A DNA stretch of 64,000 nt from Cloeon dipterum. Lineage: Eukaryota > Arthropoda > Insecta > Ephemeroptera > Baetidae. The stretch lies in contig NC_088787.1 of the NCBI RefSeq assembly GCF_949628265.1, positions 34,584,844 to 34,648,843 of the forward strand, in the 5' to 3' direction. The notes below the pieces were generated by a model. It was not told the origin of the DNA. It made no database searches and saw nothing but the letters and a program-made list of their open reading frames with translations. A program made the position numbers and the translations under genes. Shown piece by piece: positions 1-64,000 of this stretch; position 1 is the first letter of the stretch, and each line of letters begins with the position of its first letter.

Positions 1-1128
1 GCGTCTTTCTAGATGATTTGTGCAAAGTCATTAATAAACAAAATGATTACTTACACCTAAACATGCAATAATAAATACATATAACATCACATTCATAACA
101 TAATACTTTTTTAAATAATTTGTAATGATATTTTTTCATAAAATTTTTCCCACCGCGCAGATCCAAGATGGCGTCTGAATGTGGAAAACAAAAAGCTCTC
201 TTTTGATTCCCGTACTAGTGTCAAGAGTTTGTTTTTACGATCCAAGAGACACAATTAGTACAAGTAATGCAAATTATTTCACAAGATTGACCAAATCTTG
301 CTTCTTTTCGCGCATTTTCAAATGACCGTTTTATCGTGCCATGCTCCACCGGACGCCATATCTGCGCGTCGCACCAATCTGGTCCCCGCTGACACGATAA
401 TTATAACTATGCATTCATAAAGAACATAGCAAAATGTTAATTTAATAAAATTAACATAACAGCCCAGTGCAACTAAACACATGCTTAAAATTTCCTTTTA
501 AGCTAGCATTTTCATCAAATGATTTAATATTTTCATCCCTTTCCTAATAATTCGTCTACAGCAACAATCGTTGCAGTAGAACTAGTTGCATATACGACCT
601 GTATATTTGAATGTTAAGACGTCGAAGGTTGTCTGACTTGTTACTTTTCCATTGGGTGCTGGAACTGAGCAGACCCCATCATGAACCTACAATAAAAAAT
701 TGATTGATCATTCCAGATTTTTATTTTGTCGAGAAAATAAACGAAAATGCCCTACTGGCTTTTTATTATGATATGATTTTTCTAACTGAGAAATAAGTTT
801 AAATTTAATAGCACTTATATAAAATCAAGAAAAACATAGCTTAGTTAATCGTTTATTCCCTCGTATTATCTATTTTTCAATATGTAAAGTATTAGTATTT
901 GTTGATTTCTAAAAAATATGATTTTTACTTAAACGGTTTTTAATTGATTTTTAACATATTTTGGTGCCTAAATTTGAAATATTTGTTCGTCTAATTGTAA
1001 GAGGTTTAATTAAATCTATTTCCTGTTTACCCTCAAAATTTGATTTAGATCAGCCTCTGATCAAATAAATGCAAAAAATCGAATAATTTTGGAGAAAAAA
1101 TATTGTTAAAATTAAGCCTTCAAATATT
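1..1128. other. Intergenic, AT-rich, one MITE relic
   Basis: No coding region seen. It contains the left-truncated hAT-like MITE described separately (152-391); the rest is AT-rich sequence without a recognisable motif. Confidence 0.5.
152..391. mobile_element. hAT-like MITE, copy 1 (left end truncated)
   Basis: This copy is similar over its length to copies at 17850-18120 and 23633-23893, sharing the blocks AAAAAGCTCTCTTTGGAT-like, AAGAGTTTGTTTTTACGA and CTTGCTTCTTTTCGCGC. Its right end, GGTCCCCGCTG, matches the family terminal inverted repeat. The first about 30 bases of the left end are missing. There is no coding capacity. Confidence 0.75.
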
Positions 1129-1497
1129 TCAGTTTTTCTGATTACGAACCTTCCCTATGGCATGGGATCCGCCGACCACGATTCTGCCGATATAGACTGG
1201 TCCATGGTTTCTATTGACGATGGCAACGAGGGCATCGTCCGGAATCAGATCATCGGGCTTCACGTGGACCCAGGTATACGTGCAATCCTCCTTGTCCACC
1301 AGCACGTCGAAAGGGCCGTCGACGCCGTAAACCTTTCCATCGTGACACACAAGCAGCTTTCCTCCTGACGACTTCAAGGTGCCTGGGTATGCGCAGTTTG
1401 CGATCGACGCGATGCCGATGTAGATGTTTTTCTGCGAAGAGTCAAGACCTGCGACAAAGGCGTTTGGTGGCAGGTTAGTTCCATAATGCCAAGCCAT
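1129..1497 (-). CDS. DM9 domain (DUF3421) protein
   Basis: A 122-residue frame runs from ATG at 1497 to TGA at 1129. It begins with a Trp-His-Tyr-Gly-Thr block and has two related halves carrying the repeat signature of DM9 proteins: a Tyr-Ile-Gly-Ile core near residue 26, GKLLVCHDGKVYG near 47-59, a YTWV block near 74, and VYIGRIVVGGSHAIGKV near 101-117. DM9 proteins of insects and molluscs are small lectin-like proteins, several of them mannose-binding and infection-responsive. No signal peptide is visible, which is usual for the family. The length is slightly below the common 140-150 residues, so an upstream coding exon is possible, but the ATG after ATCCATCAAG looks like a genuine start. 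Function in this species is inferred from family only. Confidence 0.85.
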   Translation of the reverse strand: MAWHYGTNLPPNAFVAGLDSSQKNIYIGIASIANCAYPGTLKSSGGKLLVCHDGKVYGVDGPFDVLVDKEDCTYTWVHVKPDDLIPDDALVAIVNRNHGPVYIGRIVVGGSHAIGKVRNQKN

Positions 1498-1499
1498 CT

Positions 1500-2310
1500 T
1501 GATGGATGCTACAAAGAGATATTTTAAAAAATCTGAAGAAAGTCGGGGTTATATCTAAGTTTAGTATTTGTTTTTTCAGATCATTAAGGAATTTTAAATA
1601 AAAAATTTAATTAATAAAGCGCAAGTAAATTGCGGGAAGTTTATAATGTACATCATAAATTTATAATAAAAAGATAAAAACGTATTGTAAATATGTAATG
1701 TAATTTATATAAAATAATTTGACAGGTCTAATTTGTTCACTACTGCTCTCTTTTAAGATTGCAGAGCTGAAAATGTTGCTTGGCGATATCGAAACTATAT
1801 TTTGAATTGTAAAGTCAAATACAAATGAAAAAATTAATATTAACTTTTCAAATTTAAAAACTTGAATTCCTTAACAGACATCAGTAGTATTTCTACCATA
1901 TAGAGTCAAGACAAAATTTAAATTAGACTTGCAGTCAATTTTTGAGCTTGTCTGCACGTGACCATCAAAATAAGTTAAAAATGGGAGTCAAGCTTCACTT
2001 ACCAGATTGGAGGCGGACCCCTTTCTTTGAAGTAGAGTGTGAGGGAACTAAGAGCTTTTCTGTAGCTCGTCTATTTTATAGGCTTACATACAAGGGAAGG
2101 GCGGCTGTCAGGTACTGCGATAAGTGGTAAAAACATAAACTTTAACAGTGAACTCATAACACCAAATACGTTGAAAAAGATAAGCGCGCAATATCATGAT
2201 TATTAAAGACTTTATTTTCTTGTTTTTAGTATTATGCGAAATTCTCACGTCTGCTTTAACAATGTTTCAACGGAATGCAAATATCTGGGTCTCATTTTTT
2301 ATATGAATAA
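1500..2310. other. Intergenic, no gene seen
   Basis: AT-rich. Short open frames here have no composition or motif that supports coding. Confidence 0.4.
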
Positions 2311-2311
2311 A

Positions 2312-2620
2312 ATAAAACCAGCCCGTTTTGGCACACATTGTTAGGACATTCTCAGGAGTGTCAAAGCAGCGTGGGAGCTGTTTAATGTCAGAAATGGCAA
2401 AAGGTGGTTAATTTAGAGACAGCTCAACGCGCTGGGAGGAATTGCAACTTGTTGATTATTTCGCACATTTCCAGCGGCTTTAGGGACTAATGTGTCTAGC
2501 GTTTAAATAAAAGATCTTGGTGCGGGGAAGCGAAAATAAGCAGCCAAATTGGGCCCAAGATTCTCTGCAGCTCATGGCCCACGGAAAATACTGTGGAATG
2601 TAAAAAATATTATAATTTAC
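2312..2620 (+). mobile_element. SINE, old copy in plus orientation (head type B)
   Basis: It starts near CCAGCCCGTTTTGGCAC and contains TTCTCAGGAGTGTCAAAGCA, then a body similar to the SINE copies at 2630-3080 and 20795-21220 (ATGTCAGAAATGGCAAAA, GTGTCTAGCGTTT, CTTGGTGCGG). It is more diverged than its neighbour and lies tail-to-tail with it, so the pair forms a long inverted repeat. Confidence 0.6.
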
Positions 2621-2629
2621 ATCGTATAG

Positions 2630-3080
2630 TTTATTATTTTTTTGCTCTTTTTATGCCTGTCCTCTTGGAGCGGGAAGGGCGCGCACCGTGCTAGCACGAA
2701 TGCTGAAACCCGGGTCCCAATAACACCGCAAACGGATTGAATGGGCGCACCAGGCCGCACATTTCAGGGACCCGGCCCACTCGAGGGCCACTTTCCTCCG
2801 CACCGAGGACTGCATTGAAACGCTAGACATTCGTCCCGTGAAGCCAAATCACGCATGCTGGAAAGGTGCAAACCAGCAAGTAGCGAGTCGGCGCCGGTGC
2901 GCCTCCCAGCCCGTTGAGCAATTTGAGCAATTCGAGTCACTAAACTAACCACTTTTGCCATCTCTGACGCATTGGGTAGCCAGTATTAGATCTCCGAACT
3001 GCTCAAATACCTCTCATTGCTTTGACACTCCTGAGAATGCCTTAACAATGCGAGCCAACGGGCTGGTTAAAACTTTTTAC
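2630..3080 (-). mobile_element. SINE, minus orientation (head type B)
   Basis: Read on the minus strand, this copy has a head with TTCTCAGGAGTGTCAAAGCA and CAGTTCGGAGATCTAATAC, a GC-rich body (CGCTACTTGCTGGTTTGCAC, AGCGTTTCAATGCAGTCCTC) and a tail ATAAAAAGAGCAAAAAAAT. It is very similar to 20795-21220, and its body and tail match the 5S-headed copy at 6340-6722. It has no coding capacity. Short open frames within it also appear in the 20.8 kb copy only because the repeats are similar. Confidence 0.75.
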
Positions 3081-3389
3081 TGAATAAATATTTTTCATGA
3101 TTCATTTGAAAATGGGTTTCAAAATTTATTATTCATTCTCCTTAATTATCCTCATAAATTCTTAAAATATTTTCGAATGTTTTATAATAGTAATGTAAAA
3201 GATATATCGTTCTCATCACTTAAAAGATATTTTTATATAAACAAGAAAACAATTTCGAGTGCAGCAGTTTGAAAAATAAACATATATAGCCCATATAAAT
3301 CTACAAATTGATGCTAATAGATTTCGAATTGTTATGTTTTTGAAAAAAATAAGATATACATGTTTTTTCCTAAACCTATTATATGAATC
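3081..3389. other. AT-rich spacer
   Basis: No gene, RNA or repeat recognised. Confidence 0.4.
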
Positions 3390-3661
3390 AAGGTCATCAC
3401 CGCGAGATTTAAGGCGGCGGCTGATGAAATTGGCTCAGCCGAATATTTTGCCCCGGGGCGACAGCGGCTGGTTATTTTCACCGGCGGCTGATATTATTTT
3501 AAACGTGAATTTTGCGGCTCGACTGACCGAAAAAGATTTTTCTCTCCTGCACTTATTAATTTTTGACAGTTTTTCATCGACGGCTGGCGCGGTTTAGCCA
3601 GATTCATGGCGGCTGCCTACGTAGCCCAGAATTTGCCGACTCTGGCGCGAGCTGAAACTTG
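3390..3661 (+). repeat. Palindromic GC-rich MITE family D, copy 1
   Basis: The copy contains GCGAGATTTAAGGCGGCGGC, TTTTCACCGGCGGCTGA, TCTCTCCTGCACTTATTAAT and GGCGGCTGCCTACGTAG. The same blocks in the same order occur at 42893-43330, and reversed at 4870-5140 and 42355-42555. It is non-coding. Confidence 0.6.
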
Positions 3662-4394
3662 TTATTATAATCTTAATAAAGCTGGCTGAATTAATTATGT
3701 ATTTCTAAGAAATTTATCTTTTATATAGCTATTTTATAATCATTTTTGCGTGTTCCAAAATAACGAAAAAGGCATGCAGAAACTATAAAAGTATAATAAA
3801 AAAAAATATCTGACAGCTTAATTGTCTACAATTATAATAGCTTTCTATAATTTTTTCAAAACAATTAATTTTGACATAATATCTAACTGGATGATCTTCC
3901 GGGTATAAAATGTTCGTTAGATTTGATCTAGAATTAAATTCCGTTTTTGCTTTAGTTTTAAACATAGGAAATTTCTGTATATAATAACTCTAATTATTGT
4001 TTTATTAATATCTGAACATTCCATCTGGAAAATGTCTTATGTAATAATTGGGTTTTATTTTACAACGGTATTTCGAAGCATTTCAATCAATCTAGATGGT
4101 TTATAGACGGGATTTTTCAATTATTCGATGTGCGTTAACTTATAAGTACATCATGCATATAAAAAATTAATTTTAATGGAAAAATATTTCCTACGAAATT
4201 TTAAAAGTCTTTTCAGGCTAACAGATGTATTTTAAAAGCAAAAAAGTCGTCAATTAATGATTAGTTGTAGGGATTTTTTGCATTTAAATTATAAAAAATA
4301 TTTATTCCTTTAAGTAAGAAGAATAATTATTGAGCTGATTAATCGAGCCAAATGAAAAAGTCAATTTTCTTCAACATTGTCAACACCAAATCTT
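3662..4394. other. AT-rich intergenic
   Basis: No supported feature. Some minus-strand ORFs of about 60 codons here are AT-rich chance frames. Confidence 0.4.
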
Positions 4395-4835
4395 CGAGTT
4401 TGAGCCATCAAAATTACAAAAACTACACACCGTTCGACTCGTCTCAACCTCCCCTAGATAGCCGATGGTTTTCGGGGGTTGATTTCGAACCCCACTAACC
4501 CTAATTTGTCTTGTAACCACACCACAGAAGTAAACATACGGTTCTGCTATTTAGATTTTAATTTTTAACTGTTTCACCCTCCATAAAGACCTATAAAGGG
4601 GTAGCTTGGGGTAGGTTTGTAATGATTCAAGAGATTTTTGATCTCTTGATAAGCGAAAAAGTTCAATGCGATGTGATTGTATAGTTATTTCAATTCGTAA
4701 GGTGGAAAGAGGATGAGGGTTGATCACGCCCAAAATCCTTTGGCTGCCTAGGGGAGGCTGAGACGAGTCAAACGGTGTGCTGTTTTTGCAATTCCGAAAA
4801 TTAGAACCCGAGATTTAGAAAAAACGGAAATTTCT
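4395..4835. repeat. Palindromic repeat family B, copy 1
   Basis: The left arm reads TACACACCGTTCGACTCGTC with CTCAACCTCCCCTAGA. The right arm is its reverse complement, GAGGCTGAGACGAGTC with AAACGGTGTGCTGTTTTTGC. Family B also occurs at 6852-7418, 8020-8780, 9225-9455 and 37515-38455. It is non-coding. Confidence 0.65.
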
Positions 4836-4869
4836 GGTTAGTTCCAGATGTTCAGAAAAATAAACAAGG

Positions 4870-5140
4870 ATTGTCTAGAGGTCTAACAACAAGCCAGCCG
4901 TGCCAGCCGACAAATTTTAATCACGTGATGGGCAGCCGCCGTGAATCTAGCTATAAGCTGCGCCAGCCGCCGGTGAAAAAGGGTCAAAAATTAAGAAGGG
5001 CAGGAGTAAAATATGTTTTCCGACCTTCGGGCTGTGTACCACTATCAAACTTCACGGTTAAAATATTTTCAGTAGCGCCAGCCACCGGGAAAAAAATCGG
5101 CTAAGCTGGTTCTGGTTCCGCCAGCCGCTGCCAATACATA
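4870..5140 (-). repeat. Family D repeat, copy 2 (reverse)
   Basis: Reverse-oriented copy of the 3390-3661 repeat, with GCCAGCCGCCGGTGAAAA, AATTAAGAAGGGCAGGAG and AAAATATTTTCAGTAGCGCC blocks. It is GC-rich against an AT-rich background. The open frame across it is not coding. Confidence 0.55.
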
Positions 5141-6266
5141 ATTATAGGGTTATCATTTAATTTTAAAGAGAAAAATTGTTTGAATTCAAGTTCAATGCCT
5201 ATTAACTGAGCCAATTAGGCAGGTTTTAGTCCCATTTACGGTTTTTGACAGATTTACACGATTTCAAGAGTGTTTTGATAGACTTTTATTGAACTGCATG
5301 TTTTGAGAAGCTGTTCATCTGAGTAAGAAAATAGTCGATCGTCTATTAACACTATAATAAGCCGTAAATATTATTTAAGTAAAATTAGGGATAAGAATGA
5401 AAATAAGAAAGTAAATTAATACTCTACTCAAAACATTTTGAATTTTAAAAATTATATTATTTATCTAACTTCAGTCTGGATAAAATAGAAAAAATATCAA
5501 CGCCCTTGCTTATTTTTTAAACCCGGCCAGCGAATGTGTGTCGTTCCATATCTCTACAAACAGAGTGTGTCAACTCGTTTCCTGTTTTTTTCCAACTATT
5601 ATTCACTCAAACGCATTTCATGGATGTGTGTACGCAGAGAGTGCAGAGTGTGAAATAAATTAGTGTCAGTCTGTGTATGGCTGATATGTTAAACAGAGAA
5701 CATAATTCCTTTCCTACCTGTGTGGCCACCTTGCGCAACAACTACATTTCAAGTGGGGTCGTCGTGAGTCGTGACCGTGACGATGACAGCTTCAAACACA
5801 GAATGAAAGAAAACGAAGCTGACAAGAGTTGCTGCGTTAATGACTGACTTGCTTTATAATGAGCCGCCGTCTGAGGAATGTGTCAAGCGTCACACGCAAT
5901 GTAAGTACGGTATGACTATAGGACAGAGGTACACCCGCCATTTTTACGGAGGGGAAAGGTTTCGCGCCAGTCCTTTAGTTATACCGTCCTTATCGCAATG
6001 CGTCGATTTGAGACGGAGTGTGTTTTCTTTTAGGTCGTGTGTGTTTTCAACATAAGTGTTCGAACTTTCTGGAAAAAATAATAATTAGACATATGTGGAG
6101 GTTGTCCCCACTACATATAATTGGGAAATAATAAGTGAAACTTCCTAACGCCTCGCTATTTACGTTTTAGATAATACCCATCGTTCAACTCACCCCTCTC
6201 ACCGAAGTTTCCAGAATAGAGATTTACATCTTTCCAAATTGACCTACATATTAATCATAATTATGA
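5141..6266. other. Intergenic
   Basis: No gene is supported. At about 5930-6010 the block AGTCCTTTAGTTATACCGTC reappears reversed at about 12180-12200, indicating another low-copy repeat that I cannot delimit. Confidence 0.35.
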
Positions 6267-6339
6267 TTAAAGACCGTCTTTGACGAAGTTTCTGACTGAG
6301 CACATACCAATCGATTATTGAGAGGCTCATTAGGTAGAG

Positions 6340-6722
6340 TCTTGGTCATATGTTGGGCACACTGGTTCTCGTTAGAACACCGAAGTTAACCAACATTGAG
6401 TGCAAGTGCAGTTCATTATAGCTTGGGTGACCGATTGGCGGCCGGCTACATAACACTATTAGGCCAACTCGCTACTTTTGCTGGTTTGCACCTTTCCAGC
6501 ATGAGGGATTTGGCATCACGGGACGATTGTCTAGCGTTTCAATGAAGTCCTTATCTTGGTGCGGAGGCAAGTGGCCCTTGAGTGGGCTGGGTCCCTGTGC
6601 GGCCTGGTGTGTGTGCCCATTCAATCCGTTCGTGGTATTATTTGGACCCCAGTTTCAGCATTAGTACAGTGCGCTATTTTCCCGGTCCTCGGACAGGGAT
6701 AAAAAGCAAAAAATAAGAAATA
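6340..6722 (+). mobile_element. 5S-rRNA-derived SINE (SINE3 type)
   Basis: Positions 6340-6445 match eukaryotic 5S rRNA: GGTCATATGTTGGGCAC, GGTTCTCGTTAGAACACC, the internal A-box region CGAAGTTAACCAAC and the C-box region TTGGGTGACCG. Next comes the same body as the other SINEs (GCTGGTTTGCACC, TCTAGCGTTTCAATG, CCCAGTTTCAGCATTAG) and an A-rich tail ATAAAAAGCAAAAAAT. An internal pol III promoter from 5S rRNA defines SINE3 elements. It is inserted into the left arm of a family A MITE, giving relative ages. Several 5S positions are changed, so it is not a functional 5S gene. Confidence 0.85.
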
Positions 6723-6851
6723 AAGTGGATATTTTTGCCGACTAAAATGTCCAGCGCGACGTGCGTCTGTAGCACAGGTAGAACTTTTTTACCGCCAGAA
6801 ATATGAACCTTTGTGCGAGAAGTGCGCACGCGTCAGAGCTGGTGTGGCTTG

Positions 6852-7418
6852 TTTTGAGGGTAAAATCAACCCTCAGCCCCCTTCCATTCCGTTTATTTAA
6901 GCAACAAGAAAAAATCGAATCGTTTGCATTTTCAGCAAGAACTTATTCTCTTTTAAAAACACTCTTAAATTGAAAAAACCTACGCCAAATTCCATTGACT
7001 ATCTAGAGGGGGTTAAGAAATGTCGAAAGGTGTGCAGTTTTTGCAACTCTGACAATTAGTACCAGAGATTTAGCGATTGAAATGTTGGCAAAATTTTTAC
7101 TTTTTTCTAGGGGATGAAGTATTACAACTTAGGGGTGGAGGGTAAGCACCCCTAAACCTTTCAGCTCATCAGGGTAGATTGAGACGAGTCCAACAGGGGT
7201 TGGTTTTTGAAATTCTAATGGTTTGAAGCCGAGATTTGGAGTTTTTGCAAAAATAATTATGTTTGAAAAATACCTATTTTCTCGGCGCACGGCAAATATT
7301 ATTTATAAAGTTTGAGGCCAAACAAGATGAACTATAGTTAATATTAATTATTATATTAATCAATGCTGTCACACGCTAACCACCGGCTGCTATAGCGGCT
7401 GACACGACGCCTCTCCTC
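6852..7418. repeat. Family B palindromic repeat, copy 2, nested in MITE A
   Basis: Contains GTGTGCAGTTTTTGCAAC, TTAGTACCAGAGATTTAGCG, GGTTGAG-type inverted blocks and GATTGAGACGAGTCCAAC. It lies exactly between the two arms of the family A element, so it entered the loop of that palindrome. Confidence 0.6.
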
Positions 7419-7587
7419 ATCCTCATTGTCAGCCACACCAGCTCTGACGCGTGCGCACTTCTCGCACAAAGGTTCATATTTCTGGCGGTAAAAAGGTTCG
7501 CGCGTCGCGCTGCACTTTTTGGTCGGAAAAAATAACCATTTTGCATACATCAACTCTCAAGTATCGATTGGTGTGCTCTGACGGTCT

Positions 7588-8019
7588 TTAAGTGACAATA
7601 TGACTTTTTCTAAAAAAATGATGTCAAATAGTTTTCCAAAAATTCAGACAGTAGAAATAAATCCAATTGATTATCCTCCCAATTAATCATACAAAGTAAT
7701 AAATAGAGCTCGAATAAAATTAAAATTGTGATGTGAGGTTAAGCACCAGATTTTAGGTTGCCTTGTTGATTCTGCAAATAAAACTACTATTTCTGTGAAT
7801 TTTAGACAGTTGAACATTTTTTTCTAAGCTTGAAATCATAAGCGGTACCATCAAATGAGCATAAATCATGCAATTTAATGCTGTTTGAAATTTGAACCAC
7901 ACTTAAAATCGACTTAAACCGTCTAAAACGACTTTTTAAAATTCTAGAAAATGATCTTTAATGAAATATTGATTAATACAATAATTAATATTAACTATAG
8001 TTCATATTACAAACCCAAA
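7588..8019. other. AT-rich intergenic
   Basis: No supported feature. Confidence 0.35.
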
Positions 8020-8780
8020 CTTTCTAAATAACATTTTCCTTGCGCCGAGAATATAGGAATTTTTCAAATATCGTTTTTTTTTGCAACTCCAAATCTCAGC
8101 TTCAAACCATTAGAATTTCAAAAACCAACCCCCGTTGGACTCATCTCAATCTGCCCTGACGAGCTGAAAGGTTTAGGGGTGCTTACCCTCCCCCTAAGCT
8201 GTTATACTTCAAACCCCTAGAAAAAAGTAAAAAAAATGTAGTTACTCAGGGGTGGAGGGTTAACACCCTATCAGCTCGTCAGGGCAGGTTGAGACGAATC
8301 CAACGGTGGGTATAGTTTCTGCAATTCTGATAATTAGAACCAAAGATTTAGCACTGACAATGTATATTGGAAAAAAATAAATATTTCGAATTTTTGCGAA
8401 CATTTCAATCGCTAAATCTCTGGTACTAATTGTCAGAATTGCAAAAACTGCACACCATTCGAATAGCCTAAACGTCCTCTAGATATGCAATGGATTTTGG
8501 GGTAGATTTTTCAATTCAAGAGAGTTTTGAAGAGCGAATAAAAGTGCTGAAAGTGCACAATCACTCGATTTTCTCATTACTTTAATAAACGGGGGTGAAA
8601 GAGGGATGAGGGTTGATCACCCTCAAAACATTTTGGCTATCTAGGGAAGGTTAAGAAGAGTTGAACGGTATTCAGTTTTTGCCATTCTGATTGTTAGAAC
8701 CCGAGATTTCAAGTTGTAAAAATAACGAAATTTTATGCATTCCTTTATTTTTTCTGGCGGCGGCCGCTATTATTTAGAAA
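8020..8780. repeat. Family B palindromic repeat, copy 3 (compound)
   Basis: Several inverted modules follow each other: AACCCCCGTTGGACTCATC, GCAGGTTGAGACGAATCCAA, TTGCAAAAACTGCACACC and GGCTATCTAGGGAAGG. The module order resembles copy 5 at 37515-38455. It is non-coding. Confidence 0.55.
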
Positions 8781-9224
8781 GTTTGAGGTAACAAATTTTA
8801 AACACATCACTAGATTTGGATATTTTCCATTGAGTTTTGACCATGGTAATATAGTAAATGCAGAGGAAATTAGAATTAAACCAAATCGTGTAAATTGAAT
8901 AACAAACCAACTAACGCTGTCAAAATTTATCCAAAAACTCATTTAACTAAATTAATAATAATTTTATAAAACGCAGATATGCGTGCAACTTTATAAATCA
9001 TATAGTTGGTAAATTTTTACATATTTTCCATGCTGTTAAAGTCAATTTTTTTATTAATATAATTATATTAATATCATATGATTTTTAGCAGCAGAAAATG
9101 CATTCAAATATCGTTCCATGACTAAACTTTGCAGATTATTGCATATAGATGGAGTTTTCTCATGAAATTCCATAATTAAAACGTCAAAATAATATGAATT
9201 TTTTCTAATTTCGTTATTTTTGCA

Positions 9225-9455
9225 ACTCTAATTATCAGAATTGCAAAAACTAACCACCGTTGAACTCGTTTCAATTTCCCCTGACCAACTGAGGGAGTCA
9301 GGGGGCTTACCTTAAAGTGTATATACGCTTCAACCCCCTCGAAAAAGTAAAGCATTTAACACCTCTCTATGGATTATGTATTAATTCTGACGGTTAGAAC
9401 CCGAGATTTCGAGGTTCAAATAACCCAAAAAATCGAAGAATGCCATGTGGAATTT
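9225..9455. repeat. Family B repeat fragment, copy 4
   Basis: Includes ATTGCAAAAACTAACCACCG, TTGAACTCGTTTCAATTTCC and GGTTAGAACCCGAGATTTCG; only part of the palindrome remains. Confidence 0.5.
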
Positions 9456-12400
9456 CATGAAAACTGATAACAAAACCACTCTAAAATTTTCGCTGTGGCG
9501 AGAGTTTTATTATTAATTTTAATTAAAAAAGAAAAAAATATTGAAAATATTTTGGTTTGTTGAAATCCTGTCCAGTTTTTTTCTAGCTAAAATATTTCTG
9601 GTTCCGTGTGAAAAACCGGAAAAGGACCGGATTCCGATTTCAAGCCACATGCGTTCTTGTTGACTGATAGGAAGTAAAAATAAGCTAATTAATTAATTCA
9701 ACCTAATTGTCCTTTTAAAAAACATTTTTGGCAAACATATTTTTATAGGAAAATTCAATTTATAAATGTGATTTTGGTGAGTGACTCGAGCCGCTCCGTG
9801 AGTCAGCAGCCGCCAGATTTAGGCGGCTAACCCGGTTTAACGAGCAGCTGACAAAAATTGGGGGGCTTATAATCAGACCTCTAATTAGAAATTGATATGC
9901 GTAGAACAAAATAATGATATAAAAAATCGAAAATAATGCTGGAAACTGGAAAGTAATAACAAGAAGAAGCCCCAGAGCTAGGATACACATAAGTTAATTA
10001 AATTTTAGACCTTAATTCCTCTCCCCGAGAGCATTTTGACTCCGAAAAACCCTTATTGACAATGAATGCTGATTTTTTTAGCCAAAATTAACAAAGATAG
10101 GCGCTTTGCATTTTTTAGAAAAACTGCTTTACTAATTATGACCATTATCTCAACCCTACTTGAAATTCCGTTTAAATTCACAACAAATTGTTGGACGAGA
10201 AAAATTGAAATCAGCTTCAAAAATAAGATACGTTTTAGAGAAAGTTTAAAGGTAATTAAAAATTTTTCAGCTATACAGAAATCGATTATAAAAATATAAA
10301 CTTATTAAATGCACTGTACCTAAACTGGAGTAATTTGACAAGGAAAAACTTGTCAAATAGATGATGACCGCTTTATAACAAGCGTTAAACTCGCCACGAT
10401 TTTAATCTCTTGACTAGTTAAAAGCGCTGACAAGCTCAAAACTAATTAGCTTAAACCGTGTCACTACTAGCCTGCCGCTTCGCCACTGCTGGCCGCTCTC
10501 AGTGCTGGCCACCACCGCTAGTCGCGGCCGCCCCTACACTCACCACCCCCGGTACTGACCGCCCCCGGTGTGTGGCCACCCAATCGCGCGCCGCTCCTGG
10601 TGTTGGCCGCGCGACATTTTATCATTATTAAATTTATTAATTAATAAAATTAAATAGTACATTATCCAATTATGAACAATCGTGCCGTGTGTAACATTGA
10701 AAGTCTCTTACCTTTTTTGGCTTTCATCCACGAACAAGAAATTTCGCGAATTATTGCGCATATTCCTCAATGCGGCCGACTATGAGAGCGGGAGTATGCA
10801 CAAAAAATTAAATGGTGCGCATTGACTGAATTCCCGGATAAAACTGGACGCATATATCGTGGATAACCGTTGGTTGCTTTAAGTCTAAGATAAAAATTCA
10901 AAATGTAAACGCGATATATTACTGGTCTATCCCTTCCCGAGGCACGCCTACTGTGCCGATGCTAGCCAATGATGTTTTCCAAAACGGAAAAACCTTGTAA
11001 TTTTCCCTTGGTTATTTCCTAACGAGTCATGAGCTATTGAACCAATTAAATAATTCATTTTTAATTAAAATTAGCTTTTTAAAGATAAAACATGTCATTT
11101 TGACAAGCTTAAACTGCGTCATAGCACTTTGACAAGTTATATGCATGTCATTATGAGCAGGAAATTTGGACATGGATAAAACTTGTCATTGAATCACGTT
11201 TTAACCGAGTCATTGTGCTTTGATAAGTTTTATCCTTGTTACTATGTCGTTGACCAGCTTTTCCTTGCCAGCTTGACTCATTTTGGATAAAGTGATAGGT
11301 GTATATAACGACTAACGACACAAAAGTCGTTTATTACTAAAAAATCAAATAAACTAACAAAACTCCGGACTAAAATTAAATCTATTCTCTCAGCTCGTGG
11401 GAAATGGACCCTTGATATGAATTAAAAGTGTTGCTGGTGCACGGACAAATTATTCGTAAAACGATTAAAGCGTAGAAGAATTATTATTAAATAGAATACG
11501 AAAGATATAACGAAAATCAATAATAATTGTGATAACAAGTACATATGATATATAGAATAATTAGGGAAAAGTCTTTGAATAAAAAATATTCGTATTCGAA
11601 AACACGGAAATACGCGGGCACACGATTTCTTAATATTGTACTTAGCGATTGACGATCTAGATGAACAATGAAGAGGGAGTCGATGACGGTGACGACGACG
11701 ACGGCAGGTGACGCTTAAACAGAGGACGTTTCCAGTGCCGTAGTCGCGCGGAGCTGCTTCAGGAAGGGTTTAGGCGAGGTGTTGCGTGCCGACCACTTCA
11801 GGTTGGGGTGGTGCCAACCTAAACTTCTGAAATAGACCACCAGCAGACGGGGCCGTACCAGGCCTTACGAAGGAGCCCACCAGGGCTACCTGAGGGACAC
11901 AACGCACAAAGTCTACCGTCAGACGCGCCAATGAAAATAGAAATGAGCACCCAGAAAGTTGCTCAATTTTTAAGTCAACCAAAAATATGGTTTGAATAAG
12001 CTAATTAAGCTTACTCCACTCGAGAGCGAGATTCTGTTAGATCCATCCTGTCCACGGACGAAGTATTTACCGGAATCTTCTGGCGAAACGTTCAGGAAGG
12101 TCGGCGGACGGTAGTTATTGGGCGACTGACTGCTGCGACTTTATTCGTGCGAGAAGTCGCAACCTTTCCCTAAATGACGGTATAACTAGGACTGCGGCGG
12201 ACATTAAAAAAATATAGGGACAGGGGATATGGGAATCACAATCATTATCTAATTTATAGGTTAAAATCTTGCAATAAAATATTATTTAGAAAATACTCAC
12301 GAGAACGATTTTAGAGTGGTTTTGCAGAGTCACCAAAAACCACTGAAACCGCATTTTTTCGCTTTCCAATCGATTCCTGAGGGTCAGAATATAGGTGAGT

Positions 12401-12458
12401 AAGTGTCACACGTGCGAACAGTGGTTCAAAGTATAACACGCTCGTTGCTTTGGCGCAC
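9456..12458. other. Intergenic with GC-rich and degenerate-repeat patches
   Basis: No gene is supported. A family D fragment lies near 9770-9860 (GCAGCCGCCAGATTTAGGCG). Positions 10460-10615 form an isolated GC-rich patch of loosely repeated GCTGGCCGC-like words. Positions 10325-10460 and 11090-11330 hold degenerate repeats of words such as TTTGACAAG and AACTTGTCA. Positions 11660-11960 are moderately GC-rich with GACGGTGACGACGACGACGG but no convincing ORF. Confidence 0.4.
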
Positions 12459-12615
12459 GCAATGCATGAACCTTCTAATCGCTACTGCGCAAGCGACACT
12501 CCTCTGACGTCACAGCTCTCTCGTAGTCAGCTGACAATGCAAGCATGTAGCATGGCTGTGACGTCAGAGGGGTGGCGCTTGCGCAGTAGCGATAATAGAA
12601 GGTTCACGCGTTGCA
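12459..12615. mobile_element. Small palindromic element with CRE-like TGACGTCA in each arm
   Basis: Two arms of about 60 bases are inverted copies: AACCTTCTAATCGCTACTGC with GCGCAAGCGACACTCCTCTG against the reverse of CAGAGGGGTGGCGCTTGCGC with GCAGTAGCGATAATAGAAGG. Each inner end carries CTGACGTCACAGC. The loop is about 40 bases. No second copy was seen in this window, so it could be a MITE or a single foldback. Confidence 0.6.
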
Positions 12616-13045
12616 TTTTTTTACCCGCCCCCCTATTTCAACTCTCACAATCAGGAATTGATAAAATTGGAATAACACAATTATTTCTAGTTGGTGTTTA
12701 AAAAAATAAAAACAATCAACAGTGAAACACGTGAGTTCACCAGCAATGAATGGGGGTGGGAGAACAATATAATTATAATATACAGTTATTACAACACGGC
12801 TTTAATTTTCGTCGTTGCATGCGGTCTGCCAGTGAGTTAAGTCTCGTTCAAAACATTTTCTTAAGTAATTTTGAATTTTCTTCCAGGACTGGACGCATTT
12901 ACTATCTCATTTTAAGTGAAACGACGATCAAAGGATATTATGATTCCCCGTTTGAACACACTAAATAGTAATTATCGCTTTAGTGCTCCGTAGAGGAAAT
13001 ATTTTCTCAACTTAAAACACTCCGCACAGTTGAAGAGAATGAGAA

Positions 13046-13812
13046 ATGGTCGAAACCATGTCCGAGGATAGTCCAGAAACCAGCCATGCATCGGTAAAAA
13101 ATGACACTTGCACCGTCAACTTGGTATAAAAACCTTGGTTTGCAACCACAACATTATTTATTGTAAATTTCGTTGATCAAGGACACTGAAAGTCCGAATT
13201 CAGCAACAACAACAACACCTATTGATGAAGCCACCAAGATTCAACTTGTCTTGGATCCGGGACAACTAGCCCATACTAATAAACAGGTACCGTAGAAACA
13301 TTTAAATTCTTATTTAATATTTAGTCCTTTCAATACCAGCATTGGAACATCCACCCCGACCACCATGCGGGGGACGATCCGGCGCGGAACAACTGCTTTG
13401 GAATAAGCAAGTTTTTTGTTATTTTAAAATGATAACAATATGTTTACAAAAAATGTTAATATTTTTCACAGTCACAATTCTCATCGGGCTTATCATGTAT
13501 ATGCTGGTTCCTTCTCTGATTTTAATTGACGAAAGAACCACGTATATGAAGCTCATTGTTGGCGCCAATTTCTTGATCATCGCCGCGGTCTCGTATTCTG
13601 TCTTTATTTTCTTGGGGGCGCAATGGCTATTACTGGTTTATTTACTATTTTACGTCGGTAAATATTGATAATCTGTATTTAATATTTATAGATTATCTAG
13701 ATTATATAATTATATTTGTTTTTCAGTCGTGTTTGTCTTCATGTACGAACGAATTCGAACCGATGACGATGAAGTGAGAGAACAGGTAGTCGTGGGAGCA
13801 GGCGGAATTTGA
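13046..13812 (+). CDS. Small multi-span membrane protein, tandem copy A (exon joins partly unresolved)
   Basis: Exons read: 13046-13093 (ATG, acidic Ser/Thr-rich), 13182-13286 (ending in the family motif IQLVLDPGQL), possible 13340-13410, then 13472-13657 and 13727-13812 (TGA). The 13472-13657 exon encodes about three hydrophobic segments. The last exon is a short charged tail (MYERIRTDDDEVREQ). The same exon plan recurs at 14958-15900 and 21892-22801, so this is a tandem family. I do not recognise the family. Joining 13410 to 13472 leaves a one-base phase mismatch with the donors I can see, so the middle of the model is wrong or the copy is damaged. A cytoplasmic N-terminus and small integral membrane protein is inference. 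Confidence 0.5.
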
Positions 13813-14131
13813 TCCAAGCAAAAGCATATTGTTTGGAAATTTAATTGGTTTTTTCGAGGAACGAATTAAAATATTTTTAGACAGTGTATACTTGGATGAT
13901 TTTTACCCATTTTGTCTTGCCGATATAGGAGCATGTATTTTGACTTGAAAACTTGAAGGTAAATTTCAGTTTAATAAAAACGCTTAAAGGGAAACTTGTA
14001 AATTTATCGCTTTGGAGCTATAAGAAGAAAATTTAGTGAGCACCGAAAATTTGGACCATTTTCTGCGTCTATATACCAGGTGTTCAACACCAACTCGAAA
14101 AGCGATAACACGTATAATTTTTGTCTAATAA
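13813..14131. other. Spacer downstream of copy A
   Basis: AT-rich; probably 3' untranslated sequence (AATAAA at about 13972). No other feature. Confidence 0.4.
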
Positions 14132-14135
14132 TTAA

Positions 14136-14458
14136 AGACCGTCTTTGAGGAAGTTTCTGAGGGTCGACTTAGGTAGAGTGGATATTTTTTCCGACCAAAA
14201 CACCCAGCGCGACGTGCAAATTTTTTTCCCGCCAAAGCAATATGAACGTATATATGCGAGAAGTGCGCATGCGTCAGAGCTGGCTCGAGCAATTGCAGAT
14301 AGACCGCCTGTACGAATGACTTCTTTGTCAGATTCTTTGGCAGGAAAATAATTTGCACGTCGCGCTGGGCTTTTTGGTTGGAAAAAATATACATTTAACT
14401 GAATTCGACCCTCACAAATCGCGATCGGTGTGCTCCGAATCCTAGTCAAAAACGGTAT
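14136..14458. mobile_element. TTAA palindromic MITE family A, copy
   Basis: Flanked by TTAA at 14132-14135 and 14459-14462. The left arm AGACCGTCTTTGAGGAAGTT is mirrored by the right arm (AGTCAAAAACGGTA). The loop region includes TACGAATGACTTCTTTGTCA, shared with copies at 24638 and 27261. Overlapping ORFs on both strands are an effect of the palindrome. Confidence 0.85.
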
Positions 14459-14957
14459 TTAAAAGCTTGATTCATGCTGATTTGGCACATAAAAGTAAAT
14501 CAGGGTGCGCAGAAAAATAAAATTGACTGTCTTACATTTCCGACCCTAAAAGCAAAATAAAAAATAGTAGATATGAGAACAAAATTATTAATGGCTTGAC
14601 ACATTTTGACGCGCTATCTTGCACTGTCTGGCTGGAACCAAATCTACCGTGCTTGAGTGATGAAGACAAAAATATTGTTATTCTATTGTTTATGATTCTA
14701 TAACATTAAAGCTGTTTAAAGGTTGTTTCCACTTACTTAATAGCTATCAAAAATAATGATTAAAGCAAATATGTTGAGCATTTTTATTACTAACAAGACT
14801 CACAATAACATTTTCTAATATATAGTGTTATATGTAACTGCTCTATATAGATAAAATACATTATAGTTGTTCTTAAAGCAATTTTGAATGACGTAGTTCA
14901 GTGTACGGCTTCAGTAAAATACATTTTTTTACCATATTGCTAAATTTATTTTTTGCA
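14459..14957. other. Upstream region of copy B
   Basis: AT-rich. Positions 14780-14960 resemble 21740-21890 upstream of copy C (CATTTTCTAATATATAGT, TAACTGCTCTAT, GACGTAGTTCAGTG), so the duplication unit includes 5' flanking, possibly promoter, sequence. Confidence 0.5.
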
Positions 14958-15900
14958 ATGAAGGAGGGAATGTCAGGAAGAACTCATGAATCCGCCTCAG
15001 CCAGTGAAACTGCAACGTGGATTCAACTCATCGTGGACCCGGCGAAATTCACACAGCTAAAAGCAGGTGCGCCAAAATATTATTTCATTCCTGGTGAAAA
15101 TTCTGAAATATTCTCCGGATAATTTTCTGCTTTCCTGTTAAAAAAACCGCGTATTATTGACATCTTTGACTCAATTTTGTGCAATGTTAATTCATCAAAA
15201 TAAAGAGAATTTTTCATCAATATCTCACCAAAAACTTTTTAAAATTAATTGATTGTAACTTGTTGCCATCAGTTTATCTCGTTTCCTCCTCTGCGTAGCC
15301 CCGACAAATATGTGTGTAATTTGTTTTTGCTTCACACTCTGCTGCTTGGGTTTTTTACGGACGGTCGTATTTAAAAAGAAAAATAATTTCCACGCGTTTG
15401 CAATAACACACTACCAGAAAGAGTCCTTTCATAACACTTTACTGATTCTATATTATGTTGTTTGGCAGGAATACATTCACAACAATTAAATGGCATTTCT
15501 CTCGTTAATAATTAGCTGTTCATCTGTGGAATTCATCTTCGTTTTGCTGTTCCCGTTCCTCATTTTGGTCAAAGAAAAGCCTACCCTTGTGGAGGTGATC
15601 GTGGCAGGAACTTTGATCGCGATCATCTGCAGCATTATTTTCATTTTGATCTACATTTTTACACATATTATTATGCTCATCGTGGTGTATATTTTGATGT
15701 ATTTAGGTATAAGAGCACTTTTTGACTTTTTATCATAGATCGCATTGTTTCATCCACATACCCGAGTATTGAGTGAGCATGCAAAAAATATTTCTTTAAT
15801 TTAATCAAGCAATGTAAAAATAATTTTACCAATGGATTTTTTCGTATTTTAGTGGTCGTTTTTTGGTGCAACAACGACGGCGAAACTATGAAAATATCTG
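14958..15900 (+). pseudogene. Small multi-span membrane protein, tandem copy B (probably decayed)
   Basis: Homologous exons lie at 14958-15068, 15469-15706 and from 15853. Compared with copy C, exon 1 has one extra A before the donor (CTAAAAGCAG against CCAAAGCAG). Exon 2 has stops in the frame continuous with exon 1 and a TAA just before a late ATG at 15490. Exon 3 has six rather than seven T in its poly-T run, shifting the tail that reads VVFLVQQR in copy C. The hydrophobic segment itself stays open (15490-15706). A truncated product from the internal ATG is possible, but three independent lesions argue for a pseudogene. Confidence 0.6.
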
Positions 15901-16334
15901 ACTGGCAGATAAGGGGAGGAATTATCTTCCGAAACGCAAATTGTTGTGGCGGAGAATTGATCTTAAGAAGTATATTTTCATCAACAATCTAAAACAATTA
16001 AAGTGTTTGTGATGGTCTTGTATCTCGTGCGTATTCCCTTAACCATTGTAGTTGCAAAATAAGAGATCAATTCTTACCAGACAATAAAGACGGGAGACCA
16101 TCAGGTCACGGACAAAAAGGTCGCGGATTTGACCTCTTCCTTCTCTCCCAAATGTGTGAGATAAGCACAAAATATAGAGTCGGATCAAATAATGTCATCG
16201 TGTTTTGGGTTAGTTATTAAGAGCCCAGCAATAAACACTTTTAAAACCATTTTATTTTGAAAACATAAAATTTGATTGCTGTCAAACTACAATTTTCAAA
16301 TGAAAAATTGAGATTTTTTCTTAAAAATACACAT
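15901..16334. other. Intergenic between copy B and protease gene 1
   Basis: Convergent 3' ends; AATAAAGACGGGAG near 16085 may be a polyadenylation signal. No gene. Confidence 0.4.
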
Positions 16335-17031
16335 TTAATTTCGGAATGAAATGTCCGGCGTGTTTTCCACGATCCAGTCCATGTAACTTGCGACATCAGT
16401 GAACACGGAATATTGATTCGGGTCACAGGACGATCTTTCTACGCCATTAAAATCCACTATTTTTGGCATTCCAAAGCTGACAATGCCCCTGATGAACCAA
16501 CGACCGTCTTTTTTCACGGAAAGGCTGCCTCCGCTGTCCCCATTGCAGGTGGTTGTTCCTGAATTAAAAGGAATACGATTTTGAAAATAAACAAATGGCT
16601 AATTGTGGAGACTCCTAACCGTTCGTGTAGCCTGCACAAAAGTTGTCTCCCGGCCGCAAATATCTTCCAAAAAATTTCCTTTTCGACAGGTAGCACTCTT
16701 TGTGATCTCTAATCGGCAGTCGAAGCTCTTGCAGTTTATCTGGCAACGTGTAGGTCTCAACAAGACCATGGCCAACCGCCTTCAGTTGAAAAAAAAAGTT
16801 AAATCTATATTTTTGAATTCACGTACATCCGATACCGTAGCTTTAGTTCCAGCCACGCGAGCCAAGCTAGAGTCTTCGTTCCACAGGCAAATTGGTCGGA
16901 CATGTTCGGTTGGCCTGATTTCTTTTTTAAATATCAAGAGTCCGACGTCACTAATCAATTCCGTAGGGTCATGTTTTGGGTGCGTGATCAGTCTGCCGAC
17001 CTAAAATATTTTCAAAATTATCATGGAGGAG

Positions 17032-17098
<67 letters not shown>

Positions 17099-20000
17099 CT
17101 TGGCGAACCTTTCGTCTCTGAACACCACTATATTAGCTTTAGCTTTTATTTGTGTTATATCATACATTCCAACAATAACTATAAAGTCATCCGCTTCTGA
17201 TCCATGAATGCAATGTGCAGCTAAAAAGAACATTTTAAATGGAAGTCATGAAATTTATCATTTCTCTGCTACACACTATAATACATACCTGTTAAAACTG
17301 CTGTCGGCGAAATCAACGTCCCACCACAGGTTGCTCCAGTCACCTCATTCTCAATATAAGCATGCCAAGGTTGTTTCTTGGCAGATAGCACGTCCGTGCC
17401 GGAGAACACTGGAAAATGATGACATAAACTATTTCAAACAATTGTGTTCGTCTCTGCAATCGTTAAAATCACCTCAAATCTTGCCTAAATTTTGTAAAAT
17501 CAGTTTGCTGAACGAATGAATAAACTCAACAATGGCCAGCTGATTGTTAAAAAAATGATATCTATATTTGCAGTTCACAGTTGCCTGACTGGCATTGTTA
17601 CTTAAAGCCAAATTTAATGAACAACCGCCTTACTCGATCTGCAGAGACCGACCTCTAGCAACAGCAAAGCAACAAAATATGTAAAAATTTAAGGAATTTT
17701 CAATAAATTTGATTTTTCTTGTCAGCAGGAACAAAGGAAACTCTCAAGAACAAGCGCTGCATGTGCCCAACAATAGATTATCCTCAAAATAAATGAAAAG
17801 AAAATAATTTATAAATATCGTGAAAAGGACACCAAAAATATTTCAAAATCAGCGGGGTCCAGAGATATGCACTAGAATTGGTTCGCGTTCGCACTGCGCA
17901 GTTCCAAGATAGCGTCTGAAGGTGGGAAACAAAAAGCTCTCTTTGGATAGCAGTACGAGTGCGAAGAGTTTGTTTTTACGATCCAAAAGACACAATTATA
18001 GTACATGTCACAATATTGAAGAAAACTTGCTTCTTTTCGCGCGTTTTTACGTGACCTTTTTTTCGCGCCAAACTCCACCGAACGCCATATTTGTGCGTCA
18101 CACGAATCTGGTCCCCGCTGTTCAAAATGTCCCTAAAAGATTCTTAAAAGATTTCCGATTGATATTCAAGTGAGATTTATTTTTGTTGAAAATCTGTTCA
18201 AAAATAATTTCAAGCTATTTTGAAAATACCTTTTTAAATATTTTTAAACCATTGAAAAAGAGTTACATTTTATCCATTGTAAAATAATGATTTGAAGAGA
18301 TTTTGTTAATACTAGAAGAAATAATGCTAAGATAACCACTAAAATATTTAAAAATTATTTTCAAAAATATATTTTGCTACCTACTTCCAAAGATCAGATT
18401 TGGTTCGCTGTCTAACATAGAGTCGTAGTAATCGCCATTTCCTCGTTTCTTTCTTGTTGACGTCAGTTTCGTTCCACAGTTTGAGAAACTGAGGTTGTCT
18501 CGCCCGGTGAACCCTTTTTAAAGATAAACAAAATTTCTGTGAGATTATTTAATTTGTTTGAAATTACCTCTCGGTTGTCTTGTCTGCGGGATCGGGTGTA
18601 GAGCATATACATCTTCTGCTTGCCTTGCGATCTCGTCAATGTATGGCAATAAATCAATGTAAAAACGGTGGTTCCAATAATATTTTAAGCCTCTCAAGAA
18701 ATAGCGGCCTTTGTAGTAGTTGATCAGAAAAAGAGAGACTGTGTGACATTGAATGACCATTTTTGAAAATTGAATTGACCTATTTTTGTATGAAACTTAC
18801 GAAATTTGAGTTCCTCGATGCATAGGATATTCTGGGTGGAAATTTTATAATATTCCAAAAATCCCAAATCATCATTGCCTAGAAACCTGCTACAGTTACT
18901 GTTGCCTGTCACATTTTCTGTGAATAAATTGAAAAATGCGAATCAAAATCGAGTCATTGTATTAAAAATATATCTGAAAGCGTCTAGAAATTTATTTCAG
19001 AAAATATTTAGTTTCTTAATTATTGAGACCGTGGAAACTAGCTCACACAGCCTTTAATTAATATGTTCAATCTTAATATATTTTAAATTTAAATTATATA
19101 TTTTCATTTTAGACTTCGAATAAATTCCTTTTTATTTCCTCGCTTGTTAGGAATCATCGTAAATGATGGTTAATATAGATTTTGTTAAAATATATAATTT
19201 TTATGTTTATTTTAGATAGTATGTATTTCTTGCAGTAAAAGAGAACAAAAAAGAACTCATTTTGATATAGAAGATAAGAATAAGGATACAACATGAAATT
19301 AATTTCTAGTAAATCTATATATAATACTATAAGTGTTTAATTTTCAAATTAAACTTCTGTAATGAATGAGTTTCTAATAGTATACATCACAAACTTACTT
19401 GGGTCAGATGGTGAAGCCTATAAAATTAGATTTAAAATAAGACACGCTGCCAAAAATTAGTTTGAAAATTACGAACGTGGAATGTTGACCATTGAAAGTA
19501 GGGTGATTCCCTTTGAAGTTGCAAGTCCATTACGTTGTCGCGGTTAAACAAACAAATGGGATTTACGGCCTTACTTCCGCATTTCCTCGGTTATCACAAT
19601 CGTGAATTTTAAATCAGATGTCGGGTTTACGGCAATGTCAATTACATCCAGCACCTTGAATAATCATGGAAAAAGGCATTGTACAAACAAGGTGAAAGCA
19701 TGTGTTTTGCTTAAAATAGCAAAATATTTACTTTAACGGAAAATCTGATGCATTCCTCTTGTTTTGTTCGCCAAAAACAAAATGTTGGAAAGACCCGTAT
19801 GTCAGTTGTATCACTTTTATTCATACTGCAATAACCTAGACGATAAAAAAATCTTCATCGATGTTGATATTCTTATAGGGAAAAGATATTGTTCATATTA
19901 CCAATTCCAAGAATAGTCCTTTGAGAAATAGCTATGTATGGAGAGCAATGTTTTCCAGTCCGTATGTTTCTAATAAAAACGGTCGATTGATTCAGAGTTG

Positions 20001-20364
20001 ATTCGTTTCCACAGTTCTGGCTACTCAAGTTTTCTCCGTCGTCAAAATCTGTGAGGGTAAATAGTGTGATTTCAAGATGGTCCATAAGCTACGATTAAGT
20101 CTATTAAAACCGAGTGGTCGTTATAATTAATTGATGGGTTTCCCATTATTTTTTTAATATTTTTACATTCAAAGAATTTTCCTTTCATCCGTTAAATTAA
20201 GTTAAACCGAAATTGTTAGAAAATTTTAAATTTAAAGATGGCAAAAGAAAAATTGGGGAATGCTTACACGGAGCTGGAATGTAGTCGTCGGTCTCATTGT
20301 CAGATGTTTGTGCGGCGCAAGCCGCGAGGCTGATTGTGAGGAGGACGGGAAGCGCTCGCCTCAT
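16335..20364 (-). CDS. Secreted tandem-domain serine protease (pseudoprotease domain + catalytic S1), gene 1; frameshift in first domain
   Basis: The start ATG at 20364 opens a signal peptide ([19 protein letters not shown]). Downstream minus-strand exons encode a degenerate S1 domain (about 20050 to 18570), a linker ending in Cys-Thr-Arg-Lys-Lys-Arg-type basic residues (18515-18380), then a full S1 domain: 17408-17289 ([13 protein letters not shown]), 17221-17096 (AAHCIHG), 17000-16836 (SDVGLLIF), 16779-16620 ([14 protein letters not shown]) and 16558-16335 ([12 protein letters not shown], stop TAA). The triad His, Asp and Ser is intact in the second domain. The primary specificity position six residues before the catalytic Ser is Thr, so the enzyme is not trypsin-like. 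The first domain lacks AAHC and has no GDSGG. At about 19570-19580 an in-frame TAA and a one-base difference from gene 2 interrupt the first domain, so the gene may be dead, mis-assembled or alternatively spliced. Confidence 0.8.
17034..17094. repeat. (TA)n microsatellite abutting a splice donor
   Basis: About 60 bases of pure TA. On the minus strand it directly follows the codons for the histidine-loop exon of protease gene 1; the donor GT is the first GT of the GTATATA tract. Confidence 0.95.
17850..18120. mobile_element. hAT-like MITE, copy 2, with perfect 8-bp target duplication
   Basis: The element begins CAGCGGGGTCCAGAG and ends CTGGTCCCCGCTG, imperfect terminal inverted repeats. It is flanked by TTCAAAAT at 17842-17849 and again at 18121-18128. 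Eight-base duplications and CAG-start termini fit hAT (P elements also give 8 bp). The element is 271 bp, non-coding, and sits in the intron between the linker and catalytic domain of protease gene 1. Confidence 0.9.
20258..20364 (-). other. Signal-peptide exon of protease gene 1
   Basis: The ATG at 20364 is followed by a hydrophobic core [13 protein letters not shown], then acidic TSDNETDDY, and a donor at GTAAGC near 20260. An upstream in-frame ATG at 20430 would put about 22 extra residues before the signal, so the internal ATG is the better start. Confidence 0.75.
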
Positions 20365-20794
20365 CGTGATTTCTTCTCTGCACACGCGATGGACCAGGGC
20401 TGCTGCTGCTCCGACCGTCGCGCACAGCACTCCGAGTCAGATTAAATCATCAAGCGTTAGCATCAAATTCGATACTTTTGGCCATTTGACCTCCATAGTT
20501 GGCGATTGACCTCTCTCGCTGAAGTGCGTCATTCCGTTATCGCCACAGCTTGTGAAACAAGCGGGGAATAATCTGTGTGCAAGTATTTTCTCTTCTTTGC
20601 TAACTTAATTAATATTTTTCTTTAATTTAGTTTTTTGGGCCCAATGTCCGGTTTCCTAACAGAACTGCATGCATGTTTATTCCTTTAGATTAATTTACTA
20701 CTAAATACATGATGTGAAAACTAATTAAACACACCTCGAGAAATTCTCCTTTTTTCACAATTTTCAGCGTGAATTTTTTTATGTATTTAATGTT
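20365..20794. other. Upstream region of protease gene 1
   Basis: Putative promoter and 5' untranslated region. No clear TATA box near the start. No gene. Confidence 0.35.
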
Positions 20795-21220
20795 TTTTTT
20801 TTGCTCTTTTTATCCCTGTCCGAGGACTGGAGGACCGGGAAGGGCGCGCACTGCACTAGCACGAATGCTGGAAGCTGAAACCCGGGTCCCAATAAGACCG
20901 CGAACGGATAACATGGGCGCACCAGGCCGCACAGGGACCCAGCCCACTCAAGGGCCACTTGCCTCCGCACCGAGGACTGCATTGAAACGCTAGACATTTG
21001 TCCCGTGAAGCCAAATCACGCATGCTGGAAAGGTGCAAACCAGCAAGTAGCGAGTCGGCGCCGGTGCGCCTCCCAGCCCGTTGAGCAATTCGAGGAGTCA
21101 CTAAACTTACCACTTTTTGCCATTTCTGACATTGGGTAGCCAGTATTAGATCTCCGAACTGCTCAAATACCTCTCATTGCTTTGACACTCCTGAGAGTGC
21201 CTTAACAATGAGTGTTGGTT
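20795..21220 (-). mobile_element. SINE, minus orientation (head type B)
   Basis: Near-identical body to 2630-3080, including GCTGGAAAGGTGCAAACCAG and the tail TTTTTTTTGCTCTTTTTATC (forward strand). The head contains TGCTTTGACACTCCTGAGAG. The GC-rich body produces spurious ORFs on both strands. Confidence 0.8.
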
Positions 21221-21891
21221 CAGTTTCGATTATCTGTCGCTGGGTCGTGGAGGACGAGAGGGCCAAGTTGAATATCAAGCCCGTCAGACCAGCATATCTG
21301 CGGCCTTTGACACTTTGTTTTCATCTCGAGTGTGCGTGATCCTCATATGCCACTTTTTAGCTGAACACGTGCTCATTGTCAGCATACACTGGCCTTTTAC
21401 ATTTTTAAAGTTAACTTTTTGACAGATATACGCCAGCAAAGCATTGTATAAAAATATTCTTATTATTTTTCCATTATTAGGAAACAAACGCGGTGTTCAA
21501 ACTGCGTAGAATAATCTCCTTTACAAATGGTTCATTTAGAAATAAATAAATATTACCACCTTTTGGACAAGAGATTCGCACGAGGCGCAGAAGTGGCACC
21601 AGCTGGGGCACGGTGTTTTTTGAAACGGTCAAAAAATTGGTGTGGTTTCTGATGTTTTTAGTAAAATTAAAGCCGTTTAAAGGTAAATTTCATTTTATTC
21701 TTCATAAATGATGACGATGAGTAAAACAAAGTTTCTATTTGACTTACAATAACACTTTCTAATATATAATTAACTGCTCTATCTGTAAAATACTTTTTAA
21801 ATAGTTGTTCTTCAAGCCGTTTAGACTGAGACGTAGTTCAGTGCGGCTTCGGTAAAATACTTTTTTACCACTGTTGAATTTTTCAATTGCA
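21221..21891. other. Upstream region of copy C
   Basis: No gene. Positions 21740-21890 are shared with the region before copy B (see 14459-14957). Confidence 0.45.
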
Positions 21892-22801
21892 ATGGAGGAG
21901 GGAACGGCAGGAAGAACTCAAGACTGTGAAACTGCAACGAAGATTCAACTCGTCTTGGACCCGGCGAAACTCTCACAGCCAAAGCAGGTGCGCCAAAATG
22001 TTAATAATTTTATTTTTCCTGGTGGAAATCCTCAGATTTTCTGCGAGTATTTTATCATACTGCTTTGCTATGTTAATAACAAAAAACCCGCGAATTATTG
22101 ACATCCTTGATTTAATTTTGTGCAATAAATATTAATTAAAATATAAAAAAGAGGATTATCTATCGTACTGCCACCAAACAGTTTTAAAAATTAATTAACT
22201 GCAACTTGTTACCTTTGTAATTTATCTCGTTTCCTCTTGTGCAGTCCATCAAATGGTTTATTTATTTTTGCTTCACACAGCTTTGGTTCAAAATGGACAG
22301 AAAAAAATTAGTAAAAAAAATAATATTTTGTTGATTCTAATTTGTTTGGCAGGAATACAATCTGAACAATGAAATAGTTTTCATTGAAAATGGAGGCGCG
22401 ATAACTAGCTGTTCATCTTTCGGATTCGTCTTTGTTTTGCTATTCCCTTTCCTCATCTTAGTCAGCGAAAACCCTACCCTTGGGGAACTGATCGTGGCAG
22501 GAACTTTGGTCGCGATCGCCTGCAGCATTATTTTCATTTTGACCTACATTTTTACATCTGTAATTTTGCTCGTCGCGATGTACATTTTGATGTACCTAGG
22601 TAAGAGCACTTTTTTATAATAAATTATTATTTCATCAGTCCGAGCATCGAGAAAATTTTTTTACTTTTACGTAAAAAATTATCATGCAAAAAATAAATAA
22701 TTAAGCAATGGAATACTAAATTAGCTTAAAATGGATTTTTCTTATTTTTAGTGGTCGTTTTTTTGGTGCAACAAAGAGGGCGAATCGATGAAAATAACTG
22801 A
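21892..22801 (+). CDS. Small multi-span membrane protein, tandem copy C (intact)
   Basis: Three exons join with consistent phases: 21892-21987, 22353-22599 and 22752-22801 (TGA), giving 130 residues. The N-terminal part is polar and ends in the family motif IQLVLDPAKL (about residues 18-27). Hydrophobic segments follow: FVFVLLFPFLILV, then IVAGTLVAIACSIIFILTYIF and VILLVAMYILMYL running into the last exon VVVFLVQQ, then a short polar tail RGRIDENN. No signal peptide is seen. Three membrane spans are likely. The family is not recognised; it may be lineage-specific. AATAAA at about 22936 could be the polyadenylation signal. Copies A and B lie 5-9 kb upstream in the same orientation. Confidence 0.75.
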
Positions 22802-23068
22802 TTGGCAGAAAATTTGAGGTATTATCTTCTGAAACAAGAATTGTTGTGGCAGAGTATTTCCAAATAATAAATGGATAAACCTCTGCAATAATTGGAAGTT
22901 AAATTTTGTTAATATTCTGGATGGGTTGCAAATTCAATAAAAAAGTTATTAATTTTACTCAATATTTTTATTCTTGTGTGTATTTATTCCTTCAAAATTC
23001 CACGCATGACCCTTTCCCAAATTTCATTAACGTCTATTTAAATATAAAATAATGATGAATATAGAAAA

Positions 23069-26000
23069 TTAATTATCCAGCGCCGATTCGCAAATTCCGC
23101 TTTTACTAAATTGCACTGCCTTCATCCTGTAAGGCTTATCAAAAGTGAGCGCAATTGCATAGTTGCTTTCCAGGGTGTCGTTGGAGACCAAGTCCTCGGC
23201 GAAGCTTAAGTTGAACTCCTTATTCGACAAGCACCACGAGGGCCGGTCCAGCCTGCCGAGGCGCGACGCGGCCACCATGAAAAATACACCAGCGTCTTCC
23301 CTCAAAACTGCATGACGACAGAGAATTTTAAACTAAAATCGAGTCAAGAAGCGAGAGTCTTACCGATATTATTTTTGATCATGCAGTCGAACTTTTCTTT
23401 GGTATCGATTGTGACCAGTCGCATGCCCATATTGCAGCAATATCTCATGTTGCCAACGTAATTTTTCTGAAAAATGAGTGCAAGTCGAGTAGGTAATTTT
23501 TTAAAAAATTGTTTTTGAAACTTTTAACGCCAAGAAAAAAGGGATAATTAAGCTTTTCTGGTTAAATATAAAGAGTTTTCCTCTTAAATCACCGCAATTA
23601 AAACACTACGTCCTATTATTTTTTATTTCCAACTGCGGGGGCCAGCGATTTGCGATTAAACTGGTTCGCACTGCGCAGATCCAAGATGGCGTCTGAATGA
23701 GGGAAGCAAAAAGCTCTCTTTGGATTGCCGTACGAGTGTCAAGAGTTTGTTTTTACGACCCAAAAGACACAATTAGTTAAGAGTAATGAAAATTATGTCA
23801 CAATATTGACCCGAAAACTTGCTTCTTTTCGCGCATTTCCACGCGATCGTTTTTTCGCGCCATATATCTGCGCGTCAAATCTGGACCCCGCAGATTTCCA
23901 GACAAATCAATCGTGAAAATCACCAGATATGACATTAAATATTCTAATTTTATTATGAAATCGGACTATATAAATATTTTTAAGCAAATTTTTAATATTA
24001 CATACCGAACCAAGGTTTGAGTATGTGAAGAATTTCCTGTTGCACTTAAACGACTTTTTGTAATTAACTACGCCCGTAGAATAGAACATATTTTCTAGAG
24101 AAGATTCAGAATTATTTTTAATTAAATACATACAACGAATCCATACCCCTAAAATTCGTAACCATGGCTTTTTGTTGGGCCTGTAATTCTAGAAATATAT
24201 AAAAAAACTATTCCTCATAAAAAAGCATATATTTCACGTTGACAATGCAATCAATCTCCGGGCAAACCCCTTTCTCAGGTTCCAAATAGAGAAATGGCTC
24301 CTTAGAATTATTCAGGTAATTTATTTTGGGAGTAAATTATAATTTGCAAACCGCAATAGAAATCTCCATCGTCTCCACTAATTCTCCAAAATAGTCTGGA
24401 GAATTTTCCTGGCCGCACGTGAGTAGCTCGCTACATTTGTCGCACACATCCATTCCCTCTGATCCCGCATGAGTAAATATAGAATTATTCCTTAGAAAAT
24501 TCATTATACTTGTCACATTTGTACAGTAGTCTAATGTTGTGTACATATCGAGCAATTTATGAAAGTTGTCGGTTGTGAAGTCTTGGAAAAAGGCAAATAT
24601 CTTGTCCTCTGCCAGTACACCATCTATAAACTGTTGAAAGACCGTTTTTGACGAAGTTTCTGAGCACACCAATCGCTTCTTGAGGGTCGAATTAGTTAAA
24701 GTGGATATTTTTCCGACCAAAAAGTGCAACGCAACGTGCGAACTTTTTTCCCGCCAAAACAATATGAATGCGAGAAGTGCGCGTGTGTGAGAGGTGGCTG
24801 GATCTGACAAAGAAGTCATTCGTACAAGCGGTCTATCTGCAAGTGCTCAAACCGCTCTGACGCATGCGCACTTCTCGCAAATACGTTCATATTGTTTTGG
24901 TGGGAAAAAAGTTCGCACCTCGCGCTTGACCTTTTGGTCGGAAAAAATATCTGCTGTACCTAATGCGAACCTCAAGAATCGATTAGTTTGCTAAGAAACT
25001 TCGACAAATATAGTCTTTATTAAATATTGACTGGTTAAAAGGGGATTTTTGTGAGGATACATTCATTGTCACGAACCAGTCCCGTTCCCTCGCCATAGCA
25101 TTTGATGAAACATTTTTCTCGCAGCTCGTCCGCAGTCGTATTGTAAAGAGCCCTCACTTCACCTGGAAACGATTAAGAGCTCGAGTAACCAAAATTTATT
25201 TTAATTTTTACAGTGGTTTATATACAATTAATACATAATAAGGCATATTAAGTATAGTTTTTTTTTAATCCAAGAAATTAACCAAAGAAATGGAAAACTT
25301 CTAAAAAAAACTAATTTTCTATAAATAATATTCTTATAAGACTACTTTCTTGAATCCCTCAAAACTATCGAAATTTTTCCTTCCAACCATAAAAATGTGA
25401 AACTGAAGATTCAAAATCCATTTATTTTTGCTTCGTAACTGATAATAAAATGGAGCCCTACAAGAAAATTCCACTCTAACGTGTAAATTTTTGCAGACTT
25501 TTGTGAAATTAGAAATAAGAAATTATGAAGCTTATTTTAATTTAACAGAAAATGCTACTTACTTGCCGTGAGGTTATATTCACGGGCGCATTCTATTTCA
25601 ATCTCATTGAAGAAAGATGGGGCTTGGACTCTTGCCTTTTGAAAATAACATTATTTGCAAAATTAGGCATTAAAAATAAAAATACCTCGCAAACATATCT
25701 CATCTTCGTGGAGCAAATTTCATCATGCAAAAGTCCGTCCGGAGCAGTTACGGCCAGACAAGTTCCTTCTTCAATTAGAAGGTCAGGTTGACCCATTCCC
25801 CACCTAAATTAAAAATTTTATAGTACTTTTCCACACCCATCCACCCGCATGCTAAGAGGAGATGGACAATATCAGAGCAGCTTAATTATTACACCCCCGT
25901 TTCTTCCCGATTGGAGTTTTATTCGACTATTTATAATAACAATTGTACTGTTACATATGACCACGAAGAGTATACATATATATAATAAAATTATTAAGGC

Positions 26001-29000
26001 ATGTTAACCTTTGTACCTTTTAACTTAATCGCATTGTTTCAAAGTAACAAGACGACGTCGACAATAAAATAAAAAATAGTAACATTTTCTGACACCGAAC
26101 TTGATTTTTTTCTTTTCACGAAACTAAAAAATATACAATATATACGCGCGTCACGGGTAGGGCGTCACGCATAACGGGGAGGGCGTCACGCATAACAAGG
26201 AGGGCGTTACGCGTCACGAATAACATGTAGGGCGTCATGCATAACGGGGAGGACGTCACACGTCACGGGTAGGGCGTTACGCGGTTTATTTTATAATTAC
26301 TCGCGCGATAATTATATGGATTAACCTGGCATTGCCCCGTAAAAGTCTGTTGGCCGAACAGAATCCGAAGTTCTTTTTGCAGCCTTGGTCTGTGGCTGAA
26401 GTCCAGAATTTGCCACTTGCGATACTCGCATCTGCCAAAGTTGTTTTACAATTTTCCAAAGAAAGGAAACCCCGCACATGATTTAATGAATTTAAAGCAA
26501 TTTTGTATGCATGAGACATTATTTAGTATTTCTATACTCATGAATAGGAAAAATGAAATATTAATTTCTAAAATGGATACAGTAGCTGCTATAGAGGCTT
26601 ATATGGCTCATCATGTAGATTGAAAGACAATGCAATTCTAGATTTCAATTATTGCTTGTTAAATTCACAAAATTATGTAATGCAGATTAAATAAAATCAA
26701 TGCGGGGTTTCTTTGTGAGAGTTTAATTCACTGTAGAATGCGCCGACCAAAATTGGGTAAGTCACGTCTAGATGTAAACTGATTAATTTCATTCCAATGG
26801 CGCAACACGCGGCCAGAGAATCTGCAAACTGATCACTTTTCTTTAGAATCGATGTTAATTATTACTTTTCCGATTCGTATACAGTCCTAGAATCATCGGG
26901 GTGACTTATTATCAACGTGCGTGATCCGTTGCGAATTAAAATCCCGCTCTTATTTGGTTCTATATTGCACAAATCATTTGTAATTAAAAAACGAAACATT
27001 TTGGTGTCTGTAGACCTGATAGATATTTTGTAACATTGTCCGCCAAAGTTTTAAACAAATTCTCCTGGAAACAAACTCGTGCGTGATATATTTATTTTTT
27101 TTTCTTTTTTTGGAAATACCTGTTTAACGCAGGGTATGTTCGGACACACTGGAGAGGAGCAGCTCCTTGGAATTATCGGCCCCTGCCATTTAATGTTTAA
27201 TTAGGTTTACAATTAGTTCAAAATAATAAAATGACTAGACTATTCAGCACTATTATTTAAGAGACCGTCTTTGACGAAGTTTCTGAGCACACCAATCGAT
27301 TCCTGAGGGTTGAATTAGATAGAGTGGATGTTTTTTCCAACCAAAAAGTGCAGAGCAACGTGCAAACTTTTTTCCCGCCAAAACTATATGAACGTATATG
27401 CGAGAACTGCGCACGAGATAGAGCTGGTTTGAGCACTTGCAGAGAGACCATCTGTACGAATGACTTCTTTGTCAGAGCCAGCCAGCTCTCACGCATGCGC
27501 ACTTCTCGCATTCATATTGTTTCGGCGGGAAAAAAGTTCGCACGTCGCGCTGGACGTTTTGGTCGGAAAAAGCACCCATTTTACCTAATTCGACCCTCAA
27601 GAATCGATAGATGTGCTCAGAAACTTCATAAAGGACGTTCTTTAAAAAATAAACGTGTTAACTTACTTGACACGCAAAAACTGAAAGCGAGCCGCATTTT
27701 GTGTCATAAAGCGACACCGATTTGCCAGCTTTGTTCGTTTCTACCAGAACGCAGTTTTCAGATTTTTTCAGGTAATTTGGCTCAGAATTTGCCCAATTCT
27801 TCTTAATAACATTTTTAGTGCTGCACCAGTAATAAATTTTTTCGGCCGGCGACTTTCTCAATCCGTAAGTCCAGTAATATCTGCTGATCCTCCTCCTGTA
27901 TTCTGCAAACCAATATGATTTCAAAGGATGATGAAACGGCTTAAAATTGTCACGTACGCTCGTTAAAAATAACTGATTTCATGCACGTGACGTCCTGCGT
28001 CTCAAGGTCCAAAGGTTGCATTCCGATTTTGCAGCATTCGGCTGCATTTTGCTCCCAAGAAAGCTATAATGAGACGATCTTATGCATATAGAGTCTATAT
28101 TTATAGGAGGGATTAAAGTTACAAATTTTCTGCCAAAGAGGTACAGCTTGCCGCACATTTCTATCCAAAGCCCGTAAGAAGACAAATCTGAATCGTGAGA
28201 ATTTTAAATTAAATATGCACATTGAGTAAGAATTAATAGTTAGATAATATTAAAAAGTTTTTAAATGATAATTATTTCATATTATCGTAAAAAGATGACG
28301 TAAATTCAAACCTTTAAGCGAGCCATCAAGATTGAATAGGGCAGGCTAAAAGGAATTTTTAACTTAACACGACAAATTTAAAAACAATGATCACATCTTT
28401 GTTGCACGTTGCGGGGCACGAAGGAAAGGCCTTGTTTTGATTTTAAATAAGTTAAAACCAAATGTCTAATTTAATGACTATTAACTGCTGGAGCTGTCGT
28501 AGATGAACTTGGAGGTTTAGTGCCTCTTCTCCACAAAGACATATCAAATTTAGTGGTTGAGAGGATGGTTGCCGGCAGTGTGGATGTCTAAAAATTAATA
28601 CACCAGTTGTATTTGTATCAGCCCTTAGTGTTCATAGCCGCCAACAGATGGCGCCACCGTATACTTTGTTATAAATTTAATTTTTAGGCCCTTCCACTGC
28701 GATTTGAGACTCAATCCTGCCACTGTGCGTTCTTCACTTAATATACTTTCTTTTCACGGGCTGGAAACCAAAATTTACTAAGCCGGTCGCCGTAGAATCG
28801 TGATAAACTATTTTTTTAAATACCAAAATCTTTTCCGACGTTTCTACGGCAAATGGCTGGACTGATTTTGGTTTTCACCACGTCAAAAGAAAGCATATTA
28901 AGAGAAGGATGCACGCAGTGGCAGGATTGGGTCTGAAATCGCAGCGGAAATGCATTAAAATTAAATTTATTACAAAAGTGGCGCCATCTGTTGGCGGGTT

Positions 29001-29965
29001 TAAATACTAAGGGCTGTGTATTAGTTGGTTTTAATTATTTCTGAGAACAACCTCTACGTCCGCAGACGTGGTTGTGACGTCAACTGTGTCAAGGGAATTG
29101 GGTGGGGCACTCGTTTCGGGAAATTCAGTCGCTGCTGTTGCCGCCACATCGCTTCCTCCGGCCTGCATTCCATAATATGAAAATTAAATTTCTATCCACT
29201 TCACTCGTACTCCAATAATTTAATTTAATTTGCCAATCCAGGCCTTTAAAATCCAATTATTTATAATTACAGCAGTAGTCCCAATTTCGGGAGTTTCAGT
29301 CGGCAATAAGTCACTAGCCTTGGTGGTCTCTTGAGTCTCTTCGTCATTTTCCTAAAAATCAAAATCATTTATAGACAAATTTGTGATTTCTGAAATTAAA
29401 TACTGCGGAGGGGCTGGTTTCAGTGTTGGAATTTGGCTCTTTCGTCGTGATGATTTCTTCTGTTCCATCATCAGTTACATAATCAGACGAAATCTCCACT
29501 GAAGTGGTCTGAAAATGCTTTGCACTTGAAAAATCTGACGCAAAATTTAAATAAAACTTGCTTTTTCTAGTGACGCGAGTGTTGAAAGGAAAGCTCCGCT
29601 TGGCTACGAAATTAAAAATTAAAAAACCGAGGCAAAAACTGCAAACTCACTAAAGGACGAGTGGGTTTAGTCCTTCCCGCGATTGACACATTTTTATGTT
29701 TCCTTGGATTTATGCAAGAATCCCTTCCGCAGCATTTAATTATGTATTTAACCCTCTTTAAATGGGCCTTTTTGCGTTTGTGACGGACTAAAAATAATTA
29801 GAATTAAATAAATTAATATCTGGTTCATTAAATATATTCACTTCTGACGCCTTCGGTCCCTTCAAAAATCTGCAATAATTTAAATGATGTAAGAAGTAAA
29901 CTCCAATTCGTAAATACCATAAAAGCGACGAAAAGAATTGTTGCAATTTTATGTGGAGCAACCAT
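23069..29965 (-). CDS. CTLD-OBP chimeric secreted protein, minus-strand paralog
   Basis: Start ATG at 29965 with signal exon 29965-29918 (MVAPHKIATILFVAFM), then 29869-29842 and 29787-29651 (lysine/arginine-rich, Cys-Cys), Thr/Ser-rich exons between about 29510 and 28490, CTLD 1 in exons between about 28352 and 27660 (WANSEPNY, FACQ), linker near 27190-27105, CTLD 2 between about 26960 and 25690 (MGQPDLL, KMRYVCE), an OBP domain between about 25620 and 24345 (ECAREY, KCFIKC, LDYC, VCDKCSELLTC), linker 24310-24170, and CTLD 3 from about 24120 to stop TAA at 23069. Each exon has a counterpart with the same phase in the plus-strand gene at 31245-36932. Introns hold two family A MITEs, a family C palindrome, an hAT-like MITE and a minisatellite. 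I did not verify every junction, but saw no frameshift. Secretion and ligand binding are inferred from domains. Confidence 0.8.
23633..23893. mobile_element. hAT-like MITE, copy 3
   Basis: Begins CTGCGGGGGCCAG, ends CTGGACCCCGCAG. Flanking octamers ATTTCCAA (23625-23632) and ATTTCCAG (23894-23901) agree at seven of eight positions. It lies in an intron of the minus-strand CTLD-OBP gene. Confidence 0.85.
24638..25019. mobile_element. TTAA palindromic MITE family A, in OBP intron
   Basis: Arms AGACCGTTTTTGACGAAGTT and its reverse near 25000-25019; the right flank is TTAA, the left flank is TTGA. It sits between the two halves of the OBP domain. Its left end abuts the exon beginning TTTATAGATGGTG (minus strand), so the pyrimidine-rich tract before that acceptor comes from the element. 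Confidence 0.85.
26147..26283. repeat. Minisatellite, unit about 21 bp
   Basis: About six degenerate units of the form GGGCGTCACGCATAACGGGGA, in an intron of the minus-strand CTLD-OBP gene. GC-rich within an AT-rich intron. Confidence 0.85.
27261..27641. mobile_element. TTAA palindromic MITE family A, copy in lectin intron
   Basis: Flanked by TTAA at 27257-27260 and 27642-27645; arms GACCGTCTTTGACGAAGTTT and reverse. The long ORFs on both strands here are artefacts of the palindrome. Confidence 0.9.
28601..29030. mobile_element. Palindromic MITE family C, copy 1
   Basis: Left arm GCCAACAGATGGCGCCACCG and the right arm its reverse (TGGCGCCATCTGTTGGCGGG). Ends read ACCAGTTGTATTTG and reverse. 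Inner inverted blocks include AACCAAAATTTACTAAGCCG / TGGACTGATTTTGGTTTTCA. Located in an intron within the mucin-like part of the minus-strand CTLD-OBP gene. The second copy is at 49762-50178. Confidence 0.85.
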
Positions 29966-31244
29966 TCTGCTGCCTGCTGTTCACTCAACGGACGCTTCAC
30001 TATACAGCGACTGTTCGATGCACGCGAATGCTTCGATGAGAATTATTCCAATAAATTCGCATCCGCTCCGCTCATGAGTGAGCTGCAGGGCATTAATCAT
30101 GGGAAATTTCATCTCCATGATGATATGGTGTATAATTCCTACATTTTTTAATATGAGGCAATCAAGATTAATTTAATTTTAAATATATCTTATCGGCATA
30201 ATTACACAGTTCGATTCTAATTAAAAAATAATTGGAAAAACTGTCGTGATTATTTTCAAGCGGATATGAAGTCGGTTTATTTGTACGTATAAATAAGACG
30301 CACAATTGAATCACAAAGTTGAAGACTTGCTTGTGTCGATGAACTTGGAGCTTTGGTGCCTAATATCTTCCAAGGATAATTGTAAATTATTTATAATTTG
30401 GGATGGTTGGGTTGCTGCATAGGCTCAAAGAAGAGTGACAATTTGAGTCAATACCATAAAAGCAATGCAATTTTATGTGGAGCAACCATTCTGCTATACT
30501 GTTCAATGCAGCGCAGCTGTGTGATTATTGGAACTCGGATAAATTTACATCCGGTTTAGTTGCGATCGACCTGTACTGCTCGCTTTTCATGGCAAATATC
30601 CAAGTGCGTTCGTTAAATTATATTTTACCGGAATTTAAGTCGATGTTTTCTAAAAGAAATTGCCTTCATCTTGATATTTTGAATATTTTTATTCATCGCG
30701 TCTCATTCAAATTTTTGGAAATACTGACGTGATCATTTTCAAACGGATATGAAGTTGGTTGCCATGACAACAATGCGGCCATGAATGGTTTTGGTCTAGA
30801 TTTTGCTATGAATTTTCGGCACCAGCACCAAAAGCCGCTTGGAAGTATTACAAAAGTGTGTGAAATTGCTTGTCAGGAGCCGGAAGATTTGCCGGTTATT
30901 GCGACGAAATCTCAATTAGAACGCACAGCGTATTAACCATATTACTTAATTTAATATTAAAAAAGTACATCCTAATAATATTATCATCCTCTTTTAAGAA
31001 AGCAACGCAATGTTTAAAAAAATTAAATTTACCCCAAAAAATATAAAATTGCTAGAGCAGTACAAATTATTATTTGAGTTTTTGAATTGCAGTGTAAAAA
31101 TCGTAAAAATTCGTCGCAGTTGTTGTGCCTGATGGATGCGGCCAGCAGGATGTTTGTGCTTCAATTCGTGTCGGACAGCACGTGTTGCTAGCTGCTGCAG
31201 TCGCTGCTCGGAAACTGCTCGGACCACACATCACAAAATTCAAC
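29966..31244. promoter_or_regulatory. Shared divergent promoter region of the CTLD-OBP pair
   Basis: The spacer separates two divergent start codons. It holds a relic of the minus gene near 30340-30495: TGGAGCAACCATTCTGCT and AAAAGCAATGCAATTTTATG repeat the signal-peptide exon, and GATGAACTTGGAGCTTTGGT repeats part of a mucin exon. No TATA box is obvious near either start. Co-regulation of the pair is inference. Confidence 0.5.
30340..30495 (-). pseudogene. Relic of a third CTLD-OBP paralog (two exon fragments)
   Basis: On the minus strand 30490-30452 would read MVAPHKIALLLW, the start of the signal exon of the 23069-29965 gene with an internal deletion of about nine bases. About 120 bases further, TGTCGATGAACTTGGAGC matches the mucin exon near 28496-28525. 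The exons between are missing. Confidence 0.6.
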
Positions 31245-34200
31245 ATGGGTGCTCTACATAAATTTTTAATACTTGTTTTACTCCTCACGTACATGGTATT
31301 TATTCCCTTTTCAAGTTTAAACTTGGGATCAAAATTAGTTTCATTTCATTCGATTTCAGCTCTGCGTTGAAGGCTCCAAACCCAATAGAAGTGGCTATTA
31401 TTTGCATTTAAAAATTGATTTCAGACATTTTTTGAATAATTTTCAGTGCAACGGAACCGCCTCAAGGCAAAAAGGAGGAATACAATTATTAAATGCTGCG
31501 GCAAGGATTCGTGTGTAGCTCCAAAAAATGTGTCTCATGCGAGAAGAACAACTGCACCGACCTCTGTAAAATTAAAATATTTATCTATTTAAATTATGAA
31601 AAATTTAACACACTTGTAGTCGTCAACTACTAAATCTTTAACCTCGTTTCGGACCACTTCCCGAAAAGTCCCAGTCGTAAAATTTAAAAAATTAACTAAA
31701 CACTTTTTAACTCAATTTTTTTTAAGATCACTACTCTGGAGAAAAACATTGTTCTTGAGACAACGGCTCAAATTCTTGAGCCCAGCACAACTATGGTAGT
31801 TTTAAAACGATCAAAGTTGTGCAAATTTCACTGGCTTTTACTCGCAGCAAGCGCCCAGCAGCCTCGCTGGTTCGGAAAATGTGTCGAAAGCGGATGTGGC
31901 GCACGAAACAAACTCTCCAACGACCGAATTTCAACACACCACAACAACCGCTGTTCGTTCCTCTGTTACAAACACCAAAACTTAAAAATTTCATTCTATT
32001 TAAATTGCAAGATTGAAGAAACCAAAGGCTCGTCCACATCAACAAGCCAAACTGAAGAATATATTATTTCTGAAGCCACTGACACCTCTGTCCAAAGTGA
32101 CGAAACAACGACAGCAGCGGATGAGAATGAGGTTTTAATTTTAATAAGTATTGGCATGGTGTAAAAAAAAGAAATCGTTTGAATCAAAGCACCATAAATG
32201 TTCAATGTGACATTTTTAATGCTCTCGTTGTGAATATACAGGCTGGAGGAAGTAGCAGTGAAATTGCAGCAAGCGAAACAACTGCCGCACAACCCGATTC
32301 TCTCGTCCCTGCTGACGTCAATTCCACTGCCAGAGAGGTTGTTATATGTAACTATATAAAACTGTTCACCCTCTTTCTCAAATCCGCCTTTTCTGGAAAT
32401 AATTGTTCAGCTTGGAATTCTAAAAGTATTTATTTCAATTTTTGTATGGTTTAGGAGCCAATAAAGGTCATTTTCATTTTCAACGTTAGTGAAGTTGGCG
32501 ATATCGCCAGCCCATTTTTCAAAATTTTTAAAAGTAGTGAACTTGGCGATATCGCCAAAATTCGATTTAAAAAAAATAGGTTCAGAGGTAGGAAATAAGC
32601 ATAAGTGAACCAACCCCGCACGCACAAGTGGTTCTAAGGGGTAGAAACACGCTCAAGAAGAACAGAACCGCTTGAAAGCCGTAGAAAACAGCTAAATAGA
32701 TACTTCAACACTCAGCAGGGTTTAGCCACCTTGAAACCTCCTCAGGTGGATTCTAAATTTTATGTAGAACAAGATAGGACGGGTTCCCGCGAAATCGGCG
32801 AGGGCCCCGCGGGGCCCCGAAAAAACTTTGGGCACCGGGACTTTAGAAGTAGACCGTCGGCGCGAGCCGCACCGCGAAAATCTCGATTTTTTCTGAGCCA
32901 GTTATTCCGCGAGGGCCCCGGCACCCAAGTCGCGTCGCGCTCCCACAGTCCCACAGATAGGATCGGCGCCGCGGCCGATCGATATTTTGCTCATTTTCTC
33001 GGTTTTCGGGGGTCGCCGCGCCCCACATCAGTCTAAACTCATGGGTCCCAATGTCCGATCGACTCGGCCGAGGTTCCGACGCATCCCCAGCGTTTTTCAC
33101 GCTTTCGGCCCTTTTTAAGGGTAGACTGCAGGGTTTAGCCACTTCGCCACCCGTCCTATCTTGTTCTACATAAAATTTAGAATCCACCTGAGGAGGTTTC
33201 AAGGTGGCTAAACCCTGCTGAGTGTTGAAGTATCTATTTAGCTGTTTTCTACGGCTTTCAAGCGGTTCTGTTCTTCTTGAGCGTGTTTCTACCCCTATTA
33301 GAACCACTTGTGCGTGCGGGGTTGGTTCACTTATGCTTATTTCCTACCTCTGAACCTATTTTTTTAAATCGAATTTTGGCGATATCGCCAAGTTCACTAC
33401 TTTTAAAAATTTTGAAAAATGGGCTGGTGATATCGCCAACTTTACTAACAGACCAAAATCCTTGCCAAAATTCACGTCAGTAAAATGTTAAAAATTTTGT
33501 TTAAATTTTAGCTATTGGCACAGACATCAACCGATGCCACCAACACACCATGGACTTTTACGACTGAAAATTATTCCCCGTGGAGGGTGGCAGGCAAAAA
33601 ACCAAATGCAACTACAACACCGACTCCAATGGTACAATTAATATAGCATTTTGGTTAACTTTTAAATAAAAAAATATTTTTAACAGAATTTTCCAACGTG
33701 TGCCCCGGTGTGCAACAAAAATGTAATAAATTAACTGGTTAATATTTATACTTGTGAGACTAATACAAAATTCAAGACGACATTGTTTGGTCTGGATGGA
33801 ACTTTGAAGGGTTACAAATTTTGTTATTGTTAGATGCGAGTATTTATTTAATTTCAGACATGTCATCATACGGAATTTGGGTGGAAATGTGCGGAAAGCT
33901 CTACCTCTTCGGCAGGAGATTCGTAATTCTTCCCCCCTTTGGTGGTTCAACCACAAAAAAATTGATTCTTAATTTCTCTTCGCGATCAGATTAACTGGGA
34001 GCACAATGTAGAGCAGTGCTGCCAGCTGGGAATGACTCCGATTAATTTGGATCTCGATGCAGATTTCAAATGCGTTGCTTCTTTGACGTCTAATGACGGT
34101 CGGAAATGATTTAAATTTAAATTTCGAAATAATCTTTTGAAGTTTTTAGACTACAGGAATAGAATCAGCAGATTTTACTGGACTTATGGCTTGAGGAGGT

Positions 34201-36932
34201 CAGAAAATGCTGACTCGTCTTACTTCTGGTGCAATACCGGAAACAACATCACCAAAAATTGGGCTGGCGGAGAACCGAACTATAAAGACAAATCGGAAAA
34301 CTGCGTGCGAATGGAGATGATCAGAGGAGACAGAACTGTCAGACTCTCTGACGTCAAATGCTCATCAATAAGTGTATTTGCGTGCCAGGTAAATATGCAA
34401 TTGAAGCGCGGAAATGTTCATTTTTTAATGTTTTGCAGGGACCGAAAATCCCAACACCGTGCACCTCGCCAGTTTGCCCTAATTATATTTGCGAAAAGAA
34501 GGTTTAAAATATTTTGTTTATTTTTTAAGCAAATTTAATAAGGAGAGTGTTGTAAAACAGGCATCCATTTATAAAACACTAGCAGACAAAGCAACAAGAT
34601 ACATGATTAGTTAGTAATTTGTGGTCTAACTAAATTCGCAGCTTTTTTATGATATTTCTTGCAGATCAGCATCAGCAGGGGATTTGGATTAAAAACTTGA
34701 CGCGTGTCATCATGATAAGCTTTCCGAATGATACAAAAACTGTATGATGCCACAAACCAATTGCAAATAATTTAATATAAAATGAAAATAAAGTATGTAG
34801 ACTCGTTTTCTGCGTGTTGCGCCGTCGGATTGAAGCTGCTCAGCCTGCACCAGGATTTGATGTTCTCCTTTTTGGTCGGCGCTTTTAAAAGTAAGAACGC
34901 TTACGTTTTAACCTCTTTTTTTATAAAGGGTGTGAATTTTTAACGTTTTTCAAAACTATAGTTTGTCACGAAAGCATCCAATTTAGCACGGATTGTGCAA
35001 TTTTATGCCTTTTTTAACTGCTAACATCTGTGAACAAATGCAGAATTTTTAAATATTATATAATTACATTACCTAAGCAAGAAAATGAGACCACTGTTTA
35101 AAATAAAGCTGAAACAACTATAAAATTAATAAAAATTGAATTTTTAAGCCCCCCCCTCCCTAAAAAGAATAAATAATTTAATTTTTTTTTCTAAAAATTG
35201 ATATTTCTTGCACAAACACCGCTCTATATTTAAATGTCCTATTTAGGGGCAGGAATATCGGGCGAAAAATTCTGGACGTCGGCGACTGACGCTGGTTGCA
35301 AATACAACTTTGGCTTTTGTTCCACGAAAAGACTCTTGCGCGATCATACCAGGTTTATTTCTGAATAAGAAATGTTTATTATTAATTAAAATCTTGTGCT
35401 GATTGTGCTGAGTCAGGTGGGCGAAAGGACAGCCTGATCTTTCAGTAGCAAACGGAACTTGTGTTGCCGTAACACCTGATGGTCTTTTGCATGACGAACT
35501 CTGCACTAAAAAAATGAGATACGTTTGCGATGTACTTATTTCTTATCTCTGTGTCATGCAACATTTCTAAATTATTTCATTTCAGGGAAGAGTTCCAAAA
35601 TCGTCACTGTTTGATTCTGTTGAGAGAGAATGCGCGCAGGAGTTCAATTTTACGGAGAGTATGCGATTAATTGATTTTAATCCTGGAATATTCAATCCAA
35701 AGTTTTCTTCCAGGCGAAGTGAAGATTTTTTTGAATTCAACGCCGACTGATTTAAGAGCTAAATGTTTCTTAAAATGCTATGGCGAGGGAACAGGACTGG
35801 TCAGGACGTGGATTTAAAAAATTGAAAATTAAATAAAATACGTTTTTTAATTAGTTTGAAGACGGAAATTTAGCAGAGGACAAAATTTTCGCCAATTTTC
35901 AGAGAATGACGCTGGACAACATAGCGCAATTAATGGATATGTCCAATACCATGGATTTCTGCTCCAAATCAGCGAGTAATATTCGCATTTCTTTAATTTT
36001 GCAGGATTGAAATCTTTTTATTTCACGCAGAGGGCATGGATCCTTGCGATAAGTCCTCCAGTCTTCTCAGTTGCGGTCAAGAAAACTCGCCAGATTCGTT
36101 TGGGGAATTCGTGGACACAGTCGAACTATCTATAACGGTCTTTGATAATTTATACCTTATTCTTTTGGTTTAATAATTATGCAAAACATGCAGGAGTCGC
36201 CTCTCATTCTGACACCAGAAGAGGGAGTCTGTCCTGAATATGACTGCGCCGTTCAGGTATAATTATAGTAAAAATATTTTCTCCAAATATATCGTTTCTC
36301 ATATTTAATGGAAATTTAAGGCTGGGTCCAGAGCCACTGTTTTGAATGCCAAGAGTATTTAATATTATTACTCAATTTTTAGACATAAGTTTCTAAAACC
36401 TTATTATAGATTTCACGAAAACAACACTCTCCGGAACTTTTGCTTTCCAAATGACCAAAGTTTGCAACAAGAAATTCGCGGCATTCGAAACTGGTTTGCC
36501 GGTATATTAAATATTTTTTGTACATAAATATTGAACTAAATAATTAATTTCGGCAGCGATTCATGAGAGATAATCATGCAATGTGCTGTCAATACGGAAT
36601 GCGACTGGCGACAGTTGACACAAAGGAAAAGTACGACTGCATGATTCGGGGTCAAATCAGTAAACTGTAGATTATTTCGATAAAAATTCAATTTAAATTG
36701 GGTTTTAGCTTCAAAACTCAGCGCTGGAAAATTTTACGCCGTAGCTGCATCGCGTTTGGGCAAGCTGGACCGGCCCTCTTGGTGCTTCTCGAACGCCGAA
36801 TTCGACTTCACTCTCGGAGCGAACTCTTTTACCACTAACACGGCTGAAACTAACTATGCCATAACTTTTAGCTTTGAGAGACCTGAAATGCAGGCTGTGG
36901 AAAGAGTCTCTAATTTCTTGTGTGAAATATGA
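31245..36932 (+). CDS. CTLD-OBP chimeric secreted protein, plus-strand paralog (853 aa, 27 exons)
   Basis: Exons: 31245-31295, 31360-31390, 31447-31565, 31727-31795, 31848-31964, 32012-32131, 32242-32337, 33512-33631, 33687-33722, 33777-33810, 33858-33922, 33990-34098, 34150-34388, 34439-34501, 34670-34741, 34794-34890, 35247-35352, 35417-35531, 35586-35658, 35714-35799, 35855-35975, 36031-36137, 36194-36256, 36321-36354, 36410-36501, 36557-36659, 36709-36932. All phases agree (2562 nt with stop). Domains: signal peptide 1-22 (MGALHKFLILVLLLTYM); basic Cys-Cys stretch to about 67; Thr/Ser-rich 68-241; CTLD 1 about 254-402 with EPN at 364-366; linker 403-423; CTLD 2 424-553 with QPD at 520-522; OBP 554-682; Cys linker 683-714; CTLD 3 715-853. 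The OBP cysteines are 569, 595, 599, 642, 652 and 661, spacing C-x25-C-x3-C-x42-C-x9-C-x8-C, the classic insect OBP pattern. EPN and QPD are sugar-contact motifs of CTLDs; calcium ligands elsewhere were not checked. Ligands are unknown. Confidence 0.88.
32485..33449. mobile_element. Foldback element with 300-bp arms and a GC-rich core
   Basis: Left arm 32485-32787 and right arm 33143-33449 are near-perfect inverted copies (GTAGAACAAGATAGGACGGG on the left, CCCGTCCTATCTTGTTCTAC on the right). Each arm carries two copies of the palindrome TTGGCGATATCGCCAA near its outer end. The 355-bp core is strongly GC-rich and unique in the window. It sits in the intron between exons 7 and 8 of the plus-strand CTLD-OBP gene. 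No transposase. Target duplication not obvious. Confidence 0.88.
35586..36137 (+). other. Odorant-binding-protein domain inside the lectin gene
   Basis: Four exons (35586-35658, 35714-35799, 35855-35975, 36031-36137) encode residues 554-682: ECAQEF (C1), LRAKCFLKCYG (C2-x3-C3), AEDKIFANF, MDFCS (C4) and DPCDKSSSLLSC (C5-x8-C6). Phases are continuous with the CTLD exons on both sides and no start or stop separates them, so this is one gene rather than two adjacent ones, pending transcript evidence. Confidence 0.85.
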
Positions 36933-37514
36933 ATGCATAAAAGTTTTATAATTTTTGGGTTTTCACATTTGGGGAAGTTCATATTTCTGTTATGTTAAAT
37001 GATTTGCATGCTGCATAAATTTAAAGTTTTGTTTTATCATTGAATATCACGTGTTTGCCTCTATATGAAGCGGTGTTACGGGTTCACTTACAAATAAATT
37101 TCATTCGTGTATATAGAATGAAGATTTTTAAAGTTTTGAGCAGAATTATTAATGTAGTTTTTGTTAAAAAATAACCTGCACACGCAGATCGCTTTTGCCT
37201 TGTTAACTTTGTCTTGTTATGCAATTATTAAATAAACACTCACTGAAATTTAGGTGTTTGTTTCTATCACAAGCAAACTTTAAATTAGAAAAATATAATT
37301 TTGCGTAGCACAAATAGCGTTTTTAATACACTTGAGAACTCCCAACAAAATCAAGCTGTCTCAGAAAATGTGCGTCTTCAAAATTTTTTAATTATTATTT
37401 GTATATATTATTTTTATTTTCGTGATAAACGGCGGAATTTGGTCTGTAACCCCACAATCATGTTATGCAGATTATTTTCTTGAAAATTAAAAAAACTCGT
37501 GGCGTCGTGTTAAT
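36933..37514. other. 3' flank of the plus CTLD-OBP gene
   Basis: AT-rich; AATAAA at about 37095 and 37231 are candidate polyadenylation signals. No other feature. Confidence 0.4.
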
Positions 37515-38455
37515 TTTTTTACCCCAGACTTTCTAAATAATAGCGCCGCACGCAGAAAAAATAGGAATTTTCATATAAATCGTTATTTTATAACCTCAAA
37601 TCTCGGGTTCTAATTATCAGAATTGCAAAAACTGCATACCGTTCAACTCGTCTCAACCTCCCCTAGACACTTAGACAGCCAAAGGGGTTTGAGGGTGATC
37701 AACCATCATCCCCCTTCCACCCTGTTTATTAAAGTATCGAGAAAAATCACGTCATTGTGCACTTTCAGCACTTTTATTCGCTCTTCAAAACTCTCTTGAA
37801 TTGAAAAAATCTACCCTAAATTCCATTAAACATCTAGAGCAGGCTTAGGCAAGTCGAACGGTGTGTGGTTTTTGCAATTCTGACAATTATAACCCAAGAT
37901 GTAGCGATTTAAAAAATGAAAAAAATTAGCAAAAAATATTTTTTGCTAATATATTTTGTCAGCGCTAAATCTTTGGTTCTAACTATCAGAATTGCAAAAA
38001 CTACCCACCGTTGGACTCGTCTCAACCTGCCCTGACGAGCTGAAAGGGTGCCCAACCCTCTACCCCCAAGACGCAACACTTTTTTTCTTTTTTCGAGGGG
38101 GTTGAAGTATAGCAACTTACGGGTGGAGGGTAAGCACCCTTAAACCTTCAGCTGGTCAGGGCAGGTTGAGACGAGTCCAACATAGTGCGTAGTTTTTGCA
38201 ATTCCGATGATAAGAAGCCGAGAGATTTGGAATTGCAAAAAAAAAACGATAATTTGAGCAATTTGTCCTAGTAGCGGAAAAATTGCGCAACTTTCAACAA
38301 CCAAACGCGCATTTCTTTGTTGCAAGAAAATGGCAACAATCCATTTGACAATGAAAATTTGGGTGTTTGTTGAACGTTGCGCAATTTTACCGGGACCAGG
38401 ACGAATTCCTATTTTCTTTGCGCGCAACCACTTTCATTTTGAAAGTTTGAGGGCA
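37515..38455. repeat. Family B palindromic repeat, copy 5 (largest)
   Basis: The outer ends are inverted (AGACTTTCTAAATAATAGCG against TGAAAGTTTGAGGGC on the right). Inside are nested palindromes: CATACCGTTCAACTCGTC, GTCGAACGGTGTGTGGTTTT, ACCCACCGTTGGACTCGTC and GAGACGAGTCCAACATAGTG. A small TIR element (38265-38402) is inserted near the right end. Confidence 0.7.
38265..38402. mobile_element. Small TIR element nested in family B repeat
   Basis: Termini GTCCTAGTAGCGGAAAAATT with GCGCAACTTTCAACAA and the reverse, GTCCTGGTCCCGGTAAAATT with GCGCAACGTTCAACAA, about 37 bases each. It interrupts the right end of the family B copy (GATAATTTGAGCAATTT before it, GAATTCCTATTTTC after it). No second copy seen. 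Confidence 0.7.
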
Positions 38456-39396
38456 AAAATATTGATTAATGTCCCATAATTAATTAAATAAAGTCATTTT
38501 CAAGAATTTTTACCACGAAACAGTCAGTCTTAGACGGTTTTAAATGATTGAAAGTATATGGTTCGAACAGCATAAAATTGCATGTTTCTTGCTCATTTCA
38601 TGGTCCCGCGATGATTTGAAGCTAAGAAAAAAATAGGCAGCTGTCTATAAAATTCCCAGCCCCATAAATTCATGATTTGTTGCCTCAGAAGGGAAATTTT
38701 ACCTTTTAATTGCCACACCAGCGGAAAGCATAAAAATGAAATTTTACATCATTTGTTGAGCAATTTTTGCATCATACACTCGATTGTGATCAGTTAATAC
38801 ATATTATGCAATCGCCGCTTCCACAGCTCGATCAATCATAACGCCCGCGGAAATATAGATTGCGTTTCTACAGCAAATAGCAACTGTATAAAGGGACAAT
38901 GGCCCTATGGAGGATAGAAAATTATGTTCATCGATCTGGTTGAAACGCTCAAAATTTTGGCACAGTTTGTGTACGAGTTCTCGGGGATAAAACTCAATCT
39001 AAGAACGGTTTTTTCCCCGCAGAATCGAAATACTAATTTTTTAAAATAGACATGTTATTCGCTCAGATAAAATTTTTTTAGGATAATTGTCTGGATTCTT
39101 CAATCAGGTTTTTAAAATTAATCATCTCTTTATGTTTAATTAATTTTTTTAACTAATAAAAAACATCCCTTATATTTTTAATAGAATTTAAAGAAACCCA
39201 AATAGATGAAATGATAGCTAAAAATTCATGTACAATCATTAACAGCAATTAATTTAATGATGATTATCCTAAAATAAAATTTTCAATGGTATTGAAATTC
39301 GTAAAATAAAGTAATCAAATTAACACGTAATATTTAATTTGGGGCCGGTTTAAAACAAAGAAATGAATTATTTGAATAAAGAACATAACATTTGTT
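38456..39396. other. AT-rich intergenic
   Basis: No gene or repeat recognised. Confidence 0.4.
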
Positions 39397-39657
39397 TTAG
39401 AATTTTGTCACTGTCATGAACCTCGTCGGCCTGATATAACTGCCCCACCCCAACCCCCAAAACGCGCTCACACGGCGCGGCTGCCGGCCGACGTGCCAAG
39501 AAGCATTTTTTCCAAGATCAATGAAGAGCTTCGCCTGCCCGATTTTGAGAAAGCCTAAATCGTCAGCGCAGACGCATATCCGGCCTTGCACTTGAGCAAG
39601 AATACTGCAGGACGGCCACCACCCCGGCCGTTTTTGTATTTGCGAATCGACAATCAT
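39397..39657 (-). other. GC-rich island with an 86-codon open frame, uncertain
   Basis: Base composition jumps from AT-rich to GC-rich between about 39415 and 39640. A minus-strand frame of 86 codons spans it, with KRPGWWPS, FLKIGQAKLFIDLG and AFWGLGWGSYIRPTRF; no signal peptide and no family recognised. Alternatives are a non-coding RNA, an exon of a larger gene, or a fragment of a GC-rich transposon. Confidence 0.3.
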
Positions 39658-40955
39658 TTTATCATTTTTTTTTCAATAATCTTTTTCTGTATCGCCACGA
39701 AACACATTGTATTATTTTACCTTAATGAACGAGATTAAGATTTTTTCGAAAAATTCCGTGGCTTAATTTTATTGTAATCATCGTAATTATTGTGCCTAAT
39801 TTCGATTTTTGCCAACATAAAAAATGAGTGGTTTAAGGAGAAAAATTGGAACTTTTTATATTTAAATTAAATTAATGCTCAAACTTCGTAGCCATTTAAA
39901 GATTATAAAAGGTTAAATTTGGCAATTTGCGATTTTTTTGTATTTGTGCCATGAAAAAAATGGACCAGCAAACCGCTTTAAAAATCCCAGGCTTCAAATT
40001 AATATCAGAAATGTGAAAAGAATTTCTGCTAAAATCGCGGTGCCATCATCTGTCTCTCCTTTTTCAAGAATATTTTTTGCGCACCAGAAAGAGGCAGCGA
40101 GTTCAACGGCGGCAATGCCCCAGCCTCGCTCTTGCTGCTGCGGCGGAACAATTCGTGTTCGTGTTCGTGCTAAGCTGTGTTTTAATCTCTCCTCATTCAA
40201 CAAGCAGTCACGTGACACAGCTGCTGCCGCAGTGACAACGTGCTAGATTAGCGAAACATAGGCGCCACTTGCAGTTGCAGGCAGGCCGAAGACGAAAAAT
40301 CTGCAGGTCAGGCATGCGCACCACGCACCACGCTTCTTTCACTTCTGCTGCTGTCTACTGCCGCCATTCGCTATTGTTTTGGGGATTTGGTGTCTCCATA
40401 ATCCGCTAAATTATTTTGCATGATCGATTTTGCAAGGTTTTAAGAGAGGCATAGGGGCTGGTTTTGGCAGCATCCGCATCTGGAGGATCTGTGCTTTGCT
40501 TTGATGGTGAGTTTGGTGGCTGAATTATGTACCCCTTTTTTCTCTCCAACAGCGAGAAGTGTGCGCGGCTGGTCTGGGCTTATCCAATTAAACTGTGTTT
40601 CATTTGAGGATTGTTATGAGAAATAAGGAGAATTAAAATACTTAAGGGTACTTTTTTGATTCTCTTTAATTGCCGGAACATAACTGCAAAGGTCCTGATG
40701 CTGAGCTGGACCTCAGATTGCTTGCTTTTTATACTCTTCATGACTTCATGACTGTAACCATATTGTTTGTCCCTTTTATTGTTATGGAAAAGTCACAGTT
40801 TTCGCCGCCGAGTTACAGTTTTCGCCAGACGCCACCCCTACTTTAACATAAGAACTGGCGAGATGTGTAACCTGGCAGATACTGTAACTTTTCCATAACT
40901 CCATGTTGGCGTCATTCCTGATGTTTTTGCTCTTTTTCAGCCCCTTTACGTAGTG
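39658..40955. promoter_or_regulatory. Upstream and 5' untranslated region of the zinc-finger gene
   Basis: Positions 40090-40420 form a CpG-containing block with an NRF-1-like GCATGCGCA at 40312-40320 and a TGCTGCTG/CTGCCGCC-rich tract, followed by a likely 5' UTR exon with an intron ending at the acceptor TTTTTCAG before 40941. The first coding ATG is at 40956. Confidence 0.45.
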
Positions 40956-43913
40956 ATGGTCTCTGGACCCAAGTCAAAAAACGGGCAGGAGTCCGCCAAT
41001 GACAGTAAGTGAAATTAGATACGTGTTTTTTAAAAACGTTAGAACCTGTAAACTAAATTTTTTATTAAAATTATTAAAAATCATGCTATGTAATATTACA
41101 AACAATATTAGCATGTGATTGAGATTATAATTTCATTCTTTTAATACAATTTTTATAAATAAATTTCCCAAAAAATCACTTATTTCGTCGAAATCACTTT
41201 CAGCTGCGTCAGAATTGAATAATCATATTTTAATTTGTCAGGTGCCGCGGGCAGCGTTGGTTTGGTGCGGAGGCGTGGCTCCTCGCAGTGGCTCCGGCAA
41301 GACCCGGTGGCGAGCACGAGTTCTTCGGGCCGAAGCCTGTTCCAGCGGGCCGCCGACGGAGGCGCCAGTCTGCGAGTGGACAAGTGCCGCGTCGTCCTCA
41401 CGCGAATACCTGAGCTGGACGCCCTGACGAAGAACACGCCATCGGTGCGGCTGCCCCCAGAGGCCACGGAGGCGGACCTCCGCAAGACCCTCAACGACAC
41501 CAGGTCTGACAGAAATTATAGTTGGACAACGAGGAATTTGTTTCAATGAAATCGTTGCTTTTATTTTTATTCAGGAGTGAGCCTTCTGTGGATGAAGACC
41601 CGCAGTATGTCCTCAAGACTGAACCAAAGCTCTGCAAGGTGATATTATATTTTGAAATTTTTTGAATTTCTCACTCAAAAAACAAAACTTTTACGTAATA
41701 ACCTATGAAATTGCGTGTTCATTTTTTTATTTGTCTTTCACTGTGTTCAAACATACATAATCATCGTAAGAACTGTTCTCATCGTATTGAGCAAGTTTTT
41801 CTCTGACTCAGAATGTCGGTAAATTCAGGAATTAAATAAAAATTTGAATTTTTTGCTGCAGATCGATCTCGCCGCTCTTGGCCTGCCAGTTCCTCCTGAA
41901 GACATGCCAGACATTGACGTTCTGACGGTAATTATTAATATTTTAAAGAGGAATTGTAATTTTAAATGAGCAAATTTTCAGCCGTGTTGTTCGCAGATCG
42001 ACACGTTCTCGTTCGGACTCACTTCTTCCCCCACACTTCCAAAACCAACTCCTCACGTCGACCTCTATGATAAGGTGAGGCAATGAATCTGAATATTTCA
42101 TTGTTTTTTTGTGCACCTTTAAAATCTAGCTGTTTATCCTCATTCGCTCCTCGGTTGAAATAACTGCTCAGTGTTTGGAACTTTCAGCACCTCAACCCCT
42201 CACACCTTGTGCTGATGTTAGATTACGCAGAGTTTTGTGTAAATTAAAAACATTGGATGAAGTGTTAAGAGCTATATTTAATACTTTCTTTTTGAAAAGT
42301 GCAAAAATTCAGTAAAAAAGGATACAAATTATTAATGAAAGAGAAAATGAGGTTTCAGCCGGCCGTGCTGTGTCAGCCGGCATATTTTTGGTCACGTAGG
42401 CAGCCGCCAGCCGTAGTCAAACTTGGGCAGGGTGCGGCAGAGAAAATGTCTTCCGGTCTTCCAGGCCGGTGAAATTGGCCAGTCGCCGCCAACAGTAAAA
42501 TTCTGCTAAGCCGATCCCGCTAGTCGCCGCCCGTAAATCTTTCAGCTGAGGCCTGTAAAATAAAAATAAATTAACTCTTTCAATATTTTTTAGATAAATC
42601 CTCTTAATAGAGTGACCAGATTATACCATGAAATCCTTTAGGAGCAGTTTTAATCGAGTATAGTTTAGTCCTGTAATTTGTGGAAAATAATTTGGTCCTT
42701 GTCTTAAAATTAAGAATTATTTTTATGCGCTGCCCTGGTTTCTGAAATTCCTGAGTTTTCTATCAATAGAATTTTTGCCAATTACCAATAGATGGCACCA
42801 ACGGTTCTTATTTCTAAATAGTAAACAACGAAGACTCTTAATTTCTTAAAAAAAAATCAAAATAAAATCTCAAAGTTTCGAACATTTTCTCGAGGTCTCA
42901 GCCGGGAGATTTGAGGCGGCCGGCCATTTTCACTTTAACAGAATTCGCTGCTGTGCATTTGTGGCAGAGGCGGAGGAATAAAGGCGCAAAGGCGGCCGCT
43001 GCTTGTAGCCCGCGGCCTCCATGGCCGCCTCCTCTCCTGGCCGCTCGATCACACCAAATGGACATTGTGCTGGTCTTCGAAAATCAGAACCAAGCTCACG
43101 TTGTGCCAGACACTTTAGACGTGCCGAGGAGAGGAGACACTCACAATCAGCCAAAAAAATTTGTCTGGCGGTGACTGGCCATTTTCACCGGCGGCTGAAA
43201 ATATTTCAAACGTTAAGTTAGATTGTGCTTTGGAACGAATGGGTCAAAAGACATTTTTTCTCCTGCCCTTTTTAATTTTTGATCCTCTTTCACCAGCTGC
43301 TGTCCCAAAATTTGCTGGCTATGGCTTGGCGCAGAGAGAGATTGAGCAATACTTGAAATTGAACAGTTCCTTGGTCCTGATTCAATTACTGTTTATTGCA
43401 GAGATAAACTGTTGCTAATTTTCACAAACAATCAACTCCATATTGAACTTCTCCCAATAGTAAACAATGCAAAATTTCTTAATTGTTGACCTGTAAAGCT
43501 CTATTTTAAAATCAAATATTGTATTTTTTAAAAAACGTATTAACCATTGTTTTCTGTGATAGCTGTCTCATGTTGTAGCTAAAATTTTGTCGAGAGATTT
43601 CACTTTTTATAAACAAACCTTTTTTTTCCAGAACTTCCCAGTCATCGAGGGCCGCCGCGTGGAGGTGCACTGTTGCGAGTGTCTGAGGCTGATGAGCGTG
43701 AAGGAATTCGTCAAGCACCTTTCTGTCTGCCTGAAAAACGGAGAGCAGTGTCCTTTGTGCGGCAGGTGCAAGCCGATGGAAGGCCTTTCGTCCCACGTCC
43801 TGCGCCACTTTATCCTCAACGAGCTTCGACAGCCCGTTTGCTGCCCTTTGTGCCCATCTGTGCTGTACAACGAGGCCAACCTGACGATGCACGAGCTCTC
43901 CATCCACCTCTGA
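40956..43913 (+). CDS. Zinc-finger-like protein, six exons, 271 aa
   Basis: Exons 40956-41004, 41242-41503, 41575-41638, 41862-41927, 41982-42074 and 43632-43913 join in frame (816 nt with TGA). The N-terminal two thirds is low-complexity, basic then Pro/Asp-rich, without a recognised fold. The C-terminal exon (residues 179-271) is Cys/His-rich: HCCECLRLM...HLSVC, CPLCGRC...SHVLRHF, and CCPLC...LTMHELSIHL, three zinc-binding units of C2H2 or ribbon type. Position 41982 has an alternative in-frame acceptor 15 bases later. Intron 5 (about 1.56 kb) contains two opposed family D repeats. A decayed copy lies at 52830-54065. Function unknown; nucleic-acid or protein binding is a family-level guess. 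Confidence 0.75.
42355..42555 (-). repeat. Family D repeat, copy 3 (reverse), intronic
   Basis: Shares CAGCCGGCATATTTTTGGTC, GTAGGCAGCCGCCAGCCGTA and CGTAAATCTTTCAGCTGAGG with the other copies, reverse orientation, in intron 5 of the zinc-finger gene. Confidence 0.6.
42893..43330 (+). repeat. Family D repeat, copy 4 (forward), intronic, interrupted
   Basis: Ends GGTCTCAGCCGGGAGATTTG and TTTGCTGGCTATGGCTTGGC; the middle has TTTTCACCGGCGGCTGAAAA. A GC-rich insert of about 200 bases (42955-43160) splits it. Opposite orientation to copy 3, so the intron can fold back. Confidence 0.6.
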
Positions 43914-46139
43914 AGCTGCGATAAGTTTATTTTCTTTTAGTTTCGTACGGGACAGTTCGAACTTAGTGATTTTTTTTTTTGAAATACTTGGGTTTTAAGA
44001 AATCCAATTCTGATTTGGGGTGGAGTATGAGTCTATAACCCTTAAAAAGGAGGTGTAAGAGAGACACTGAGAATTTCTGGGGTTGAATTATTTTTGTTTT
44101 CTATTCGTTTACGCTTAAATAGCGAAAAATTCACAGAATATTGTTAAGAAATGTTCAAAATCTTTAATTTTTGAAAATAAAAAGCTTTTCTGTATTATAT
44201 TTGGCTCAGATTTAATTTATAAAACAAATTTCCACAAAAATAATTTATCTATTGGATGAACAGCACAGAAAGTTACCTTGTTAAAAAATTTGGTTAGTTT
44301 AAAATCCATCATGAATGAAATTCAAGCATTATTCGTTCAATACAGTTTTTTATTGAGTTCAATTTTATCAGCATCACTTACGACAATCCTAAAAAATATT
44401 TCAAAGAGCAAAACCACCTCCTCTGAAGAGCTATTTTATTCGTTCGTCAGATTTATTTCTTTGGCGAGAAACTATTGTGCAAAACAACGATTAAATTTTG
44501 ATTAAATATCAACAAACCTACAAGATTGACATGTGATTAACTATACAATTTTAATTAATTTATTTATCTTTATTTCACTTACAAAAATGAAACTGGCGAA
44601 TGCACATATTCATATTACTAAAAATATTTCAAAAAGCAAAAGCACTTCCAGCCGGACCTCCTGTTCCAGTGGTTGTTGATGGTTTTTGCGTTAAAATGCT
44701 GAATATGAATGAGTCAAGGAGGTAGAAAAACTCTCGACCCAAACAAATTCAGCAAATAAACAGCAAAATGCGCTGAATTGACGAACTGAAAACCTGAAAG
44801 ACGGCAACAAAAAACGCAAACCGACCCAAAAAGTACTTGAGGTGTCTGTCGATGTTTTTTCTGCGTTGAAATATTTGCAATGCGCATCGACTGAAGGCGC
44901 AAGTGATAAGAAGATCAAAAACTCTTTACCACAAGCACCCTCAGTAAATGCACAGCGCTCTCTGAGAAGACCCACGACCGCTCCGTCCAAAAGCCAAGCG
45001 ATAACTGAAACGAACCTTCCTGGCTTCCACTCCCCTCACCCCTCTGCCGCTGAGTGCCGGCCCGTTCTCTTATTTGTCCTTTTCCTCCCTCTCTCTGCTC
45101 GCAGCCGTAGACGCGGCAAAAGGCGCGAAATGAACCTGTTTTGTACGTGCGCGCCAGTTCCGAAACTTATAAATAAACAGTGGAGACTTTTTGGCAAGCA
45201 ATTAGTGTCCGACATCAGAGTGTCCCCTATCCCCGGTTGTAAATCGAGCCGAAAATGTTATTGCCGAATGTTATTTTGACTCGGAAACCTAGCCAGTCGA
45301 CGTCTCTTGGTGCCAAACGAACTAAAATCAAGCGACAAAAATAAAACCCTCCGGCCCAGAGGTGTATTAATAAAAAAAATTAAGAAAAAGGGGTTTTTTC
45401 AGCAGATTTCGGATGCTTATCGCGCAGCAGGGCGAGGCGGGGCGCGCATCTGAATCCGTTCGACGCAGAATTTTATCGCGAACATTAGATTTTTTTGACT
45501 CTACCACCAATGGGAGCCGAATCATTAATTTAATTTGAATCGGACATTACAAAAACGAGCTGTGGCCCTGTGGGCTCTACGGCGAAGATTTTCGGGCCAG
45601 TCGACGCCCCTCGGTGGGACACGAACTCTCGTGTCCAGTTCTTTAAAATCCTACCATTTTTCGAATTACTGCGAATTTTTGAATGTCCGTATTTCAGAAA
45701 TTCTCGCAAAATTCTCTATAAAAATTCGTTGGGCTAGTTGATTTAAAGTCACAAGGCCTTAAACGAAAGGTCTCGCCGAGTCATACACCTGACTAACCCT
45801 GACGACCTTTTTCAGGGTACCCCACCCTGAAATCGATCCCAGAGCCTTTTTTCATGATTTTTCCAATGGCGCCGTTCCAAAAATCACCAAACGTCAAGCG
45901 TGAAGCGCTTGATAAGGGTACTATAGGGCTGCCATTCTCGGGGTTTCGACCGGAGATGTCCGGCTTTGGGACTGAAAAATTTAACACGGGAGTATAGGGG
46001 TCTCGAGTTATAGGGTTTTAGAGTCCAAAATCTCCGGGTTTTAGCATTGGAAGTCTGGCACCCCTAGGGTACAATTCCCAAGCACGGGATCGAGGATATT
46101 TGTCGGTTGTTTGTTCAGATAGGTGCCTTTTTGGATAAA
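43914..46139. other. Intergenic between zinc-finger gene and the 46 kb frame
   Basis: No supported gene. AAAATAAAAAGC near 44177 may serve polyadenylation of the zinc-finger gene. Open frames at 44.3, 44.8 and 45.5 kb lack homology or coding character. GC-rich patches lie near 45000-45160 and 45540-45980, the latter with short inverted words (AGGGTACC, GGGTTTTAG). Confidence 0.4.
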
Positions 46140-46403
46140 TTTAGAGAAAGGTTTATTCATGTTTTCTTCAAAATAGCAGACCTGCAGCAGGGGAGTAGTA
46201 TTTTCTATAGCAGGTAAAATGAATGCTCGCTCCTCTCCCGTGCAGCCGAATCCCTGGGAAAAGAGAACAAAAGATTTAAGGAATTCGCGGAGGGTCGCGT
46301 TCTCCTTGACAGATGATCGATGAACTGGTATGTTCGAAACACGCACATTCCTCGTTTTATTCAGGTCGTCTTTTGTGTGAGAAGAGCGCGCATTCAAAAG
46401 CAA
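46041..46403 (-). other. Possible exon of an unrecognised minus-strand gene
   Basis: A minus-strand frame includes VLFSQGFGCTGEERAFILPA and VCYFEENMNKPFSKF, with a plausible acceptor TTTTCCCAG at about 46262. The interval 46160-46335 is similar to 54780-54970 (CAGCAGG, AGCAGGTAAAAT, CTCTTCTCCCGCGCAG against CTCCTCTCCCGTGCAG), so it belongs to the same segmental duplication as the zinc-finger gene. No family recognised. Confidence 0.35.
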
Positions 46404-48760
46404 ACTGCTTGGCGCTGGTTAAAATGTCCAATTTCTTTTCTACAAATCTCGGTCACTCTTAGCATTAACTTGATATTTTCTGTTTCAAGAGCAAAAAAAT
46501 TAAAGAGGTTTCCTTGGTTGGTTCCCTAACAATAAAAAGCGAAATTAAACTCTCGATTTTTTCCTCGACTATAACACGACAAAAAACTTGCTGTCAAATC
46601 TAAACTCTCGATAAATTTTCTGAAAATTAACAAATGATTTTTTCCTGTATTCCTGTGACATTACAAAGGAGCTTAACAATATTTTATCCAATTGGTGAAT
46701 CATTTCTTTTTTTCCGGAGATAAAAAAATGACAGTTAGAATGCGTGTTTTTTGCTGGAGCTTGGGCATATAATTATTAAAAAAGTTCAATAAATAATCCT
46801 TGCCGTCCAGACGGATATAATTCAAGCTGGGCAGAAATCCGTCGCTAATTAATTGATTTAAAATGTTTAGCACTATCAATTTTATTTGGAAAAATAAGAA
46901 CAACTTTGATCGCGATGCAAATAAGCAATTAATCATTTTATTCTATGAAATTCCCTCCTGTTTTCAATTTATCTCTAAAGGTGGAATTTTCCATGAGCAA
47001 AAGAATTGCTTGGCAACTGGTATAATTCGTATTATGGGCTTCTCGACCCAACAGAGCAGCAGCACTTTCAGGTTCAAGAGGAGAGCATAACAAAAAGGCT
47101 TATTGTTAGATAGCGGTGGCGGAGTGGAATGCAGGGGCAAAAGTACAGATGATACCATAAATATTTCGTCCATTAGCCGCCGGCCCAAGAGCGACAATCA
47201 GTCTCTGGCTTCTGTATCCTCTTTTGCTGCTTTGAAGTTCATGCTCCGTTTATTTTTTAGTTTTTCACACGCAAGGAAAATTCATTCAAATATCATTAAA
47301 TTTAAATCGATTAAAATACGAAATGTTGGTCTTGAATGTCTTGACGACGAGAGAATCCCGATCCTCGTCCCAAAAAAGAGTCTGATATAATTTAATTGTA
47401 TGTCTTGCGCCTGCCAAACTCGTTCTTTCCGCCCGACACGCGTTTCACGCCACTTGCGTAGCTAAAAGGAGAGTTTATTAAAATTTGCTTTGTGTCCCAG
47501 CTGGTGCAGTGCACCCCTTCTTTGCTACACGACCTTAAAAAAAAACAATACCCGACTAGAGGCGAAATTCTTGATTAGTTGAGCCGCTTTCACGTGATTT
47601 TTTTTTATTAATGTTCTTGGTAAAGAATTAAATTTCGTTCAATTCGCTCCTTTTTTCCTATTTCTCTGTTGAGCCTTAAGGAAGAGTGGAATTTTCCAGA
47701 AGAGAGCCACGGCAGCTAGCTAGAAAAATAAATTTGGCTTTTGTCAAGGGAGACAGCTGCCGCACTTTCAGGTATAAAAGCCGAGCTATCAAAGACGCGG
47801 TCCTTCGCTGCAATTTGGAGGCTCACGGAAGAAACCTGAACAAAGGCGCAGAGGATGCTCGCATGGAAAGGAATAGAGGGTCACGTACAGTCGCTCCTTG
47901 AATATAATTTTACAAAGAAGACTGTTCGTGGGAATTCATGAAAATATGTTGCCCTAAATTTTTAACTATGAAACCGTGGAGATGCAGCTGACGCAAACAC
48001 AATTTCCCAGAGCAGGCACTGGAAGGGACAAAACAATTCTAATTTACTGAAAATTTTCTGAAATTAACTGTTTTTAGCATGGACCATGTGTGTTCCCCTT
48101 TTCTCTCAAATAAATACAGAATTCAGAGAAATTTTTAATATTCAAAAGCAGTTATATACTCAATGCTCAATTTAGAACCACCAATTTATTGTTGTTGCCT
48201 TTGTAAACAATTTAAAAAATTGGTTCACCCCAAAAAGCATAAGGTTTTCCCTTTCAATATTTTAAGTTTCATGATAAATATATTTTTTGTTTGATTTCTG
48301 TGCTCTCCCAACAATTACTCAAGGTTGAAAAATGGGCTCAATTCGTCCCATAATTTCTGGCGTTCTCTCGTTTCAGTTTTTATTCATCTTTTCAAGCGTC
48401 AATAAATGTAACAAACAATAATCGTTATTTCCTTTGTTTTGGACAGCTCAATTGAATTAAAATTAAACGCTTAACAATCAGCCAGCTATGTTGTCCACCA
48501 GGCGTAGTGAGTTGGATATACATATCCAATTAACAATCGTGCTAACCTTCCTAGCACCGTGTTCCTCTCGAAAACAAATATCTTTGGTATAAATTTTTGA
48601 TTTTTTACAAAATTGAGAACATTAAACATAATAAAAATCTAATAATTGATTCGGTTTTAGCTTCCGGTCGTTAAAAATACAATTAATATACTGTGTCAAT
48701 AATTATACATTTTGGCTGTTTTGCCAAAAAAAAAGAATTTTAACAGAGGTCAGCTTTGTT
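46404..48760. other. Intergenic, possible isolated exons
   Basis: No convincing gene. The plus-strand frame near 47110-47250 (ISSISRRPKSDNQSLASVSS) has exon-like composition but no partners I can identify. At 47773 a TATAAAAG box lies in a GC-richer stretch that could be a core promoter. Confidence 0.35.
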
Positions 48761-49052
48761 TGTTTCATTTAAAAATGCATATATAGCAAAAAAAAAGTGA
48801 CGCACTTAATCAGAGACAGGGAGAAGACAGATTTCAGCCAATTTTATGAAGGTTTTAACTAATTTGCAACCCACTTCATTCACTTTTCGCTTTTTGGAAC
48901 AAGACCAGCGCATCACTAGGAAGAAAAGATCAAAAGTACGACGCGTACTAGCTGCTCTGGCCTCTGATCGTAACACAAAGAAAACACTTTCTTCCTTCGC
49001 GCTTCTTTCTCTTATTATTATCAAGGCAGTCAAATGACAAAGCAGGCACTAA

Positions 49053-49111
49053 TGACGTCACTTTGTCTGTTAATCGACAGTCAGGCCGAGTCAGGCTGAC
49101 ACGCATGCGCA
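49053..49111. promoter_or_regulatory. Aurora gene proximal promoter with CRE and NRF-1-like sites
   Basis: TGACGTCA (full CRE palindrome) at 49053-49060 and GCATGCGCA (NRF-1-like) at 49103-49111 lie 260-320 bases before the Aurora start codon. Both are common in TATA-less housekeeping and cell-cycle promoters. Function inferred from motif only. Confidence 0.5.
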
Positions 49112-49368
49112 CTACGAAACTTTCTCTTTTGTTTTGATAGCATTAGTCAGGTGTCAGGTGGTTACTGGGTGCTGGGTGGTTATAAAACGGCTAACGTAAA
49201 GATTTCTGTCAGCTAATTTTGACCATTTTCTCCATCGAAAGTGAGCACAACAACCCGTTTTCTTGTATTTAACTCATTCTGCGCGTTCAATAGACATGTG
49301 AAACGCAGTTTTTTTTTAACGAGAATCAAATTACTTTTTTTCTCTCTCAAAAAAGCAGTTTCTTCGCC

Positions 49369-50994
49369 ATGGCAGCGAGTGTCAGCACAATGTCCAGGAT
49401 GGAGCCGCCTCAGCAAACGAGTTTGATACAGGAAAAGGAGCTGATGGAGCGGAGAATGCTGGAGGAAATCAAAAGGCGTCGTGACGCTGGCCAGTAAGTC
49501 ATTTAAACCGCGTCATTAATTAAATTTTTTTAAACCGAAAAATTCGCAGGGACTCATGGGCTTTGGAGGACTTCCAAGTAGGCCGTCCCCTGGGCCGAGG
49601 GAAGTTCGGCAGGGTTTATCTCGCCCGAGAGAAGAAGACAAAGTACCCTGTGGCCCTTAAAATGTTATTCAAAAAGGAACTGATTAAGCACAAAATGGAG
49701 GAGCAGCTGATTCGAGAGATCGAAATACAGTCCCACCTGAAGTAATCAATTTATTCAATTGACCAGTTGCATAAACCCTTAGTGAAGCTGCCAACAGATG
49801 GCGCAACCACAGACTTTCTTAAAAATTTTGTTTTAAGCGGTTTTAAGGCATTTCCGCTCATTTTCAGACTCAATCTAGCTATTTTTTTTAAATAATTTGC
49901 TTTTTTTCGACGTGCTGAAAACCAAAATCGGTTCAGCCATTCGCCGTAGAAACGTTGGAAAAGATTTTTTTATTCCAAAAAATAGTTTTTCACGATTCTA
50001 CGGCGATTGTCTGAACCGATTTTGGTTTTCAGCACGTCGAAAAAAAAAAGCAAATTAATTGAAGAATGCACAGTGGCTAGATTGAGTCTGAAATCGCAGC
50101 GGTAGTGCTTAAAAATCGAAAGTCTACGGTGGCGCCATCTGTTGGCGGCTTCGAACACTTAGGGTTTATGCAACTGGTGAATTCCATTCTATAATTATGT
50201 ATTTTCACACTTAACTCCTCTTCAGGCACGAGAACGTCCTGCAGATGCTGACGTACTTCGTGGACGAAAGGAGGGTCTTCTTGGTCCTCGAGTACGCCTC
50301 CAAGGGCGAGTTGTTCCGCGAGCTGAACGCGCAGAAGCACGGCCGCTTCGAGGAGCCAAAGTGCGCCAAGTACATTTACCAGGTAGCCAGCGCCCTGCAG
50401 GCGTGCCACGACTGCCAGGTGATACACAGGGACATCAAGCCCGAGAACATCCTCATCTCTGCCAGGGGCAACATCAAGATTGCAGACTTCGGGTGGTCCG
50501 TCCACGACTCGTCCCACACCAAAAGGTTTGGATCTTATAATTTTTGGTAATAATTGATTCATTTATTTACAAATAATTATCAGGAAGACTATGTGTGGAA
50601 CGCTGGACTACCTGGCGCCGGAGATGGTGAAGAACATGGAGCACACGCACCTGGTGGACAACTGGTGCGTCGGCATCCTCTGCTACGAGCTGTTGGTGGG
50701 CAAGCCGCCCTTCGAGAGCAAGTCCAGCCAGAAGACCTACCAACGCATCTGCGAGGCTCACATCGACTTCCCGCCCTACGTCGGCACCCTCGCCAGAGAC
50801 CTCATTACCAAGGTAATTTTTCGGTTAATCAATAAATAAATGTTTGCTTTTAATTAAAATTTCTGCTGTAGTTGCTGCAGGTGAAGCCTGAGAACCGCCT
50901 GTCCCTGAAGGAGGTGAAGGTGCACCCTTTCATCGTCAAGCACTGGCCCTTGAAGAGCGTGGATGATGCCCCGAAGCCCACTAACAATGAGTGA
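49369..50994 (+). CDS. aurB: Aurora kinase, B type
   Basis: Five exons join in frame: 49369-49493, 49550-49741, 50226-50525, 50584-50812 and 50872-50994 (TGA), 322 residues. Ser/Thr kinase features in order: glycine loop [13 protein letters not shown], catalytic lysine in [16 protein letters not shown] helix [12 protein letters not shown] catalytic loop, ADFGWSVH magnesium loop, activation loop [25 protein letters not shown]. Those are Aurora signatures. The short N-terminus (about 48 residues before the domain) and Glu in KGELFREL, where Aurora A has Thr, favour Aurora B, the catalytic subunit of the chromosomal passenger complex. Intron 2 contains a 417-bp palindromic MITE. The B assignment over a single ancestral Aurora is inference. 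Confidence 0.93.
49762..50178. mobile_element. Palindromic MITE family C, copy 2, in Aurora intron 2
   Basis: Begins ACCAGTTGCATAAACCCTTA and ends with its reverse complement, TAGGGTTTATGCAACTGGT. Arms include CCAACAGATGGCGCAACCAC / GTGGCGCCATCTGTTGGCGG and AACCAAAATCGGTTCAGCC / TGAACCGATTTTGGTTTTC. It almost fills the intron. Confidence 0.92.
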
Positions 50995-51359
50995 ATTTGA
51001 AGACTTGTATGTAATTCTTTTAAGGTTTATATTGATCTGTAGATATTGTGGTTTTAATCAGAGTTGAGCCCGGTATATCTTCACCACTGGTTTTACCTCT
51101 CAATTCCTTATTTCTTCTTTGAAAATCTTAAATTTGTGGTCCAAGTGGCCAAAATATTTCATCCAAAAATTGTTTGTTTACTACCTCGATTTCTCTCTGT
51201 AAATTTTCCAAGTCAAGGTCATGAGAAAACGCGGGTTTTTAGCAACCCTGTTTTGTTTTCAGTTTGTTTATATAAATTAATGGCTGCGATCTTTCCTTGC
51301 TGTAATATAATGAGAAATTAATTTTGAATTTTGGTTTTTTATTTTAATGAAACAGAAAT
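50995..51359. other. Aurora 3' flank
   Basis: Likely 3' untranslated region followed by spacer. No other feature. Confidence 0.4.
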
Positions 51360-52265
51360 TAATATAATTAAGTGTCCACTTTTGGTGGTGACAGAGAATT
51401 GTACAGTTTGGACACGCCGGCAGTCTGTACTACTTGCTGCAGCTACTCGTCCTCTTCGCATGGAAGACAACCTGCGAAATCCCAATTTTAAATCAAAATT
51501 AAGGGTGATTGTTAGTGAAATTCCCTGCAAAATCGCTATAAACCAGTGAAATTCGAAAAATAGGTCTCCTCTAAGGTGATATAAAATTTTTAAATAAAAA
51601 AATAACTTAATTCTAATCATTTCAATTATCATATGCTCGAGGTCAATGCGTCTGCCTTTTTGCCGTGTCAACCGTGACGTGTAATTTGTCTCCCTTGAAT
51701 AGTTTGGGGACTGAGTCCTCGCCGACCAAATCCTGCAGGAACTCCATTGAGGCACTCGCCTTGAAGTGTATCATCCTGTCCATCTTGGAGGGCGCGGATG
51801 GCATCGCTTTCGGCAGGTCCTCCACCGACTCGGCCTGCAGCACCGCCGCCAGCACCGTGTCTGCGTACATGTCGTTCACTAGACTCGCAATCCACTGAGG
51901 ACACATAAATTTTCAGTCCCTCCTAGTATTAATTTTTAGTTTTTACCTCAAGGGTGACGCATTTGTCGACAAGGGTGAGATCGATGCAGCCGAAAAGGCG
52001 CAGTTTCTTGTCCTTGACCGACTCGACAGGTGCTTGAGGATGTGCTGCAGCAGGTTAATTGGTCCGTTGTAGTACATGCTCTGCCGCTGCACCACCTGGC
52101 TGAGTCGCCATGTCTGAATACCCTGATCAGAATTTTTGTAAGTAAAAGAACAATAATAATGATGTATTTTTGGATTTACTTCCAAAAATTGCGTTTGACA
52201 TGAATTCCTGATAAAATGTTTCCTGGCTTTGGTGGCTCAACTGCCAGAGGGTGCCCATCACCTGG
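51360..52265 (-). pseudogene. CPSF73 (CPSF3)-like pseudogene, C-terminal part
   Basis: Minus-strand fragments match the C-terminal region of the pre-mRNA 3'-end endonuclease CPSF73: VMGTL then LSGIHVKRNF (52260-52180), QVVQRQSMYYNGPINLLQ (about 52100-52050), CIDLTLVDKCVTLE joined to WIASLVNDMYADTV (52000-51850), GEDSVPKLF, and a last fragment LQQVVQTAGVSKLYNSL (51450-51390). Exon boundaries are partly preserved, so this is a duplicated rather than a processed copy. One-base shifts break the frame near 52230 and 52030, and an in-frame TAG occurs near 51450. The metallo-beta-lactamase part is absent. No functional copy is in the window. Confidence 0.75.
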
Positions 52266-52829
52266 AATTTTAATTCAATTGAAACAAAAGTGACTTTTTG
52301 GTGGTAAAATTGACCGAAAGACTCAAATATACAGCTAAAGTGCTCAGGTTGCACGACCTGAGGAGGTCGTTGAAGGTAAAGGGACACAAATGGTCGAAAA
52401 GCAACGCCAAATGTGCCCGAAATTACTGAAAAAATATTAAAAATCGGCTTGGGAGCGGATCTCAGGTCACGTGGTACCCTGAAAAAGGTTAATAGGGTAC
52501 CGCAGGTCATGCCTTTCCCATGACATCATGCCCATGTTTTAATCTTTTCCTTAAATTAAAAGTTTTCGAATTTTAATTACTTGAGGCAGTTCAAAATTCG
52601 TCAAATTCATTGTGCTGGTTATTCCGCGACAGAGAATTAAATTTATTTTACTAACTCAAATTAAAAGAAACAAGTATGGAATTTTGGGCGGATTTCCAGT
52701 TTTAGTTTTTCTTTTGTTGAGTATTTTAATTATTACTTTCCGCCGTTCAAAACGAGTTAAATTTATTGTGCTGGCAGCGGAGAAAGTTGATTAATTATTT
52801 TCCAATGAAACAACACAGGCCAGCCCGAG
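52266..52829. other. Spacer between two pseudogenes
   Basis: 52310-52440 may hold a further decayed CPSF73-like exon (minus strand) but I cannot align it with confidence. The rest is AT-rich. Confidence 0.35.
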
Positions 52830-54065
52830 ATGCTAGTTGGTCCTGGTCACCGCCACTTATTGTCAGCCGCCCGCAGTAGTGCCAACCTTCTCCGATCGAC
52901 CACACCCACTAGTTCCGTAGTCGTCTATGTTAGTATGTTATGTACCCGTAACCTGCCGGCTGCCAGCAGCAGAGTCTTCGCGTGGACAAGAGCTCGCAAA
53001 CCTGAGCTGCGGACACCCTTTCAAAAAGCACGCCCTCTCAGTCTGACTCCCTCTTCTGGAGGCCACCGAGGCAAACCTCCCCGCAACAACCCTCAACCTC
53101 CGATCAAGGTCTGGGGAAATTCCATCGGAACAATAATTCTATTCTTGAAATTCTTGCTTTGAAAACCAGAAATTGGTTCTGTTTTTGGGCTATGTAAATA
53201 AAAGCGAATTTCTTTTCTTTCAGGAATGGCCTCTAGCAGGACAAGTTGCAAAATGAGGAGAGTGGCTTGAAGACCACGGCCAAAAGTCTTTGTGAGGTCA
53301 GTCTTCATACAGAACAGAGTGTTTATTCTTTTATTACTGGCATAATGATGATGGAAAAGAGAAAATAAGAAGCAGCTGCATTTTGCCTTTAGAGCTGCTT
53401 CGCAAACACACAAAATAGCATTTCCCTGAATTTGACCCTCCTTGACGCGCATTTTGGGCTGCAATTCTTGGAAAAGGTGGCATCAAGCACAACAAACCTC
53501 GCTCCCAGGAGGTGTTGGTGACCGACCTGGAGGCGCGCACGGAAAGACCTGCGCATGAAAAGACGATCGTGTGCGCGCCCCCTGATTGAGACCTGAGGCT
53601 AAAGGTGGCGGCCCACCCAGATGCAAACGCCCTGCGTGAGCGCAACGCAAATGAGATAACAACCAAATACATTATTAACTGGCAGCTGAAGGAGTCGAAG
53701 CCGAGAGCGAGGAGAACTCGAGAGAGGCTTTTTTGGCCAACTTTTTCTTCGGGAAATGCTCATAGCCTGGATATTAAGTCAGTTTCCCCCCTGCGCTCAG
53801 GGTCATCAATATTTTAAGGCTCCAACAAAATGTTCTCAATAAACATTTCTGTCATCTCCTCCATATCCAGCTAAAAATTCATGTTTTTTTCCAGAGCTTC
53901 TCAATCATCGAGGGTCGCCGGCGCTTGGCACTGTTGGGAGTGCCTGAGGCTGATGAACCGACTGATGGCCTTTCCAATCACGTTGTGCGCCAACTTCAAC
54001 CTCCTCGAGCTTCCTGCACAAACTTGCCACGCGCGTGCTCTCATCCGACTGTCTCACCGGTAAGT
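52830..54065 (+). pseudogene. Decayed partial copy of the zinc-finger gene
   Basis: 52960-53112 matches exon 2 of the gene at 40956-43913 (GGACAAG, ACCTGAGCTG, GGAGGCCACCGAGGC, CCTCAACCTCCGATCAAGGT). 53222-53300 matches exon 3 (CAGGA, AGTGGCTTGAAGACC, AAGTCTTTGTGAGGT). 53893-54060 matches exon 6 (TTCCAGAGCTTCTCAATCAT, CGAGGGTCGCCGGCG, GTGCCTGAGGCTGATGA). Introns are retained, so it is a segmental duplicate. Frames are broken, several cysteines are lost, and exons 4-5 are absent. Confidence 0.75.
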
Positions 54066-56122
54066 GATTTTTTTTCACTTTTTGCTTCGTTGTTAAATTT
54101 TGTGAATAGATCCATTCACTCTGAAGGAATTAAAAAAAAAATATTGTGCCGCTTTGGATTCGCAAGTCACGACGCAGGGATTGTGACTAATTTACGTAAT
54201 TGAATTAAGGGAAAAGTGATTATCAAATATTATGGAAAACCCCTAGAAACTTCATATTACGATTTATCTAGTCGAATTTTAGTAAATTCCCCAATAATTA
54301 ATTGGTTCGTGGATACTTCCTCTGCTATCATGAAAGTAAAATAAAAATTATTCATTGAAAATCGGCAGATTTAAATCCGATGAACCAAGATGACGACGGC
54401 GCCGTATACTGCTCTGCCGCTATTAATTTTTCTCGCTCGACTTAATTAATTCTGAACCGCCTGTAATAATTTAACGGCCGCGGCGGCGAGCTCTGCTTGG
54501 CTCGTCACCGCTGATTTAGTCGCAATTTTGTCACAATTAATGCACAGTAGACAATTCTGTTTCCAAGTAAATTTTTGAATTAAATTAATTAAAAAACCAG
54601 AATACTTTTGCAATGTAAATCATCCTTTTATGCAAGTTGGGCAGAAACTCCACCATTTATTCTTTGGAATTAATTAATTAAAAATTTCTAATATAATTTC
54701 TTTCTGGTGATTTTTTCTTCCCCGTCTTATTATGTTTGTTTGATTTTTTTTTTAAATTCTGGAACCAGCATACCTATTTTTTATGTTGGGGCTGAAGACG
54801 CAAGACGCGCAGCAGGTGGTGTAGATATTTTTGGAGCAGGTAAAATAAAGTACTCACTCTTCTCCCGCGCAGTTGCATTCTAAGGGAAAAACACAAAAGA
54901 GGTTGGAATAATGCGCGGTGGGTCTTTGTGTCGCGTTCACCCTGACAGAGGGGTGAGCTGGTAAATGTTAGATACAGGCAGGTTCATAACTCAGCGCCCG
55001 CTACTTGGGTGGCTGACTGGGAAGAGACACCCTACTCCTCTACTAGTCTTTAAATTTAAATAAAACAGGAAAAACTATTGGAACCAAACTATTTAAAATT
55101 AACAGAGCTCTCGTTGATCTGAAAATATTACTCTCCAGAAATTGTCTGTTGCAATAATTGCTGCCAGAATTGGTCACGCACTGTATTCCAACCTATTTTT
55201 ATTAATTTGCAAAGATCTTTTGGGTCAATTTAAACACATAAGTTAATAAAAAAAGTTAAGTGCATAGGAATTACCGTATTTCGACACAGTCCCGCCTTTG
55301 AGGATTCGCGTCAGCTAAAACTATTATTTATTTGGCAAGAGAAGGAATTAATAATTGCACTTTGGTCGTCTGTTTCGGCGTGAAGAGGATGAAAGAGGCC
55401 GCGGACCGAGACTTGAGCCAGTGTCTGCCACGACACCCCACTGATGATTTCTTGACCTTTTTTTCATTCGCGCAGCTCTCGGTGCAAAAGCTCTTTTGGT
55501 GCTCACTATGCCTACCTTTTTTATTATCCAATTTGTTGCATTTTGGCAGAGTAATTAGTAATATCACTAATTGTACGAAATTAAGGCAGACTGCGTTGAT
55601 CCTAGGCCCTGCAAGAAATTTATGACTAAAACAATCAGATTTAACCAAACGACGTTATAAAAACGGTAACCTGAGGCATGTGTATGCTTCTTATTTAAAT
55701 TAACTTAAGTGGAAATATAAATTTAGCATTAATAAATGTCGAGTTATATTAAATTATTGTTAGTAAATCAAAGCGCATCTTATTTGGTAGGTGCAAAATT
55801 GAAAATAAATTACATCAAAGATAATTAAAGCTGTCATCTAATAGCAAACGTGAGACACGCGCTGCATAATTTTTCGAAATTTTTCCTTTTGGTCATGTTT
55901 TTCTGCTTTATTTATTTAATTGCTTCATTACCTGCTAAGTGTGTAGATGCTAAAACTGAAGAGTGGATTCACGTCGGAAGATAAAATTGGGAGACCAGGC
56001 CTCGCAAATGTGTGAAAAGCCTAAAATAATTTCATCTCTGTGGGTTTCATATTAAAAGTCGAGCAATCAAAATTTAAAAACAATTTATTCTGAACAACCC
56101 AAAGAAAAAATATTTTGATAAG
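54066..56122. other. Intergenic, includes tail of the segmental duplication
   Basis: 54780-54970 resembles 46160-46335 (see that entry). Otherwise AT-rich; ORFs on both strands at 55.33-55.65 kb have no support. Confidence 0.45.
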
Positions 56123-56355
56123 TGTTAACTTCTTGCCCTTCTTCCTTTCGTCACCCGAAGTTACTGCGTCCTCGCCAGCCATTAGCAAGGGTCCACGACC
56201 CTTCTGGATTCATCTAACTCAGGGAACACCAAAGAACATAAACACTGGCTTTGCTTGGCTTGTCAGTACTGATTTTTTTTAGAGGAGTCACCAAACCAAA
56301 ACGAAAGTGGCGCCAGCGCGCGAACACCCAAGTGTTCATCTTTAGAAACATATCA
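56123..56355 (-). repeat. 3' LTR of the Gypsy element
   Basis: Element-sense termini TGATATG...GTTAACA; identical as far as I can read to the other LTR. Confidence 0.93.
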
Positions 56356-56531
56356 ACTCCTCCAACCTTAGTTTGAACAGAACAACTAATTTGGCAAATT
56401 AATGACAAAATAAAACTATTATAAAACAGAAAGAACCCACATGACCCGTCAAAATTACACACCGACCTTGACTTAGCACCAGAACGAAACTCTCACTCTT
56501 CTTGTGTGACACATCATATTATCAGCCTCTT

Positions 56532-59500
56532 CTAGTCCAGCACATAGTCCTTGAATCTCGCTGGCAATCTTACTTCTCTCTTCGGACGCGTTTTCATCTC
56601 CCGTACCGGCGTTGTCGGCTTTACCGGAGAGGCTGTACCAGGCTCCGATGGTGGGTGCTCCTCCTCCAACCTTAGTTCAGGCACTTCCAGTGGTGTTTGA
56701 AGGGGCTCAGGGTAAATCTGAGGCAGATTGTCGTCAACTTGCACGGCACCACTCCCTGGTACCTGGCCTGCTGGCTGTAATTTAACCTGATCCACATGCC
56801 TCTCGACTGGTCCATGGCTCGTCTGCAATAGCACTCGTCTAGGGCCCAGGGCTCGTACGACCTGAGCTGGCTCCCATCTAATTTTAGGATCCCTGTAACT
56901 CCTACAAACAGCGGCTTGCGCAGGAACTGGTATCTTTGGCACATTTTCAACTGCCGCCACTGCTTGTTTGTCTCTGTTGCTCTGGCGTTGAATGAAAGCC
57001 ATCTCCGGGCGCAGCCTGTCGAGCACGGTCTGTGGCCGTCGGCCTAAGTTAAACTCAGCCGGGGCAACTCCGGTGGCCACCAGCGGTGTTGAGTTGTGGC
57101 CCAAGAGAAAACTGTCCAACTTTGCAGGCCATTCCCTCTCCGGAACCTTCTTCAGGAACGTTTTCACTGTTTGCACAGCCCTTTCAGCCAATCCATTGGT
57201 CTGCGGGCTGTACGGAGGAGAAAAAATCAGTTCAATTCCTTGCCATTCACAGAATTTCTTGAACTCCTGGGCTCTGAATGCCGGTCCATTGTCGCACACC
57301 AAAATATCACACAAGCCTTGCATTCTAAACAGCTTCCTGCAGAACTTGATAGCTGTTTCTGTGTCCATGTTTTTCGTAGATTCGGCGTCAATCCACCCTG
57401 ACAATCCGTCGGCTGCCACGATGAACGTTTTTCCTCTGGAGACTTCGAAGAAATCCAGGTGTACCCGTCCCCATGGACGATGAGGCACCGACCATGGGAT
57501 GATAGGCGCTCTTGATGGCGCTCTATTGAACAAGGCACATGGCTGGCAGCAGACGCTCACTCTGGTAATCTCTTCATCCATGTGTGGCCACCAAAAAAAT
57601 TGCCTGGCCAGCGCTTTCATTCTCGTCTGCCCAAAGTGATTGCTATGCAGCAATTCCAGCACCCTTGTTCGTATACGGCTTGGGACAACTGCCCTATCTG
57701 CAAACGCCAACACCCCATTAGTCACTTTCAACTGAGACCATCTTTTCTTAAATTCTTCAAACCCCTGGGGCAAACATGCTGGGTGTTTACCTTGCAAAAT
57801 GCAACTGTAGACTAACTGAAGTTGCTCGTCCACTTTGGTTTCATCTTGGAACGTCTGTAGCGACAGCTGGTCCTTATTCTCTATGATTTGGAGGAAAGCG
57901 ATGCGGCTTTCTTCTTCTTCATCCTCCTCCTCAGTGCACGGCAGTGACAACCTGGACAAGACATCTGCATTAGCATGCCTTTTCCCCGGCTTGTGAACGA
58001 GCGAAAAGTTGAAATCTCTCAGAAACACGCAATACCTCTTCAACTTCGAGGGCAAATCTTCAGCCATAGGCTTGCCTTTAGCGAAGATTCCAAGCAGCGG
58101 TTTATGGTCTGTAATCAACTCGAACGGCAAGCCCCACAAATATTTCTTGAGTTTCTTGACGGCCCACACGATCGACAGAGCCTCCACTTCGATCTGTGAA
58201 TAGTTCAGTTCACTTTTCTTAAGTGTTCGGGACACGCACATGACTGGTACCTCAGTTCCCGTTTCATCTAGCTGACTCAGCACAGCTCCGACTCCCCTTT
58301 TGCTTCCATCGCACGCCAAGCGGAGTGGCTTAGCGGGATCGAAGTAGGCTAACGCGAAGCGCTTTAGCAGCATTCTTTTGAGACGGTCCCAAGCCTCCTG
58401 GCACTTTTCCGACCATGTAAAAGGGACGCCTTTCTTCAGCAGCCTGTAGACCGGGGTCAAGATTGCGGCCTTACTTGGAATGAATCTATCATAATAATTC
58501 ACATACCCAAGCCAGGCACGCAGCTCATCTGCATTTTCAGGAACTCTCATATCTTCCAATGCCTTCAGCTTCTCTGGCGTCGGTCGCACCCCTTCTGGAG
58601 TAAAGCTGTAGCCGAGGAACTCCAACGCTGTAACATCGAAAATGCACTTTGAGAGCTTCACTTTTAACCCATGTTCTTGGTAGATGTGTAGCACTGCTCG
58701 TGTTCTCGTGACCAACTCCTCCTTTGAGTCGGCCACGATGAGCACATCATCAAAGTATACTTTTACCCCAGGAATGTGCCCGACCAATGATTGGTTCTTT
58801 TCTTGGAACAATGCAGGGCAGATGGACAGCCCTGGGGGCAATCTCAAGAACCGGTATCTACCTTTATGAGTGCTAATGGTCAGCAGCTTAGATGACTCTT
58901 CATCCACTTCAAACTGCAAGTAGGCATCCGCTAGGTCGATCTTGGCAAAATGACTTCCAGGCTTCACACCGGAGATCAGCTGGTCCATGGAAGGCAGTGG
59001 GAAATCAGCCGAAGCACAAGCAGGGTTCACGGTTGCCGAAAAATCGGCGCACAACCGCACTGAATCACCCTTTTCTACATACACTACAGGCGTAGCCCAC
59101 TCACTGAACATAATTTTTTCAATCACTTTCTTTCTTTCTAGTTCATCTAGTGCTTTTCCTGCTTTTTCTCTGAGGCCAAACGGTACGTTTCGGGCTGGCA
59201 GCTGTCTAGGCTTTGCTTCAGGCTTCAACGGAATGTGCACAGGTGCCCCCTTGTACCTGCCCAGCACTGGCTCAAAGACATCAGCAAACTCACTCAATTC
59301 TGGCGGCAGCTGCGTCATGTGGAAAACCCGAGGCACATCCACAGCCTCGGAGACCCTGGGGCTTGTCTTAGCATATCTCAGCTCCGGGACATACACCGAG
59401 ATCCCCAGTGGCTTGAACCAATTCCTACCAATCAAAGCAGGCCCTTCGTTTTCCATAACTAGCAGGTCTAGCGTCACTGGCGGCTTTCCCACTGGCGTGA

Positions 59501-60635
59501 GCTGCACCACGACTTTTCCTGCTGCTCGGATGTCTCCACTTTGTCCCCAGGCCTTCATCTTCACGTCACTCGGCTGGAGACAGTTGCCATCCTTGAAATA
59601 GTCCACAAACGTAGGCCAACCAATCAGAGAATAGGTTGCCCCCGTGTCCACTTCCATCGCTAACTCGCGACCTGCCAGAGGAATTTTCACTTCTATTTTC
59701 TTCTGCTTTGCCTTCGGCATCGCCTCAATCTGCAACAAATAGTTGGTGACGGCGTCCTCTTGTCCATCATCCACCTCCTCCTCTTCCTGCACATGGTGCG
59801 CACTACCCCTTTTCTCTTTAGCCTTACAAACCCTAGCAATGTGACCCTTTTTCTTGCAGATAAAACACTCCGCGTCCTTAAACGAGCATTCTGAGCGTTC
59901 ATGTCTGCGGCCACAACCAGAGCAAACAGGCTTCTTCTGGTCCTCTAGGCCAACTCCCTGTCCACGCTGATACTTCTGGAACTGGCCTTTTTTTCCAAAC
60001 TTCCTCGCCGACTCACCCAATTGGTGCACTGCAGGTGGGCTGGACAATGACTGCGCACTCAACGCAGCACGTTCATGAGCATAAATCTTTGCTGTAACAA
60101 AATCCCAAGTCAACTTTTCTGATTCCTCAGCCAGGAACTCTTCTTTCAGTTTCATGTTTTTCAATCCACTAATAATCTTGGGCACCAGCAACTCCTCTCG
60201 CGCCTTGAGCCCGCTCTTCGTAGCCAAGCTTGACAGCTCTGCAATATACTCTGCAGCCGGCTCTTGAGGTCCTTGCACACGCTGGTTAAACTGGTCCTGA
60301 TACACAATCCTCTGCGGCTCGTTCCTCATGAAGTATTGCGATAGCCTCGCCGTAATCACTTCAAATGACGTTTCTTCCGGCGATTTAGGCGTGCAGATTT
60401 TACTGATAATGCTGAACGTCTTATCATCCTGGCTGTCCACAAAGTAGTCTCGTTTTTCCTCAGCGTCAGAAATTTTCTGGACTCGAAAATGAAATGCCCA
60501 CCTTTGTAGATATTCTTCGAACGATAACGGTCCGTTTGGATTGAACGGATCCGGCCTTTTCCCTCTTCTTGGCCCTTCTCTACGACTCGGCTGCTCTTGA
60601 TCCCCGTCTGACATCGGATGGCCTTGATTTTCCAT
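56532..60635 (-). CDS. Gag-Pol polyprotein of the Ty3/Gypsy element
   Basis: Uninterrupted 1367-residue frame, gag and pol fused without a frameshift. Gag capsid-like region about 30-200; zinc knuckles C-x2-C-x3-H-x4-C at 238-250 and canonical CFICKKKGHIARVC at 257-270; aspartic protease DTGA at 330-333; reverse transcriptase with the YFDD catalytic box at 627-630; RNase H with Asp776 and Asp843; integrase zinc-binding His997/His1000/Cys1030/Cys1033 and catalytic Asp1061, Asp1115 and Glu1151 (DD35E spacing). The order PR-RT-RH-IN defines Ty3/Gypsy. No chromodomain and no envelope gene. Start chosen at the first ATG; translation of two knuckles in one frame suggests pol is not made by frameshifting. 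Confidence 0.95.
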   Translation of the reverse strand: MENQGHPMSDGDQEQPSRREGPRRGKRPDPFNPNGPLSFEEYLQRWAFHFRVQKISDAEEKRDYFVDSQDDKTFSIISKICTPKSPEETSFEVITARLSQYFMRNEPQRIVYQDQFNQRVQGPQEPAAEYIAELSSLATKSGLKAREELLVPKIISGLKNMKLKEEFLAEESEKLTWDFVTAKIYAHERAALSAQSLSSPPAVHQLGESARKFGKKGQFQKYQRGQGVGLEDQKKPVCSGCGRRHERSECSFKDAECFICKKKGHIARVCKAKEKRGSAHHVQEEEEVDDGQEDAVTNYLLQIEAMPKAKQKKIEVKIPLAGRELAMEVDTGATYSLIGWPTFVDYFKDGNCLQPSDVKMKAWGQSGDIRAAGKVVVQLTPVGKPPVTLDLLVMENEGPALIGRNWFKPLGISVYVPELRYAKTSPRVSEAVDVPRVFHMTQLPPELSEFADVFEPVLGRYKGAPVHIPLKPEAKPRQLPARNVPFGLREKAGKALDELERKKVIEKIMFSEWATPVVYVEKGDSVRLCADFSATVNPACASADFPLPSMDQLISGVKPGSHFAKIDLADAYLQFEVDEESSKLLTISTHKGRYRFLRLPPGLSICPALFQEKNQSLVGHIPGVKVYFDDVLIVADSKEELVTRTRAVLHIYQEHGLKVKLSKCIFDVTALEFLGYSFTPEGVRPTPEKLKALEDMRVPENADELRAWLGYVNYYDRFIPSKAAILTPVYRLLKKGVPFTWSEKCQEAWDRLKRMLLKRFALAYFDPAKPLRLACDGSKRGVGAVLSQLDETGTEVPVMCVSRTLKKSELNYSQIEVEALSIVWAVKKLKKYLWGLPFELITDHKPLLGIFAKGKPMAEDLPSKLKRYCVFLRDFNFSLVHKPGKRHANADVLSRLSLPCTEEEDEEEESRIAFLQIIENKDQLSLQTFQDETKVDEQLQLVYSCILQGKHPACLPQGFEEFKKRWSQLKVTNGVLAFADRAVVPSRIRTRVLELLHSNHFGQTRMKALARQFFWWPHMDEEITRVSVCCQPCALFNRAPSRAPIIPWSVPHRPWGRVHLDFFEVSRGKTFIVAADGLSGWIDAESTKNMDTETAIKFCRKLFRMQGLCDILVCDNGPAFRAQEFKKFCEWQGIELIFSPPYSPQTNGLAERAVQTVKTFLKKVPEREWPAKLDSFLLGHNSTPLVATGVAPAEFNLGRRPQTVLDRLRPEMAFIQRQSNRDKQAVAAVENVPKIPVPAQAAVCRSYRDPKIRWEPAQVVRALGPRRVLLQTSHGPVERHVDQVKLQPAGQVPGSGAVQVDDNLPQIYPEPLQTPLEVPELRLEEEHPPSEPGTASPVKPTTPVREMKTRPKREVRLPARFKDYVLD

Positions 60636-60747
60636 GCTTTTGTGACCTTCACCGCGTCTAGATTACGTAATGGCGGCCGGCTCTGACGCGCACGCGGTGC
60701 ACCACTACCAAATTCTCGCGGTCCGCTACAATATCCTCGTCGCCACT

Positions 60748-60980
60748 TGTTAACTTCTTGCCCTTCTTCCTTTCGTCACCCGAAGTTACTGCGTCCTCGC
60801 CAGCCATTAGCAAGGGTCCACGACCCTTCTGGATTCATCTAACTCAGGGAACACCAAAGAACATAAACACTGGCTTTGCTTGGCTTGTCAGTACTGATTT
60901 TTTTTAGAGGAGTCACCAAACCAAAACGAAAGTGGCGCCAGCGCGCGAACACCCAAGTGTTCATCTTTAGAAACATATCA
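60748..60980 (-). repeat. 5' LTR of the Gypsy element
   Basis: Same sequence as 56123-56355. It lies 87 bases beyond the stop codon of protease gene 2, so the element entered that gene's 3' untranslated region. Confidence 0.93.
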
Positions 60981-61066
60981 ATAAGATATTATTATATTCT
61001 TTCCATCTACATTTTTCTATTGAATAACTATCAATTCATTTGACAAACTTCTTTCCGCTTTTAATT

Positions 61067-64000
61067 TCAGAATGAAATTTCCGGCGTATTTTCCACGATC
61101 CAGTCCACGTAATTTGCGACGTCAACGAATAACGTATATTGATTTGGGTGACAGAACGATCTTTCTTCGCCCTCAAACATAACTTTTTTCGATTTTCCAA
61201 AGCTGACAATGCCCCTGATAAACCAACGGCCGTTTTTTTCGATGGAAAGGCTGCCTCCGCTGTCCCCGTTGCAGGTGGTCGTTCCTGAGTTAATTAATAA
61301 AATTTAAATCAATCAGTATTGGATAAATGAGGGGTGTGCTAACCGTTCGTGTAGCCGGCGCAAAAATTGTCTCCCGGTCGTAAAAATTTCCCAAAAAACC
61401 TCCTGCTTGACAAGAAGCACTCTCTGTGACCTCTAATCGGCAGTCGAGCTTGTAGCAGTTCATCTGTGCGCGTGTGGTTGTCGACAAGCCCGAATCCAAC
61501 CGCCTTTAGCAGAAAATAAACCAAAAATTAAATCTATTTTTCGAATTCACGTACAATTTATACCATAGCTTCAGTTCCAGCCACGCGAGCCAAGTTAGAG
61601 TCAGAGTCGTCGTTCCACAAGCAAATTGGTTGGACATGGTCGGTTATTTCAATTTTTTTGTTCAAAATCATGAGTCCGATGTCGCTGTTGAATTCCGCTG
61701 AGTCATATTTCGGGTGCACGATCAGTCTGGTAACCTAAATGTTTACAAAATAATTATGGAAAAGAATATTTTACGTGGACGGTAAAAACCAATCTTGTCT
61801 GAACACCAGGAACTGATCTTTGTCTTTTATCATAGAGCCCAAGAGAAACTATAAAGTCCTCTACTTCTGATCCATAAATGCAATGTGCAGCTGGAAAGAA
61901 TTTTCCAAGGTGAAGTCATGAAATTATTCAGTTGTTTGCTTCACTACCAGTCAAAACTGCTGTCGGCGAAATCAATGTCCCGCCACAGGTTGTTCTAGCC
62001 ATATAATTCTCAATGTAAACATGCCAAGGGTGGTTGCCGGTCTGAGCTATGATTCCGCCCAAAATATGTCTAGTCGGTTGCAAATCTTCAGAAGAATCAA
62101 CAATTCCGCGTCTCCTTCTCGTTGACGTCGGTTTCCTTCCACAGTTTGGGAAACTGAGGTTGTCTGATGCTTTGAATCCTTTTTAAAGATAAATAAAATT
62201 GATATGAACCTTTATATGTTAAATTACCTCTTGGCTGTTTTGTTTGCGGGACCGGGCGTAGAGCAGGAATATCTTTTGTTTGCCTTGCGATGTCGTCAAT
62301 GTATGGCAATAAATCAATGTAAAAATGGTAGTTCCGATAATATTTTACTCCTCTCAAGAAATACCGTCCTTTGTAGAATTTGATCAGATACTGAGAGTCT
62401 GTGTGACATTAAATGAGCATTATTGAAATTGAGTTAGACTTATTTTTTATAAATCTTACTCATTTTGGTTAGCTTGACACACAGGATATTCTGGATGGGA
62501 ATATTTTTAGTTTTCAAATCTTCCAATTGAGCACTGCTTAGAATCCTGTTACAGTTGCTTTGGCCCGTCACATTATATACTGTAAAATTTGACAAATACG
62601 ACGCAAAAAATCATAAAGTTTACATTTTAATGGGTCTATAAATATCTCTCGAAATCAGGGAAGAAAATGTTAATCCTCTGAAGTGACAGAAAATGTGAAA
62701 ACTAGCTCAAACAGCCTTTATTTGTTCATATTTTGTTGTAAATTGTATAAATTCATTTTTCCAAGAACTGAAATAGTTTCCATTACATTTCCTACTTGCT
62801 GGGAATGGCTCAAAAGGATCAATATATAAATGCTTATATTATTATTGATTTTGATCCATCAATTTATCTCTGAAGACATTATTCCTTTCAAATGATTTTA
62901 GATCAACTTTCGTGTGATACAAAATTGATTTTGACATAGAAAAAAGGATAAAACAAGACAAAATAACTTTAATTTAACATGCAAGCTATAAATATTTTGC
63001 ATATTATTAACGTTAGTAGGAATTTCATGCTGAGAATAAAAAAGTCATTCTTACGCCTGACATTGACTGTTAAAAAATATGCAATACACACACGCGCGCG
63101 CGCACATCACACATAAACATGTTTATTAAATAAATTGAAAAGGTGGACATTGATTATTAGGAAGTTAAAATACTGCCAATAAATCTAATCGGCGCCCAGC
63201 ATTTAATTTGTTAAAAAATATACGACTTGTTAAATTTTAAAGGTCGTTAATTTCTAATTAAAATAATCTTCAAATAGTGGATCTGAAAAACTTACTTGGG
63301 ATATATGGTGGAGGATCCTATAAAATTAAATTCAAAATTAATCTACGACACTGCGAAAAGTAGTTTGAAAATACGGAAGATATTGACAATTCAAAGTATG
63401 GTGATTCTCTTTGAAGTTGCAAGTCCATTACGTTGTCACGGTTGAACAAACAAATGGGAGTAACGAGCTCACTCGGCATTTTCTCAGTAATCCAAATCTT
63501 GAATTTTAAATCAGCCGTTGGATGTATGTCAGTGTCAATTACATTCAGCACCTTTAATAATTGAAAAAGACATGAATAAACAAGGTGATAGCAATGGTTA
63601 TGCTGAAAATGATAAAATAATTACTTTGACGGAATTTCTGATGCATTCCTCTTGTGTTTTGCCCAAACAATAGCTCGGAATGACCCGTAGATTAGTTGTA
63701 TCATTTGTTATCCAAGGACAATTATTACCTAGACAATAAAATATCTTTGTCGCTGATGATCTTAGGAAAGATATTCATTTTACCCAGTCCAAGAAGAGTC
63801 CTTTGAGAGATAGCGATAAATGGATAGCAAAGTTGTCTAGTACTATTTTGTTTAACAAAAACGATCCATTTGTTCCAAGATGCTTCGTTTCCACAGTTCT
63901 GGCTACTCAAGTTTTCTCCTTCGTCAAAATCTGCGAGGGAAAATAAAATGTAAGTTCGAGCTAGCAAAGCCGAGTGGTGACTTTAATTATTGACAGGTTT
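61067..64000 (-). CDS. Secreted tandem-domain serine protease, gene 2 (5' end outside the window)
   Basis: Paralog of 16335-20364 with the same exon plan: catalytic domain exons 61067-61284 ([12 protein letters not shown], stop TGA), 61344-61503 ([13 protein letters not shown]), 61564-61734 (NSDIGLMIL), about 61787-61893 (AAHCIYG) and about 61948-62177 (linker RRRR and RHILGGIIAQ with [13 protein letters not shown] in one exon). The degenerate first domain lies at about 62230-63931 ([33 protein letters not shown]). His, Asp and Ser of the second domain are present. GNNC stands where AAHC would be in the first. The frame that is broken in gene 1 is open here. The signal-peptide exon must lie beyond 64000. 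Zymogen activation after Arg in TRHILGG is inferred. Confidence 0.85.
63085..63104. repeat. Short CA/CG alternating repeat
   Basis: ACACACACGCGCGCGCGCAC in an intron of protease gene 2; purine-pyrimidine alternation. Confidence 0.8.

Follow-up and report, generated by a model that had tools for sequence, protein, structure and literature searches.

A predicted mayfly protein family that sets an odorant-binding protein domain among C-type lectin domains

The locus studied here raises the question of whether C-type lectin domains (CTLDs) and a complete odorant-binding protein (OBP) domain are carried by one protein or by neighboring genes that a gene prediction has joined. Textbooks describe OBPs as carriers that are small and soluble; double-domain OBPs exist. 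The window, meaning the whole 64,000-nucleotide stretch of Cloeon dipterum DNA that was analyzed, is C2:34584844-34648843 of a 190-Mb, 10-contig genome.

Gene model and domain identity

By hand modeling, with exon 11 set by homology to P0001, an NCBI model from another assembly, we read a gene at 31245-36932 of the forward strand that encodes 887 aa in 29 exons, with a single terminal stop and all phases in agreement. The initial annotation had given the same coordinates and a single open frame with consistent phases, both of which held, while its 27 exons and 853 aa gave way to the figures above. Exons 2 to 9, in the Ser/Thr-rich part, have the least certain borders, and P0001 differs in detail there. 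The parts of this gene, and a second copy in the window, are as follows.

31245..31295, +, exon 1: start codon and signal peptide (MGALHKFLILVLLLTYM...), the strongest hydrophobic stretch of the protein, from residue 2
31360..33631, +, exons 2-9: IIKCCGKDSC motif and Ser/Thr-rich mucin-like region (37% S+T)
33687..34388, +, exons 10-14: cysteine linker 1 and CTLD1 (EPN motif), with PDB sequence matches
34439..35531, +, exons 15-20: cysteine linker 2 and CTLD2 (QPD motif), with the best Pfam PF00059 stretch (residues 479-587)
35586..36137, +, exons 21-24: complete six-cysteine OBP (PBP/GOBP) domain, identified by PF01395 and by a family profile against solved OBPs
36194..36932, +, exons 25-29: cysteine linker 3, CTLD3 (no sugar motif) and stop codon, assigned by paralogue conservation with weak fold support from a paralogue
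23087..29327, -, inverted paralogue, linker-CTLD-CTLD-OBP-CTLD: spliced model of 21 exons, stop-free, without the signal-peptide end; OBP exons 25635-24352

The encoded order is thus signal peptide, IIKCCGKDSC motif, Ser/Thr-rich stretch, linker and CTLD1 (residues 281-418), linker and CTLD2 (456-587), OBP (588-716), and linker and CTLD3 (749-887). All three CTLD modules share a gene structure in which the exon for the cysteine-rich linker ends in phase 0 and is followed by a small exon (length 1 modulo 3) and then by the CTLD exons, and the exon structure of the inverted paralogue matches that of the 31245-36932 gene. A hydrophobic N-terminal start is also present in the homologue from Neocloeon triangulifer (P0008), and an IKCCGxxSC motif is common to the window protein, P0001, P0004, and P0008; in P0001, an ATG farther upstream (31179 region) serves as the start. 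When we looked for a membrane anchor, the 887-aa protein contained no internal hydrophobic stretch stronger than the N-terminal signal peptide.

The longest intron of the gene (32338-33511) holds a nearly perfect inverted-repeat element of ~1 kb (32476-33449, +), with arms of 148, 91, and 71 nt at 98 to 100% complementarity and an apparently GC-rich center, resembling a foldback/MITE-type transposon. Elsewhere in the window, Pfam scans marked a single 1376-aa open frame of gag-pol retrotransposon type at 56532-60662 (-), in which RNase H and an integrase zinc finger and core were recognized in one stretch, and protein kinase exons at 50215-50836 (+; Pkinase E 2.6e-30 and 7e-15) that we take, by motif, to be Aurora-like.

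Failure of profile searches to detect PBP/GOBP had been set beforehand as grounds for rejecting the OBP assignment. Over the whole protein, PF01395 (PBP_GOBP) reached 43.4 bits against a cut-off of 22 (E 4.1e-11), and E 1.7e-12 on the OBP domain alone. The domain lies at residues 588-716 of the present model instead of 554-670 as first numbered, and its cysteine spacing is exactly the C-x25-C-x3-C-x42-C-x9-C-x8-C originally described. In addition, the family OBP profile aligned over nearly its full length with solved insect OBPs (5dic at E 6.7e-9). The domain is internal and has no signal peptide of its own, which sets it outside the class of small single-domain OBPs. PF00059 (Lectin_C) scored 32.6 bits against a cut-off of 22.6 over the whole protein (E 1.5e-7), in two stretches of which the better is in CTLD2. 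Scanned alone, CTLD1 gave 17.8 bits, below the 22.6 cut-off, and its sequence matched E-selectin (E 5.2e-6) and the macrophage mannose receptor (E 1.5e-4) in the PDB. CTLD3 was not detected by Pfam when scanned alone; we assign it because it is conserved in paralogues and because the AlphaFold model of P0007 gave a weak fold match.

In known CTLDs, EPN and QPD motifs coordinate calcium and mannose- or galactose-type sugars. The window protein has EPN in CTLD1, QPD in CTLD2, and neither in CTLD3. Among aligned rows that are partly redundant, the CTLD1 position reads EPN in 9 of 18 and QPD in 3 of 18, and the CTLD2 position QPD in 15 of 19 and EPN in 1 of 19; the motifs are degenerate in several paralogues. 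In an 11-row OBP alignment (A4), the cysteines and a KCF-x-(K/R)-C-x-GE core are invariant or nearly so, and the 10 other sequences are 33 to 69% identical to the window domain. Exons of CTLD1, CTLD2, and the OBP domain gave dN/dS values of 0.05 to 0.26 in both subfamilies described below, for pairs with finite dS among many that were saturated. Purifying selection acts on both domain types.

Structure prediction, one of the checks proposed by the initial annotation, was applied to two NCBI homologues (P0002 and P0007) with only eight sequences each. AlphaFold confidence was fair in CTLD1 of P0002. In P0007 it was fair over part of CTLD3, and the confident portion takes in most of that domain. 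In Foldseek, the P0002 model matched lectin domains significantly, with mannose receptor, Endo180, DEC205, and PLA2R types as best matches, and the P0007 model matched C-type lectin domains weakly (best E 1.7e-3, none at 0.001; no aligned range given). These searches bear out the CTLD fold only; the OBP part of both models consists mainly of helices of low confidence, with pLDDT block means of about 31-44 and 30-58.

The junction, the copies, and the family

That lectin and OBP genes might be separate was the outcome named at the start as refuting a fusion, and the junction itself speaks against it. The junctions that the initial annotation had singled out for checking are kept in paralogues. 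In the window gene, the intron that separates CTLD2 from the OBP domain (35531/35586) is 54 nt long and in phase 0. It measures 49 to 67 nt, again in phase 0, in 13 of 15 spliced copy models, the other two (A32 and A33) being without an exon border exactly there. An intron of this length leaves no room for a gene end, a promoter, and a signal-peptide exon. In a divergent second subfamily, the last CTLD exon reads stop-free into the first OBP helix at all eight loci read (L037-L041 and L044-L046), and the gap between the CTLD and OBP homology blocks is just 9 to 15 nt in L037, L039, L044, L045, and L046. We therefore excluded separate neighboring lectin and OBP genes on the basis of the short phase-0 intron and the open exon shared by CTLD and OBP.

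The domain order of the window gene recurs in eight copies on three chromosomes (L022, L023 twice, and L024-L028); the ten loci first taken also included two flanks without matches (L029 and L030) and a repeat of an L023 copy (L031). Five more divergent loci of the first subfamily (L032-L036) are all chimeric and keep the order, with a less complete CTLD3. All five second-subfamily loci read at length (L037-L041) are chimeric as well. Four of them (L037-L040) have an additional CTLD in front, which makes three CTLDs before the OBP domain, and behind it only a weak match to a fourth (E 0.0006 to 0.014); the sequence of L041 ended short upstream. Pfam scans of spliced pieces of L040 and L044 placed PF01395 above its cut-off in both and PF00059 in one of the two. 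Large clusters of this subfamily lie at C1:39.8-42.9 Mb, C4:33.6-34.8 Mb, and C2:3.4-5.8 Mb, with three CTLDs before the OBP in the copies read. The neighbors C4:29308968 and C4:29315379 have identical search scores, which suggests very recent duplicates.

Genome searches with three first-subfamily OBP queries and one second-subfamily query, a set biased towards the chimeric type, gave after clustering of exon matches at least 145 loci of this OBP type on five chromosomes. An OBP exon matched at E 0.01 or better in 135 of them and only more weakly in 10, one of which (C4:33688818, L043) proved chimeric on reading. We scored a CTLD as adjacent if a match lay on the same strand no more than 3.5 kb upstream. 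The first CTLD lists placed one at 107 or more of the 145 loci (random mean, 0.3; maximum, 2 in 200 trials; opposite strand, 0), a second-subfamily CTLD query alone at 88 or more (random placement averaged 0.2 and reached at most 3; 1 lay on the opposite strand and 0 downstream), and both lists together at 143. In the remaining two, reading the sequence showed a same-strand CTLD exon upstream. At one of these (L042, C3:13741900-13745500), the CTLD exon is closely followed by middle OBP exons in what is apparently a rearranged or broken member. Another two of the 145, C1:17069293 and C5:27974828, each follow a neighboring locus at a distance of 2 kb; either could be a broken copy or a part of that neighbor, so that its CTLD match may belong to the neighbor. 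Approached from the lectin side, at least 88 of the best 96 second-subfamily CTLD loci have a downstream OBP match, and three of the eight misses, when read, all contained an OBP. The chimeric family thus numbers roughly 140 to 150 loci, and the 145 loci of this OBP type with a CTLD upstream exclude a single chimeric oddity.

A genome search with the PF01395 family, which treats exons singly, returned a single match at E 0.001; at E 10 there were four, as follows.

C3:3625495 (L001), ordinary-looking OBP
C4:31081078, member of the 145 loci
C4:31178535, member of the 145 loci
C4:18353268

Within the 3.2 kb examined around L001 there was no CTLD, so free-standing OBPs probably exist in C. dipterum too. 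CTLD-rich clusters resembling CTLD1 and CTLD2 occur at C2:8.29-8.33 Mb, C3:1.40-1.48 Mb, and C3:36.35-36.40 Mb, with no OBP exon among the matches listed. They are possibly related multi-lectin genes and could show the state before fusion. Near the last cluster, C3:36345767-36346930 has a CTLD match together with weak OBP matches.

Both domains are also present in the NCBI C. dipterum models P0001-P0007, several of them partial; P0001, which is 91% identical to the window gene, ends before CTLD3. Among seven NCBI homologues scanned with Pfam (P0001-P0006 and P0008), PF01395 exceeded its cut-off in all and PF00059 in four, falling below it in P0004, P0005, and P0008. A search of other proteomes for the domain pair, as first proposed, found it in N. 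triangulifer, where P0008 (852 aa) has the hydrophobic start, the IKCCG motif, the stalk, CTLDs, and the OBP domain. Protein searches, one of them scoring 8000 candidates and another missing even P0008, gave no matches beyond P0001-P0007 of C. dipterum and P0008 of N. triangulifer. The architecture is conserved in paralogues and in a second genus.

These results bear directly on the possibility that gene prediction joined adjacent lectin and OBP genes. The partial state of several NCBI copy models (P0001 and P0004-P0007) is what such an artefact might leave behind. Against it stand the short intron with its conserved phase, the single open exon that spans the junction in every sister-subfamily locus read (8/8), the CTLD directly upstream of the OBP at 143 of 145 loci and, on reading, at the other two, and the same pair in Neocloeon. 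We regard the artefact as extremely improbable and as already refuted to the extent that genomic sequence can do so. Gene model, Pfam, and paralogues agree that CTLDs and a complete OBP domain are fused in one gene, and it is nearly certain that a signal peptide, a Ser/Thr-rich stalk, and a CTLD-CTLD-OBP-CTLD array form one secreted protein.

Possible functions

Taken as a whole, the account that we consider likely is that of a secreted lectin-OBP chimera, encoded by a family of about 140 to 150 loci, that acts as a surface-held ligand trap or presenter. The protein would be secreted, with a stalk that is probably glycosylated. CTLD1 (EPN) and CTLD2 (QPD) might tether it to glycans of an external surface, or to microbes and algae, and the OBP domain, with all six cysteines kept, could bury a hydrophobic molecule. 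The chimera would then trap or present ligands at a glycan-coated surface of the water-living nymph. For this functional step, the joining of a glycan tether to a hydrophobic ligand, our support is tentative and falls somewhat short of even chances; the low AlphaFold confidence of the OBP part and the degenerate sugar motifs in several copies count against it.

Insect CTLs have established roles in immunity. The main rival reading takes the chimeras for secreted pattern-recognition proteins that have diversified as a family. In microbial glycolipids, their CTLDs would bind the sugar portion and their OBP domain the lipid portion, leading to agglutination or opsonization of microbes. Secretion, multiple CTLDs, large tandem clusters, and the presence of EPN and QPD motifs all fit it. 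It would sit less well with the published OBP set of the species, should that set correspond to the loci described here: those OBPs are described as expressed in head and gills, with probes for three of them marking HRP-positive gill cell clusters in situ (PMC7250882). On balance we hold immune or glycolipid recognition to be unlikely, and the next reading is more doubtful still: the OBP domain could be a disulfide-locked helical spacer that binds no small molecule, in a structural or adhesive mucin-lectin of mucus, cuticle, or silk-like material. Divergence of the OBP sequences between copies (down to 33% and at most 69% identity to the window domain) and the low model confidence on this part are what a spacer might be expected to give, and the nearly invariant cysteines and core of the 11 aligned rows, the purifying selection on OBP exons, and the alignment of the family profile with solved insect OBPs over almost its whole length argue against it.

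The surface-held trap or presenter admits a more far-reaching version, which we offer as speculation with odds well below even. Most C. dipterum OBPs, rather than being free odorant carriers, might form a new lectin-anchored dual-recognition class that reads a glycan jointly with a lipid or an odorant, whether in sensing or in immunity; glycolipids of aquatic algae or bacteria would be one example. Such a class would have originated among baetid mayflies and multiplied there to about 145 loci, taking the place of soluble OBPs under water. A natural protein whose hydrophobic-ligand domain is framed by lectin domains would also offer a directly testable model of joint glycan and lipid recognition.

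Comparison with known systems

Almudi et al. (2020) counted 191 C. dipterum OBP genes, more than in any other repertoire described by then, and 82 of 167 were gill-expressed (PMC7250882). This expansion is in the same species and of a scale similar to that of the 145 or more loci found here. The article treats its genes as OBPs, and "lectin" occurs 0 times in the main text (PMC7250882). In the loci described here, the OBP domain sits in multi-lectin proteins. A comparison of numbers, as distinct from a gene-to-gene mapping, suggests that most of the 191 may be OBP domains inside such proteins. That OBP set, the largest described in 2020, is part of the argument for chemosensory gills; if most of its genes encode multi-lectin proteins, then the OBP count, the gill argument, and comparative OBP trees need re-reading. 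In the heptageniid mayfly Parafronurus youi, 10 OBPs are reported, so mayflies as a whole may not share the expansion; the same source gives OBPs as typically soluble and 13 to 17 kDa in size (PMC13205551).

As for the novelty first claimed for the architecture, the open-license literature searched contained no description of a CTLD and OBP pair, the accessible parts of PMC5381652 and PMC6275457 included, but automated NCBI and UniProt entries already list both Pfam domains, uncommented.

Two known protein groups offer the closest comparisons. With insect OBPs (PF01395; e.g., 3q8i, ASP1, and LUSH), the domain shares the six-cysteine pattern, the Pfam score, and the near full-length profile alignment; 3q8i, entered as "Odorant binding protein," is presumably An. 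gambiae OBP4. Unlike those stand-alone proteins, it is embedded between CTLDs of an 887-aa chain and is without a signal peptide of its own. Several consecutive CTLDs are shared with the mannose receptor, Endo180, DEC205, and PLA2R, the best Foldseek matches of the P0002 model, for which the TM score by query length is low (0.16 to 0.18). Pfam gave only PF01395 and PF00059 in the 887-aa protein at E up to 1, and neither CysR nor fibronectin II. Members of the mannose-receptor family combine CysR, FNII, CTLDs, and a transmembrane anchor, and the chimeric protein instead has an OBP domain inside its CTLD array.
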